Shown: positions 1 through 64,000 of the stretch, one piece after another | Layout: each line of letters begins with the position of its first letter | Numbering within the stretch: the first letter of the stretch is position 1 | Assembly: GCA_963576725.1 (NCBI GenBank) | Contig: OY755241.1 | Coordinates: 23,720,449 to 23,784,448 of the forward strand | DNA length: 64,000 nt | From: Azorinus chamasolen | Taxonomy: Eukaryota; Mollusca; Bivalvia; Cardiida; Solecurtidae | Direction: 5' to 3' | Notes under the pieces: model-generated | Told to the model about the DNA's origin: nothing | Seen by the model: only the letters and a program-made list of their open reading frames with translations | The model's database searches: none | Position numbers and translations under genes: made by a program

Positions 1-312
1 TCCATATTTGGTTGTAAATATAGTTACGAATGTCAAAATGTTTAGAGATTGTAGAGATACTGAGTTAATGGATGTCTAATATGAATCTAGACTGTTTGCA
101 TATGTGATCATGAATTACATAATGCTTTACTCCATTGAAACACCTTTTGGCACCTTCGCAAACTGTGTAGTCTACCCAGATCAGATGGCTCATGTATAGG
201 AGCCATCTGGTCAGGGTCTGGTCTGTTTGCTTATGAAATACATAGATCTATTTCTACAGCTTTTACCATGGACAAAAATTCCATTGTTCATGATGCCATT
301 ATAATTTATATA

Positions 313-507
313 CAGTAAAACCTCTCTATAACAACCACTTAATTGTGTTAATTAGTTGGTATTTAGAGCAGGTGGCTGCTTAAAGCAAGGTGAAAGTAAA
401 ACAGAACGCTCGCATAGGAGCGTTTTGTTTTACTTTCACCATGCTTTAAGCAGCCACCTGTCTTTAACACAAAATATTTGATGGCTGTTACAGAGAGGTT
501 TTACTGT
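313..507. repeat. M2 MITE (pogo/Tc1-like, CAGTAAAACC termini)
   Basis: Begins TA|CAGTAAAACCTCTCTATAAC and ends GAGAGGTTTTACTG. The centre is a long hairpin (ggtggctgcttaaagcaagg... pairing with ...catgctttaagcagccacc). Terminal inverted repeats, a TA target and the lack of any ORF fit a non-autonomous Tc1/mariner/pogo-type element. Confidence 0.8.
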
Positions 508-1237
508 TTAGCTTATTAAGAAGTCATCTTTTTAATTTTCATACAGTCATTATTTGTTTCTTGAATATTGATGGAGTAAAGAGTTAATATCTTTTTTACT
601 GTTCATGAACAGGTCTGGTAGAAAAGGATGGTCATTAGGGTATGGACTCTTCTTTAACAGTTACTGTTGTTTTCAAATATTATATTAAATAGTTTACATC
701 CCCATAGCAATAGTACACTAGTATCAATCAGTCCACTGTATGCATTAAAAATATTAGTCCCCGCCTTGTCTGGACAACTTGTAACACTGTTTAGAATCAT
801 TCTGCTGAATGCTTAGCGATACTGAATAGATCTTTCTTCTTATTATATACCTATACACCTATTTCAGGAAATATAGGCAAATACAGAGAGTGCAATCTTT
901 TTCCACATTACACGGCTTGTATGGCTTGTCTGATGTGTAAGGTTTATGGCATATTGCTCATTCTAATTTCATGGTATTTCAATGTGCAAAGGAAAGTTTA
1001 CAACTTAATTACTACTTCATTGATGGATTATGATTTATGAATAGCTAACATGTGTATAGAATGAATGATGCCATTTTGTTCTCAAAATTCAATCTAAAGC
1101 ATGTTGACATGTATTTACATTTGTATATTTCAGTATTCAACACTGAATGGCAGGAATTTTACATTTATTTCTCAAAGAATGCTAAGAACTAGTTACTCTC
1201 AGATCTTCCCACACAATATGATTACTGTAGCTATTGA

Positions 1238-1481
1238 TTAACCCTTTCTTTCGTATAAACATGTTTTCAATCATTTGCGAACAGAGTAGACCCAAATCAG
1301 ACACCTCCTTTAAGAGCCATCTGATCAGAGTCTGCTCTGATTGCTTATGACATGATCATTATAGGTTTGATTCTGCAATTTTGCCAGAGCAAAAAAAAAA
1401 TTTTTCATTATGAATATTCAGGTAATAAATTTTCAACATGTCATTATTTCTTACATGGATAGTTCACAGGTAAAGGGTTAA
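1238..1481. repeat. M1 MITE (TTAA target, piggyBac-like termini)
   Basis: Flanked by TTAA on both sides, with CCCTTTCTTTCG... inside the left end and ...GTAAAGGG inside the right end. The central hairpin is a diverged gcgaacagagtagaccc / gggtctgctctgattgc type. TTAA duplication with CCC/GGG ends is the piggyBac superfamily signature. No transposase is encoded. Confidence 0.85.
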
Positions 1482-1649
1482 TCCAAATTAACAAATCAAA
1501 ATTAGAAAGAGTACAGAAAGAGTACATCTATGTAACGAGTATTTCATATAATTTTCACTTACCTGAGTGATCAAATGTTCTTGTTCAGCGTCTTCTTGAT
1601 GAACATAAGGATGAGAATGTTCTTGAATATTATCTATTTCAACTGCTCT

Positions 1650-1873
1650 TTAACCCATTACCTCATAGGCTATTTTTAGATATATAACTGCTCTGAATAA
1701 ATCTACCGAAAAGGAACATTAACTAGAGAAAAGGAAACTTTTAGAATTTTGAAACCATTGTGATAAATAGAGCATTTGCTCCTATAGGAGCAAATGCTTT
1801 ATTTATCACAATGGTTTCACAAAGTGACTTTCACAGTGTCGTCAAAGGTCATCAATATGAGGGAATGCGTTAA
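1650..1873. repeat. M4 MITE (TTAA|CCCATTACCTCAT termini)
   Basis: TTAA-flanked. The ends are CCCATTACCTCAT and ATGAGGGAATGCG. The central palindrome is gaaaccattgtgataaatagagcatttgctcc / ggagcaaatgctttatttatcacaatggtttc. It is distinct from M1 in the interior but shares the TTAA/CCC type of end. Confidence 0.8.
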
Positions 1874-2039
1874 TAGTGTTGTAATGATGTTGAAGTGATT
1901 GAACTTTAGAGACACATCAATAATTATAACAGCAACCTGTGGACGTTGCAGACATTTGGTTTTAGGAATTTATATATGAGAAAAGTTCTAGGTCTATCAA
2001 TTGACTTTTTCATTTGTTTACAGGTATTTAAAAAAAAAT

Positions 2040-2340
2040 GAACATTACACAATTGTGGAATATGCCTGATCATAATAACCTTGCTGACTGAGTAGTGACA
2101 GATTGCACTTAATCTGTTACTCCATATACAATGTATACACTTTTCTTCACATTTACAAACAGAGAAGACCCAGATCAGATGGCTCCTGTAGGAGCCACCT
2201 GATGAGGTCTTCTCTGTTTGCTTATGAAATAATATAAATCTAAGTCTACAGTTTCTGTCTTGGCCAAACAACTCTGATTTCATAATTATGTCATTGTAAA
2301 ACTCAGCCAACTAATATTGTTAATGTTATTATTTATTGTC
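2040..2340. repeat. M1 MITE, degenerate copy
   Basis: Carries the M1 hairpin (acaaacagagaagacccagatcag ... ctgatgaggtcttctctgtttgc, about 2154-2221) and the downstream M1 body (cagtttctgtcttggccaaac). No clear TTAA termini remain. Confidence 0.7.
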
Positions 2341-2475
2341 ATGGATTAAGGCTGTGTCTCTCATGTAATCTGTCACTTCAAAACCCATTCATCTAACAAG
2401 ATCAGTCAAATACTACACTGTTGTAATATTCCATATTTATCGTATCTCCCACTCCTAAGTTTGCGGAGAGGGAGT

Positions 2476-2697
2476 TACAGTAAACCCCCCTCTAAACCAG
2501 AATTCTAGTAGTATTGAATTTAGATACTTTTAGACAGGTGGCTGCTTATGCGGCTGCTTATGCAGGGTAAAAGTCATGCAGAAAGCTCCTAGAGGACCTT
2601 TCTGCATGACTTTTACCCTGCATTAAGCTGCTACCTTTCTCCAAGACCGATATTTATACTAAATTTAATGTCATGTTTAGAGGGGTTTTTCCGTATA
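2476..2697. repeat. M2 MITE
   Basis: CAGTAAACCCCCCTCTAAACC at the left end pairs with GTTTAGAGGGGTTTTTCCG at the right. The central hairpin holds tgcagaaagctcc / ggacctttctgca. TA-flanked. Confidence 0.75.
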
Positions 2698-2833
2698 CTG
2701 GAATTAGGATGACGGTCTGTCCACCAGCTAATACTCCTTGGGATGTTTATTTGGATCTTACAGTAAAAACAGGAGTTATTGCCCGTTTTTCTTTTCACAG
2801 GGTATAAAGACATGAGTTGGGGTGTTTGTTAGC

Positions 2834-3295
2834 TTAATCCTTTCCGTCAAATAAACATCTTTTTACACATTTGCATACAGAGTAGACCCTGATCAGACAG
2901 CTCCGATAGCAACAATCTGATCCGGGTCTGCTCTTTTTGCTTATGGTATAGAATACAGTAAAACCCCGCTAATGCGACCACTTAATGAATAAACATGGGT
3001 GTCTTTATAAGCAGGTGGTTGCTTAATGCAGGACAAAAGTAATGCAGAAAGCTCCTCTAGGAGCTTTCTGCATTACTTTTGTCCTGCACTAAGCTACCAG
3101 CTGCATCTAGCACCCAGAATTATACCTCTTTAAGGTGGTCGTATTAGCGGGGTTTTACTGTATATGTGATTCTGTAGTTTCTGCCTGAGCCAAAACATCC
3201 TGTGTACATAATATTATGCCATCATAAAAATTCAGCATATAAATATTCATAATGTCATTATTCCTTACATGAAATTTGAATAAGGAAAGGGTTAA
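2834..3295. repeat. M1 MITE carrying a nested M2 element
   Basis: TTAA at 2834-2837 and 3292-3295 bound an M1 copy. Its hairpin lies at about 2875-2941 and its right body resumes after 3162. The interruption at 2956-3160 is a complete M2 element, so the M2 insertion is younger than this M1 copy. Confidence 0.85.
2956..3160. repeat. M2 MITE nested inside M1, TA duplication
   Basis: Starts CAGTAAAACCCCGCTAATGC and ends GTATTAGCGGGGTTTTACTG, with TA at 2954-2955 and 3161-3162. The interior is a long near-perfect hairpin centred on gaaagctcctctaggagctttc. Both ends and the target duplication are intact, which makes this one of the best preserved M2 copies in the window. Confidence 0.9.
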
Positions 3296-3552
3296 GGCTT
3301 ATAGTTCTAGTCTAACTGTCCTGTAGTCAGTCAATAATATCAGAAATCTCATGAATATTCAGTCTATTCATGCTTGCTAGTTTGAAGACCTGCACATGTA
3401 GTGAGACACTTTAATTGGTATATATCTGTGTCATGGAACACTTTTATTAATGAAATGCTTTGATTCAAGTAATTCTGAGAAAGAATAGAACTTTGTGTTA
3501 TATTTATATGCCCCACCCCACACATCAACGGAGGGGGGCATATTATTTTTGC

Positions 3553-3667
<115 letters not shown>

Positions 3668-3773
3668 TTCCATCTGTTGGTTGGTTTGGCTCCAACTTTA
3701 ATGCTGGCGATAATGTTGTAGCCATTGCATGCATGTACAACTTATGGAGGCAAACATTTTTAGGGGTGACTTA

Positions 3774-4023
3774 TTAACCCATTTTCTCATATAAACGTGT
3801 TTTCACGCATTTGCAAACAGAGTAGACCTAAATCAGACGGCTCCTAGAGGAGCCATCTGATCAGGGTCTGCTCTGTTTGCTAGTGGAATTTGAAAGATCT
3901 GTTTCTTTAGTTTCTAAAATGGCTACAATGTACCACCTTCCGTATTTCATTATAACTATTTTGTCCATGAATATTCAGTAGGTATTGAAATTTGAAATAA
4001 ACATAGAACAGGGAAAGGGTTAA
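3774..4023. repeat. M1 MITE, complete
   Basis: TTAA at both ends, CCCATTTTCTCATATAAACG left and AACAGGGAAAGGG right. Central hairpin gcaaacagagtagaccta / agggtctgctctgtttgc around gctcctagaggagc. Confidence 0.88.
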
Positions 4024-4131
4024 AGTCAAGGTCATAATATCAAGGTCAAATTAAGGGTCAAATTTATATTGGCAACAATCAGGACATAGTGTTTCACAAA
4101 CATATCTTGTTAATATTGATTTTTAAGCTTT

Positions 4132-4360
4132 TTAACCCTTTACCTGATAGTTATGCATGCACACCTTTGCAAACAGAGTAGATCCAGCTCAGATTATCAA
4201 GGTCTGCTCTGTTCGCTAACGGAATTCTATTTCATTATAGTTCTATTTCTTAACTTTCTGAAATGGCTACGAATTTCCACCTTCCATTATAAAATTTTTG
4301 TCCATGAATATTCAGTAGTTATTGAAATTTGGAATAAACATAGAACAGGAAGAGGGTTAA
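4132..4360. repeat. M1 MITE, complete, hairpin eroded
   Basis: TTAA-flanked, CCCTTTACCTGATAG left and AACAGGAAGAGGG right. The central hairpin has lost its loop (gcaaacagagtagatccagc...ggtctgctctgttcgc). Confidence 0.82.
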
Positions 4361-4535
4361 TAAGAGAATTAAATCAGTAAATTTTCAAAATGAGCAGGAT
4401 CTTGCATAATATTCATCTGGGAAATTATAGTTAGGGTAGATAATAGAATATTTCAGATACGAAAAAACACTTCTAAACCAGTCATTCAATTTTGTATTTT
4501 TGCCTGTCATTTAGACGGGCAGCAAACTGAGTAGC

Positions 4536-4783
4536 TTAACCCTTTCCCTCATGTAAACGTGTTTTCACCCATTTGCAAACAGAGTAGACCCAGATCAGAC
4601 AGCTCCTAAAGGAGCCGTCTGATCAGGGTCTGCTCTGTTTTCTGATAGAATTTGATAGATCTGTTTCTTTGCTTTCTAAAATGCCTACAATGTTCCACCT
4701 TCCATATTTCTTTATAACTATTTTGTTAATGAATATTCAGTAAGTACTGAAATTTGTAATAAACATAGAATAGGGAAAGGGTA
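4536..4783. repeat. M1 MITE
   Basis: Left end CTTAACCCTTTCCCTCATG, right end GGGAAAGGGTATT. Hairpin gcaaacagagtagacccagatcag / ctgatcagggtctgctctgttt at 4576-4641. Confidence 0.82.
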
Positions 4784-4784
4784 T

Positions 4785-5010
4785 TAAACCCATTCCATCA
4801 TACTGACACCTTTTCATTCCTGTGTAAAAGTCACTTTTTGAAAACATTGTGATAAAAAGAGTACATGTATTTGATCCATAGGAGCAGATGCTGTATTTAT
4901 CACAATGGTTTCAAAAACTATACAATTCTAAAATTATCATTTTTTGCTGTAAATGCTCCTTTTCAGTATATTTATTCAAAGTGGCTGGATCTAAAAATAG
5001 CCTATGAGGT
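4785..5010. repeat. M4 MITE adjacent to an M1 copy
   Basis: ttaaacccattccatcat at the left. Central palindrome built on gaaaacattgtgataaaaagag / tgtatttatcacaatggtttc. The right end is worn (aggtaaagtgttc). Confidence 0.72.
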
Positions 5011-5019
5011 AAAGTGTTC

Positions 5020-5184
5020 ATGCAAAAGACATGCATGGTGAATTTCATGCAAAAATCTCCCAGAGGAGCTTTCTATATGACTTTCATCGTGCATTAAGGA
5101 ACAACCTGCCTAAAAAGATCTAAATTCTTCATTACAAAATCTGGTTCTGTGTTGTAAAAATCTGGTTTAAAGGGTTTTTACTGT
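5020..5184. repeat. M2 MITE, decayed
   Basis: Hairpin relics (atgcaaaaatctcccagaggagctttctatatgac, gtgcattaagg) followed by ctggtttaaagggtttttactgta. The left terminus is lost. Confidence 0.6.
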
Positions 5185-5499
5185 ATTGGTAAGTGTCAGA
5201 CAGTGTAAACTCTTGTCTGAAACATCTTATACATGGGGAACATTTTATTATAATACCTGGTACATACTATATTATTATTTTTGTGCCCTATGTTTCTCAT
5301 AAAGCGTTTGGTGAACATTTTTGTTTGCATAATTAAGGTTAATATATGATATTTTACAATATATTTCTGCATTTTCATTAACTTGTTGCAGAAATGTAAA
5401 GCATTCATCTAATTTGGACATGATTCTTGCTTTATGTAATACAATGTATTAAAATATTTCTTTCTTGTCTTTTCATTACTAAAAATGATTAAGGATTAA

Positions 5500-5755
5500 T
5501 CCTCATGCAGATATAAATACATATAGAACAAGTTCTTTGATTATAACTATATATAAATACTTACAGTTTATTAGAGCTACAGATAAAGGTGCATACTCAA
5601 ATACTAAAATTGTCATTTCTCCACCAAACCCTGTGGTGTGACCTCTCTTTACAATTGTCTCTTTGAGATGATTCTGAAGAGTGGTCACAACATAGGGTTT
5701 GGTGGAGAAATAAAGAAGTTTAAATGTTTGAATTTACACATCTTATCTGGACCTC
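5500..5755. repeat. M3 MITE
   Basis: Inverted block ccaccaaaccctgtggtgtgacc / tggtcacaacatagggtttggtgg around 5620-5705. The right end, cttatctggacctctg, is shared with copies near 7237 and 10279. Confidence 0.75.
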
Positions 5756-5814
5756 TGGTTTATAATATAAACTTGACAGTTACAATTAAACGTCTCTTTT
5801 ATTTTAAAGTGTTT

Positions 5815-6288
5815 TAACCCTTTACTTGATATATGCACATATTTATTCTTTTGCAAACAGAGTAGATCCGAATCGAGGCCTGAATAAGCTGTCTGATTAG
5901 TGACTTCTCTATTTGCTTAAATGCTGTTATAGATAGTATTCTACAATGTCGGCCATGGCAAAAACTTCTCTCTTTTATATGCAGTCCTAAGGATTTTGTT
6001 AATATTCCTTAAGTTATAAATTCTTGCATAAATTCATGAAGTAAGGAGTTAGCCTTTTACTGCTAGAATGTTTATGTAGGAAATGGTGACACATAATTAC
6101 ATTATTTTTTATGAGAGGACATGGTCACAGGAATTTTTGGCCATGGCAGGAACTGCAGAATTATATCTATATTATATCATAATCCTACAGAGAAGATCGG
6201 GATCAGACGGCTTTTACATGAGCTTCTGATCGGGGTCTGCTTTGTTTGCAAAGGTTTAAAAAGGTGTATTTATGGAGTAAAGGGTTAA
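5815..6288. repeat. Two M1 MITEs placed end to end
   Basis: First copy about 5815-6052 (TTAACCCTTTACTTGATA ... gaagtaaggagtta). The second copy, about 6048-6288, ends tggagtaaagggttaa. Both have degraded central hairpins (gcaaacagagtagatccg; cagagaagatcgggatcag). Junction near 6050 shares one terminus. Confidence 0.72.
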
Positions 6289-6464
6289 AAGAATTTTATA
6301 AAAAAGTTGCTCTTAATGGGGTTTTGATGAATTTTGTTTTATTCACTTCTAACTTCAGTAGAAGATATCTATGTTCAAGACATATGTTCTTTCCCATGTA
6401 TAGATAGTTAAATAGATAGGTTACTATTTATATTTTTGCTGATACAGAATATTATATTTCTTAG

Positions 6465-6558
6465 GGTGGAGGTGAATGACACAGTTAGAAAGGTTCAGAA
6501 GTGGGTAACAACAGCGACCAATGCTATTGACAGTGAAGATGGCAAACTCGTTGAACAG
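6465..6558 (+). CDS. Coiled-coil (K/E-rich) protein, internal exon 1 of 8 visible
   Basis: First recognisable exon of a plus-strand gene. The acceptor is tatttcttag at 6455-6464 and the donor is CAG|gtaatt at 6559. It starts with the third base of a codon and ends on a whole codon, giving 31 residues such as VEVNDTVRKVQKWVTTATNA. The residue pattern is amphipathic and helix-like. I do not recognise the family. A long helical body followed by a K/E/P-rich tail would fit, for example, an axonemal or cytoskeletal protein, but no diagnostic motif is present. The 5' part of the gene lies outside the window or was not detected. Confidence 0.8.
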
Positions 6559-6649
6559 GTAATTCTCAACAATTTGTATTTCTTTGCAAATAGTAAACTT
6601 TTACATTCTGAATATTCATGTAAAAATAATGACATTATAGGAAATAATT

Positions 6650-7360
6650 AAGCTTTTAATAATGTGTTATGAACAAAGATATTATGGCCAATGAAGAAAC
6701 TGTAGAATCATATCTATATTATTTTGTAAGTGAAAAGAGAAGCTTTCTGGTCTGGGTCTACTCTGTTTGAAAAGGGATAAAAATGCTGATATGTGAAGTA
6801 AAGGTCGAACCATTTTAAAGTGCTGGAAAATCAGTTTTTTCTTTACTTTACCTATTAAATATTTAAAAAATATAAATCAAGGAAATTGATTGTGATGACA
6901 AACTGCGGATTGCGAACTGTAACATATCAACAACTACAGCAGACCCTGATCAGAGAGCTTTCTACAGAAACTCTCTGATTTATTGTCTACTCCATTAGCA
7001 TAAAAAGGCGATATTATTATGTAAAGAAATATATCTGCAAAAAGTGAAGACCTTAGGCAAACACTTCAAAGATTTAGGTCTACACTGTTTGTCATCAGAA
7101 TCATCATTAAAAAAGTTTCATTCTCTCATACTGAATTACCTCTGCTGTGTTTGTGCTTGATGGACACCATTTTAACTATTGTCTCTGTCTATAGGATATC
7201 ATAGATATTTAGAATGTTGCTGTATATATTTATACAGAGGTCCAGATAAAACACACATTTACAAGAATAACTTCTTTATTTCTCAACTAATCTCTATGTT
7301 GTGACCACACTTTAGAATCCTTTAGAAGAGAAGATTTCTTGCCTGAATATTCATGGAGTA
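6650..7360. repeat. Intron with degenerate M1 and M3 fragments
   Basis: Hairpin pieces of M1 (agaagctttctggtctgggtctactctgtttg at 6738-6769; cagcagaccctgatcagagagc at about 6937-6958), then an M3 fragment from about 7235 (cagaggtccagataaaac ... tctcaactaatctctatgttgtgacc) and an M1 right end (ttcatggagtaaagggttag, about 7349-7368). Confidence 0.6.
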
Positions 7361-7412
7361 AAGGGTTAGTCACATTCATTGATTAATTCTAGCTTATATT
7401 TACTGTTTACAG

Positions 7413-7603
7413 GTAACCACTCTTCACTCTGAGATGATACGCTGGATGGTTCAAGTTCTTCTGCGACTGGCGCCAGACAAGGAAGGTAACTCTAAAGAAG
7501 CAGGAGAGATGGCACTATTGGGCAGTGCAACTTTCAGCCAACTCCATGCCAATGCTAAGTCCCTCTTTGAGCAACTGGGAGCATTTTCAGGCTACGTAGT
7601 GAA
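7413..7603 (+). CDS. Coiled-coil (K/E-rich) protein, exon 2
   Basis: Acceptor ctgtttacag at 7403-7412, donor GAA|gtaagt at 7604. The 191 bp carry on directly in frame from the previous exon (starting VTTLHSEMIRWMVQVLLRLA) and end two bases into a codon. The peptide is predominantly helical, with a leucine-rich stretch and no Cys/His metal motif. Intron before it about 850 bp; intron after it about 6.6 kb and full of MITEs. Excellent splice signals and phase agreement support it as real coding sequence. Confidence 0.88.
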
Positions 7604-7679
7604 GTAAGTTTACATTGTGCAATATCAACATATTATAATCACATTAACTATTTAAATACCCAAATTTTCAAAATGGAAT

Positions 7680-7996
7680 GGTCCATCATTGTTTAACATC
7701 GAGTCCATTCAATATGACAGGGCATAATTTGAAATTGTTGTCTGCAAAAAATGTCATCTGCTGCAATTCTGAAAGCGGATTTTCTCTACCGGTTTTCATC
7801 TGACTTTCAAACAAGGTCAAAGGTCAAATTACGGGTCAAATTTAGATTGGTTATTATTTTTTCGCAATTGCACATACAAACTTCAAACTGGGCATGCATG
7901 TGCAACCTATGGAGGGAAACATTTTTAGGGTGACTTATTAAGGTCTAGGTCATATGTCAATGTCAAAGGTAATGTCGGGGGCATAGAGTTTCTTGT
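7680..7996 (+). repeat. pearl-like element fragment
   Basis: Contains aaggtcaaaggtcaaattacgggtcaaatt and a segment (gcatgcatgtgcaacctatggagggaaacatttttagggtgacttatta) that closely matches 3726-3775 in the pearl-like element upstream. It ends cttgttaa, where an M1 copy begins. Confidence 0.55.
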
Positions 7997-8234
7997 TAAC
8001 CCTTTCCCTTTCAGTATTTATGTAAGAAATAAGGACATCATGCTTATTTATTATATTTTCACATGAAATGCATCCACATGAATATTTGGTATTGGTAGAA
8101 ACTGTAGAATCTCATCTTTATAATTTCATAAGCAAACAGAGCAGACATTGATCAGACGGCTTCTATAGGAGTCATCTGATCTGGGTCTACTCTGTTTGCG
8201 AACGTTTGAAAAAGCATTTGTTAAGGAAGGGTGA
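7997..8234. repeat. M1 MITE, reverse orientation
   Basis: gttaaccctttccctttcag left, gttaaggaagggtgaag right. Hairpin gcaaacagagcagacattgatcag / ctgatctgggtctactctgtttgc. The bases that distinguish the two arms are swapped relative to the copy at 3774, so the element is in the opposite orientation. Confidence 0.78.
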
Positions 8235-8830
8235 AGGCAAAGGCTGGTTTGAACTGAGCCCTTTGTAACATTAGATGAACAGAACCTTTCATCTGTAATA
8301 TGCCAAGATTGGGTAATACCATTTGTTCCTAGTCAGAATCAAGTTTTCTGATAGATACAGGACAACTAAGAGTTTAGTCCATAAAATACCTCATACATGA
8401 GATAGAGGCAAACAAATGAGACCATTCAATTTGAAAGGGTTATATTTTCTGGAAACTTCTTTACTATTCAAGCAAATCTTATGAAACGACACGCACTTGT
8501 TCACCATCACAAAGGGCTACAATCTGATAGATGAGCATTAGCAACTCCATACTGTACTCTTGTATTCGGTTTAGTGCAGTTTTACTGTATTCATTCACTT
8601 GTGTGTTATCATTGGAGCAGTATTGTCACAGAATCTATAGAGCTCTCCTTGTACTATGACATGAACTCTGTGCAAGTATCGGTAATGTAAGTGATGTTAC
8701 CTTGTTCAACAGGTGTTAGTTACACGTTGTATCTGCCAGCCCAGAGGGAGGGTGCAGAGGAACACAAAGTTCTTGTTCTTGAACTTTTAGCACTCTAATT
8801 AATTGGTATCTGCAGCAAAGCTCATAGATC

Positions 8831-9011
8831 AATAAAACCTCTCTAAACCGTTCAATTCAGTATAAATATCAGCTTTGGAGACAGGTGACAGATTAATGCA
8901 GGGTGAAAGTCATGCAGAAAGCTCCCTTAGGACCCTGTATTAAGCAGCCACCTGCTTAAAAGTATCTAAATTCTTCTTAACTAGAATTCCAGTTTAGAGA
9001 GGTTTCACTGT
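8831..9011. repeat. M2 MITE
   Basis: aataaaacctctctaaaccg left and tagagaggtttcactgtc right, with the hairpin remnant atgcagggtgaaagtcatgcagaaagctccc. Confidence 0.7.
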
Positions 9012-9269
9012 CAGTTTTGATATTAATCTTCTTGTTACAAGCATGAACAGAGATTCAAACAGTTTGAATCCTGATGAGACAATGGGTTGCTCTGTGTCAG
9101 ATTTGGACTGAAACTGTTTACAAAGACTAACTTTGTAGCACGAATTTGCCAGTGAAGTGCTGAAGGTCATATTTTGGTTGAATTTTCTTTTTCTTTTATT
9201 TCTTTTATTTCTCTTATTTCAACATTGACTGATTAGCAACTGCAAATTTTGCTTTATGTTTTGTGTTAA

Positions 9270-9790
9270 TGTTTACCCTTTACTTGATAGGGAGGCATAT
9301 TTATGCATATGCAAACAGAGTATAACGAAATTAGTCAGATCATATAGGTGATTTATCAAGGGTTTCGCTGTTTGCCATTTTAGCCCGTTATTTCATAAAT
9401 ATTTATAGAATAATTCATTACTTATGGCTGACTTTACAGTACCTAAGTCATCAGTTCTACCTCCAAAGTCTAAACCCTATGTTGTCAACCAAACTTTAAC
9501 ATCATCTTGAAGAGACCCCGGACGAGAATTGAAACAATTCTAAAGAGTGACACAACATAGAGATTGATAGAGAAATAAAAGCACTAGTTAAATAAAACAT
9601 GTTCTAATGCATCTTATGTTTATCTCTTGTATCCTGTTTACCCATTCCCTCATAGGCAATTTTTAGATCTAACCTCTTTGAATAAATCTACTGAAATGGA
9701 GCATTTACTTCAAAAATGGAATGTTTTGTTCACAATGTTTTCAAAAACTGACCTTTACAGAGATGTCAGTGTGAGGGAATGGGTTAAAAT
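9270..9790. repeat. Cluster: M1 fragment, M3, M4
   Basis: M1 relic about 9270-9420 (gcaaacagagtataacg). M3 about 9430-9615 (cctccaaagtctaaaccctatgttgtc ... gtgacacaacatagagattgatagagaaat). M4 about 9638-9788 (acccattccctcataggc ... gtgagggaatgggttaa) with its hairpin deleted to one arm. Short ORFs here are not genes. Confidence 0.65.
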
Positions 9791-10278
9791 TGACTTCAAA
9801 ATATGCTAAAAATTACTCTGCCATTTATTTTGAAAATCCTATCATCATTTATTACATATTGTTTCATTCTAATCTTTCCTCAGGAGGTATGGTATATATG
9901 GAAGCACTTTTGATGATAGATAAATTTTTTGTTTGCTTCGTCGTGATGATATTCACACTAAATAATCAGACATGCAGCCTAGCTCCCCTCTCCACCAGTT
10001 TTTTCAAGCTGAATAATAAATTTGGCATCAATTTGACAACTTTAAGTAATGGAGTAGTAAATACTAGATAGTGTAGACCTTGTTTGAACTGCCACTTCAG
10101 GATCAGTTTGATTTGGGGCTACACTATTTACCTATGTTTGAATTGTCTACTCTAACTGTGTAAGCTGGACTGTCTGAATATTTGAAGTAATTACCGTAAC
10201 AAAATGCAATGATAATTAAGCTCCCATAATGCAAAAGTAGTTTTATTTTAGTTGAGCTTCGCTTCTCAGTCACACATA

Positions 10279-10488
10279 CACAGAGGTCCAGATAAGATAC
10301 ATAAATTATAACATTTTCAAGAATAACTTCTTAATTTCTCCACCAAACCCTATGTTGTGACCACTCTTTAGAATTAATTGTCTCTTTGAGAGGATTCTAA
10401 AGAGTGGTCACAACATAGGATTTGGTTGAGAAATGACGATTCTAGTATTTGAGTATGCACGTTTATCTGTTACTCTGCATACATTTGT
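10279..10488. repeat. M3 MITE, best-preserved copy
   Basis: Ends CAGAGGTCCAGATAAGATAC and the inverse of CAGAGTAACAGATAAACG. The interior is a strong hairpin, tctccaccaaaccctatgttgtgacc pairing with tggtcacaacataggatttgg. No coding capacity. Confidence 0.8.
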
Positions 10489-10591
10489 CACACAGGCTGA
10501 GATTGACCCTTGATTGTTCCTATGAGTTAAAGGTCTTTACAATTATTACATTATTACTTATGGTTGCTTTTTGTACGGCCCTTATGACACT

Positions 10592-10840
10592 TTAACCCTT
10601 TCCTCCATAAATATTCATATAATAAATAATGTTACCATGGATACTAATCAGATGCATTATTCTAATGGCATATGAACACAGAAAATTTAGATCATGGCAG
10701 AATCTGTAAAATCATTTCTATATTATGTCATCAGCAAACAGAGCAGACCCTGATCAAATGGCTCCTATAGGAGCTGTCTGATCTAGGTCTACTCTGTTTG
10801 CAAAGGTGGAGAAAGGCATATTTATGGAGTAAAGGGTTAA
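10592..10840. repeat. M1 MITE, complete
   Basis: TTAA at 10592-10595 and 10837-10840; CCCTTTCCTCCATAAATATT left, TATGGAGTAAAGGG right. Hairpin gcaaacagagcagaccctgatcaa / ctgatctaggtctactctgtttgc around gctcctataggagc. Confidence 0.88.
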
Positions 10841-10959
10841 ATTCAATATCAGTACCATAAAAACTGTTATTGATATCCCCAGTGGCATAACAATTTAAAA
10901 AATGGGGAATTTATCAAGATCCAACTTCTCCAGTGTCATTGATCTGCCTTTTGATATTA

Positions 10960-11405
10960 TGCAGTAAGTAAAAACCCAGAACAGACAGCTCCTGTAGGAG
11001 CTATCAGATCAGGGTCTGCTCTGTTTGCTAATGGAATAAAAAATAACTGTTATTCTACTTTTTCTGCCTTGGCCAAACTTTCCTGTGTTCATGTGGCATA
11101 ATGAAAACTCAAATAAATGATAGTAATCCTTTCAGTGCAGGAAATTAGCCTCTAATACCCTTTGCAAACATTGTAGACCCAGATGAGAGCATGCTCTAAA
11201 TAAATAATGATTAGATTATATTTTATAATTAATAATCAACGTTGGTAACTCTGAAATGTTTGCCCAAGGATAAATTGTAGAATAATATCTATAATATTGA
11301 GCAAATGGAGCAGACCCTGATCAGATGGTTTCTATAGAAGCCATCTGATCTGGGTCTACTCTGTTTGCAAAAGTGTAAAAAGGTAACTGTGAGGGAAAAG
11401 GGTTT
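10960..11405. repeat. Two M1 MITEs, partial and near-complete
   Basis: A left-truncated copy at 10965-11110 (cccagaacagacagctcctgtaggagc), then a copy at about 11125-11405 with hairpin gcaaatggagcagaccctgatcag / ctgatctgggtctactctgtttgc and right end gagggaaaagggttt. Confidence 0.7.
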
Positions 11406-11661
11406 AATCTTTTGTATGACCCGGCCAAGGATTGAACCAACCTCACTATGAAAGCAAAGCTCCAAAGCCTTAGATAACTGTCCATTTCAAAGTGAAACTA
11501 TTGTGTCTGACTGATAACTAATGCAAGTGATGAAATTGAGCTAATAAATAAAAGCTTAGTATGTGGGTAAGCAATAATTAGATGAGCTTACCTGCTGGTG
11601 GCTTCAAGATTAATTCTTCTAATTTGTAACCATTTGAATGTGGGACATGCATGCACTGGAA

Positions 11662-11848
11662 TTAACCCTTTACACCATGAATATCTCATTTGCTCAATTT
11701 TTACAATGTAAACAAGAACATTTTGTAACTGGAAAGACTCTGTTAAAATTCATAAGCAAACAAAGCAGACCCAAGTCTTCTGATCTGGGTCTACTCTGTT
11801 TGCATGGGGTGTAGAAAAGCTTATTTAATTTATGGAGTAAAGGGTTAA
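11662..11848. repeat. M1 MITE, short version
   Basis: TTAA-flanked 187-bp copy: CCCTTTACACCATGAATATC left, TATGGAGTAAAGGG right. The hairpin loop is collapsed (gcaaacaaagcagacccaagtcttctgatctgggtctactctgtttgc). Confidence 0.85.
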
Positions 11849-12316
11849 CATTTAATTAGAGTAGACTCTGCGCTGAAAGTGTTAATCTTTGCAAATAGAA
11901 TAGTCCCAGATCAGACAAGATTTGTTTTTTACCAGAATCTGCTGATTGCTTTACAGATATGTCTCTCTACTGTTTGGCATTACATTTCCTTAGTACATAT
12001 TCTAAATACCAGATATAAATTAATTAATATTCATAATGGGCGGAGTCTTGCATGAATAATCATTATGTAATGGATTACTAGCAAAATTTATTTACACAGA
12101 ATTACTGTGTTGAGCCTTTTTTGCATCTAAGTTGCTTTTTCTGACAACAACTACCGTAGTTTCTGAAAATATTGCTATGAATAGTGACTACATGTGTCTT
12201 TTGATTCAGCTTCTTTTTTTATGCCAACCTGGGTTTGCTTCGCAATTTTATTTCAATGTCAAAATGAGATAAATGCATTTACAGTGCTAATGCAAACTTT
12301 TAGAAAAGAAAAGTCT

Positions 12317-12543
12317 TTAACCCATTCCCTCATATTTATGAATCTGCAAAAGTCACTTTTTGAAACCATTGTGATAAATAGAGCATTTGCTCCTATTTAT
12401 CACAATAGTTTCATAACTACAAAGTTCTAAACATTACATTCTAAAAAATAATCCTAAACTTTTTCCTAGAAAATTAATACTCCTTTTCAGTAGATTTATT
12501 CGAAGAGGCTGGGTCTAAGAATAGCCTATGAGAGAATGGTTAA
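12317..12543. repeat. M4 MITE, complete
   Basis: TTAA at both ends, CCCATTCCCTCATATTTATG left, ATGAGAGAATGG right. Central palindrome gaaaccattgtgataaatagagcatttgctcc with the right arm partly deleted. Confidence 0.8.
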
Positions 12544-12897
12544 ATGGCAAATATTATGACCTTGACAATAATTCCCATAAAAGGGACTTGTTTCTGTGAG
12601 CCACAGTTTACCATAAGTTCTGTTACAAGTGTGTTCAATTTAGCAGTACTCTTTTCTTTTTTTTTTATACTTTTTGTTTGTTTGCATCACCTGCATTAGC
12701 AGTGACACTTAGGGATCACCATACATCGTATTGCAATCTGTTTGTCTGTATGTTACAGTTTATTCATGACAGATTTTTGAACACCCTTCTGTCTGCAGAT
12801 GAACAACATGTTCCTTTGAACACACTTGTTTATACATTATTGTAATTTTTCATAGCCAGTATGGTGTTTGTATTCAGTATATGACATTGTGTTTTAT

Positions 12898-13434
12898 TTT
12901 AACCCTTTCCCTGTTCTATGCTTATTACAAATTTCAATACCTTGTGAATATTCATGGAATATTGTAATATTGTAGCCATTTCAGAAAGCAAATAAACACA
13001 ACTGTTAAATTCCAATAGCAAACAGAGCATACCCAGATCAGCCAGCTACTGTAGGAGTAATCTGACCTTGGTATACTCTGTTTGCAAATGTTTTAAAACA
13101 TGTTTTTTATGAGGGAAACCCTTTACTTCATGAATATTCATGTATGAAATAATAGATTATGTTTTATTATGGCACATGAACACAGAGAATTTTGACAATG
13201 ACAGACACTCAGGAATATACCTTCTTAGGCAAACAGAGCAGACTCTGATCAGATGGCTCACGCAGGAGCCATCTGATCAGGGTCTGCTCTGTTTGCTTAT
13301 GGTAATTTAAAGATCTGATCCTGCAGTTTTTGTCAAAGCAAAAAGTTCCCTTGAAACTTTTACATTATGAAATTCATGTTAATGAATATTCATGAGGTAA
13401 CTAATATATGCTTAAATGTTATTAGGGATAGGGT
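12898..13434. repeat. Two abutting M1 MITEs
   Basis: First copy about 12898-13124 (ttttaaccctttccctgttc ... tatgagggaaaccc). Second copy about 13118-13434 (accctttacttcatgaatattc ... gggatagggttaa) with an almost perfect hairpin gcaaacagagcagactctgatcagatggctc / gagccatctgatcagggtctgctctgtttgc. Confidence 0.78.
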
Positions 13435-13565
13435 TAAGTTATTACAAACTATATAGAGAAATATCAACATACAGTTGTCATTGCAGTGAAAATGGTAAAA
13501 ACATAATTGATTCTGACCAGTTATTGTATGAAGACTGAGAGTAAAACTGCTGTATCTACATTCAT

Positions 13566-14105
13566 TGACCCATTCCCTGTTCTATGTTTATTCCAAATTT
13601 CAATACCTACTGAATATTCATGGACAAAATAGTTGTAATGAAATATCAAAGGTGTAAAATTGTAGCTATTTTAGACAGTAAAGAAGCAGATATTTCAAAT
13701 TCTATTAGCAAACAGAGCAGACCCTGATCAGACAGCTCCTTCAGGAGCTGTCTGATCTGGGTCTACTCTGTTTGAAAAATTATGAAAAGGTAGGATTATC
13801 AAGTAAAGGGTTAACCATTTCTGTCATATAAACACCTTTTCATACAAACAGAGTTTAGACCCATATCAGACGACTCTTATACGGCAGGGAATGCACTGTT
13901 TGCTTTTAACATAATATAGATCTGATTCTACATGACTGTATGAATATCATTTTAAAATGATATATGAACAAGGGAAAGTTTGGCCAAGGCTGAAGAATCA
14001 GATTTATATATCACAGGCAAACAGAGTAGACCCTCATCAGACAGCTCCTAAAGGAGCTGTCTGGTCTGGATAATCTCTGTTTGCAAAGTTATGAAAAAGT
14101 AAATT
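13566..14105. repeat. Two M1 MITEs sharing one TTAA
   Basis: Copy one, 13566-13814, ends agtaaaggg|TTAA. Copy two starts with the same TTAA (accatttctgtcatataaac) and runs to about 14105 with a degraded right end. It holds two hairpins, the second being gcaaacagagtagaccctcatcagacagctcc (about 14019-14050). Copy one hairpin gcaaacagagcagaccctgatcag / ctgatctgggtctactctg. Confidence 0.72.
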
Positions 14106-14229
14106 GTTACGCCTTATTTTGCTCAGTGCAATCTGACTGTCACTTTTAAACATTACACAGTCTGACTTTGATAGATTATACATGCACTTAGCTTTTGCTT
14201 AATTTCTTTTGTAATGACATTTTCTGCAG

Positions 14230-14326
14230 ATGCTGCAATGGCATTGTAATGGACAACACTCAGATGCGACGGGATCAAATGGAGGAAAATGCTGATCATG
14301 AACTCAAGGATCTTCAAAGGCTTAAG
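14230..14326 (+). CDS. Coiled-coil (K/E-rich) protein, exon 3
   Basis: Acceptor cattttctgcag ending 14229; donor AAG|gtaata at 14327. The first base A completes the AA- codon left by the previous exon, then 32 codons follow (KCCNGIVMDNTQMRRDQMEE...). The second half is a heptad-like charged helix rich in D, E, K and L. The two adjacent Cys codons are the only notable non-helical feature. Phase agreement with exon 2 across 6.6 kb of MITE-laden intron supports the gene model. Confidence 0.87.
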
Positions 14327-14647
14327 GTAATACACTTTCTTATTCTAAACATATTGTAAATGATAAAGACTTAAAACTTCTCTTTTTTCAACCGTTTTAT
14401 GATAGATTTCTTGTGCTCCCATTTGGAAGAATGAAGGGGTAGTGGGAGGGATATAGAGACATATCATTGTATGTCATTCAATCTCTCAGTGAGTACATCC
14501 GTCAGTCCATTTTCACTGTGTGTGTCATGCACATCTTCAAAATCAGTTACCCAGGTTTCATGAAACTTTATGGGATTGTTAATCATTATGAAATTGACAT
14601 ACAAGTATAACATTTTATGGTTATAATAAGTCATCATTAACAGTTGT

Positions 14648-15478
14648 TCACCCGTTACTCCATAAATAAGCCTTTCTATTCCTTTAAAAACAGAGCAGAC
14701 CCAGATCGGATGACTCCTATAGGAGTTGTCTGATCAGGGACTGCTCTGTTTACTTGATATAGTATATATATATATAATATAGATATGATTCTACAGCTTC
14801 TGTCATTGTCAAAAATTCCTGTTTCCATGCTCTATTATAGCAGTTAGTCTAATTAATATGCACGATGTCATTATTTCTTACATGAATATTCATTGAGTAA
14901 AGGGTTGATCCTTTATCTGATGACTATTCATGTAAATATGACATCATGAATAATTATTATTTGATTTATAATGTCATATGAAAAGAAGAGTTTTAGGCTT
15001 TGGCAGAAACTGTACAATCACATCTATATATTTCCATAAGTAAACAGAGCAGACCCTGATCAGATGTCTCCTCTCCTATGGGAGAGTGTTATAGGTAATA
15101 GAGGGTAATGAACTGTAATGAAAATCTACTGTACATGCAGCATCCTATTTTCCCAAAGCAAGTATTTAGAAAAGGCAAAACTCCTCGTAGAGCCAGATCA
15201 AACATCTCCTGAAGGAATTATTTGATCAGGGTCTACACTATATGCTACTATGTCAGTTTAATTGAACCCTTTCCTTCAAATAAACGCCTTTTCAGGCATT
15301 TGCAAACAGAATAGACCCAGATCAGACGCTGTTCTGTTTGCTAATGAAATTATAAAGTATCTGACTTTACAGTTTATACCTATACCATCCAATGTACATG
15401 CGCCATTATAAAAATTCTGCTAATAAATATTCATGATATCATTATTTCTTTCATGTATATTCAACAGGGAAAGGGTTA
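14648..15478. repeat. Run of three M1 MITEs
   Basis: About 14648-14908 (cccgttactccataaataag ... gagtaaagggttg), about 14905-15090 (truncated, gtaaacagagcagaccctgatcag), and about 15262-15478 (ttgaaccctttccttc ... acagggaaagggtta, hairpin shortened). The stretch 15090-15260 between them is a degraded hairpin (agagccagatcaaacatctcc / ggaattatttgatcagggtctacac). Confidence 0.7.
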
Positions 15479-15614
15479 CGGTTATTGAAATGGTGCTGAA
15501 TTGAATTACATCTTTACCATCTGGTAGAAAGGGAAAATTGAGCGTCTGAATATTGTGTGTAATTATGGTATGTCTACCCAATAAGTTCATGTTCCTTTTG
15601 TTTGTTTTTCATAG

Positions 15615-15812
15615 AATGAGTGTGAAGACTGGATAAAAACAGCCAAGATCTTACTAAGTAAACTCATGAATGAATCCATTGACTCCTTGTTCCCACAAAA
15701 GCCTGACACTGAAAAGAAGGAACAGAAGGCAGTGTCTTTGACTAAACCATCAGAACAAGATTATGTTGACCAAGAAAGGCTACCAAAACCGGAGGAGGCG
15801 GACACCAAACCA
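15615..15812 (+). CDS. Coiled-coil (K/E-rich) protein, exon 4
   Basis: Acceptor tttgtttttcatag ending 15614; donor CCA|gtaagt at 15813. Exactly 66 codons, phase 0 to phase 0. It opens with a helical segment (NECEDWIKTAKILLSKLMNE) and then becomes a low-complexity K/E/P/D region, marking the start of the disordered tail. A symmetric exon of this kind could be skipped without a frameshift. Confidence 0.88.
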
Positions 15813-16134
15813 GTAAGTATTGTATGGTTTGCTGGAGTTTTGACATCTTGAATTCTGATTACTCAAAGTTTGAGATAACTCGAAGTAAAAGTTTTTTATC
15901 CAGTCACCAGGCTTCTCTAGTGACATAATAAAGGGGGTGCAAATAAACTTAGGTTTATTTGGTTACTTCCGGTAGTGGAAGGTTTATTAGGTTAGTAGAT
16001 GGGCGTAATGATTCTATAACCATGGAACTATTTTAGTTTTCTGTAAATATTCATAAACATGTTGATGGAATATATCTAACAGATCTATTTGGTCACCAGA
16101 AGAATTATTCAAATGGGAAAAAATAAAAATAATT

Positions 16135-16228
16135 GGCTACAGCTGGATTCGAACCCGCGCCTGATCCTACAAAAACTAATTCTAATCTCTCTAGAGACGT
16201 CGCGCTTACCGATTACGCCACTGAGGCC
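16135..16228 (-). repeat. tRNA-like sequence, probably SINE-derived
   Basis: On the minus strand it reads GGCCTCAGTGGCGTAATCGG... with an A-box-like TGGCGTAATCGGTAAGC and an exact B-box GGTTCGAATCC, and the ends pair (GGC/GCC). The 94-nt length and poor anticodon arm argue against a working tRNA gene. A tRNA-derived repeat head is likelier. Confidence 0.45.
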
Positions 16229-16763
16229 ACATACAAAATGACGTTGATTTATCACTTTTATTAATTTAATCCACCGCTGGCAAAACCCGTTTTTGATAAA
16301 ATCAAACCTGGAACCAAAGATTGACAGATCAATAGTAAATGTTTTCTTATTACTCTCACGATTATTTGATTGATAAACTCTTACAGGGGCGGTGATAGTC
16401 ATAAACCTAAATATAGCCTGTTCAGTTCCATCGATTTCTGAGTGACGTTAGGTAGAATCTAAAAATAGAAACCGAGACTACGTAACTCGAATTTGACCAA
16501 AGAATATAAATCATGTCTGTTTGAAATAACTTATCGACCCTCGATTCAAATCATCTTATTTTTCAAATTCAACCACGTTTCCCTTCTAGTAATACAAGTA
16601 TCGAAACTATATTCCTCTGCGGTAGCTCATTAGATCTATTTACGTCTAAATGGAAGTGAAAAGGGAGGGATCCGTTGATCGAAAAACTGCATTTTCAATG
16701 TAAATTATTTCAAGAGTGTTATGAGTCTATAAAAGACATTTAACTATATTGACTGGATAAATC

Positions 16764-16901
16764 GAATAATAGGTTAGTGCCGTAGATGGGACGCCTTTAT
16801 CCGACTCGGAGAGAAAACAGTTGAGGCTCGGCAAGCCTCGCCTCAACGTTTTCTCCCCTCGTCGGATAAAGCGTCCCATCTACGGCACTAACCTATTATT
16901 C
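16764..16901. repeat. 138-bp near-perfect palindrome
   Basis: Arms GAATAATAGGTTAGTGCCGT... and ...ACGGCACTAACCTATTATTC pair almost end to end around a small loop (tcggcaag). GC content is far above the surrounding intron. It is probably a small foldback/hairpin element. No target duplication could be assigned. Confidence 0.85.
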
Positions 16902-17095
16902 TCTATATCTCTTCCAAAATTTGAAATACAGAATTGTTCTGAAATTCAACACTGCACATATCTGTAAAGACATATGACAGCTTGATGCAGGTCCTGTTGG
17001 AGCTTTCAGCATTACTTTTGACCTGCATTAAGATGTCACTTTCCAGGTTAGAATTTTGTCATAGTTTCAAAATCATTTGGTAAAGGTTCATTTAA

Positions 17096-17551
17096 CTCTT
17101 TACCCCATATAAATGCTTTTTTAACACTTTTAGAAACAGAGTAGACCCTGAGAAAACAGCTCCTGTATGAGCTGTCTCATCAGGGTCTGCTCTCTGTGCT
17201 TATGAAAAAATATAGAGTAGTTCGTCTGATCCTACAGTTTCTGCCAATACCAAAACCTCCTACATTAATATTCCATTAGATCCCGCAAATTCTTCAGATG
17301 AGACTTTATAAACTTGAGGTCCAATGTATCAGTGCTTCACACTGGTTATCTAAAAGAACCAGAGGAACTTGACCATTAATGAGAGTAAGGCATCGTGCCC
17401 AGGTGTATCTGTATCTGCTCCCCTATCTCTTGAGTGTCCATTAAGCCCATACTTGGCAGAAACAGACATTAATCAGAAAAAAATCCTTTAAAAAATATTT
17501 ATGGTGTCAATATTTTTCACATGAATATTAATTGGGCAAAACTTTAATCTC
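17096..17551. repeat. M1 MITE interrupted by other sequence
   Basis: Left end tttaactctttaccccatat, hairpin agaaacagagtagaccctgagaaaacagctcctgt..., then about 170 bp of foreign sequence (about 17285-17460), then M1 right body (atgaatattaattgggcaaaactttaa). Confidence 0.6.
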
Positions 17552-17698
17552 TCATGCATATTTGGAGAGTTTGGGGATATTTCAGTCATCTAAAACATTT
17601 TTGCGGGGAATAAAAAGGAAACACACATCTATATGCAGTGGTCATGTTCTTGTATTTCTCTTGATTAAAATGTGTGTATGTGCCAGATGGAGTAGATC

Positions 17699-17956
17699 TT
17701 AACCCTTTACTCCATGAAGATCTCTGTTGAAAATAATGGTCTCATAAATACTCATTAAATTAATTGTTACAGTAGTACATTGACACAAGAATGTTTGGTC
17801 ATGGTAGAAACTGTATAATCATATATATATTATATCATATCATATCATATGCAAACAGAGCAGACCCTGATCAGATGGCTCCTACAGGAGCCATCTGATC
17901 TGGGTCTACTCTGTTTGCAAAGGCGTAAAAGACATATTTACGGAGTAAAGGCTTAA
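17699..17956. repeat. M1 MITE, complete
   Basis: TTAA both ends; CCCTTTACTCCATGAAG left, CGGAGTAAAGGC right. Near-perfect hairpin gcaaacagagcagaccctgatcagatggctcc / ggagccatctgatctgggtctactctgtttgc. Confidence 0.87.
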
Positions 17957-18025
17957 TTAGAGGCTTAGATACTTGCAAACTGTTTGCAAATTGTCATCAT
18001 GAATTCACACAGAGACTTTTAAAGA

Positions 18026-18344
18026 AACCGGCCGCGTGGCTCAGTGGTAGAGCATCCGCCTGCGGTACGGAAGGTCGTGGGTTCGATCCCCGGCTGTGAC
18101 AGACCAAAAGTCGTTAAAAGTTGGTACTAGTAGCTCCCTTGTCTACGCTCGACAATAAAGGTGTAGTTCTAGGACTGGTCGGCCCTGTGTCAGAATAATG
18201 TGACTGGGTGGGGTGCCCTTGCCATGTACCTGCGGCAGGAGTATTCCAGTGAGGCAGCACTATAACTTGTCTCATGCGGGTGCCGTCTGCAAATAACTGA
18301 AATACTGTTGGTAGGACGTAAAACCCAACTCACTCACTCACTCA
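18026..18344 (+). mobile_element. tRNA-derived SINE with 11-bp target duplication
   Basis: Head with A box TGGCTCAGTGGTAGAGC and B box GGTTCGATCCC, then a body with a conserved-domain-like section (gaggcagcactataac ... gtctgcaaataactgaaatactg), ending gtaggacgtaaaacccaactcactcactcac. ACTTTTAAAGA flanks it at 18015-18025 and 18344-18354. The architecture matches tRNA-head SINEs of bivalves. The intact duplication indicates a fairly recent insertion. Confidence 0.9.
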
Positions 18345-18427
18345 CTTTTAAAGACTTAGATAATCCAAATAAACCAGTGGAGATAGGAGACTGGTTGATA
18401 TATACTATAAAATGTAATTTGTTCTAG

Positions 18428-18544
18428 GCTAGTGAAGGTGAAAAGGTGGATGAAGGAAAGGCTGAAGAGGTGAAAGACAAGGAAGAACAAAAAGTTGATG
18501 AACCTAAACCAGAACACAAGCCTGAGGCAGACAAGGAGACCCAG
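18428..18544 (+). CDS. Coiled-coil (K/E-rich) protein, exon 5
   Basis: Acceptor tttgttctag ending 18427; donor CAG|gtaaaa at 18545. 39 codons, phase 0 to 0. Almost entirely K, E, D, P (ASEGEKVDEGKAEEVKDKEE then repeated KxEPKPE-like steps), so likely disordered. The SINE lies only about 85 bp upstream, in the intron. A long minus-strand open frame over this exon reflects the purine-rich coding strand. Confidence 0.83.
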
Positions 18545-18639
18545 GTAAAAAAGGCATAACATCTAATTGTTTTTAGATCAGTTGTTCCACGGCAGAAACC
18601 TGTATGAGTGCAATGTGTAGATCAAAATCTACTACCAAG

Positions 18640-18950
18640 TTTTCATAACATCCATTGATATAAACTTTTCTTATTGAATAGTCATGTAAGAAATAATGAC
18701 ATCATGAATATTTAATTGCTGATTTTTTTATAATGGAATATGTACACAGATATTTTTGGTTTTGATAGAAACGTCTTTACATCTTTGCAAACAGAGTAGA
18801 CTTAGATCAGATGTCTCCTGTATCAGCTTCTAACTGGGATCTACCTTTGCTTATGGAATGATATAGATCTGATCCTACAGTTTCTGCCATACTCAAACTA
18901 ACCAGTGTATCGTATATCTTAGTTTTCTGCCAAGCAAAATTTCCTCTTGC
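18640..18950. repeat. M1 MITE, decayed
   Basis: M1 body motifs (gtaagaaataatgacatcatgaatatt) and hairpin gcaaacagagtagacttagatcagatgtctcc followed by a worn right half. TTAA ends not preserved. Confidence 0.6.
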
Positions 18951-19106
18951 AACAGAATTTAACCCATGATTTCTAAAGTGCAACACATTTAATTTTGTCT
19001 GCTGATTGGTCAGCTTTTGTTCAATCTTCGCTAAATTTGTACTGGTATGTAACTCAGACAGTTTGATGTTTGATAGGTTTTACTCTATTGATGTTTGGTC
19101 TTTCAG

Positions 19107-19181
19107 CAACCTGAGAAATTGGAGGTGATAGGTACAGATGACAACACCCATGTACAGCCACTGGAGGGCAAACCACCCCAG
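19107..19181 (+). CDS. Coiled-coil (K/E-rich) protein, exon 6
   Basis: Acceptor ggtctttcag ending 19106; donor CAG|gtaaac at 19182. 25 codons, phase 0 to 0 (QPEKLEVIGTDDNTHVQPLE...). Third consecutive symmetric small exon in the tail-encoding region. The 4.1-kb stretch between exons 4 and 7 is therefore compatible with alternative inclusion of exons 5 and 6. Confidence 0.8.
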
Positions 19182-19233
19182 GTAAACTATACCACATTGA
19201 CAGAGACTATCCTAAATATCAAATAAATTAATA

Positions 19234-19905
19234 GCATATCGTCGCTGTGCTGACAAAACCTCATATAATGAAAACCACTACTTTTCAGGAGAAGCAAAAA
19301 ACTGATTATTTTTATGAATTCGTCTTTATGTGACAAATAAGGTCTATATTCTCGTTCCATATTAAAACACAAATTAATAGATAAAACTTTGTTTATTCTA
19401 TCATTAATAAAACTTTATTTTTTCTATCATTTGTTGTGACGATTTTTTAAATGTACGATATTTTTGTACCAAGTTTTCTTCACTTTATGAATATACGAGC
19501 TTTTACCACGTATATGATATTTCGTAGTTTATTTTTTATCCGGCGATCATGATATATGACAATTTACATTTCACTTGAGTTTAAGCTTTGTACCTTTACA
19601 CACAAAGAAAAGGACAGAACTATGCTCTATGTACCACGATACTAATCTGCATGTGTTTTGATATGTTTAATGTCATTGCTCTGCATGCTTGAAGAGTAAA
19701 ATTTATACGAGGTTTTGATATTGAAAAAATCAGACCAATAAATATAGGAGGTTTAGTCACGGGCGAGTTTTGACATTTTTCATTGGTCGATTGGACTGAG
19801 ATTTGGATAGGATGTGGGCATTGTACGTTTAAATCAGAAATCATGAAGAAACGATTTTTGGCCAAGATGGATATACGAGGTTTTGTCAGCACAGCGACAA
19901 TATGC
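19234..19905. mobile_element. 672-bp inverted-repeat DNA element
   Basis: Ends GCATATCGTCGCTGTGCTGA (left) and, reading inward from the right, GCATATTGTCGCTGTGCTGA. The inverted repeats extend at least 34 bp (acaaaacctcatat / acaaaacctcgtata). No transposase ORF. The terminal motif is unrelated to M1-M4. Probably a non-autonomous DNA transposon of unassigned superfamily. Confidence 0.8.
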
Positions 19906-20024
19906 AAAAATTGTTGACCCAGATCCTAGATCTAGGTCTGCACTGTTTGTTTGATCCAGATTTCTTTATACAATGTTTAAAGTGTGGTGGTGGTGAGAGT
20001 TATTTTCGAATTCTATTCTCATCA

Positions 20025-20395
20025 TACCTCCACCAAACCCCTTGTTTTGACATTTCTTTAGAATAATGTCTCCTAACCCTTTGTTCTTTAAATATTCATG
20101 TAAAAAATAATGACATCATGAACATTCATTAGATAAATTTCTTTTGGCACATGAGCACAGGAAATTTTGGCCATGGTGGAAGAGAGAATCGTATCAATAT
20201 TACAATACATGTATAAGCAAACAGAGCTCGTCCTGATCAGATGGCTCCAATAGGCTCCTGTGTTTTCATGGATTTCAAAGATGTAGAAAGGCATAAAAAG
20301 TGTTACTGTATATTTATGCCTGTATGAGATAAAAGGTTAAAGATGAATCTAAAGAATGGTCACATTGTAAGGTTTCAGAAGAAAGAAGCAAGTTG
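20025..20395. repeat. M3 MITE with M1 inserted at its centre
   Basis: The left M3 arm (ctccaccaaaccccttgttttgac ... tagaataatgtctcc) ends at 20072. The right arm (gaatctaaagaatggtcacattgtaaggtttcag) resumes at about 20341. The 268 bp between, 20073-20340, is an M1 copy. M1 thus inserted after M3. Confidence 0.78.
20073..20340. repeat. M1 MITE nested in M3
   Basis: Left cTAACCCTTTGTTCTTTAAATA (first T of TTAA mutated), right GAGATAAAAGGTTAA. Hairpin gcaaacagagctcgtcctgatcagatggctcc partly eroded. Confidence 0.75.
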
Positions 20396-20458
20396 TTCTT
20401 ACAGAAAAAGATATTTTTTTTTATCTTATTCCACTCGCAGAATTTTAGTATCAATGGG

Positions 20459-20854
20459 TTAACCCTTTACTCCACAAATACACCTTTTTATGCCTTTGCT
20501 AACATAGTAGACCCAGATCTTATGTATGATCTGGGTCTACTATGTTTGCAAATGCGTAAAAAATTGTGGCAGATCAGAATGTGAGCAGACATCTTTTTTT
20601 TTAGCAGGCTAAGCGTTAACCTTTATTCCATATATACATGTATGCCTTTTTATGCTTTGCAAACAGAGTAGACCCAGATCGGATGGCTCCTATAGGATCA
20701 GGGTCTGCTCTGTTTTGCTTATGGAATTATATAGATCTGATTGTACAGATTCTACTTTGGCCAAAAATAAATTTATGAGTTAATATGCAATTTTAAAAAT
20801 TAGTCTAATTAATATTCACGATTTCTTACATGATTATTCATGGAGTAAAGGGTA
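20459..20854. repeat. Two M1 MITEs
   Basis: A shortened copy at 20459-20618 with hairpin acatagtagacccagatcttatgtatgatctgggtctactatgt. A second copy at 20616-20854 has hairpin gcaaacagagtagacccagatcgg / atcagggtctgctctgttttgc and right end ggagtaaagggtaaag. Confidence 0.75.
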
Positions 20855-20936
20855 AAGAAGCGTATACTTATCAAGAGATATTACTTACACTTAATACACA
20901 TTACTGGTAAATTATTTCATACTCTACCTTATGCAG

Positions 20937-21064
20937 ATGCCGGAGGGAGCAAGTCAGACTGCTGTACCAGCCCCAGGCCAGACATCCCCTGGCACTGCAG
21001 GACCCGATGTGGGCAAGGCCTATGAAGCTCTTGCGGCAGTTGATTCTCTTCAGAAGCAACTCAT
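20937..21064 (+). CDS. Coiled-coil (K/E-rich) protein, exon 7
   Basis: Acceptor ccttatgcag ending 20936; donor CAT|gtaatt at 21065. 42 codons plus two bases. It begins with a P/G/A/T-rich linker (MPEGASQTAVPAPGQTSPGT) and ends with a helix start (YEALAAVDSLQKQLM). The donor is not a consensus but the phase (2) exactly matches the next exon. Confidence 0.84.
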
Positions 21065-21092
21065 GTAATTCTTAATTCAAGCTTGCAAACTA

Positions 21093-21364
21093 CAGTAGAA
21101 CTTGTCTTATGCTGCCATCAAAAAGAGGTCTAACTATGGGTCTGTTAGGCAGGTGGTTGCTTAATGCAGGTCAAAAGTAATTCAGAAAGCTCTTATAGGA
21201 GCTTTCTGCATGACTTTTGCCCTGTATTAAGCAACCACCTGCATTTTCAGATTCATATGTTTAAATAATCTCTGAAAGCAAACACTTTTTCAACAACCTT
21301 CTTTTCCAAGACTCCCATCTTGATATTTAATAAGTGAATAGCCACTTAGGATAGTTTCTACTAT
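21093..21364. repeat. M2 MITE in the last intron
   Basis: TA|CAGTAGAACTTGTCTTATGC left, TTCTACTATA right. Hairpin aggtggttgcttaatgcaggtcaaaagtaattcagaaagctc / gagctttctgcatgacttttgccctgtattaagcaaccacct. Confidence 0.8.
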
Positions 21365-22183
21365 ATTGTCATCCAATGACCCTTTGTAAAGTGCTTTTCT
21401 TTGGCTGCCATGGATGTATCTTTGATCATCCCTATGGTCAGTTTGGATCCAAATAAGATGTACATGTACTTCTCATCAAGATCCAAACTGTTTGATTCCA
21501 TGATCCTCATGTTTAAACAAAGAATTTGACCAGATGATAAATTTTGCAGACAGCAATATGTGGCAGTGAAGGAAATACAGTAGAATTATGTTTACCCTGC
21601 ATTAGGCAACCACCTTCTGTATACCACTCCTTTGTTCAGTAAACAAATGTTCTCTTTGAACAGATTATCCTGTACTGCTAAGGAAGGTAAAGCCTAATAT
21701 AAACAAACAAACAATCAAGAAGTAATTCTGTGTAGTTTGAATACACTGAACCCTTTGTGATGCAGACTATCAGATAAGGAATGTATTGCTGGAAGAAATT
21801 CTTGAGATTGAACTCCGACTCAGGCTTTATAACCGTTGGGCCTGGTAATTTTGGTACTCAGAAGCCTTGTAAACTAAATTTATTGAGTTAGAATTGAAAT
21901 TATTTGAAATTCGAAATTAATTATGAAAACTAATTACTATACCGCTCTAAATATTTGGATATACAGACCCAGTTCAAACTGCTCCTTCCTGAACTGAAGT
22001 AGCAGTTTGATGAGAGTTTGCTCAATTTGTTACACCACTAGTTCATTTCAAGTTTTAAATATGGTGTCAATGTGACTTATTCAGCTTTACATGTTAGTGG
22101 TGAGAGGTTATTTTTGTGTCAGAATGTTTAGATTAATTTAATAACATAGATATTATACTGAAACTTTGTAATGCTTCTCTCAG

Positions 22184-22490
22184 GGCAACAGAGGAGCGAG
22201 CCCAGGCAGCTGAAGAGCGAGCAAACAATGCTGAAGCAGAAGTCAATGTGTGCCTGGAGAAAATTAGAGAGCAGATGAAGAAAATTGCTGAGCTTGAGAA
22301 AAGTGGCGAAGGAAAAGAACCTGAGAAGGCAAAGGAGGAAACCAAACCTGTCACACCCAAGACGCCAAAAACTCCGACAAGACCAGCTTCAAAAGAAGGC
22401 TCTGATACAAAAGAAGATAAAAAGAGGCCAGAGTCTCAATCATCCTCAAAGACTAGTTCTACTAAAGGCTCACGGGGAAAGAAAAAATAG
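22184..22490 (+). CDS. Coiled-coil (K/E-rich) protein, last exon with TAG stop
   Basis: Acceptor tgcttctctcag ending 22183. The first G completes the Met codon begun in exon 7. It encodes an A/E-rich heptad helix (ATERAQAAEERANNAEAEVN, through about residue 45), then a K/E/P and S/T/K-rich tail ending in KKK and TAG at 22488-22490. Across all eight exons the frame is open for 401 residues. The coiled coil next to a basic disordered end suggests a structural or scaffold role, but no named domain is visible. An open frame on the opposite strand here is a shadow. Confidence 0.9.
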
Positions 22491-22588
22491 ACACAATGCC
22501 GTTAATTGTTTCACATTTAGCCTCCACAGGATGTATCTATAGAGTTTGGAACTCGATCAGATGCTGAGTAATGCATCTGGATCAAAAC

Positions 22589-22760
22589 TATAGTAAAACC
22601 ACTCTAAATCAGAATTCTAGTTTAGAAGATTTTAGGTACTTTTAGGAAGGTGGCTGCTAAATGTAGGTTTTCTTCATTTCACCATGCATTAAGCTGCCAA
22701 CTGTCTCCAAGACTTAATATTTATACTGAATTTAATGTCCGGTTTAGAGAGGTTTTACTG
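22589..22760. repeat. M2 MITE
   Basis: agtaaaaccactctaaatcag left and tagagaggttttactgaac right. The central hairpin is partly deleted. Lies directly after the stop codon region of the coiled-coil gene. Confidence 0.7.
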
Positions 22761-22858
22761 AACAATGAGCTTTGCAGCATACACCAATTATTTACAGTGC
22801 TAAAAGTTCAAGAATAAGAACAAAAGAATTAATGAAAATTTGCTAAAGAAACTGATGT

Positions 22859-23346
22859 TTAACCCTTTACTCCATGGATAGTAAGAACAAGAATGTTTTT
22901 GGCCTTGGAAGAAACTCTAGACTCATATCTATAGAATTCCATTAGCAAACAGCAGGCCCTGATCAGATGGCGCCTACAGCAGCCGTCTGAGCTGGATCTG
23001 GTTTGTTAACAAAAGCGTTAAGGGGCCACTGTGGCTGAGTGGTTAAGGTCTTCGACTGACAATTGCTTAGCCCCTCACTGCTGTGGGTTCGAATCCCGGT
23101 CTGTGCAAATGGGATCTGTGAGGAAGCCTTCCAGCTGGCTTGTGATAGGTCTGTGGTTCTACCTGGATGTTCTTCTGTGCACGAAACAATGCAGTTTGTT
23201 CCATTCATGGAAGAACCTCTGGGGGTCTTCCTCCACCTGTAATTAGCTGGACGTTGTGATATGACTGAAATACTGTAAAAAACGGCGTAAAACATGATAA
23301 AAAACAAAAAAAACATTAAAGATGTATCAGTGAAGTAAAGGGTTAA
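22859..23346. repeat. M1 MITE carrying a nested SINE
   Basis: TTAA at 22859-22862 and 23343-23346, CCCTTTACTCCATGG left and GTGAAGTAAAGGG right. The hairpin (gcaaacagcaggccctgatcag ...) ends near 23010. The SINE occupies 23022-23313 and the M1 right end resumes after it. Confidence 0.87.
23022..23313 (+). mobile_element. tRNA-derived SINE, second family
   Basis: tRNA-like head with A box TGGCTGAGTGGTTAAGG and B box GGTTCGAATCC, spaced as in long-variable-arm tRNAs (Ser/Leu-like). Body of about 200 bp, and an end (gactgaaatactgtaaaaaacggcgtaaaac) sharing gactgaaatactg and cgtaaaac with the SINE at 18026, then an A-rich tail. The head differs from the 18026 SINE while the tail is related, as expected for SINEs sharing one LINE partner. 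Confidence 0.88.
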
Positions 23347-23610
23347 ATTATTTACATGTAAAAAACACTTGACTTTAGACACTCAATATCACTGGTTTCG
23401 GATGAACCAGAAATATAAATTATTGAATTTAAAACTGACTTAAAGTGTGTAATCATTTCACATATCCAGTGTTCTCTGCTTAAAATTCACAATGTTTTAT
23501 CATTCTAATCACAGTTTTGGAAATCCAGCAGCACCTGATAATCTTTAGCCCTTCTTAGTAAAAGAGCCAAGCATTATTAAATGGCAAAAGTCCTTGCATC
23601 ACTCAGAGGA

Positions 23611-23865
23611 TTAACCCTTCACTCTTTATATACGCTTTTCTACACCTTTGAAAACAGAGTAGACCCAGATCAGATGGCTCCTTTTGGAGCCGTCTGATCA
23701 GGGTCTGCTCTGTTTGCTTATTATATAATACATGTATAGATATGAATCTGAAGTTTCTGTCATGGCAAAATATTCCTGTGTACATGTACTATTATAACAA
23801 TTATTCTAATTAATACTCATGCTGTCAATATTTCTTACGTGAATACCCATGGAGTAAAGGGTTAA
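23611..23865. repeat. M1 MITE, complete
   Basis: TTAA both ends, CCCTTCACTCTTTATATACG left, CATGGAGTAAAGGG right. Hairpin gaaaacagagtagacccagatcagatggctcc / ggagccgtctgatcagggtctgctctgtttgc. Confidence 0.87.
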
Positions 23866-23984
23866 GTGTTGTAGAGGATTTTGAAGGCCAAACACTACAA
23901 AGATCAGAGTGGTCCTGCGAGTGACTTCCCATCTAGGTCAATACTGTTTGCAAATACCAGTGGACTGATTTCCTGCATTCATTG

Positions 23985-24060
23985 TTAACCCTTCACTCTA
24001 TGAATATTCATAAAAAATCCACCTGAAGAATAAGGAAACTCATGGTCTTTGAATAATGGA
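23985..24060. repeat. M1 left-end fragment
   Basis: gttaacccttcactctatgaatattcataaaaaa, then sequence no longer M1-like. Confidence 0.6.
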
Positions 24061-24515
24061 ATAAACATGACTAATGAACTGGTGAGTGTATGTGTTATAA
24101 GTTTATAACCCACAATGTGTAATGTATGATAAATATGATTGCATATTCGAGGGCTGTCATTTGTTGCTTGTCTCTTTGACTTGACTGTATTATAGTCTTC
24201 TCAGGTTTTAGAGTTTGTATCTCTATATTGTCAACAACAGAGGTTGCGTAATACTTATAAGGTCTTTGTTAACCCTTTTGAATATTTAGCCATTAGGCTG
24301 TTACTATCTGAGATGACTATTTCAAACTTGATCTAGATCAACATTGATTCCATTGTCCCAAGACGTGATATTTTATATTTGGGACTTTTCTTTGTATTTC
24401 ATAATTGTTAATGTTTGTGGGAACTGAGCATTTTAAGTTCAAGATGTCATAAAGAGAAATAAAATGCAACAAATATTGGATAGTTCTATTTTTATATTTA
24501 GACCGATCAGTCTTT

Positions 24516-25207
24516 TAACCTTTTACTCCATGAATATTCATATAATAAATAATGACACCATGGATACTGATTAGATTAATAGTTCTTATAATGTCTCATA
24601 AACATGGGACATTTTTGCCATGGTAGAGGCCATACATAGTATCTTTATTATTTCATTAACCTTTGCTTCATAAATACACCTTTCTATGCCTTTGCAAACA
24701 GAGAAGACCCAGATCAGATGACCCCTATAGGAGCCGTCTGATCAGGGTCGGCTCTGTTTACTTATTATATAATATAGATGTGATTCTACAGTTTCTTCCA
24801 TGGTCAAATATTCCTGTATCTATGTGCTATTGTAACGTAACAGACAGGATCTGTCTGATATGGGTCTACTTTCTTTGCAAAGATGTCAAAAATTGTATAT
24901 ATGGAATAAAGGGTTAACATTTCCCCTCATATAAACACCTTTTCACACCTTTGCAGAGTAGACTCCTGTATGAGCCATCTGATCAATATCTGCTCTATTT
25001 GCTGAAGGAATTATACACATTAAAACCCCTCTAAACTGGACGTTAATTTTGGTATAACTATCTTGGAGACAGGTGGTAGCTTAATGTATGACTAAAATTT
25101 CTGCCAAGGTAAACTATGTCTAGGACCATGCGCTATTAAAACAACAAATCTAATTAATATTCATGATGTCATTGTTTCCTGCATGAATATTCAGGGAGTA
25201 AAGGATT
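24516..25207. repeat. M1 cluster: three copies, one with an M2 fragment
   Basis: Truncated copy 24516-24655 (accttttactccatgaatattc). Copy 24656-24917 (hairpin gcaaacagagaagacccagatcag / ctgatcagggtcggctctgttt, right end ggaataaagggttaa). Copy 24914-25207, whose body is interrupted at about 25022-25115 by a decayed M2 (aaaacccctctaaactgg ... aggtggtagcttaatg). Confidence 0.7.
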
Positions 25208-25639
25208 AAATGGATCGCATATAGTGAGTTCTGCTGTCTGAAAACCAACTTTTGGACTTTGCCTACCGTCTACAACTACATTTAGATCAGTTTCCACTTT
25301 TATAACACCCCGGCTGATCAGATTCTACACTGTAACACTAGTCAGCAAATTAAAACAGGCTCTGACAGGTGGAAAACAGTGCAGAACCTAACCGTACTCT
25401 ACATAATGCATGTGCTATCTGATCTGGTTCTGCACTGTTTGCAAATCCTAAATAGTGCTTTTCTTATAGAAATATGGCTGTTTGCCTATGGAATTTGATA
25501 GATCTGTGTCTTTAGTTTCTAAAATGGCTACAATGTTCCACCTGTCATATTTCATTGCAGCTATTTGTCCCTGATTATTCAGTAGGTATTGAAATTTGTA
25601 ATAAGTATGGAATGGCAAAAGGGTTATGGTTTAAACTCA
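25208..25639. other. Intergenic; only M1 right-half fragment seen
   Basis: Apart from an M1-like right half (cctatggaatttgatagatctgtgtctttagtttc ... ggcaaaagggtta, about 25484-25625) and a weak hairpin near 25330-25445, nothing was recognised. Confidence 0.5.
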
Positions 25640-26120
25640 AATAATTGTGTCCCTAGGACACTGGATATCCCCACCCTCCAGCAATTTTGTCATCTTCACG
25701 TCAATTTTGTTCATCTGGAAAGTTTGGAGCAAATTCTCTCATTTTTTCATTACAGTAAAATCTCGATTATCCGAACACTAAAATACGTATCATTATCGAT
25801 CCTTAAGACAGGTGGCAGCTTAATGCAGGGCGAAAGTCTGACTTTAACTCTGCATTAAGCAGCCACCTGCCTAAAAGGGTATACATTTTTCTAAAATTTC
25901 GAATAATCGTGGTTTTACTGTATATGTAAAATAGTGAAGCAACTATCCCTTCTTTACAAATATCCTCCACATCAAGGTTGTTCATCTGTGAAAGTTTGGT
26001 GTAAATCCTCCCATTGGTGTATGAGGAGTGAGACACGAGATTTGCGGGACGTATGGACATATATACAGATGGACATACGTACATGGGACGGTCAAGAGCA
26101 AGGCTATGTGCCTTAGGGTA
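25640..26120. repeat. Degenerate pearl-like element split by M2
   Basis: The motif gttcatctggaaagtttggagcaaattctc (about 25708) recurs as gttcatctgtgaaagtttggtgtaaatcctc (about 25979), giving tandem core units. A short variable stretch follows (ggacatatatacagatggacatacgtacatgggacgg). An M2 element sits inside at 25753-25920. Assignment rests on this architecture. Confidence 0.45.
25753..25920. repeat. M2 MITE, intact ends with TA duplication
   Basis: TA|CAGTAAAATCTCGATTATCC left and GAATAATCGTGGTTTTACTG|TA right. The ends closely resemble the classical pogo/Tigger-type CAGT...CGATTATCCG terminus. Hairpin ggtggcagcttaatgcagggcgaaagtc / gactttaactctgcattaagcagccacc. Confidence 0.85.
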
Positions 26121-26362
26121 TATGCTCCTATAAGAGCCGTCTAATCTGGGTCTACTCTGTTTGCAAAGGCATAAAAATGGGTATTTATGAAGTTAACTAA
26201 CTATTGATTTGTTCGAACTTTTGAGAAGCAATTGCCGGAGGGTCAAACAGCCTAGATCGTGTGACATTGTGTTACACCACATCTCAGTTGGCTCCTAGCT
26301 GTTTGCAGAAACATACACAGAGCTGTGACCAAAATGTGGTAAAACACACATAGTTGTTGTTA

Positions 26363-26575
26363 CATCAGAACCTGTCTTAAGCGTTCATTGAAAAGAGATG
26401 TAATTATGGGACTGTAAGGCATATAGTAGCTTAATGCAGATAAAACGTTATACAGAACACTCCTATAGGAGCTGTCTGCATCACATTTGTCCAGCATTAC
26501 GCAACCACCTGGTTTTTAACACTCCTCTGTTCAATAAATGAATGGCTACTTAGAACAGGTTCTGCTGTATTTTAG
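26363..26575. repeat. M2 MITE, diverged
   Basis: catcagaacctgtcttaagcg left, gaacaggttctgctgtat right. Hairpin agcttaatgcagataaaacgttatacagaacactcc / ggagctgtctgcatcacatttgtccagcattacgc. Confidence 0.7.
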
Positions 26576-26579
26576 AAAC

Positions 26580-27395
26580 ATAAGCATAGCTTAAACTAAG
26601 TTGATTTTACTGGTAGCCATTTTATGAATCGTATTTTCATTCTTTAAAATTTATGATATATTGCAAAAATATGAATAATAAAAGCCATCGTTATGAGTGG
26701 TAATGTTACAGTCTTTTTCTACAACCAAAACAATCACCCACCCATAACAACAAAAACTCGTACCAGGCGGAACTGTCGCCTTGTTTCAAACATATAGCCC
26801 TGGAAGAAGAGAGGACAACTACTTTTACATTTAAAGCCTTTATTCGTCAGCGTGGAAGATTATAATCACATTATATGTTCAATATAATTTAAATGTTATC
26901 ATTGGTACTATTATCAAGAATCACAATGATAATTATCAAGTTTATACACTCAGCAAAACTGCTAAACCGTCACCTTGTATAAAGCAATGCAAAGGGTAAA
27001 CCCTGCCTTTCTAAGTCATTAGACAGCAATGTTATTTGTGTAAATTAGTAGACAATAGGGTAGGGACTACATGCTGAAAAAATGAAGACTTTGTGAAGTA
27101 TATTTCTATTCAAAATACAGTCGAACTTCACTTGGTCGAGATCACACAATTTTGAGCCTGATCTCGACCTAGTGAGGGTGCTCGAGCAAATGAATTTATC
27201 TGGAATTGTAAATATTCGATTACATAGTCAAAGATACCAACTACAACATGAAATAGCGATTGTGTTCAATACTCACTCAAGCCTTTGGAAATTACACTTG
27301 CTTGTGCTTTGATGTTGGTTATCAATTACATGATCTATATCTATACCATTACTTACTTTAAATCCTTTTGCTCAGTAAATTTGAACTTGTTAATC
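26580..27395. other. Intergenic, no gene seen
   Basis: AT-rich sequence with a half M2-like end at 27117 (acagtcgaacttcacttggtcgagatc). Short ORFs show no family resemblance and sit in repeat-derived sequence. Confidence 0.5.
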
Positions 27396-27399
27396 AGAA

Positions 27400-29430
27400 C
27401 TTTCTTCAATGGGGCATGTTTGTGTATGACTAAATTTCGACCAATTAGAGGCAACCATTCGATTACTATAGCATTTGTTTTTAAACAAAAGTGGAATGCA
27501 TATTTGCACATAACCAGCGTGGTTCATGTTAAATTTCATTGGAATCGGACCGTTTCTTACAAAGAAATATGTCGGACAAATTCACGACAAAAAATCCAGA
27601 AGAATAACAATAATAAACAGAGTAAAGACAATTCCCCTACTTCGTTTGGGGGACATAATGAAGCCGTTAACAAGGCACTTTAGATTTCAAATACAGTAGA
27701 ATCAGTCTCAAGCGACTTTGAATTCATCTTTAAAAATAGGTGGTTGCTGAATGCAGGGCAAAACTAATGCAGAGCACTCATATGGGAGCTTTCTGTATTA
27801 CTTTTGGTCTGCATTAAGCTACCATCTGCCCAACAGACCCATAATGAGACCGCATTTTGATGGCCACTTAGACAGATTCTACTGTAAATAATTACATATA
27901 TGCAGGGGAACAGCTCTCGGAATGCTAAAATAAAGTTCTATTGAGTCTACAACACTGTTTGTTAATATTACCAAATCAATTGGTCCAACCCTTTTCAAAA
28001 TAGAACGTTATTGCCTTTGTGTAAGGGATAAGTTTACCAGCTACACGTTAGATTCTTGACGCATATTAGTAATTACAAAATAAATCAAAGTTTATAACAC
28101 AAATAACTAGCATATAACGAATTACATGGTACAATACCTTATATTACAACGATAAACTATAACTGTAAACAACTACTACAGGGAGACGATTGGTCAATGC
28201 TTCAAACATGCCATTTGCCATGAGACATTTAAGTATCAAATCCTGTTGAAACTTACAGTTTTAACTATCTCAACACTATCGTGACTTCAACATATGTCTC
28301 AGTCCTTGTTCTATACTATACTGGAAATAATCTCGAAGCATGTACGGAACCTTATGCTCTGAAACCTATCTTGAACAGTGTATGAAACCCATTTGTCTAG
28401 AACGTACGTAAAACATTTGATAAAGCATAATGTTATGGAACCTGTTTGGAGTATGCCCCGAGCCCATGCTCAAAACACAACCTCAAGCAAATGATGCAAC
28501 AATACTCTGGACCCTAAGCACTGTGTGTTGGTGCTTGTCACCAAATCTGCTTCAGACCGAAAATACCCCAAGCTACAAGTATATCACTATATCAGTCTAA
28601 GCATGCTATTTCAATGCTTCAGCTAATCTGCGACCGCCATGAACATAGCAGTAAAATATTATTACTTGACTGTTGGACACTTTTATACTCCAAGGACAGA
28701 TACTAAGACCATTCGAAATAACAGGTTACTGCTCAAATACAACGCCCAAGCAGGCGCTATATTCGTTCGTTGTTAACCTTAATGAATGCAATACTCTATC
28801 AGACAACAACCAACGTTAAAGCTTCTGTTGATAAGAAACCGTCACTGAAGACCCTTATTCATATTCAGTCCCCTGATCACGTAATAAGCAGCTGTAATCG
28901 TTGTATCAGTGTGCACCAGTCTAAACATTTATATACAGCTTCCATTACAATGACTAACTTTCACAAAATTAGCATATTAACAGTGTTTCATTCATATTAA
29001 TTCGATTGACCAACCGCCTCACACACCTTTGAATATACACAAAATACTATCTTGTATCTGGTATAAAACAATCACAATTAAGATTTTTGATACACAAATC
29101 AAATTTAACAATCAAGTAACTAACCATGAAACGGAATATAATCGTATATGTATAAAACTACATGTACGCATAACTCAAATGACTTACCTAGCTATATTTA
29201 CTACAATACAATAATGTAAACATTTCCCTTCATATACCTTTCGCGCATTTGCTAACAGAGAAGACCCAGATCAGACGGCTATTATAGGAGCCGTCTGATC
29301 AGAATATATGTATTTGCTGACGGAATCTGATAGATTTGTTTCCTTAGTTCCTAATATGACTACAATATTACACCTTCCATATTACATTAAAATTTGTTTG
29401 TATTAAATAAAGTTGAATGCACATCGGCAC
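27400..29430. repeat. Segmental repeat unit A
   Basis: First of three diverged copies. It shares with later units: accaattagaggcaacca (27438 vs 31398); the M2 copy and following gaacagctct..gaatgctaaaataaagttctattgagtctac (27690-27960 vs 31640-31920 vs 33385-33610); and a long block from gctatattcg through cagtgtttcattca (28756-28995 vs 34782-35018). An M1 remnant closes it (aacagagaagacccagatcagacggctattataggagcc, also present near 35373). Confidence 0.75.
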
Positions 29431-30277
29431 ATAATCAACAATGTTCAGGTGAAGTGTATTGGGATTGGACTATTGCTTAAATGGATTTTCACCAATTAAT
29501 GAACATTCAATTTTACCAGAAAATGAAGTTTTCAAAACAGTACTATTTGTAGATAAATTGCTTCAAAGATTAGTGAATAGCATGTTCCTTGCCTTTTTGG
29601 CAGTGATAAATTAATTTTTGGCACAACTTTAAAGACTAAAAAACCATTATTTTTAGCATTTTAGCAGTTTTAACCAAAATTCATCTGATAAGATAAAATA
29701 TTGCAAAAGTTAGTACTGTAGCCAATGTTTTTTTCTTTATTTTTAAATCCAGCCATTGTAAATAAATATTCACACTGAAAATAATATTTTTTTATTGTTA
29801 GAATTTTGTAAATCAAAATAATTATGCATGTGTTTTAACTTACTTTATGAGAAAATTCACCTTTCCTGCCATTACAAGTACAATAGATGCAATTTTCAAT
29901 CTAAAGAAAAAGATCACAAAGTAGTTGAGGCTTGAATGTTATCAGGAAACTACGGCATTTTCATACATTACGAATATTTAACTGATAAATGTCTTTTATG
30001 AAATGGCTACCATGACAACAAAAAACAACAGAGCATGATGACCCCCAAATATTTTCATTTTTTGTGTTTAGAGTGTCATACAAAGTTGCGTCAAATTCTT
30101 AATTGAATTTCAAATGGGAAAATATCCGTTTTTAAAAGAGAAAAGTGCCGAACAACTTTTCAAATCAAGCAACAAAAATAATAATAATAGCAACCAACCG
30201 TTTCCAAACACCTACAATAGAGTTTCGGGTCTCCCATCATACCAATTTTCAGAACCGCCGATCAATATCTCAATTTC
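29431..30277. other. Intergenic, no gene seen
   Basis: AT-rich, without recognised repeats or convincing ORFs. Small open frames at 30114-30392 run into the left arm of the inverted-repeat element. Confidence 0.5.
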
Positions 30278-31300
30278 GACTAATCAGAGCACAGGGGTCT
30301 GGGCCGCTTCATTGGGGTCTATATGTATCTATATAATAACAAGGGTTCCAACTAGCAGAACGGACATCCGTGTACCACAAGTACAAATATGAATGTAACT
30401 TTTGCAATTTCAGTGATAATTTTATAATTCTTTCGGCTATTGAAAGCCAATATATTTTACTATCAAATAAATATAATATTCTCATGGTAACTTACGCGCA
30501 ATGGTCAATCCAACAACGATATTCTCAAAATTCCACGTGTTTTCTGGGCCATTGACAAACGTTCGTTCACCCCGGTTTCACTATATCACAGCCATAACCT
30601 GGCGATTTTCAGTTCAAGCGATGGCGTGGTTCTCAATAAAACAACCCAATTATATCACAAATCTCCATTTGTTTTGTCCTCTTAATAAATAAGCAACTAG
30701 CAACAGCGGCCTTTCCGTCTGTCGTTATGTTTCTAGTTCGGATGCTGCCATTTTGCAACAAATTTGAATGGAGCAATTTCATTGGATGAGCGAAGGAAAA
30801 ATTGGAAAATCCGTGACGTCACGTACAATGGCTCCTTCATCGACGATTTGAAGCAAACTGACAAAACTCACTAGTTTTACATCATTCTTTTGATGCTGGG
30901 AACTAAATAATTGGAGGTGGGTATTAGAATTGATTCCTTTTATTGACTCACGCCATTTTTTGAACTGCAAATTGCCAGGTTATTGCTGTGATATAGTGAA
31001 ACCGGGGTGAACGAACGTTTGTCAATGACCCTAAAAACACGTGCAATTTTGAGAAAATCATTGTTGGATTGATATTTGTTCATAATTTACCGTTATAAGA
31101 TTATATTTATTTGATAGAAAAAAAATATTGGCTTTCAATAGCCGAAAGAATTACGAAATTATCATTTAAATTCCAAGAGTTACAGTCATATTTGTACTCG
31201 TGGTACACGGATATCCGTTCTGCTAGTTGGAACCCTTGTTATTTTATAGTACATATAGACCCCAATGAAGCGGTCCAGACCCCTGTGATCAGAGCACACC
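30278..31300. mobile_element. 1.0-kb foldback element with ~325-bp inverted arms
   Basis: The left arm (about 30278-30605, through caaacgttcgttcaccccgg and atatcacagccataacctggc) is the inverse of the right arm (about 30975-31300, gccaggttattgctgtgatatag ... cgaacgaacgtttgtcaatg ... ccagacccctgtg). Arms are diverged by small indels and substitutions. The spacer (30606-30974) has no ORF of note. It is flanked by segmental repeat units A and B. Confidence 0.82.
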
Positions 31301-31389
31301 GTTTAGTTATCATGACAACTTATACTTTCAAAAACACCTCACTTTGCAGTAACGTAATATCGCAACATAACCTACTTCAAGCAAACTAA

Positions 31390-33370
31390 ATATCGACCAA
31401 TTAGAGGCAACCTTTCGGTTACTATGGCATGTTTAAAACAAGTGGAATGCATATCTGTACTTAACCAGTGATGTTCATGTGAAATTTCATGTGACGATCT
31501 TTAACAAAAATGTGTCAGACGAATTTATGACAGAAGAAGAAAGTATAGTAACAATAAGAAACAGATTAAAACACAGTATGCCCCTATTTTGTTTGGTTGA
31601 CATAATGAAACCTTTAACAAGGTACATTAGAATTCAAATACAGTCGAACCTGTGTCAAGCGACTTTGAATCGATTGAACGCAGATTTCTTAAAACACATG
31701 TGGTTGCTTAATGCAGGGCAAAACTAATGCAGAGCACTCTTATTGGGGATTTCTGCATTACTTTTGGTCTGCATTAAGCTACCATCTGCACAACAGACCC
31801 ACAATGAGACCGCATTTTGATGGCCACTTAAGACAGATTCTACTGTAAATAATTACATAGATGCAGGGGAACAGCTCTCTGAATGCTAAAATAAAGTTCT
31901 ATTGAGTCTACAACACTGTTTGTTAATTACTACCAAATCAATTGGTCCAACCCTTTTCAAAATAGAACGTTATTGCTTTTGTGTAAGAGATAAGTTTACC
32001 AGCTTCAAGTTAGATTAATCTGATTCTTGACGCTAATTAGTAATTAACAAGAGATGTCACAGTCACGTGCCAAATGCCCCCAAAAATTGTACCCTGTGAC
32101 CTTGACCTTTGACCCATGTACCAGGGAGTTGACACATCGTCTTTGTGTGGTGAACATTTGTGCCAGGTTCCTTTGAAATCCATTCACAGATAAACAAGTA
32201 ATTGTACCCTGTGACCGCCGTGACCTTTGACATATGGACCAGGGAGCTGAACGCGACACATCGTCTTTGTCTGGTGAACATCTGTGCCAAGTTATATTGA
32301 AATCCATTGATAGAGAAAGATGTTACAGACCGGACACGAAATTTGTGACAAAGTAATTGTACCCTGTGACCTTGACCTTTGACCCATGGACCAGGGAGTT
32401 GAAAGCGACACATCATCTTTGTCTGGTGAGCATTTGTGCCAAATCATATTGAAATCCATTGATATATAAAGAAGTTACAGACTGGACACGAAATTTGTGA
32501 CAAAGTAATTGTACCCTGTGACCTTGACCTTTGACCTATGGACCTGGGAGTTGAAAGCGACACATCGTCTCTGTGTGGTGAACATTTGTGCCAAGTTATA
32601 TTGAAATCCATTGATAGATGAAAAAGTTACAGACCGGACACGAAATTTGTGACAAAGTAATTGTACCCTGTGACCTTGACCTTTGACCCATGGACCTGGG
32701 AGTTGAACGCGACACATTGTCTTTGTGTGGTGAACATTTGTGGCAAGTTATATTGAAATCCATTGATAGATGAAGAAGTTACAGACCGGACACGAAATTT
32801 GTGACAAAGTAATTGTACCCTGTGACCTTGACCTTTGACCCATGGACCAGGGAGTTGAACGCGACACATCGTCTCTGTCTGGTGAACATTTGTGGCAAGT
32901 TATATTGAAATCCATTGATAGATGAAGACGTTACAGACCGGACACGAATTTGGGACGGAAGGACAGACGGATGGACAGACGGACGGACGGACGGACGGAC
33001 AGACAGACGGAATGACGGAAGGACGGACACTGCGATTACTATATGCCCGCCTTTGGGGGTATAAAAAACAATTTAAAGATTAAAACACATATTACTAGCA
33101 TATAAGCAATTACATGATATAATATTTTACATTATAACAATAAAACAATAAACTGTAATTGTGAACAACTACTTAAGCCTGAAGCCAGCGAGATGGCTCG
33201 TCAATGTTTCAAACTACAAAAATGTGCTTGGAACACAATCTCATGGGCAAGCTATGTCATGAAGCTGTATAAATGTGAGCTATAACCCAAGAATGTGGGA
33301 TTTCTCATGAGACCCTAAGCAACAAATACTGTTAAAACTTATAGTTAAACACTATCTCAACACTATCGTG
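31390..33370. repeat. Segmental repeat unit B with pearl insertion
   Basis: Begins accaattagaggcaacctttcgg (31398) and carries the M2 copy (about 31640-31845) and gaacagctctctgaatgctaaaataaagttc. It is interrupted at 32046-33066 by a tandem-repeat element, then resumes with aaaacacatattactagcatataa ... gtgcttggaacacaatctc, which matches unit C near 34170-34200. Confidence 0.7.
32046..33066 (-). mobile_element. pearl/HINE-like element, six core units of ~152 bp
   Basis: On the minus strand: head tatacccccaaaggcgggcatat, then an imperfect CCGT/ACGG microsatellite (32950-33025), then tandem cores. The cores are marked by attgtaccctgtgaccttgac (plus strand) at about 32086, 32200, 32355, 32507, 32659 and 32811, so the spacing settles at 152 bp. 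It ends acatctcttgtt. Each core holds AGGTCAAAGGTCA-type direct repeats. Minus-strand open frames repeated through the array are by-products. The hairpin head, ACGG run and ~150-bp core match the pearl family described in bivalves. Confidence 0.8.
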
Positions 33371-35580
33371 GCTTGAAACATATAGCTGTAAACGCAGGTG
33401 GTTGCTGACTGCAGATAAAACTAATGCAGAAAACTCTTATGGGAGCTTTCTGCATTACTTTTGGTCTGCGTTAAGCTTCCACGTGCCCTACAAACCAATT
33501 ATGAGACCGCTGTTTGATGGTCACTAAAGACAAATTCTACTGTAAGTAATCACAGAGATGCAGAGGAACAGCTCTATGAATGCTTAAATAAAGCTATAGT
33601 GAATCTACAACACATCGTTTAATATTTACATTCGCCCTGCAACGTCCTTATATAACCTTATTCTAAAAACAAAGTTGCATTTTCCCATGAACGTTCATTT
33701 CAATACCAATCCGTTGAATATATAAGAAATACAATGGAATATAAATATAAGAAATGAATGACGTTCTCCCGGTGTTCATGAGGTTATGCAACGCATAGCT
33801 TTACGAGCAAAGATTCACGTGAAGCCCTTCGGGCTTCACTAACTTTGCTCGTAAAGCTATGCGTTGCATAACCTCATGAACACCGGAAGCACGTCATTCA
33901 TTTCTTAATCAATTACTACCAAATCAATTGGCCCAACACTTTTTATTGCTGTTATGTAACAGAATTTTGTACCGGCTTCAATTTAGATTAATTATATTTT
34001 TGGTGCATATCAGTAATTACAAAAAATATCAAACTTCAAAACACAAATTACTAGCATATATTATAACCAATTACATGATACAATCAATTACATTACAAAA
34101 ATAAAACAATAAACTATAACTGTGAACAACTACTACGGTCCGAGCCAGCGAGACGGCAGGTCAATGCTTCAAACTGCAAAAATGTGCTTGGAACACAATC
34201 ACCAAGTCATGTAATGGAACTGCACAAATGTTAGCTATAACACTAGAATATGCGATTTGTCATGATACCCTAAGCATCAAATCCTGCTGAAACTTACAGT
34301 TTGAATATATCTCAACGCTTTCGTAACTTCAAACCTAGGTCTCAGTCTTTGTTCAATACTATGCTTGAAATATTTATCCAAGCAAGTGCGGAACCTTTTG
34401 CTCTGACACCTTTCTTGAACAGTGCATGAAACCTATTTGTCTGCAACCTACTTGAAGCATTTAATAAAACCTACTGTTTTGAAACCTGCTTGGAGTATGC
34501 TCCGAGTGCGTGCTCGAAACACAACCTCAAGCAGATGATTCAGCAATAATTTGGACCCTAAGCACTATATGTTGGTGCTTTTCACCAAACCAGCTTCAGA
34601 CCGAATATAACCCCACACTATATCACGACATCAGTCTAAGCATGCCTCAGCTAATCTCAGTCCGCTATGGAAATAGCAGTTAAATGTTATTATTAGGCTG
34701 TTGGACGGTCTCAACCCAATGTGTACATTGCCTATTCAGAATAAAAGGTAACTGCACAAATACATCGCCCGAGCAGGCGCTATATTCGCTCGTTGTTATC
34801 CTTAAAGAATGCAATACTCTATCAGACAACAACCAACGTTAAAGCTTCTGTTGATAAGAAACAGTTACTGAAGACCCTTATTCATATTCAGTCCCCCGAT
34901 CACGTAGTAAGCAGCTGTGATCGTTGTATCAGTGTGCACCAGTCTAAACATTTATATACAGCTTCCATTACAATGACTAACTTTCACAAAATTAGCATAT
35001 TAACAGTGTTTCATTCATTTAAATTCATTTGACCAACCGCCGCACTTGTTTGACAATATACAAAGTAATAACTTTTGTATGGTATAAAGCAAACAAAATT
35101 AAGACCTTTGATACACAAAAAATAATCAAATTTAACAAACAATTGTAACCAACATTGAAAGGGGAAATGACTAAAACTGCTTACCTAGCGATATTTTACT
35201 ACAGAGTTTCGTTGACAACATTTGAATATTGCATATTCATCTCTTGCATTATAAAATCACAGGCTAATGATCTAAATTTCATGTTACTCATACAATGTGA
35301 AATAGGCCTATCAGCTGAACTACAAGAAAGTAAATTTTCCCCTCATATAAATGCCTTTTTACGCATTTGCTAACAGAGAAGACCCAGATCAGACGGCTAT
35401 TATAGGGGCCGTCTGAACACTATGTATTTGCTTATGGAATCTTATAGATTTGTTTGTTTAATTTCTAAAATGACTACGATGTTACATTTTCCATATTACA
35501 CTATAATTACATGTATGATGTTCATGAATATTCAGTAGGTATTGAAAATGGACTAATTATAAAACAGGGAAATGGATAAA
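33370..35580. repeat. Segmental repeat unit C
   Basis: Starts with the M2 copy (caggtggttgctgactgcag...) and continues through gaacagctctatgaatgc, the caaatcaattggcccaac block, gtgcttggaacacaatcacc, and the 240-bp block at 34782-35018 that is nearly identical to 28756-28995. It ends with an M1 remnant (35338-35578). It carries the palindrome at 33748-33908, absent from A and B. Confidence 0.75.
33748..33908. repeat. 161-bp near-perfect palindrome
   Basis: Arms run from aagaaatgaatgacgt and ggtgttcatgaggttatgca inward to tcacgtgaagcccttcgggc, mirrored by gggcttcact ... tgcataacctcatgaacacc ... acgtcattcatttctt. Present only in segmental unit C, so it inserted after the duplications. Likely a hairpin/foldback element. 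Confidence 0.88.
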
Positions 35581-35581
35581 T

Positions 35582-35715
35582 GTGCTTATTCAGATACTAA
35601 AATCGTCATTACGCCACCAAATACATAGTTCTGAACACTCTTCAGAATTGCCTCGAAGAGACAATTCTGAAGAGTGGTCATACCATAGGGTTTTGGTGGA
35701 TAAAGAGATTAAGGA
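35582..35715. repeat. M3 MITE
   Basis: cgccaccaaatacatagttctgaacactcttcagaattgcctcgaagagacaattctgaagagtggtcataccatagggttttggtgg forms the typical M3 hairpin. Confidence 0.75.
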
Positions 35716-35719
35716 GTTG

Positions 35720-36757
35720 TTCTTAAACATGTTGCTCAATCGTGCAAACATAACTATTTGCTTAATACCAAATTCAAAATGGAATCAAATATGTATCAAA
35801 ATGCATAATGATAAGGAACAAACTAAACATAAATACTTAAATGTAAGAAGGTGATTTACTGATTTTGTTTAAAAAAAGAAACATTTTTCACGATTTGCAG
35901 AAAACTATTGGAATATGAGGTATTTTCTTATGATTCTTACTGCATTTGGGCTATTAATTTTTACATTCTAGCGCCAATCTATAGCTGTAGCCAAAAATAA
36001 CATGTTTTTAAGTACCAATACATTATGAAGTTGTCACAGAAACGCAAACATAGCTGTGGCCAAAAATAAGCAACAAGTTTTTATATACAAATACATATTG
36101 AAGTTATCATAGAATCCAACATAACCGTGGCCATAAATATGAGCAACACATGTATTTATCACAGAAGCATAAACATAGTTGTAGCCAACATTAAGAGCAA
36201 CGTGGTATTTATTGTAAATTTGCCCTTTACTCTCATGACAAACAATAATACCATGAATATGAATTAGATAAATTGTTATAATATTCTGTTTGCAAAATTC
36301 AGTGTTGAATGGGTTAAATTGTAACACTATTTACAATGGCAAACCTAATCAAATGTTTCACCAAGTTATTTGTCATTATTATACCTCACGTCACTTTCAT
36401 ATACATGTACAAAGTTTCCATATACCTGCCATGAAACAACCTGTACTGTTCCATGCAATATTATATTGTGTGGTTAACATTACGTCTAGATCAGTGAGCG
36501 CTTATTAAACTTTGTGCATTCGTCCCTTGCAATTTGATCACCAAACATCATATTGACTGTATTTTTTAAAAAAAAAGTGTTCAATAATTTGAGAAATGAA
36601 ATGGTTTGCGAATACTTAGGGAAAGATCTGTAAAGTTTGGACACTAGAAATGACACTGCAGGTACCAAATGTGTAATGAATAGAAGTGTGATACAGGGTA
36701 CAAGAAGCTTTATTTATAGTCGGTTATGTAAATCATAATGAAGCTGTTCTGTGATTT
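35720..36757. other. Intergenic, no gene seen
   Basis: Three loose repeats of catagctgtggccaaaaataag.. type (about 35982-36190, gtagccaaaaataa / gtggccaaaaataagcaac / gtggccataaatatgagcaac) suggest a decayed tandem array. An M1 right-end relic lies near 36300 (tgaatgggttaaa). No coding sequence recognised. Confidence 0.5.
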
Positions 36758-36979
36758 TTAAACCCATTACCATATAGGCTATTTTTTAGAATCAATCGAT
36801 TTGAATAAATCTACTGCAAAGGAGCATTTACTAGAAAACAGCAACATTTTAGAATAATGAAACCATCGTAATAAACAGAGCAATTGCTCCTAAGGAGCAA
36901 ATGCTCTATTTGTCACAACGATTTCAAAAAAAGACTTTTACAGAGGCGTCAAAAGGCGTCATATGAGGGAATGGGTTAA
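36758..36979. repeat. M4 MITE
   Basis: TTAA ends, acccattaccatataggc left, atatgagggaatggg right. Palindrome gaaaccatcgtaataaacagagcaattgctcc / ggagcaaatgctctatttgtcacaacgatttc. Confidence 0.82.
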
Positions 36980-37239
36980 GCACCGAGTACAACTTTTGCT
37001 TCAAACTTTATTGTTGTCATTGAATGCATGTTTTTGCTGATGACATTGCTTGTGATGTTCGGTTTAATTGAATAAATATCACATCCCGTGGAGGGCGACA
37101 TATTGGCTAACCCCTTTGTGGACAATTACCAATCCTAGGTTGACCTTACCTGCACAAACACGTGATACCCTTATCGAATGTTGTTATCTTATTCAATTCT
37201 CTCCCACTGACACCGTTTGGCGTCTCTGTAAAAGTACGT

Positions 37240-37432
37240 GTAACCCATTATCTCCTACTGAAGCGTTTTGACTCCTCTGTAAAGGTCTTTTTTCAAACCA
37301 ATGTGATAAATTTATCACAATGGTTTCAAAGCTATACAATTCTAAAATTCTCCTTTTCTATAGTTCATGCCCCCTTTTGGTACATTTATTCAAAGAGGTT
37401 TGGTCTCAAATAGTCTAGGAGAGAATCAGTTA
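37240..37432. repeat. M4 MITE, loop deleted
   Basis: acccattatctcctactgaag left, aggagagaatcagttaa right, hairpin shortened to aaaccaatgtgataaatttatcacaatggttt. Confidence 0.72.
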
Positions 37433-37955
37433 AGTAGTGGAAATGGAACAGCTTTACTTACGTAAATAGTGTAAGCCCAGATTATATTTTCCGTTACCTT
37501 TCAACACTACTGACCGATGTATTATGACTTTAGTAAACAGACTGGATTTAAGATCCAAAACATTTGACAAGATTCCCCAACACTGATTTTTTACGTTTCG
37601 CCCAGACTTGTCCCTCGCCGTGGGAACCTTATGCTTTTTAACTCTTCCAACCCGAAATACACATGCAATGTAAAGTACCTGGTTATAGTCTACTTTCAGT
37701 CCGAATGACCGCTCAGCCGACTGTACATTTACAAACAGTGTAGACCCAGGTCAGGGTTTGCACTACTAGAATAGTAGAAGCTTGGAATAAACAATGTTCA
37801 GTACATCCTGTCCACAGCGAAAAGAAGTCCAATTATGGGGATTTTAGACGGATGGAAGCTTAATGCAGAATGAAAGTGATGTAGGTCTTCTAGGATCTAT
37901 ATATTTCATTTGCATCCTGCAGTATGGAAACAATTCCTCTTACATACCTCCATGT

Positions 37956-38626
37956 TTATGGATCATAAGGAAACCAGTCCTTGGAAAACTGGGTATCTAT
38001 TTTATTGATAAATTCTTTAATATCTGTCATCCTTGTACCAACCTCAAAGCGGTATTTGTTCGGAAACTTCAACTGATCATCTTTTTTCAGATCCCAGAAG
38101 CACACAGGTAGCCCATGTGTAAGCACCCCTAACACCTGTGGGAACTCTGGATTTCTGCAGTCGATAAGGGGTCCACCTGATGCACCTTTCTCAGAATAAC
38201 AGTTAATAATAACATTGTGTCTGGCATCATAGCCTGCATAACCAAAGTCAACTAGATGCGGATATTTCCCATTTGCCCGTAATGCTTGTTTAAGACTGAG
38301 ACTATTTTGTTCCATAAATCTATGGGCTTCAGAAATAATTGGTGAATTTTGAGGGATAACCTGACAACAATAATCTAAATGCTTTTTTGTTTCACAGTCT
38401 GGATTGCCATATCCAATCAGGGACAGACTTGTTATATTTCCCTCAATATTTCCAGATGACAAGGGAAGAGGACATGGAAGATTCTCGTCTGGGTTGTCAA
38501 TCATAAGAATAGCAATATCTAGTTGATCATCGTAGCGATAATCATTATCGAGCTTGTACTTAGGTGGTGAGTGTTGTCTGATGTTTTCACCGAAGTGCAC
38601 AGACACCGATTCTAGGTTCCGCCGAT
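37956..38626 (-). CDS. Trypsin-like serine protease, C-terminal exon (Asp and Ser boxes)
   Basis: Minus-strand last exon. The acceptor is AATCTGTTTCAG just upstream (plus 38627-38638) and the stop TAA lies at plus 37958-37956. It starts with two bases that, with the G left by the upstream exon, make GAT. The peptide has YDDQLDIAILMIDNP (catalytic-Asp region, cf. DIAL) and GASGGPLIDCR (Ser nucleophile, cf. GDSGGP, with Ala for Asp). A conserved-looking VLGVLTHGLP follows, where trypsin folds have VxGIxSxG. Cys are few and not in the chymotrypsin disulfide pattern. Fold family is clear. Substrate is unknown. The ORF upstream of the acceptor is intron. Confidence 0.88.
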
Positions 38627-38649
38627 CTGAAACAGATTTAGAATACACT

Positions 38650-38855
38650 TTAACCAAGAGCAACAGATAAATATGCGTACTCATATACTAAAATTGTCAT
38701 TTCTCCGCCAAACCAAATATTTTGACCAATCTTTAGATTCGCATTCGTTCCTTTGAACAAGTCCAAAGGGTCGTCTCTTTGAGATAATTCTAAGGAGTAG
38801 TCACAACATAGGGTTTGATGGAGAAAAGTTGTTATTTTTGGACTGGACCTCTGTT
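38650..38855. repeat. M3 MITE
   Basis: tctccgccaaaccaaatattttgacc / tagtcacaacatagggtttgatggag hairpin, right end ttggactggacctctgtt. Confidence 0.75.
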
Positions 38856-38980
38856 AAACTTTTTCCTGATATAAATGCCTTTCCACACCATTGAAAACGG
38901 AAACACTCCTATGGAACCTGCTTAATCAGGATATGCTCTGTTTGCTTATGAAGCACAGGCGTAGGAGCGTTTTCAATATT

Positions 38981-39008
38981 GGGGGGGGGGGGGGGGCGGG
39001 GGGGGGGC
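38981..39008. repeat. Poly-G tract (G16-C-G10)
   Basis: Sixteen G, one C, then ten G, in otherwise AT-rich DNA. It has strong G-quadruplex potential. Length is likely polymorphic or affected by sequencing error. Confidence 0.95.
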
Positions 39009-39159
39009 AAACTTAGTAGGGAGGGGTGTAATGGCGGGGAGATTTCACAGAGAAAAAATGCGATATATTTGCTCTTGTAACTCAAAACTTCCAGTGGTTG
39101 ATATAAAAATACTTTTTTTTTAAAAAAAAAAACATGATGCAGTCAGGGGAACGGAAAAA

Positions 39160-39255
39160 TGCCTCTGATGGGATTCGATCCCGTTGCGCGCAGGTTAATC
39201 TCTGACTTTCAGTCTTCTGTGTAATCACTGGTGCCCAAGTGCGTCACAACGAAAT
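39160..39255 (-). repeat. Possible decayed tRNA-derived SINE head
   Basis: The minus strand has a B-box-like GGGATCGAATCCC and an upstream A-box-like stretch (ccagtgattacacagaag). No matched acceptor ends. Weak. Confidence 0.3.
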
Positions 39256-39790
39256 TTGGTTTTTCACTGATCCGTCACGACTTTTCTCGTACAGCTGTGG
39301 CGGAACGGTTGGGAAAGTGTCACGGACTGTATGTGAAAGAAGACTAAAGAACAAACAATCGCAGAAGAATCTACAATATAATCAGTGTAACGCATTTGTT
39401 TTTATTCCTTATTGTTGACATCGTTGTTAAAGTGATAGCGAATATTACGCTAAATACATTTCTAGCTATTTACTCGGCAATTGTAATATTATTGTGTTTT
39501 ATCGGTAAGAATTGTTTCAACGCGTATTCTTGGAATAGACTAGGAAAATAAGAATCATTTAACCCAGAGTCATGTTGAATTTGATTCATAATATATATGA
39601 AAACTTAGTTACCACTGACGAGACGTTAGTCGAAACATGTTTGGTTTATTGATAGTTTAAATTAAATTTAGAAGAAATTTAGAAGAAACAGAGGCGTGTT
39701 AAGTTGACATCTTTTTCCTGTTTTTCGCACTGGAGTCGGTCCGGCTTTTGCCGGGTTATAGTGTATATATATATATATAACAATATTAAT

Positions 39791-40075
39791 ATTCTGAAAA
39801 TGGGTGATCCTTCGAAAGCAGCAACTGCAAAAAGAGAAAATTGCAGATTCGGTTTTATTGAATCTGTTCATGAGTAGTAATTAAAAGTGAAACACTACTC
39901 ATGCCCCTTAGCACCGGCTTAAGCAGTATTTAATTTTCAAAACAAATAGCATCAAAATGGCCAGAAAATATAACAACACTGAGAATGAAGTACGGGGCGA
40001 CTTTTTACAGCCGCCACACAAGCACTTAACACCTGCTGTTGTGAAGTACATATATTCTGAAAATGGGTGATCTGA
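39791..40075 (+). repeat. PLE pseudo-LTR unit plus start of a second
   Basis: attctgaaaatgggtgatcc at 39791 and again at 40054 (tandem, 263-bp spacing). Between them are the gagtagt...actactc hairpin, caccggcttaagcagtattt, and acttaacacctgctgttgtgaa. The same unit occurs at 44201 and 44481 and, inverted, at 51918-52078 and 47103-47190. Confidence 0.75.
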
Positions 40076-40338
40076 AGTCTGGTCGATACAGTGTCACGGT
40101 TGCGGAAACGGTTTTGAAAGAATTGTAACGGTTTGCTTACTACATTTTCTTAAATGTAATATTTTCTTTTTCCTTCGAATATTGTCAAAGAGACCATAGA
40201 ATGGACACTGTTTGGTCTACTTTTGAGCTTACAAAGTGACTAATACTTTGTAAAATACTAATAAAGACAAATAGAAATATCAACGTAAATGATGTAACTT
40301 GCCGAACGAAATGAATGTGTTTCGTCAGTTAAAGTTGC

Positions 40339-40791
40339 ATGAGACATATTCTACATTTGTTTTATTTTAAGGAGAAAAGCATCTGCATTTACTGCAAATT
40401 AAAGTTTGAAACGGACAAATACACCATTCTGCATTGCTTACAAGCCCACAGTGAACAGAAAATATCATTTCGAACGATTTTACACAATGTTTCAATTGGA
40501 AACAAAGTACAGAAAAAGTACAAACGTACATCCTTTGACACTGCGGGGGAGAACATCCGTGGCGATACGTACGAGTTAATTTACACCCGGAAAGTACCGT
40601 TTTGCAATGTCCAAGAACACCAGACGTCAAGAGTCCAATGGACAATCACGAATAAATTTACGCGCATGTACCGTTTTGGATTACAAGGCATACACGTCAT
40701 AAAAGCACAATGCAACATATTTCAAATGTTACAAACAAATAGCATGGAAATAATTCTAAGAACGTATGTTTCGGCTACATGCATAACATAA
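40339..40791 (+). CDS. 150-aa ORF with a zinc-finger-like start, unknown
   Basis: ATG to TAA open frame of 150 codons. Near the N-terminus CIYCKLKFETDKYTILHCLQ has a C-x2-C and, further on, H residues in a C2H2-like spacing (H at LHC and AH). The rest is basic, rich in T, K and Y, without a known domain. It lies on the opposite strand inside the protease intron and between PLE fragments. It could be a zinc-finger-starting gene of mobile origin or a host single-exon gene. Length and composition favour real coding sequence, now or in the past. Confidence 0.45.
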   Translation: MRHILHLFYFKEKSICIYCKLKFETDKYTILHCLQAHSEQKISFRTILHNVSIGNKVQKKYKRTSFDTAGENIRGDTYELIYTRKVPFCNVQEHQTSRVQWTITNKFTRMYRFGLQGIHVIKAQCNIFQMLQTNSMEIILRTYVSATCIT

Positions 40792-41149
40792 TTAAAGCAC
40801 ATTTCATTTGTTTATATTTGCATTTTACAAACACGCAACTTGGATGAAAAATCATGTAGAAGCTTATTTACACAATGCACCGACTGCCCATTGCTTCCAC
40901 TGTAGCACCACATACATCTTAAAATTTGCCGAATAAAACAAGCTCAAATTAAAGACACTCGTGAACAGCTTTAATTATTCACACCAATTACAAATAAGCT
41001 TTTAGATCAAAGCATTGCTACACAGTGTAACATTATCTTTCTGCCCATTGTGCTAATTGCTAATAATGTATTGCTTCTTGCATTCAGCTAGGACTCAGAT
41101 CACACGGAAAGTAACGCAGCATCTGATCGGGATCCAGGTTTGGGTCCAG

Positions 41150-41460
41150 ACCAAGTAACTTGGGATTGTAATTCTGATCCAAGCATTTACCAGATCAGAT
41201 GCTGCGTAACTCGGTGTCTGACATTGATTTAAGCATCAATTCAGGCCAGATGATTATTAACTCGGCGTCTGATCTAGATCATAGCATTGATGTAGATCAG
41301 ATGCTGAGTAACTTGGCATCCGATCTTGATCCTAGCATATATGCAGATCAGATACTGAGTAACTCGACATCTGATCTGTGATCCAGATCATACGCTAAAT
41401 AACTCGACAATGGATCTCGTCCAAACATTGATCGAGATCAGATGCTGAGTAACTCTGTCT
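41150..41460 (+). repeat. 51-bp minisatellite, partly open frame
   Basis: About five to six units of gatcagatgctgagtaactcgg-catctgatcttgatcc-type sequence. From 41199 to 41381 the frame is open and repeats a 17-residue motif (DQMLSNLASDLDPSIYA). It ends at a unit carrying an indel. A related single unit lies at 22552-22585. Confidence 0.8.
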
Positions 41461-41723
41461 GACTGTGAAACATGAACTTTTATTCCAATAAAACCACACA
41501 TAAGTAGTGCTAAAAATGCATTAAACGTGAAGTTAAAAATATCGTTAGCCATACCGTGACCCTTTCTTAAACGGGCCGTGACATAACAACCACGATCTTT
41601 ATCCAAACCGTTACACTTCTGTGCAGAATGCAGTAATTGTGATGGTATTGCTTTTTGACACTTACAACGAGTAAAAGGTCTCAGCTAAATAACTTTAACA
41701 AAGTCAAAATTCAAACAAAGGAC

Positions 41724-41760
41724 AGTGTGGTGTTTCCTGCATGACTCATTTTGTACTTAT
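41724..41760 (+). repeat. PLE 3'-terminal fragment
   Basis: gtgtggtgtttcctgcatgactcattttgtac matches the 3' terminal sequence at 54512-54548 and the inverted one at 50540-50575. Confidence 0.65.
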
Positions 41761-41849
41761 ATATTATTATGTACAAAATAGTTTTTAACCAACCGCACGT
41801 ATACTAAGGGTGCTAAGAAAATATGAGAGAAAAAAATTATTGAGCTTTC

Positions 41850-41905
41850 ACTGAGGACGGAACCCAAGTCCATCGTTATAACCCTTAGACCACACTGACA
41901 GGTAT
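41850..41905 (-). repeat. Possible tRNA-derived SINE fragment
   Basis: The minus strand reads cagtgtggtctaagggttataacg ... cttgggttccgtcctcagtg, resembling A and B boxes with mutations. Short and weak. Confidence 0.3.
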
Positions 41906-42165
41906 GTTTGGGAATGTTATTTTAATCAGTTATACTTAATTCACTAGCATTTACACTGAAACTGGATCGTGGCAGAAAAGAAAACAATAACCCCGACAAA
42001 AATATATGAATCAAAATAAATGAATATATATAAATAAAAACATGTCTTGCAGTAAATCATAGTTATTAAAAAGATTGGCTTTTGTACGAATACAGGACCG
42101 CAGACACGCATGGTCAAAATTCAAACCGTATAAGATTGGACTGCTTTTGCAGCCAAATAAATTGC

Positions 42166-42240
42166 TTTCTGTCGGTGTTTTAGTGATTGTGGCGTTTTGT
42201 GTGTTGCTTTTCCTGCTTGACTTTACTACTTTTTAATTCA
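42166..42240 (+). repeat. PLE 3' UTR fragment
   Basis: tctgtcggtgttttagtgattgtggcg ... ttcctgcttgactttactacttttt matches 46931-47000 and 52708-52778 (tctatcggtgttttggtggtggttgcg ... gcctgcttgactttactactttt). Confidence 0.7.
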
Positions 42241-42249
42241 TTCCAAATA

Positions 42250-43150
42250 TCAAATGTCAAGGCCTTACAATTTCAAAGATTTTCCTACCTATAGAAAACT
42301 GAAAGGGCCACTTTGTCCCTTGGGTCACATTTGGAACAAAATATCAAGGTCTAAGCCTTACAGTTTCGGAGAAGAATAAATTTTTAAAGATTTCCTATGA
42401 AAACATGATAAGCCTTGGGGCGGGGCCATTTTTTGTCCGGGGTCATAATTTGAACAATCGTTGTAGAGGACCATTTGATGATGCTACATACCAAATATCA
42501 AAGGTCTAGACCTTACAGTTTCGGAGCTGATTTGTAAAGATATTCCTATGAAAATTGATAAGACCCAGGGCGTCGCCATGTTTCGTCCAGGGGTTATTCG
42601 TTGGTCAATCATTGTAGAGGCCGTTAAATGATGCTACATACCAAATATCAAAGGCCAAGACCTTGCAGTTTTAGAGAAGATTTTTAAATATTTTCCTATG
42701 AAATACTAATAAGCCCAAAGGTGGGGCCATATTTAGTCCGGGTATCATAATTTGAACAGTCTTTGTAGAAGGCCATTAGATGATCCTACATACGAAATAT
42801 CAAAGGTCTAGGACTTACAATTTTAGAAAATAACATTTTTAAAGAATTCACTACGAAACCCTGATTAGCCCCGGAGCGAGGCCAGTTTTGGACTGGGGTC
42901 ATGACATGAACAATCTTTGTAGAGGACCATTAGTATCCGATCATGATACATACCAAATATCAAAGCTCATGGCTTTGTCTTTTCAGAGAGGAAGACGTTT
43001 AAGTAAATAATTATTGTTGACGATGCACTCGCACGACGAATGACGCACATACGCACGACGGCGGACGCCGGAGACAGCCTCTCATAATACATTTCCTTAC
43101 AGTAGGAAGTATAATGAATATGTCTCAGTTCCCACTATTTGTGGGAGACA
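42250..43150. repeat. ~155-bp tandem array, pearl-like architecture
   Basis: Core units marked by taccaaatatcaaaggtct at about 42489, 42639, 42790 and 42951, with ggggccat...gtccgggg...gtagaggaccatt between. The array is followed by a GACG/ACGG-rich stretch (43015-43075) and an end with cagttcccactatttgtgggagac hairpin-like sequence. Same layout of parts as the pearl elements but a different core. Confidence 0.65.
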
Positions 43151-43496
43151 TAAATATAGCCCTTCAGCAAAAGAAATCACTTGCATTATGAACTCCCTTA
43201 TAGCTTCAATTTACATCAATCATCTTTCTCCCTCTCATGAATCTATATTCGTAAATATTCGGTACTCGCGAATAACAAATAAAATTTTGACAAAGCTGTA
43301 GTTGAGTAAATCCAATATTCGAATGTATCATTGCAATACTACAAGGGATTTTGAAAAGGGCAAACACTGTAGAATCAGAGCTATATTATTTTATAAGTAA
43401 ACAGAGCATACTCTGATTTGGGTCTACTCTGTTTGAAAATGCACAACAAAATACCTTACTCTAATTGTTTAGAAAATTCATTTGTTCACTACTCAC

Positions 43497-43730
43497 CATG
43501 ATTTATTATATCACTGATGAGATGGAAGGCGGTGATAAGATATTTGCTACCAACCCGAAATGCTGTACCATATCTCCAAGGGCTACTTATTACACAAACT
43601 GATCTCATGAGCTCGCTGTAACATTCCACCTGACTCTGGGTCATGTTGTCGTTGTGCTCTTTCTTAAACTCATTGTTGTGCCAGAATTGGACATTGCCTA
43701 AAACAGAGTCAAGGCAATCCCTTATGTTCT
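43497..43730 (-). CDS. Trypsin-like serine protease, exon with catalytic His
   Basis: Minus-strand exon. The acceptor CTATTTTTCAG lies at plus 43731-43741, and the donor CATG|GTGAGT at plus 43496. 234 bp: two bases completing a codon, 77 codons, and one base. It encodes FRVGSKYLITAFHLISDI, where ITAFH stands for the LTAAH box with the catalytic His. It joins in frame to the exon ending at 37956, yielding the His-Asp-Ser order of a trypsin fold. The start (NIRDCLDSVLGN...) is an N-terminal extension with no signal peptide. The preceding exon must end in phase 1. Confidence 0.85.
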
Positions 43731-43784
43731 CTGAAAAATAGTATCCACATCCATGAGCAGTGTAGGCCTAACATAGCTGACAAA

Positions 43785-43935
43785 GCAATAGATATAAGTG
43801 CATATTCAACACTAAAATCGTTATTTCTCCACCAAACCCTGTGTTGTGACCACTCTTTAAATTTTTAAGACCATTCTTAAATGTGGTCCAAAACTTGAGA
43901 TAGGTGTGGAAAGATGGTTACTATTCTTGAGAAAT
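43785..43935. repeat. M3 MITE
   Basis: tctccaccaaaccctgtgttgtgaccactctttaaa on the left. The right arm is decayed (tgtggtccaaaacttgagataggtgtggaaag). Confidence 0.65.
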
Positions 43936-43937
43936 GT

Positions 43938-44013
43938 TAGCCCTTTCCCTGTTGCATGTACATATAAGAAATAACAACATCGTGTATACTTTTGACTGAA
44001 ATTATTTTAATGC
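43938..44013. repeat. M1 left-end fragment cut by a DNA element
   Basis: gttagccctttccctgttgcatgtacatataagaaataac, truncated where the inverted-repeat element begins at 44014. Confidence 0.55.
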
Positions 44014-44822
44014 CATAGAGCGACTTCGATCATCAACCAGTGGTCAATACGGTCTTTGAACGGACGCAGACTGGTCGAAGTTTGGTTTGGTTCCTCTAGC
44101 TCGCTCTTCACGAAAAAGGAACAAAACCACTATTGTGGTATTCAGAATACCAACTTCAGTTCGACAATACTGCAACCGTTGGTCTAACCAGAGACACTAA
44201 TTCTGAAAATGGGTGATCCCTCGAAAGCAAAAGTAGAAATGCAAAAACAGAAAATTGCAGACTCGGTTTTATTAAATATGTTCATGAGTAGTAATTAAAA
44301 GTGCAACACTACTCACGCCCCCTAGCACCGGCTTAAGCAGTATTCAATTTTTTAAACTAATAACATGAAAACTAATGACCCCGAAGGACCAGAAAATATA
44401 ACAACACTGAAAATGAAGTACGGCGCGACTTCTTACGGCCGCCACAGAAGCACTTAACACCTGCTGTTGTGAATACATATATTCTGAAAATGGGTGATCC
44501 CTCGAAAGCAAAAGTAGAAATTCAAAAGGAGAAAATTGCAGACTAGGTTTTATTGAGTCTGTTCATGAGTAGTAATTAAAAGTGCAACACTACTCACGCC
44601 CTCTAGCACCGTCTTAATCAGCATTCAATTTTCAAAACTTATAACATGAAAACTAATGATCCCCAAGGATCAGAAAATATAACAACACTGAGCATGAAGT
44701 ACGGGGCGACGTTTTACGGCCTCCAGTTTACTAAACTGACACTTTTCTCTAACCAGAGACAGTTCGATTAAACATTAGTCGAACAGTAGTCACAATAGTC
44801 GATGATCGAAGTCGCTCGATGT
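44014..44822. mobile_element. Inverted-repeat element with PLE fragments inside
   Basis: Ends CATAGAGCGACTTCGATCAT and the inverse of GATGATCGAAGTCGCTCGAT. Its own sequence is only 44014-44197 and 44748-44822. The middle is an inserted pair of PLE pseudo-LTR units. No transposase. Confidence 0.75.
44198..44747 (+). repeat. Two tandem PLE pseudo-LTR units, 14-bp target duplication
   Basis: attctgaaaatgggtgatcc at 44201 and 44481 (280-bp period). Each unit has the gagtagtaatt...acactactc hairpin and the caccggcttaagcagtatt segment. TCTAACCAGAGACA occurs at 44184-44197 and 44748-44761, directly flanking the insertion. A second unit ends at the tcctcc/ctccag border, so the insertion is 5'/3' truncated. 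Confidence 0.82.
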
Positions 44823-44824
44823 AT

Positions 44825-46432
44825 ATGAACCTGATTTCCGGTCTGGCTAAAACCCAGACTTGTTTACTAAGTCGGAACTTCAGTTCTAAATTTCATTCAG
44901 ATTATGTTCTTGTTCCTGCTGACAAGGCATCAAACAATGTAATCATTATTTGAAGATTGTATTATGTTGATGTATTAAAGAAGGAGCTAACTGATTCAAA
45001 AACTTATATAACAGTTCAAACACCTGAAAAAGATATAGTCTCGGAACATGTAAAAATGTGCAATAATTTTAAGTCTGGTCCTAATATAAAACAACATAAA
45101 CTTTCTACTTTGTACTGGATTCCGAAACTACATAAAAACCCTTATAAGTCGCGTTTTATTGCCAACTCTAGCTGTTGTACCACTACTAAATTATCTATAC
45201 TTTTGACGTCCTGTCTTACTACAATCAAAGAACATGTTAAACGCTACTGTGATAAAATATATGAAAATTCTGGTATTAATGTTTTTTGGTCCATAAAAAA
45301 TTCAAATGATGTTTTAACAAAACTTGAAAATGAACAGTATAACATTTCTTTACTGAGCTCTTATGATTTCTCTACACTCTATACTACTCTACCTCACCAT
45401 CTTATAAAGGATAAACTTATTAAATTAATAGAAAAAACCTTTGCCAGAGAAAACAAAATGTTCATTGCTTGTAATGGTCAACGTTCATTCTTTTCGAATT
45501 CAGAAGTTGAACATTACACAATGTGGACTTGCCTTGATGTTTGTAGATCTCTTACCTTTCTTTTAGATAATATATTTGTGCGTTATGGTGATACCATATA
45601 TCGTCAAGTTGTTGGTATACCCATGGGTACAAATTGTGCCCCTCTTGTTGCAGATTTGTTTTTGTATTGCTACGAGAGGGATTTTATGCTTAGCTTAAAA
45701 CCTGATACACAGACCGATATTGTTAATGCTTTTAATAAAACTTCAAGGTATTTAGACGATATTTTGAATTTAGATAATCCTTATTTTGATAGTATGGTTT
45801 CTTCAATCTACCCAAAAGAACTGTCTTTAAACAAAGCGAATCAATCTGACATTAATGCTTCATTTTTAGATTTGAATCTTTCAATTACAAATGATAAAGT
45901 TTCGTCCAAAGTATACGATAAAAGAGAAGATTTTAATTTTAAAATTGTTAATTATCCTTTTCTAGATGGGGATGTGCCACGTTCTACATCTTATGGGGTT
46001 TATATTTCTCAACTTATTAGGTTTGCCCGAGCCTGTTCTTTGCTTAAAGATTTTAACAGACGTAATTTAGTTATAACTGATAAACTTCTTAAGCAAGGTT
46101 ACAGATATCACAAACTTCGGAAAACCTTTTCTAAATTTTATTATCGAAATTTACCTCTCATTAGTAAATATAATTGCAATCTACGGACGTTACTGCGACA
46201 AGGCATTTCTCAACCAGAATTTTATGGGGATGTTATCTACAAACTTAGGAAAGTTCGGGGTCATATCCATTTTCATGATTTGTTTATAAAACGCATTAAA
46301 ACATTTAAAAAGAAAGGTTATGATCCTATTATATTGCAACACACTGCATGTTTGGTTATCGACCCTTTTACAGTCGGTAGCTACGCTTCCCTCTTTGCTT
46401 GCGCGATGACAGGCCGAGGTAGTAATCTATGA
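44825..46432 (+). mobile_element. Naiad-type Penelope-like retroelement, RT of copy 1
   Basis: One long frame with a single in-frame TGA (44951-44953) and then 491 uninterrupted codons. RT landmarks in order: YVLVPADKAS (finger start), STLYWIPKLHKNP, the LSSYDFSTLYTTLP motif, IPMGTNCAPLVADLFLYCYE, the catalytic box SRYLDDILNL, then SYGVYISQLIRFARACS and the KLLKQGYRYHKLRKTFSKF thumb-like region. GxxMGTxxAP with [FY]xDDI is typical of PLE reverse transcriptases. No endonuclease follows, as expected where it is N-terminal. The 5' half is missing: the frame emerges from an inverted-repeat element at 44822. The long open frame suggests a young copy. Confidence 0.8.
44951..44953 (+). other. In-frame TGA, candidate selenocysteine codon (RT, copy 1)
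   Basis: Reads ...ASNNVIII-TGA-RLYYVDVLKKEL.... It is the only stop-type codon in about 536 codons. The diverged copy at 52298 has TGA at the same alignment position (VIIV-TGA-RLHYIDVL). Confidence 0.6.
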
Positions 46433-46631
46433 TGGTATACTCTTAAACTTGGATACAGGAGGAGCTTACCAGACTCATGTATTACTTTTTCCCTGTCGTG
46501 CCCTTAACGGCTTACCTGCAGGTGCTCTGACTTCAGCAAAGTCATTGAGTACATATTTGACGGATTGTCACAGTTATTATGCTATGTTTTACATGTTGTC
46601 CTGTGTTCACCGTCGTCTATGTTGTGGGTAA
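46433..46631 (+). pseudogene. PLE copy 1 C-terminus, shifted frame
   Basis: After the TGA at 46430 the homologous C-terminal tail continues in another frame (GILLNLDTGGAYQTHVLLFP ... SAKSLSTYLTD), to TAA-type stop after RRLCCG. The inverted copy at 51119-50880 shows the tail in one frame (LVLYEGDLLNPEMEGER ... AAQSLSTLAIGG). A small indel near 46420 therefore separates it here. Confidence 0.65.
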
Positions 46632-46675
46632 GTCCAGCGGGGATACCTTTATTTACAATATTTGTAAAGCTAGGG

Positions 46676-47000
46676 TGACTTTGAGAGAAGTGTGAGGTTA
46701 GGACGTCCGTAAACCGGTTTAAACCCCCAGTGGTGTTTTTGCTGCTGACCGTGCCAAGGCGGTACTCTCTTTGTCACCCTTCCTTTTGTTTGCCTTGCGT
46801 CTTTGTGCTTGTGGTTTGTTTATGTTGTGGAACGTTTGTCCCTGGTTCTTGTGTGTCTTTTGGTGTTTTCTGTGTTCATTTCGTGTGTGTGTGTGTGCGT
46901 TTGGGTGTGGTTGTGTGTGTGTGTGTCATGCTGTCTATCGGTGTTTTGGTGGTGGTTGCGTCTTGCATGTGGCTTTGCCTGCTTGACTTTACTACTTTTC
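46676..47000 (+). repeat. PLE 3' UTR block with TG-rich tract
   Basis: gagagaagtgtgaggttaggacgtccgtaaaccggtttaaacccccagtggtg ... tgctgaccgtgccaaggcggtactc, a tg-rich run (46880-46925), ending gcctgcttgactttactacttttcc. Nearly identical to 52441-52788. The first part is also shared with 54340-54405 and, inverted, 50695-50760. Open frames here are low-complexity artefacts. Confidence 0.8.
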
Positions 47001-47102
47001 CATTTAAGTGCTCGTGTGTTGGTCGTAAAAGTTGCCTTGTACTCGTACTTCATTCTCAGTGTTATATTTTCTTACCCTTAGGGGTCATTGGTGGTATAAG
47101 TT

Positions 47103-47190
47103 TGAAAATTGAATACTGCTAAAGCCGGTGCTAGGGGCGTGAGTAGTGCTGCACTAAAGGATAACCACTTTCAGAATATATGCAGTAAAC
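47103..47190 (-). repeat. Inverted, truncated PLE pseudo-LTR
   Basis: gaaaattgaatactgctaaagccggtgctaggggcgtgagtagtgctgcac then a jump to actttcagaatata. It is the reverse complement of the pseudo-LTR unit with an internal deletion. Confidence 0.75.
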
Positions 47191-47486
47191 TCAGTACTTG
47201 GAATGGATTTAATCCTGATGCAATGTTTTATCCATAAGCAGGACCAAACCTACTATTAAATATACATTCACTCTTAGAACATACTGATAAGTTAAAGCAT
47301 TTAGGGGTTATCATTCAGAAGACTCAGAATATTTCTGTTTTAGATGCAGTCAGTTTCAAACACATCGTATCTTTCTATTTAAACAAGGGATTTCCATCTA
47401 CTTAGCACCGAATACTAACTATTCGGAAAGGATTATTTCTCTGTTAAAGATAATTGCACAAAATATGAAGGTGTGGAGATCTATTT
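47191..47486. other. No feature seen
   Basis: AT-rich sequence between a PLE fragment and an M1 copy. No ORF, repeat or RNA signal recognised. Confidence 0.5.
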
Positions 47487-47731
47487 AACCCTTTCCCCGG
47501 TGAATATTCATGTAGAAAAACCTGACGTCATGGATATTAATAAGATTATTTTTTATAATGGCATATGGCACAGTACATTTTGCCTCAGGCAGAAGCTGTA
47601 GAATCAGATCTATATTACACCATAAGCAAACGGAGCAGACCCTGATCAGACTGCTCCTATGGGAGCCGTCTGATCTGGGTCTACCCTGTTTGCAGATACG
47701 TCAAAATGTGCTTACATAAGGGAAAGGGATA
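47487..47731. repeat. M1 MITE
   Basis: tttaaccctttccccggtg left, aagggaaagggataag right. Hairpin gcaaacggagcagaccctgatcagactgctcc / ggagccgtctgatctgggtctaccctgtttgc. Confidence 0.82.
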
Positions 47732-48045
47732 AGGAATGCTATGAGATTTGAATAAGCATTATACTTGTTCAGACCATTTCATTTTTCCTGACTCAATCCT
47801 TGCTGTTAGCACTCACTTGGACAGTGTTGATAAATTTTAAAGCGTTAAACAAATATTGTAAGAGGGGTAACAATAGGTTTTGAGTCATATTCAATTATTT
47901 GCTGCTACTTAATTTTATTAATTTAGAGTATTATGAATCAGTTCTTTTCGGTATACATGTTGACATAGAATACATATACACCATATGTATGTATGCAAAC
48001 TGGACGTTGGCTTGTTGATTAATACCTACTAATAAGTAAAATTAC

Positions 48046-48332
48046 ATGGTGTTAGAAGTCAACATGTATTTGGATATATACAATGCCATTAATCTTCGAT
48101 CGCCTGATAGACTGCAGTTTGAAGGAGATTTGAAAGAGATTTGCCGAAAGTTCAAACTGCCTTTTGATGTATATTTATCTGCTACAGGACTTGACGAAAG
48201 GCACGACAAAGTGAAATGTTTTATGTTGCTGAAAATTATTGGCCGTGAGGCATATTCCGGTGGAATGAAGAAGGCGATGCTCATGCAGACGCTTTTAAAG
48301 TCAGCAAGATCTGGGCAATATTTGAAAAATAC
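48046..48332 (+). pseudogene. Ty3/gypsy gag, N-terminal part, split from the rest
   Basis: Opens at ATG 48046 and includes RLQFEGDLKEICRKFKLPFD and YLSATGLDERHDKVKCFMLL, the beginning typical of gag in K02A2.6-like Ty3/gypsy elements. The frame runs to 48345, but its last codons lie in the mariner end starting at 48333. The gag segment expected next resumes at about 54556. TGGTGTTAGAAG right at the start resembles a primer-binding site, so a 5' LTR may end near 48045. No matching 3' LTR was seen. Confidence 0.65.
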
Positions 48333-49100
48333 GAGGGGTGATTGATAAGGTCGCAGAATTGCTTGATTATTTAAACATGGAATAGTAAACGAAAAAACAA
48401 AGTATATCACGTTTACTCACGACTAACATAGAGCTCAAATACTATTTAGATACATTGAACAAAAAAAAAGTCTTCATGAAACATTGAACAATAGTACTAT
48501 GTAGTACTTAAAGCACGCCGATGTCAACGTTGGGCCACGCTGACGTTACTTAAACGTAAAAGTCAACTGTCTGTTTACCTTTCTCGACGTAATCATCTAA
48601 TGTGGCCACATACTTTAAATAACTTTCTACCCATTGGTCAAATGTTACCTTAATCCAATCCTCACTGAATGATGAAACTATTTCATGTGTCTTGTAATGT
48701 ACATGTAATATCTAAAGGGGTTTCAAACTGTTGGCCTCTAAGTTCCTTCTTCAGATCATGAAACAGATGAAAGTCCAAAGGGGCTAAAATTCGTCGACAA
48801 CCACTGAAATTCTACCATCCCTAAACAGGTCGTGCCATTTTCAACAGGTTGATAATGTGTTTGTAAATTGTTTTGGTGTTTCTTCCGGTGAAAGTTTGAG
48901 TCCCATACATAATTTGACAACCGCGCCCAAGTCAATGTCATCTGTTGACGTCATGCACCGTTTTGAAACCATGGCCATAAGACGCTGATGCGAAATAACC
49001 GGCGGACACAATGTTTCCAAACTTTCGAATCGTCACGCTAACAACAGTTGCATTCGTGCCAAATATGTGTTAAATTTGACTGCGCACTAGCATACCTAGT
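48333..49100 (-). pseudogene. Mariner transposase remnant, C-terminal region
   Basis: The minus strand at about 48790-48700 reads APLDFHLFHDLKKELRGQQF, the third catalytic-Asp region of mariner transposases (usual form: PDLAPSDFHLF). At 48665-48570 it reads SFSEDWIKVTFDQWVESYLK and YVATLDDYVEK. The edge at 48331-48352 is TA|CGAGGGGTGATTGATAAGG, a mariner-like terminal repeat. Frameshifts throughout. The other end was not found, so the right limit is approximate. Confidence 0.7.
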
Positions 49101-49225
49101 GAATTCAGAATATGTGAAATAATAACAGCATGCTTCAAGTCAAAAAACAGCTGATGTAGATACCATTTATTCTTCTTACGGGTAAAATATCTATTTACCT
49201 CCCTAATAATGTATACAACTGTTTT

Positions 49226-49256
49226 CTGCATGACTCATTTTTGTATTTTTATTATC
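49226..49256 (+). repeat. PLE terminal sequence at the left edge of the complex
   Basis: ttttctgcatgactcatttttgtatttttatt, a match to the 3' terminus at 54519-54550 (ttcctgcatgactcatttttgtactttt). The PLE complex is thus bounded by the same ~30 bp on both sides. Confidence 0.65.
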
Positions 49257-49259
49257 ACA

Positions 49260-50545
49260 ACAGTGTTGCTTGTGCCTTGTGGTGGCCGTAAGTCTCCCCG
49301 TACACGTAATTGATGTTGTTATCATTCTCTTGCAGGATATGCAAGTAACATACACAACTCTCATTCGCCTCTTATATCATCATAAGTATGTCATGCACCT
49401 CGTGGTAGGTGTTGTGTTCACCAACAATTTGATGCACATGGTAGCTACACTAATGTAATTGACGTGTTGATGAACACAATACAGGTGTCCCTCTATCACT
49501 TTCCAATATGAATAAAGTTAAAATATCTCTAATAGAACTGAAAGCTATAAATATGCAATCTGTGTCGTCTGTAGAAGTACCCAAAAGTATTTCTAATTTC
49601 TCTTCCCTTCAACCTTATGCTCGTTTAAAACCACTTAATCTTCAGTCGGCATCATCTTTTCACATACCATCTCTTTCTGTTAAAGAATGTGTTTTCAATG
49701 GACCAAGAGTTGTACTGTCACCTTTAAAATCTGTTATCCAAAATGTTTCTTCTATTCGTAAATGGTCCTTATACAAGCGACACAGAGTGTATCCGATTAT
49801 CCAAAAGTGCTTTGCTAAGAGGTGCATATGTTGCAGTAACATTTCTTGTAATTCCACTATAAAATCTACAGTTAATGGTAGACCCTTTAATGTCAAGATA
49901 ATCTCAGACGTTGATTGTACTACTACTAAAGTTATTTATGTTTTAACTTGAAACGCCCCTAGTTGCGGTATATAGTACTAAGGACAAACGGGATGTGCTT
50001 TGAAGACTCGATTTCGTGAGCATGCATATCAGTGTCGAAATCGTAAACTAAAACATTTTTACACTAACACTTTCGGAAATCTGGCCATTCTTGTAAAGAT
50101 GTTTTAGTACAAATTGTTGAGCATATAACATATGATAAGGATGCTACAAGTAGATTTAAATCGAAAGCTAGATTAATATCTGAATTAAATTTGATCATAA
50201 AATTGCAAACGCCTTTTCCTTTAGGATTGAATGATAATATTTACCAGACTGGAAATAGTTCAAAAGAACCTCATATAGTTATCTTTTCAACTTTTTCTAT
50301 AAGAAAACGCAAAACTGGATCACATGGCATTCGCAAAAATGGTAATATTAAACGAAAATCTCGTTTGAAAATGACTATTCTTGATCTACATACTTTACGT
50401 CTAGCTTCTGGTAAACATACTATGCTATCTAGACTTTCCTCCTTATCTATATCTTCATTAAAAGAAATTGACGAGCCAGCCGATAAAATTATTTTTAGAT
50501 CAGATCCTCTCATAAGAACGGCTAGTTTGATACAAAAAGTACAAA
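49260..50545 (+). pseudogene. Naiad-type PLE N-terminal endonuclease module (GIY-YIG-like)
   Basis: A long frame from ATG 49508 ends at TGA 49949-49951. Before it stands CICCSNISC and FNVKIISDVDCTTTKVIYVLT, and after the TGA NAPSCGI. PLE endonucleases have VIY(L/V)(I/L)xC...C(G)xxYVG here, so TGA sits at the Cys of a Cys pair in the GIY part. Further on TRFREHAYQCR is the R-x3-H helix of GIY-YIG enzymes. One frameshift near 50075 leads to the frame through 50530 (IYQTGNSSKEPHIVIFSTFS, basic tail). There are true nonsense codons (TAG and TAA near 49975-49985). An upstream Cys-rich frame (49264-49500) with TGA at 49311 may be the N-terminus. An endonuclease ahead of the RT is the permuted order of Naiads. 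Confidence 0.7.
49949..49951 (+). other. In-frame TGA, candidate selenocysteine codon (endonuclease)
   Basis: VIYVLT-TGA-NAPSCGI: the TGA occupies the place where PLE GIY-YIG endonucleases usually carry a Cys of their zinc-binding set (from general knowledge of the family). Confidence 0.5.
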
Positions 50546-51477
50546 AATGAGTCATGCAGGAAACACCACATACAGAACAAACACTCGCCCGAACAGCAAC
50601 ACAAGGAAACAGCAAATGTACATAAGTAGAAAAAACAACAAGAGACGCACAAAGACAAAACAAACATACAATAGGAGGAAGATGGAAGTACCGCCTTGGA
50701 ACGGTCAGTGACAAAAGTCACTGGGGGGTTAAACCGGTTTATGAGCGCCCAACCTCACACTTATTCCATCCCCATCCTAAAAGACAAACAGTGTAAATAA
50801 ACGTATCCCCTCTCCGACTAACCTACAACAACCGCGACAGCAAATACAGTGGTAAAATGCATGTATAACGAAAAAACATTTAAGTGAACATACTGTATCC
50901 ACCTATCGCTAGTGTACTCAATGATTGAGCTGCAAACAGAGTAACTGTAGAAAAGTAATAAAGGGTACGACAAAAATGAAATAGTACAGATATCCGACGT
51001 TCTCCTTCCATTTCTGGATTTAAGAGGTCGCCTTCATAGAGTACTAAACCTTTCTTGTCGGCGTACATGCAAAGTGGCCAGCGTGATTGCCAACTGTAAA
51101 AGGGTTCACAACCAAACATGCAGTATGTTGTAGTGCTACAGGATCATATCCCTTTTTAATGAATTGTTTTATACATTTGATGAACAAAGTGAGAAAATGG
51201 GTATGTCCAATAACTTTACGAAGTTTGTAAATCAGATCACCATAAAATTCAGGATGTGAAATACCGTGTCGCAGAAGCTCCTTGAGATTACATTTGTACT
51301 TGCCAATAAGCGAGAGATTTCGATAGTAAAATTTAGAGAAAGTTTTTCTTAGTTTATGGTATCTATATCCTTGCTTAAGCAGTTTTTCAGTTAAAATGAG
51401 ATTTCGACTGTTAAAATCGTCAATAGATGAACAAGCTCTAGCAAAACGAATAAGTTGAGATAAAAGCTTTACTCTAC
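50546..51477 (-). mobile_element. Inverted 5'-truncated PLE insertion (RT C-terminus and 3' UTR)
   Basis: On the minus strand: about 51477-51110 encodes LSQLIRFARACSSIDDFNSR, KLLKQGYRYHKLRKTFSKFY and HGISHPEFYGDLIYKLRKVI. In the next frame it gives the tail to FT* at 50880, then the UTR (ggttgggcgctcataaaccggtttaacc) and the 3' terminus (cctgcatgactcatttttgtac) at about 50540. It splits the plus-strand element between the endonuclease and linker modules. Confidence 0.75.
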
Positions 51478-51917
51478 ATGTTCTCAGACCGCACATTGAC
51501 AAATTATCTGAACACCAAAGATTATTCTTGAAAATTCCATTTCTTAATAAAGGTATTGATTTTATTGACCTCCAAAGTATTTTTAGATACAAAAATGTAA
51601 TTGACACTATTCCTAAATACTTTAAAAATACAGAACCACGTATCATCTGCTACAAATATAACAAACCCATCAGAAATACAATTTTGAACTATAACAATAT
51701 TGTGACCGACCTTAATATTAATGATAATATTCCTGATAATTGAGATTGCACCACCTCATATTTTGATATTCTCCGGCTGGTCATGTGATTACTGGTAATT
51801 TTGAGATAATTAAAGATAAACGTCTACGATCTCTTTTGAATAAAGGTCCCAAATTTAGAATATCATCCTTGATAGATTTTAACTCATGTCGAGTTCAAAT
51901 TGCGGAGGCTTATCAGT
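51478..51917 (+). pseudogene. PLE linker and RT N-terminal region with UxC motif
   Basis: Plus-strand frame 51480-51740 (HIDKLSEHQRLFLKIPFLNK ... YNKPIRNTILNYNNIVTDLN), then TGA-GAT-TGC at 51741-51749. This is the position of the CxC motif that joins endonuclease and RT in Naiad/Chlamys PLEs. A frameshift then leads to GHVITGNFEIIKDKRLRSLL and LIDFNSCRVQIAEAY. It precedes the RT start at 52080 and follows the endonuclease at 49508, giving the EN-linker-RT order once insertions are disregarded. Confidence 0.68.
51741..51743 (+). other. In-frame TGA at first Cys of the CxC-type motif
   Basis: Reads NIPDN-TGA-D-C-TTSYFD. With selenocysteine at TGA this is UxC. This linker motif is characteristic of N-terminal-endonuclease PLEs. 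Confidence 0.58.
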
Positions 51918-52078
51918 TTTGAAAATTGAATACTGCTTAAGCCGGTGCTAGGGGGCGTGAGTAGTGTTGCACTTTTAATTACTACTCATGAACAGGCTCA
52001 ATAAAACCGAGTCTGCAATTGTCTCCTTTTGCATTTCTACTTTTGCTTTCGAGGGATCACCCATTTTCAGAATATTAG
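51918..52078 (-). repeat. Inverted PLE pseudo-LTR inserted in the RT
   Basis: tgaaaattgaatactgcttaagccggtgc ... gagtagtgttgcacttttaattactactc ... tcgagggatcacccattttcagaatatta, the reverse complement of the unit at 44201. Confidence 0.85.
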
Positions 52079-52440
52079 TATTAAATGGTGTCGAAGAGAA
52101 CATGTTGAGTCTAATGCTCTTTCTAGATGGCAAAAACTAATTTTTGATATAATTGACAAACGCATTTCCTTTTATAGCTCTAATAAACACCTTCTTCCAC
52201 CTGAACCTATAATGTCTGTTAGACATATTAAAAAGGGTTTACAGGATTTCAATTCAAAATACGTTTTGATAAGGCATCGAATAATGTGATTATTGTTTGA
52301 CGATTACATTATATCGATGTCTTGAAGCAGAAAATTATTAATACCAAGTCATACATTTCAGTTACTACTGACGAAAAGACCATGTTAAAAAGTGTAAACA
52401 ACTTTGAACCGATATTAAAATTACAACACAAGATAAACTT
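52079..52440 (+). pseudogene. PLE RT, N-terminal fingers (copy 2)
   Basis: Frame with IKWCRREHVESNALSRWQKL and IMSVRHIKKGLQDFNSKYVL, then a short deletion/shift, DKASNNVIIV-TGA-RLHYIDVLKQ (TGA 52298-52300), and on to about 52440. It is cut by a copy of the 3' UTR block and continues at 52789. Confidence 0.72.
52298..52300 (+). other. In-frame TGA, candidate selenocysteine codon (RT, copy 2)
   Basis: Same position as 44951-44953 in an independent, diverged copy (flanks differ at several codons: VIIV/VIII, LHYIDVLKQ/LYYVDVLKK). Confidence 0.6.
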
Positions 52441-52788
52441 CCTTTGAGAGAAGTGTGAGGCTAGGACGTCCGTAAATCGGTTTAAACCCCCAGTGGTGTT
52501 TTTGCTACTGACCGTGCCAAGGCGGTACTCTCTTTGTCACCCTTCCTTTTGTTTGCCTTGCGTCTTTGTGCTTGTGATTTGTTCATGTGTGGAACGTTTG
52601 TCCCTGGTTCTTGTGTCTTTTGGTGTTTTCTGTGTTCATTTCGCGCGTGTGTGTGTGCGTTTGGGTGTGTGGTTGTGTGTGTGTGTGTGTGTGTGTGTGT
52701 CATGCTGTCTATCGGTGTTTTGGTGGTGGTTGCGTCTTGCATGTGGCTCTGCCTGCTTGACTTTACTACTTTTCCATTCCTACAATGA
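52441..52788 (+). repeat. PLE 3' UTR block inserted in the RT
   Basis: Begins gagagaagtgtgaggctaggacgtccgtaaatcgg and ends gcctgcttgactttactacttttcc. About 90 % like 46676-47000 by eye, with a longer TG tract (52672-52700). It interrupts copy 2 between the fingers and the palm. Confidence 0.8.
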
Positions 52789-54235
52789 TTGGTTACCAAA
52801 AATTACATTAAAAACCATACAAAGCGCGTTTCATTGCAGATTCTAGTTCATGTATAACTACTAAATTGTCTATACTTTTGACTTCTTGTTTAACGAAGGT
52901 AAAGGAACATGTAAAATTCTACTGTGATAAGACTTCTGGAATAAATCTCTTCTGGTCAATTAAGAACTCTTCAGACGTCTTAAACAAACTTAAGAACAAA
53001 AGGTATCTTGCATCCAATGTAAGCACGTAGGATCTATCTACTCTGTACACAACTCCGGATAAGCTTACTAACTTAATTCAGAAAGTATTTGCCCGGGGAA
53101 AAACATCATTCCTGGCATGTAATGCTGAAAAAACTTTCTTTACTGACGAGTAAATGAAATATTATACTAATTGGACGTGCTCAGAAGTTTGCGAATCACT
53201 AACCTTTCTTTTGGATAACATATGTGTACGTTATTGGAATGCTATATACCGTCAGGTATTATTGGTATTCCTATGGGTACGAATTGTGCACCACTTGTCG
53301 CAGATATGTTTTTGTACTGCTATGAGAGAGATTTCATGTTGCGTTTGAATCCTCAATCACCAGAAGATGTTATAAAAGCCTTCAATGAAACTTGCCGATG
53401 TTTGGATGATATTTTTAACTTAGATAACCCTTTCTTTGATGCTCTGATTCCTACAATTTATCCTAAATATCTCAAATTGAATAAAGCTAACCCGTCCGAC
53501 AATTATACAGCGTTTCTTGATCTAGATCTTAAAATTGATAATGGAATAATTTCTTCTAAAATATATGACAAAAGAGATGATTTTGATTTTAATATTGTAA
53601 ATGTTCCTCATCTTGACGGGGATATTCCCCGTGCTCCATCTTACGGGGTTTATATATCTCAACTTTTTCGTTTTGCTAGAGCTTGTTCATCTATTGACGA
53701 TTTTAACAGTCGAAATCTCATTCTAACTGAAAACTGCTTAAGCAAGGATATAGATACCATAAACTAAGAAAACCTTTCTCTAAATTTTACTATCAAAATC
53801 TCTTGCTTATTGGCAAGTACCAATGTAATCTCAAAGCGCTTCCGCGACACGGTATTTCACATCCTGAATTTTATGGTGATGTGATTTACAAACTTCGTAT
53901 ACTTATTGGACATATCCATTTTCTCACTTTGTTCATCAAATATGTTAAAAAAATTATTAAAAAGGGATATGATTCTGTGGTACTACAACATACTGCATGT
54001 TTGGTTGTCAACCCGTTTACAGCAATCACGCTGGCCTTTTTGCATGTACGCAGACAAGAAAGGTTTAGTACTCTATGAGACGACCTCTTAAATCCAAAAC
54101 CGGAAGGAGAACGTCCAATATCTGTACTATTTCGTTTTTGTCTTACCCTTTATTACTTTTCTACAGTAACTCTGTTTGCAGCTCAATCATTGAGTACACT
54201 AGCGATAGGTGAATACAGTTTGTTCACTTAAATGT
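52789..54235 (+). pseudogene. PLE RT, palm to C-terminus (copy 2), decayed
   Basis: Parallel to copy 1 from ARFIADSSS-like sequence through KEHVKFYCDK, a TAG in place of Tyr before DLSTLYTT, a TAA near 53153, a frameshift before IPMGTNCAPLVADMFLYCYE (53267 on), CRCLDDIFNLDNP (catalytic box), SYGVYISQLFRFARACSS, another shift near 53740, and HGISHPEFYGDVIYKLR. The C-terminal tail runs on to about 54230 with an indel near 54075. Presence of TAG and TAA shows real decay, in contrast to the conserved TGA at 52298. Confidence 0.78.
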
Positions 54236-54555
54236 TTTCGTTATACATGCACTTTACCACTGTATTTGCCATCGTGGTTGTTGTAGATTAGTCGGAGAGG
54301 GGATACGTTTATTTACACTGTTTATCCTTTAGAGTGGGGATGGAATAAGTGTGAGGTTGGGCGCCCATAAACCGGTTTAACCCCCCACCAAGGCGGTACT
54401 TCGATCTTCCCCCTATTGTATTTTTGTTTTTTCTTTGTGCATCTCTTAATGTTTTTATAGTTATGTACATTTGCTGTTTCTTGTGTTGCTGTTCGGGCGA
54501 CTGTTTGTTCTGTATGTGGTGTTTCCTGCATGACTCATTTTTGTACTTTTAATGT
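54236..54555 (+). repeat. PLE 3' UTR and terminus (copy 2)
   Basis: Contains gaataagtgtgaggttgggcgcccataaaccggtttaacccccc ... ccaaggcggtacttc, and ends ggtgtttcctgcatgactcatttttgtacttttaatg. The gypsy gag resumes at about 54556. Confidence 0.75.
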
Positions 54556-56262
54556 GATTTGACAAAGAAAGGAATTTTTGAGAGGAGAATTCCGCAAATT
54601 TATCAATCAGCCCTCATACTGCAACCCAAGACGAAATGTTGCAACAAGCGTGACCAGAAGGACGGAGGGCAAATTGATGGATATTTGACATAACTACGCA
54701 TTATGGCAAGCTCCTGTGAATTCGTTCAGCTTAAAAACTCGCTGATTGGAGATAGAATTGTTTGCGGAGTAAAGACAATGTATGACTGAGACTGCTACGC
54801 GAGAGTGAACTGTATTTGCAACGAGCATTTGCCGATTGTCATGCAATAGAGACCTCGGGGCAGCAAGTGAAGTCCATAACAGGAGACATAGCAGAAACAA
54901 CAGTGAAAAGGAAAGGTGGCATGAAACGAAAGACAAACAGTACTCCAGAAAAGCCAAGAGACACAAAACTAATTTGTTTTCTGTGTGATAAAAGACACGT
55001 TTCGAACGTAAGAGAATAGTCACTTTGCAACAATGTGTTTGAAAAGCAAAATTCGAGAGCTAGACTCAACCAGTGAAGACTCGGATTTCATGGGGATAAT
55101 GTATGACAGAGTACAAGCTGTTAAAAGTGATTGGACAGTTGACTGCACTATTAACAACAACCATTCCAATTATGGTTGATACTAGAGCTTGATGTAATGT
55201 AATTAGTGCTAAAGTGCTAAGAAGCGTAAGGCCAAAGCAACACTAAACAAATACGGAGGAATGCGTATGCCATTTAGTGGTCACTCAACGAAACCATGGG
55301 GTCAGTAACCCTTCAATGTCAATTTGACAAAAATCTTGGGCAGTAAATCAAGTGAACAATTGGGACTAGTGACAAAACTATTCACAGGTAAAAGCAAAGG
55401 TCAGGACTTTCTTTAAAAGTATTCAAAAGTAAATGTATATAAATGAATAAGATGCTTACTTAAAAAACAAAAACATCATGTTGATGAAAAGGTAAAGCCA
55501 GTTGTCCATCCATCCAGAAGTTCCCATTGCATTGAAAGGCAAGGTCAGAGAAGAGTGAACCAACAGACTGGGTGAGTAGCATGGCTACTGTTGTCAAGAC
55601 TGATGGCAAAGTCAGAAGATGTTTGGGCCCAAAGACCTTAACAAAGCAATGAAGAGACTGCATTACCCATTGAAAACAGTAGAAAATGTTACAAACATGC
55701 CAGGAGCTCAAACTTTTCACCGCTGGATGCTGTATCATTATTTTGCCAGATAGAACTAGATTAATAGAGTTCAACACACGATTTGGTCGGTATAGATACT
55801 TGCGACTACCACTTGGGGTTCATAATGCACAAGAAGTGCACAAGAGTCATCATATATCATATAATACCTGGTAAAACTGTGGAGGAGCATGACAATCGCT
55901 TGAAAAGGGTACTCCAGAAGTGTAAGGAGAACAATTTGAGATTCAAAAAGTAAAAAGTCTGTTCAGAAAAACCGAAGTTCCATATGTAGGTCTATTGTTT
56001 GCAAAGGATTGTGTCAAACCTGATACAGAATAGGTGAAAGCCGTAGCTCAAATGAAGGCTCCAACAAGCAAAAACGAATTAATGACATTCCTAGGATTTA
56101 TTCAAAATCTGGCAAAGTTCATACAGAAAATGAATGAAAAGTCAGAAAAATTGAGAATTCTAGTGGAACCACGAACAGCAGTTGTTTTGAGAAATTGAAG
56201 ACACTTATGACAAATGCACCAATATTACAATACTTTGACAGTAAGCAACTGATAAGGCCTAA
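54556..56262 (+). pseudogene. Ty3/gypsy gag C-terminus, protease, RT (decayed)
   Basis: In order over several frames: SLIGDRIVCGVKTM (gag), HAIETSGQQVKSITGDIAET, a zinc-knuckle relic CFLCDKRH...HFATMC, a protease-like MVDTRA at about 55170 (usual DTGA), and RT pieces. The RT pieces are EFNTRFGRYRYLRLPLGVHN (about 55769-55825) and KAVAQMKAPTSKNELMTFLG (about 56035-56095). There are stops and shifts throughout. The coding order continues across the insertion at 56263-57548. Confidence 0.75.
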
Positions 56263-57548
56263 AAAAATTGGGTTGTTTCTGGTTACATGCCCCAAAAAAA
56301 GTTGGGTCGGTAGGTCGGGAACTTTGTTTTTTATTATTATTATTTTTTTGTCAGCAGTATGCTAAAAATCGAACTGATACCTAAATCCTAATATATATTC
56401 ATAGTAGGCATAGTCTTATATGAATAATCATCAATATTCATCAGGTAACGGTTAATCTGTGGTATGGACCTATTGGCATTTAGCACCCCACTGACACTGT
56501 AAAACTCCACTATTTACCAAATCGTATTTTCTACAAGGAATGTACTGTACGTAGTTTAACCAAGTAAACTCTTCTTTCAATTTCTGACAGAATTGCCTTT
56601 TTCCTTCCCCATATTTTCTCTTCGACGACTCCTTACATTTCCCTTTCTTTCTTGTCATCTCCACTGACCGTAAACCCAAATTGAAACTGGCATATATCGT
56701 CGCGAGTGTACATAACAGAAAAGTGGTGTTAGTGTGGGGAACCAAGATTTACGACATCTATTTTACGACATACATTTAGGGAACGTTTCATAATGTTTCA
56801 AGTGGTGTCATTATTAATCATTTGGCTAATATTTTTTCTGTAAATATATTTCCTTAAAATATAAATTTCCACAAAAACATATTTTACACGAAACCTTAAC
56901 TGAAATAAAAGCATTAGAATAACTAGCGATTTTTCGACAACGACAGTGTTTTATCACAATACCCTAACTTAATTTGAGACAACCCCGACCTCGACGTTAT
57001 GAAGGAAGTCACGTGGTTGCAAGGTGCTCGCAGCTTTCTCTACTTAGAACAATGATAAAAACAAAACAATATTAGAGCGACAGAAGGAGAAAATGAGTGG
57101 AAAAACTTGCAAAATGAATGGAATTTTTCTAGAATCGATTATTCCGCACTGGACCATTCGGACCAGTTGAATATTTAACGACTGGACCTGACCTGCACTA
57201 TACTAGAAATGTCGCTCGGTCTATGGTTAGTGTCAAACTCCGATGTATCTTTTTAGCGTTTTCTTTGACTGTGGCGAAAAAATGTTTGACCGTTGGAAAT
57301 GTTGAGATATGTCAACATAATGGGAATTTCTCCATCGGTTTTTTCTTTGAAATTCTTTCACAAAAAGTTGGATATAAAAAAGAGGCTTTTTCGAATTGGG
57401 AAGTCCCCGAAGATCGGCCTCTCACCAAACTCGTAATAATCACAAGAGACAGAACGGCGGAAATTTCTGGATGCAATAAAAAAAAAGTGAGTCGGGGGGT
57501 AAATGGACGGTCGGTCGGGTAACCAGAAACAAACCTATTTTTTTACGC
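56263..57548. mobile_element. 1.29-kb inverted-repeat element inside gypsy pol
   Basis: Left taaaaaaattgggttgtttctggttac, right ggtaaccagaaacaaacctattttttta form inverted repeats of about 27 bp with a few mismatches. GCCTA-like sequence on both sides (ggccta / cgccta) may be the target duplication. An open frame at 57223-57522 (100 codons) has no recognisable transposase motif. Superfamily unassigned. Confidence 0.7.
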
Positions 57549-58795
57549 CTAACACTGACAGTGGACGGTAGTTTAAATGTAGTAGGCGCAGGGTTGTTCA
57601 GAATGAGAGACCAGTTACATTCGCATCTCAAGCACTAACAGAGACACAACAGCGATATTCTCAAATTGAAAAACGTAACTTTGGCAGTCGTGTTTGGAGT
57701 CAGAAAATTCAAATAGTACATATTTGGTCCAAATATTGCAGTGGAATCTGATCATAAAACGCTTCAAACAATCTTCGAAAAGGGACCTCATGATATTCCA
57801 CTAAGATTTCAAAGAATGTAGCATGAACTATCCGAATATTCGTTGAATGTCATCTACAAGCCAGGAAAGACTATGTTTCTGGCAGATACATTGTCAAGTC
57901 AAGGAATTACATGGAAGAGCAAACCGAGTCATTGCAACTAGATAAATATAGAATTGCCGTCATAGAAAACTACGTGAGCATGTCACACGAGTTGTGTCTC
58001 AGTTATGCCCATAAGTCGCATCTAGGAATCGTGAAGTACAACGCGATGGCAAGAGAAAAAAATTCTGGCCGTCAATGAACAGTGCAATGGAAGATAAAAT
58101 TGCAAAATGTGAAATATGTGCCAAACATCAGTTGCAAAATCCAAACGAACCAATGATATGTATTGACATTACTGATTTGCCTTACAGCAAAATTAGTATA
58201 GACATATCCGAGATGAGAGGTCACCGGTATTTGTTGTCTGTTGACTACTACTCGAAATGGCAGGAAGTATCAAGGCTAGGCAATATGACAAACGGAAATG
58301 TTATTACTTTTCTAAAGTCACACATCTCCAAATATGGATTACTAGAAGTGGTAATTATTGACAATGCAAGACAATTCACAAGTCTAGAATTTCGTGAATC
58401 TTCAGCAAAGTACGAGTTTGAACATAAAACCACAAGTCCATATCACTACCAGTCGCATGAACATTCGGACATTGAAAAATCTGAAAAAGGCGGATAATCC
58501 GGATTTGGCATTACTTAATTATCGCAATCAACAAATTAGTGCATAATACTGTCACCAGTACAGGTGACTATGGGTCGCAGCCTCAGAACAAAGTTACCAG
58601 TGGCAAGAAAATCATTCAAATGAGAGATGTACAGGACAAATTTCGCACAAAGCAAAGTGTGTACACAATGCATTATGACAAACATGAGTCTTTTTACATG
58701 ACAGAAGGGGAATATGTCATGTTCGGACATAACAATTCCTGGGAAAACGAGACAGTTCAAAGGTTCTATGGACTACTACGGTCAACGTGATAAGG
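57549..58795 (+). pseudogene. Ty3/gypsy RNase H and integrase (decayed)
   Basis: RNase H pieces ERPVTFASQALTETQQRYSQ and VESDHKTLQTIFEKGPHDIP, then NVIYKPGKTMFLADTLS-like sequence. The integrase frame 58075-58497 includes CEICAKHQ (second half of the HHCC finger), LLSVDYYSKWQEVS (first Asp) and VVIIDNARQFTSLEFRE (second Asp). The last catalytic Glu region (SPYHYQSHEHSDIEKSEKGG) is altered. A C-terminal segment (MHYDKHESFYMTEGEYVMFG) follows in another frame to about 58790. No LTR was identified after it. Confidence 0.8.
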
Positions 58796-60203
58796 TCGCC
58801 CGTAGTTTAAGTTTAAACATTTTTATTTGCATAGTAACATGTGCAAAGGGATTGGGCTACAAGTTATTACAACATTATCATTGGCCCTTTCCCTAGACAT
58901 ATACAGTCGCATAGCATAATAAAGTAGGAAATGAAGTACTTATTTTAAAGAATAATCGGTGGCACAACCGAACTGTTGATGATACACATTAAATTTAAAT
59001 CTATTGTTACAGCCTGGGGATATCTCTGTATAGTACTATATATCGGAGTAGAGCACTTGGCTGTACCATGAATAAGGGAGTCAGATCTACGATTCAATCC
59101 TTTATTCTCTATATGTTATCTCTCTATATATCTCTATCCCTTTATGTCTGGATCTCTAACTCTGAGCTGAAATACATAACATACCCAGAATTACCACTAA
59201 ATCATGTCAATAACATAAACCATAGCACATTATCATATAAAGTGAATAGTTATATGACTATTAATCAACCTTACATTATTATAAGGTAGTTATATGACTA
59301 TTAACCAACCTTACATTATTATAAGGTGTCAAACAATTACAAGAAGTGCTATTGACAGAATTATTGGTAATAAATTACTACAGATATAAAATACATAATA
59401 TGGAATTGTCTTGCTCATGTGACTTGACATTATCAGTTAGCAATTACATCCAACAATACATTGCATATTATATCTTACCAGGTTGTGGACCTGCCCAGTA
59501 TCCTCTGTCAAACCTAAACTCCCCTCTCTCTAGCTCTGTCCTATGGCGTGCAAATGAACAATGGTTACCTGTAATAAAAGAACCATGCACCAAATAAAAC
59601 CATGCAAAGTATTACTGTAATAGGTTAATTTCCGTCCGTTTTCAGTCTTAAAGGTAAAATGTCATGCCGAACGCGTACTGAAAGGTCGAACCGATACGAG
59701 TCCGAAATGAAACGACATTAACACACCAACGGCATTACAACATTCGCAAATAATGTCATTTGAAACACCTTGCCAACTTACATGATTCACGTCAAACCAA
59801 AGACCACACCTTTCAGGGTCTATCACAACAGTCAATGTTGAATAAGGCTACTATAATGTATAGGTTTCTTCGTTGAAACCAAACTGCAGAGTGACCACAG
59901 TGACAACAAAAACTGCCGCGAAAATACGGAACAATCCGAATGATCACCACTAACATCCAATCAACGGCCAGACTATCAACATCACATGACCAAATCCACA
60001 ATATTGCTAAATATATACCAGACACACCAGTTCAACAAGCTATGAATAAAACAAAAGCTGTCAATCTAAAAATACAATGTCACGAAAGGTCAGAATGACA
60101 AATGAGCTGTCTGCTACATTATTTATCAGTAAATTAACACATGCTTCATTAATATCGGAAATATCAAAATACGTTACTTAGTCAAAGTCTGATATCAAAT
60201 TAT
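58796..60203. other. No gene recognised; small tandem duplication at 59246
   Basis: AT-rich sequence. The only structure seen is agttatatgactattaa(t/c)caaccttacattattataaggt repeated back to back (59246-59284, 59285-59324). Several short open frames without family resemblance. Confidence 0.5.
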
Positions 60204-60266
60204 TGAGTGGGTGAGTGAGTCGGGTTTTACGGCACTGCGACACTGAATATTTCATATAGCGCCGAT
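60204..60266 (-). mobile_element. SINE 3' fragment, reverse orientation
   Basis: gtgagtgagtcgggttttacggcactgcgacactgaatatttc is the reverse complement of a SINE tail of the 18026 type (gaaatattcagtg ... cgtaaaacccgactcactcac). Confidence 0.75.
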
Positions 60267-60887
60267 TAATGATGAGATGACGTGATGAATTATTGAAATT
60301 ATTAAAGTCACCGTTTTTTACATCCAGACATTTCTCATGTATGATTTGCGTAATTTGACAGGTACATTAAGATGACAAACAGGGGCATTATGATTACTCA
60401 TTGCTCTATCAACTTCAACAATATAGGCACTAGTATACGAGCAACATTCACTTATTGAAATTGGATCTAAAGGTTTTCTACTAGCACCACCAATACGAGT
60501 TGGTTCATTTATAATATTGGGCAGACCAAATTGAAAGTTAAATCATTTAATGGATGTCTACCAAAATCAGAAAGCATATCAACATTTATGTCTCCAGTTA
60601 TGAGAATATGATTCGATGTCTCACTAGCTTTATCAACAGAATATTTAACAAAAATCCCAACATATAGCACTTCGGGGGTCTGTACACATTGCACAACATT
60701 AAAGTTATACTATTAAGTTTAACTTCAAGCCATATTGTTTCCTCTAATGGCGATTGCCGTAATGGTCATTGCGCCTAGCACAAACGAACGTGTCAGAGCA
60801 GTAAATTAAAATCCTTCAACCCGCAAATTTCGGTCTTTCCTGAAAGGAGAACAAAAGTTATCTAATTAAAATGTCGTCTGTTTGTAT

Positions 60888-61735
60888 TTTATTATACCCC
60901 CCTTTTGAAAAAATGGGGGTATATGGCTTTGCACATGTTGGTCGGTCGATCTGTCGGTAGATCGATGGTTTCCGAATAACTAACAAAAGACTTTGCGTAG
61001 AATCTTCAAACTTGCTGTGGTGGTTGGTCATGACAACTAGATGACCCCTATTGTTTTTGAGGTCACTAGGTCAAAGGTCAAGGTCACAATGACCGTAACC
61101 TGTTAAATAGTTTCCGATCAATAACTGCTGAAGGGTTGGCGAAGGATCTTCAAACTTGCTGTGGTGGTTGGTCATGACAACTAGATGACCCCTATTGTTT
61201 TTTAGGTCACTTGGTCAAAGGTCAAGGTCACAATGACCGTAACCTGTTAAATAGTTTCCGATCAATAACTGCTGAAGGGTTTGGCTTAGGATCTTCAAAC
61301 TTGCTGCGGTGGTTGGTCATAACGACTAGATGACCCCTATTGTTGTTTAGGTCACTAGGTCAAAGGTCAAGGTCACCATGACCTTAATTTATGAAATGGT
61401 TCCGATAAATAACTGCCGAATGGTTAGGTTCGGGATCTTCAAACTCGCTGTGGTGGTTTGTTATGACCACTAGCTGACCCCTATAGTAGTTGAGGTCACT
61501 AGGTCAAAGGTCATGGTTGCCATGACCTTGTCAAAGGTCATGGTTGCCATGACCTTAACTTATGAAATGTTTTTAGATCAATAAATGATCAGTGGTTTGG
61601 CTTAGGATCTTCAAAGTTGCCTTGTTGATTAGTCATGACCACTAGATGACCTCTATAATTGAGGTCACTAGATCAAAGGTCAGGGGGTCTGGGGGTATAC
61701 ATGTTTTACAAACATCTCTTGTTATCTAAGTTTCA
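60888..61735 (+). mobile_element. pearl/HINE-like element, about five core units
   Basis: Head hairpin tatacccccttttgaaaaaatgggggtata, then a degenerate CGGT/GATC stretch (gtcggtcgatctgtcggtagatcg), then core units marked by gatcttcaaacttgctgtggtgg at about 61001, 61148, 61290, 61434 and 61605 (spacing near 143 bp). It ends acaaacatctcttgtt. Each unit carries aggtcactaggtcaaaggtcaaggtca-type AGGTCA direct repeats. Same part order and same termini as 32046-33066 in the opposite orientation, although the cores differ. Confidence 0.8.
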
Positions 61736-62656
61736 GTAAGGCATATTATAATTGTATTCTTCTGCGATTTCTGCAAGATACTGCCTTCTTATACATCTTC
61801 GTGCATTCCAGTTACAAATAGAGATTTCGGTAAAATTGCATTGGTTTCTTTCGACGTCCATTGCCAAAACAATTAGAATCATAATAAGAAGCTGAAAATG
61901 ACTATTTTGAAAATAACTTTAACAGTGAGAAATTCAAGTCGACTTATTGTTTCAATCAGACCTGGGGTTAATTCCATGGCAATGTAATTAATTAAATTAC
62001 AATTACTTTGCCAAATGTAATTATTAATTACATCTCAATTACTTTCAAAAGGCTGGAAACAAGAAATGCTTTAGAAAACAAGTTTATTAAGTAACACAAC
62101 TAGTGCATGTACATGTTAGTATGCATGTAAATGACCAGTAACATATTTACAGTTATTGGATTATGTTCATGTATCAGAAGTATTTTTTATAAACAGCCTA
62201 GTGACCTAAAGTGCTCACTGGATATACATATACATACCAATATACCAAGGAGTAAATCTTCATCAGAAAGTTGCCATAAACATGTTATTTTACACTGTGT
62301 CAAGAAAGAATTTGTATTGATCTGTCCATGTTGGTCAGAACATTGTCACATTCCAGAACCTCAGTACTTTGATTTGTTAGAATCAAGTGGAGAGCGATGC
62401 AATGTTATTTACGGGTGACTGGTTTATGAACTGTCATTGGCTATTGTCAGATACAAAAAGGCAGTCGTTCCGTTGAAATGGTAGTCCAAGAAATTGATGG
62501 TTTGAGAACTGGACGTTGAATTAAGTAAGTTTTCCCTTTGGTTCGTGTTCTGTAGCTTAGCATAGGAATTCCGCGTGGATTGTCATTTCACATTTTTGTA
62601 GAGTAGTCTAGTAAAAATCGTCCTTTTTAACTTGTAGACTTTGTCACGTCCCATAC
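61736..62656. other. No gene recognised
   Basis: An inverted aattacatttggcaaagtaattg-type stretch (about 61985-62045, taattaattaaattacaattac / gtaattattaattacat) is the only structure noted. A 95-codon open frame at 62131 has no supporting features. Confidence 0.45.
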
Positions 62657-62819
62657 CTGCCACAGAGAGGTTTTCTACGTATTTACAGTAAAAGAGGCTG
62701 GTTGTCACAGACGAATTCCCTTTTCCGCCCTTATCATAAGACCAAATGCATATTCTCTGACCGTAATTTAAGCGTTGGAAGGGTCTAATGGATGTTGTCT
62801 CAGATTCCGAGTCGTCCAT
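62657..62819 (-). CDS. Possible first exon of a minus-strand gene
   Basis: ATG at plus 62819-62817, then MDDSESETTSIRPFQRLNYG... for 54 codons and one base to the donor GCAG|GTATGG (plus 62656). Acidic start, then mixed composition; no signal peptide or known domain. The end phase (1) matches the start phase of the protease exon at 43730 (together a GAG codon), so it could begin that gene, 19 kb away. It could equally belong to another gene or be chance. Confidence 0.33.
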
Positions 62820-64000
62820 GCTGTGTATCTAGTGACAGTAATAACGGAGTGGTGTAGCAGGCATCATGTTATCCTTTTACGTTTGCTTGTACAAGAGAAC
62901 TTGTTCTAGTGAGAACTGCAATGCGTGTAGTTGTACTTTAAATACCGACGCACATGTAGATAGACACTAGAGACTATTTTATTTCCTTATTTTAGAGCAA
63001 TTTCTATTGTGTTTATATAAATGTGAGGTTAGACGCAATTGTGATTCCGAAATTCGTTTCAATAGAACAAGTAAATAACGAGACTGTCCAGTATATCAAT
63101 CTATTTGAATATACACTGTACTTATCAACATAATATAACGTACAATGCAACTATGTTTATATCATTTATAATTATCGACAAAATAGGCCGCAAGCTCTTT
63201 TTATGTTGCAGGTATTTAACCACTCTGTAATATGAACAATGAGGTTAGAATGGTTGCCTAGGAAACATTATATCACCATCAGTGCTATATGATTTGTCCC
63301 AAATTTATTTATCTAACAATATTGGTGATATTCAGTGATCATAGTAAACTTTAGCTAACCATTTTGCACTTTTCTTTGCTTTATAAGAGAAAGACTGGTG
63401 TTTGTCGAAAATTTCAGTATCTATTACTGTTCTCATAAATATTCATACATATGCAAATTAGTTTATCAGAAAAGTAATATTTACTATTAAAGCAATGCCT
63501 CATATCTATGTAACAATTGATTTCATGATTCATCAAAAATAACTGAGATCTAGCGGAGTATTACAGGTGGATGTCAAATTTTCCAATATTTGTGAAAGGA
63601 TCGGTTACCATTGAAACCGTTACAATGTTACTTACAGTTCATTGTTTGGGTGTCAATTTAGATACTTAGTTTTCTGAGTATTCTGTCATCAATTTAAACT
63701 ACATTTGAAGTTGTTTGCTGATATTGGTAGGATAAAAAATTGAGAGGTTTCCGTTATTTCTGTATTCTTTTGCTAGTTTTTAATTATTCTCATTAAAATT
63801 CATGTGTATGCAAATAAAGTAATTCCTAAGTATAGCCTTTAAACCAAAGCACAAGGTCTTAGCTTTAATTAGGTACCAGTTTTATACAGTTAGCACAAAA
63901 ACTTCCTGTGATATGGAAGTTTGTTGCAGGAAGGTGTCGACTAACAAAAATGTGTGAACAGAGTGAAATGAATGGTTACTATGGAAATAGTTAAAAAGTT
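62820..64000. other. No gene recognised
   Basis: AT-rich sequence with no repeat family, long ORF or RNA signal that I could support. Confidence 0.45.

Follow-up and report, generated by a model that had tools for sequence, protein, structure and literature searches.

The in-frame TGA codons of a retroelement in the bivalve Azorinus chamasolen raise the question of whether its copies are decaying or whether these codons are read as selenocysteine (Sec). Two Naiad-type Penelope-like retroelement copies lie in the stretch of 64,000 nucleotides analysed here (the window), a young, 5′-truncated one at 44881–47006 and an older, interrupted one at 49220–54551. Judging from sequence, we consider it about 95% probable that the single protein of these elements is a selenoprotein, in which in-frame UGAs at Cys columns would be read as selenocysteine.

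Composition of the two copies

Columns are numbered along the full-length reference locus L018 (1063 codons), and the pieces found in the window are as follows.

44881–47006 (+): copy 1, young 5′-truncated subfamily-1 Naiad, reverse transcriptase (RT) part and 3′ UTR; 98.5% identity with L018 over 2137 columns
44951–44953 (+): TGA at predicted Sec column 574 in the RT of copy 1, NNVIII-U-RLYYVDVL; Cys in 117/122 relatives
44954–46429 (+): RT frame open behind the TGA of copy 1, 492 codons; 87 scored genome matches including itself
46413–46494 (+): putative SECIS of copy 1; 79.7 bits; Rfam SECIS_1 18.9 bits, E 1.2; folded
49220–50534 (+): 5′ part of copy 2 (subfamily 2), pseudo-LTR (pLTR) end and GIY-YIG endonuclease; 92.9–93.8% identity with L057, L064 and L069
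49916–49918 (+): TGT (Cys) at column 137 of copy 2; TGA there in subfamily 1
49949–49951 (+): TGA at predicted Sec column 148 of copy 2, VLT-U directly 5′ of the GIY-type motif; Cys in 76/79 relatives
50535–51462 (−): 3′ end of a young subfamily-2 copy, inverted and inserted into copy 2; 98.2% identity with L043 over 928 columns
50972–51053 (−): putative SECIS of the inverted subfamily-2 fragment, core intact; 99.2 bits; Rfam SECIS_1 26.0 bits, E 0.063
51459–51911 (+): linker part of copy 2; 95.6% identity with L064
51741–51743 (+): TGA at predicted Sec column 436 of copy 2, first C of CxC (U-D-C); Cys in 116/120 relatives
51910–52082 (no strand): short repeat inserted in copy 2; inverted at 44200–44363 and 44472–44644 (I3, I4, 94%)
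52064–52443 (+): start of the RT part of copy 2; 87.1% and 87.6% identity with L049 and L057
52298–52300 (+): TGA at predicted Sec column 574 of copy 2
52442–52778 (+): subfamily-1 fragment, 3′ UTR only, inserted in copy 2; 93.8% identity with L018
52777–54551 (+): remaining RT part and 3′ UTR of copy 2; 91.5% identity with L057
54059–54139 (+): putative SECIS of copy 2, core GA changed to CA (decayed); 76.9 bits

The TGAs that a preliminary description of this DNA had located at 44951, 49949, 51741 and 52298 are all in place. The first and last, assigned there to the same RT position, both map to column 574, and those placed at the GIY motif and at the CxC linker map to columns 148 and 436 of L018. 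Copy 1 had been described as a frame beginning at 44825 with this TGA as its only stop; no stop indeed follows the TGA before 46430, leaving 492 codons open, but homology to the element starts at 44881. With codons taken as independent at this base composition, the chance of such an open frame is about 6e-17. The frame of this copy now ends at the TGA at 46430, within the AUGA of the SECIS, and a TAG ends it in other copies. As a side observation, a promoter scan of 44800–44900 gave nothing bearing on the recoding question. Copy 2 carries further stops at columns 156 (TAG), 158 (TAA), 187 (TAA), 444 (TGA), 635 (TAA), 711 (TAG) and 758 (TAA) together with frameshifts, in keeping with the ordinary decay that had been proposed for it; the window's own copies are one 5′-truncated and one decayed.

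The assignment to Naiads, also made from the window alone, agrees with the domain order: a GIY-YIG endonuclease N-terminal to the RT, as in Naiads, then the CxC linker and finally an RT that by fold comes closest to telomerases. PF01541 (GIY-YIG) matches residues 142–190 of the L018 protein with E 0.001 and 19.8 bits, below the curated 22.6, and scores above the cut-off in the relatives P0125 (22.9) and P0136 (25.5). Between endonuclease and RT, the linker reads U436-D-C438, C438 being present in 119/119 relatives with a residue there, and RYLDD, which we take to be an RT motif, lies at about residue 840. RVT_1 was not reported by Pfam in the L018 protein and fell below the cut-off in P0125 and P0136. 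Because Pfam found no domain in four window fragments and the family profile matched no PDB sequence, the link to RTs rests on the fold search: the top 15 Foldseek matches in the PDB were all telomerases, at low TM-scores (0.23–0.32 by query). The end of the 3′ UTR is repeated upstream of the L018 frame as a pseudo-LTR, head-to-tail matches 4192 nt apart represent the tandem arrangement (C4:2144622–2158667), and the inverted 3′ fragment in the window represents the inverted one. Rfam scans of the window matched no hammerhead family.

TGA codons across the genome and cysteine in relatives

From the 1.72-Gb genome, 20 subfamily-1 loci were fetched. Four of them retain the full-length frame of 1063 codons from ATG to TAG, the remainder being 5′-truncated or frameshifted. 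The only stops within these four frames are TGAs at columns 137, 148, 436 and 574, of which two lie in the GIY-YIG endonuclease, one is the first C of the CxC linker and one lies in the RT; column 137 is thus a further predicted Sec column of subfamily 1 beyond those first described. Across the 20 loci and the window, TGA occupies column 148 in 9/9, column 436 in 14/14 and column 574 in 23/23 cases, and the frame ends in TAG in 23/23. At column 137 it is found in 8/9, the ninth being the TGT of window copy 2.

Subfamily 2 stands near synonymous saturation relative to subfamily 1 and retains three of the TGA columns, the fourth (137) being TGT (Cys). In 29 further loci (L030–L058, subfamily 2 with some subfamily-1 pieces, counted apart from the window locus L029), TGA was found at column 436 in 12/12, at 574 in 16/17 and at 148 in 2/2, while column 137 showed one TGA and one TGT; the lone exception at column 574 is a TTA in L042. 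The other 59 stops in these loci are scattered over 15,755 codons. Another 13 stretches included ten with a match (none in L062, L070 and L071; L066 and L068 cover no Sec column), and gave TGA at 148 in 5/5 and at 436 in 8/8, two of the latter already counted in L030–L058; at column 137, one subfamily-1 copy had TGA and three subfamily-2 copies TGT. The comparison of copies within the genome, one of two refutation checks set by the preliminary description, came out in favour of recoding: it returned TGA at these columns (or TGT at 137 in subfamily 2), a single TTA and no CGA, with the other stops scattered across copies. Behind column 574, dN/dS was 0.09–0.18 in 28/29 loci; purifying selection, at a dN/dS of about 0.1, thus acts on the subfamily-2 RT downstream of the TGA.

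Wider searches yielded 39,361 to 48,821 first-look candidates, which are not confirmed copies. They were scored for best matches only, which biases them towards intact copies, and with this bias 1/87 scored subfamily-1 matches was free of a stop at column 574 (open frame 627). When a Cys-type relative served as query, the best 54 of 39,361 candidates scored had two TGAs in 53 cases and three in one, with zero internal TAA or TAG over about 826 codons; in one of them, L074, the two TGAs are columns 436 and 574.

The same columns are almost always Cys in relatives (96–100% of rows): 74/74 at column 137, 76/79 at 148, 116/120 at 436 and 117/122 at 574, with W in five relatives at 574, four at 436 and two at 148 (n = 122). 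Nine columns are at least 90% Cys, and the probability that four random TGAs among 1063 columns would all fall there, reckoned post hoc, is 2.4e-9. For the 118 proteins of the second search, the counts shift slightly when pairwise alignment replaces MAFFT, giving at column 436 C in 111, N in 2 and W, S and K in one each, at column 574 C in 116 and W in 2, and C in 73 and 74 at columns 137 and 148. Of 525 homologous ORF calls, 120 were listed; in 70 of these the last codon immediately precedes column 436, and in 39 it immediately precedes column 574, all 39 with Cys at 436. The database ORFs do not show which type of stop ends them. A scan of viral contigs for relatives had zero matches.

A SECIS-like hairpin and the host tRNA-Sec

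A SECIS-like hairpin sits at the frame end in 49/49 loci scanned (20/20 and 29/29), a scan that covered loci other than L029 (the window) and L059–L071; this second refutation check likewise favoured recoding. The preliminary description had proposed to look for it within the 3′ UTR blocks 46676–47000 and 54236–54555; it lies instead at the end of the frame, at 46413–46494 (+), 54059–54139 (+) and 50972–51053 (−), and this place was the only point on which the proposed Sec recoding, otherwise supported, had been misjudged. The hairpin has the AUGA/GA core and apical A run of eukaryotic selenoproteins, with the core changed in window copy 2 and in L055. The 5′ strand of its basal helix extends into the coding frame, and the helix contains the UAG stop codon. 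Model R1 derives from the very elements it was used to scan, and the loci closely resemble one another, so its matches show presence and not independent identity. At the gathering score Rfam reported no SECIS; matches appeared at permissive thresholds only, with SECIS_1 scores of 26.0 and 18.9 bits against a gathering score of 35. Between the two subfamilies, on which the covariation rests, 6/25 pairs are compensated, in an alignment (A1) that omits 14/21 distinct SECIS-like stretches, some of them decayed (those of L038, L055 and the window at 54059, and one from L046); among 500 shuffles, 51 reached the count of pairs changed on both sides and all 500 the further pair-type count.

The host genome contains a tRNA-Sec gene with anticodon TCA, which scores 80.7 bits (gathering score 47) and which ARAGORN also calls tRNA-SeC. 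Weaker matches of this search are unspecific, the search being positive in 14/14 controls.

Competing explanations and significance

Taken together, the TGA columns, their conservation in two subfamilies, the selection downstream, the SECIS with compensatory changes and the host tRNA-Sec strongly support selenocysteine recoding. Ordinary decay in dead copies, for instance by CpG deamination of CGA, would make the frame a pseudogene and fits the TAA, TAG and frameshifts of window copy 2. It is nevertheless extremely improbable, given TGA at the same columns in almost every copy that covers them, across two subfamilies close to saturation at synonymous sites, a downstream dN/dS of about 0.1, and relatives that carry Cys, not Arg, at columns from which CGA is absent. 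Hypermutation of CGA was rejected, with zero CGA at Sec columns in the copies covering them.

We regard it as very unlikely that the UGAs are read through leakily, or act as deliberate stops splitting the endonuclease from the RT product, without selenocysteine. The frame behind TGA574 is by itself a long open RT, and low efficiency is to be expected when four UGAs must be recoded, both of which would suit such a scheme; yet a generic leaky stop has no need to coincide with columns of near-invariant Cys or to be exchanged for TGT, UGA148 interrupts the endonuclease domain itself (142–190), and all 49 loci scanned have the SECIS-like hairpin. A reading of UGA as another amino acid such as Trp, suggested by the W that a small number of database proteins carry at columns 574, 436 and 148, is hardly credible in view of the hairpin and of Cys in nearly all relatives. 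In P0043, P0045, P0046, P0107, P0116, P0122 and P0123, true Trp was considered, but the W is more likely to reflect gene-caller translation of UGA under code 4.

Under selenocysteine recoding, one protein would comprise the endonuclease, the CxC linker and a telomerase-like RT, and its three or four in-frame UGAs, at near-invariant Cys columns of relatives, would be decoded by the host machinery. A single SECIS hairpin with the UAG stop codon in its basal helix would direct the decoding of all of them; Sec insertion is itself the predicted step. The Sec residues may take over the role of the replaced Cys, perhaps in metal binding or in the fold of the endonuclease and linker.

Naiad Penelope-like elements with multiple selenocysteines were reportedly described from clams and spiders by Craig, Yushenova, Rodriguez and Arkhipova in Mol Biol Evol in 2021 (msab225). 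As multi-Sec clam Naiads are reportedly already published, the present element adds a member to a known group; among the titles and abstract openings listed in a literature search, none dealt with selenocysteine in Penelope-like elements. The published elements reportedly share the N-terminal GIY-YIG endonuclease, the CxC linker, the RT, the tandem and inverted arrangement and UGA at Cys positions, and on this comparison we claim no difference. Seen here are Sec sets that differ by subfamily (four versus three) and a UAG stop within the SECIS basal helix. Cys-type Naiads such as P0125 and P0136 have the same domain order, with Cys at the four columns instead of TGA. The RT fold is shared with telomerase reverse transcriptase (top Foldseek match 6zdq_A, E 1.1e-11, TM 0.31 by query, 12% identity), which is not known to have an endonuclease or selenocysteine. 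Selenoprotein P, a multi-Sec host selenoprotein, likewise has several UGAs in one frame, in a host gene and not in a mobile element.

It is tempting, if rather doubtful, to speculate that selenium gates the mobility of this abundant element, as a full-length protein would require three or four Sec insertions. Termination and Sec decoding would then compete through the UAG in the SECIS basal helix, and the Sec and Cys column sets would switch by lineage, as at column 137 in subfamily 2 and at 436 in the relatives with ORF calls ending before 574. Annotation can split such elements or discard them as pseudogenes, although Sec recoding would leave their frame uninterrupted. Where young families have many copies and exchange Sec for Cys, nature supplies a series in which to study why an RT and endonuclease would keep the costlier selenocysteine, and the same series can address whether selenium limits transposition.

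TGA codons in the reading frame of element copies

The window holds two copies of the Naiad-type Penelope-like retroelement, one from each of two subfamilies, which we compared with further loci from the same genome (1.72 Gb searched, window included).

Element copies in the window and the pieces that break copy 2
44881-47006: copy 1, subfamily 1, 5′ end missing; 98.5% identity to L018, the full-length subfamily-1 reference
49220-54551: copy 2, subfamily 2, interrupted; pieces 87-96% identical to other copies
50535-51462: inverted 3′ fragment breaking copy 2
51910-52082: short repeat breaking copy 2
52442-52778: subfamily-1 piece, 3′ UTR only, breaking copy 2

The short repeat, inverted within copy 2, also occurs as two head-to-tail units ahead of copy 1 (44200-44725; 91-94% identity), and is perhaps a small mobile element. 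Elsewhere, the window carries units at ~150-base spacing (42230-42992; 3-5 copies, 63-87% alike) and a tRNA-like match (18031-18101, 33 bits), which is the sole Rfam hit reaching its gathering score. At G000:C4:2144622-2158667, four subfamily-1 matches lie head-to-tail at a spacing of exactly 4192 bases.

Among the 20 subfamily-1 loci fetched, which contain 21 reverse transcriptase (RT) matches, four copies (L013, L018, L026 and the second copy of L009) have a frame of 1063 codons running from ATG to TAG, whose only stops are TGA at codons 137 and 148 (GIY-YIG endonuclease), 436 (CxC linker) and 574 (RT). L018 reads U137, U148, U436 and U574, followed by TAG. In the remaining loci, homology stops further down (5′ truncation) or the frame is broken by a shift. 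Each of the 21 RT matches carries the TGA of the RT and ends at TAG, with L022 shifted by one codon relative to the query. Taking the 20 loci and the window together, TGA occupies column 137 in 8 cases (with TGT in one, window copy 2), column 148 in 9, column 436 in 14 and column 574 in 23, and the final TAG is found in 23; decayed window copy 2 aside, the one extra stop is a TAA at 446, close to the 5′ edge of L010. An additional subfamily-1 copy, L059, has the full set of four TGAs plus a TAA at 327.

A genome search with the subfamily-1 RT gave 48,821 first-look candidates, of which 87 matches were scored, and in 86 of these, window included, the open frame starts directly behind column 574. 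The one that is open further up is a subfamily-1 copy (G000:C16:23427244-23428713) with an open frame of 627; since this implies no stop at 574, the Sec codon seems to have been lost or replaced there.

The 29 loci L030-L058, which represent subfamily 2, were chosen by likeness to the RT end adjoining the SECIS and are therefore close relatives, some of which include subfamily-1 pieces (L045 and L054 judging by low dS, L054 also by identity). In this set, TGA is found at column 148 in 2/2, at 436 in 12/12 and at 574 in 16/17 (the exception being TTA in L042), while column 137 is TGA in L054 and TGT in L057. Stops outside the Sec columns amount to 59 per 15,755 codons, with the same codon at most twice in any aligned column. 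Among shorter stretches, L063, L064 and L069 have TGT at 137, every one covering 148 or 436 has TGA there, and four TAA are scattered, one of them that of L059.

Cysteine at the same columns in relatives

In an alignment of 122 database relatives, Cys occupies column 137 in 74 of 74 rows with a residue, column 148 in 76 of 79 (the rest 2 W and 1 Q), column 436 in 116 of 120 (4 W) and column 574 in 117 of 122 (5 W), bearing in mind that the query carried C in place of U, with a possible slight bias toward Cys relatives. In all, nine columns of the query reach 90% Cys or more; the chance of four random TGAs all falling on them is 2.4e-9. Of the 18 relatives covering 574 among 120 listed of 2484 in an RT search, 13 have C and 5 W; the other 102 do not extend over it.

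Homologs of the U148-U436 fragment (120 listed of 525) have ORFs ending exactly at 435 in 70 cases, exactly at 573 in 39 and elsewhere in 11, as extrapolated from the alignment, where the type of the ending stop codon is not visible; all 39 ending at 573 have Cys at 436. This search took only proteins of about 158-502 residues, thereby keeping out full-length Cys forms, a limit that does not produce the exact end columns. The ORF ends point the same way as the Cys alignment, toward Sec in place of Cys. A few relatives are filed under bacteria living in lucinid clams (P0103, P0344), names that fit contaminating clam DNA, or under Pinctada imbricata, a pearl oyster (P0184, P0221). A bivalve is the probable host.

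We also used P0114, a relative carrying Cys at both 436 and 574, as a query against the genome. Among the best 54 of 39,361 candidates, 53 contain two TGAs and one contains three, none has an internal TAA or TAG, and in 48 the open frame is 915, consistent with a stop at column 148 provided the lengths agree. Because ranking by score favours intact copies, these 54 do not represent the average copy state. In L074, the sole copy of this search that was read, the pair of TGAs falls at columns 436 and 574.

SECIS-like hairpin and host tRNA-Sec

In the predicted fold, a basal helix is followed by an AUGA/GA core, a second helix and an apical loop that contains AAA; the core columns are invariant in seven aligned variants (21 distinct variants found), and the UAG stop codon lies within the basal helix (columns 8-10 of the alignment). 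Pairing holds in 89% of cells, against 43-59% with partners slid, a comparison biased toward the structure, which was derived from one of the sequences. Pairs changed on both sides number 6 of 25, a figure reached in 51 of 500 shuffles; none of the 500 reached the number of cells changed on both sides, and all 500 reached that of further pair types. A model made from these same elements finds the hairpin in 20/20 subfamily-1 loci, in 29/29 of L030-L058 and three times within the window, where the one at 54059-54139 has lost its GA. Rfam SECIS_1 scores 26.0 and 18.9 bits, under the gathering score of 35, and the sole SECIS hit of a whole-window scan lies in the element (E 0.94).

The genome contains a tRNA-Sec gene (80.7 bits), called tRNA-SeC with anticodon TCA by ARAGORN. 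Weaker matches in this search are unspecific, as 14 of 14 controls also matched, 5 of them over the cut-off.

Selection, protein fold and relation to known Naiads

Behind column 574, 28 of the 29 loci compared with L018 show a dN/dS of 0.09-0.18, and the mixed locus L045 shows 0.55; dS is 1.2-2.7 in 26 loci and lower in L042 (0.87), L045 (0.33) and L054 (0.18). Between 436 and 574 (17 loci), it is 0.14-0.21 in 14, 0.35 in L041 and 0.54 in L045; L054 has no silent differences there. Low dN/dS at high dS indicates, at the sequence level, that the RT downstream of the fixed TGAs is kept by selection, the TGAs having stayed in place as silent sites neared saturation.

The AlphaFold model of the element protein has a mean pLDDT of 85.6 and a pTM of 0.71. 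Its top 15 matches in a PDB fold search are telomerases, at low TM (0.23-0.32 by query) and large rmsd, followed by viral RNA polymerases and bacterial RTs. The GIY-YIG domain gives a weak match in the element protein and is over the cut-off in two relatives.

Craig et al. 2021 reportedly described Naiads with multiple selenocysteines in spiders and clams. That work, which PMC11167929 cites, may already include the Sec/Cys exchange at 137 and the location of the stop codon within the SECIS helix. Since multi-selenocysteine Naiads have already been reported, the present element joins them as one more, with strong support.
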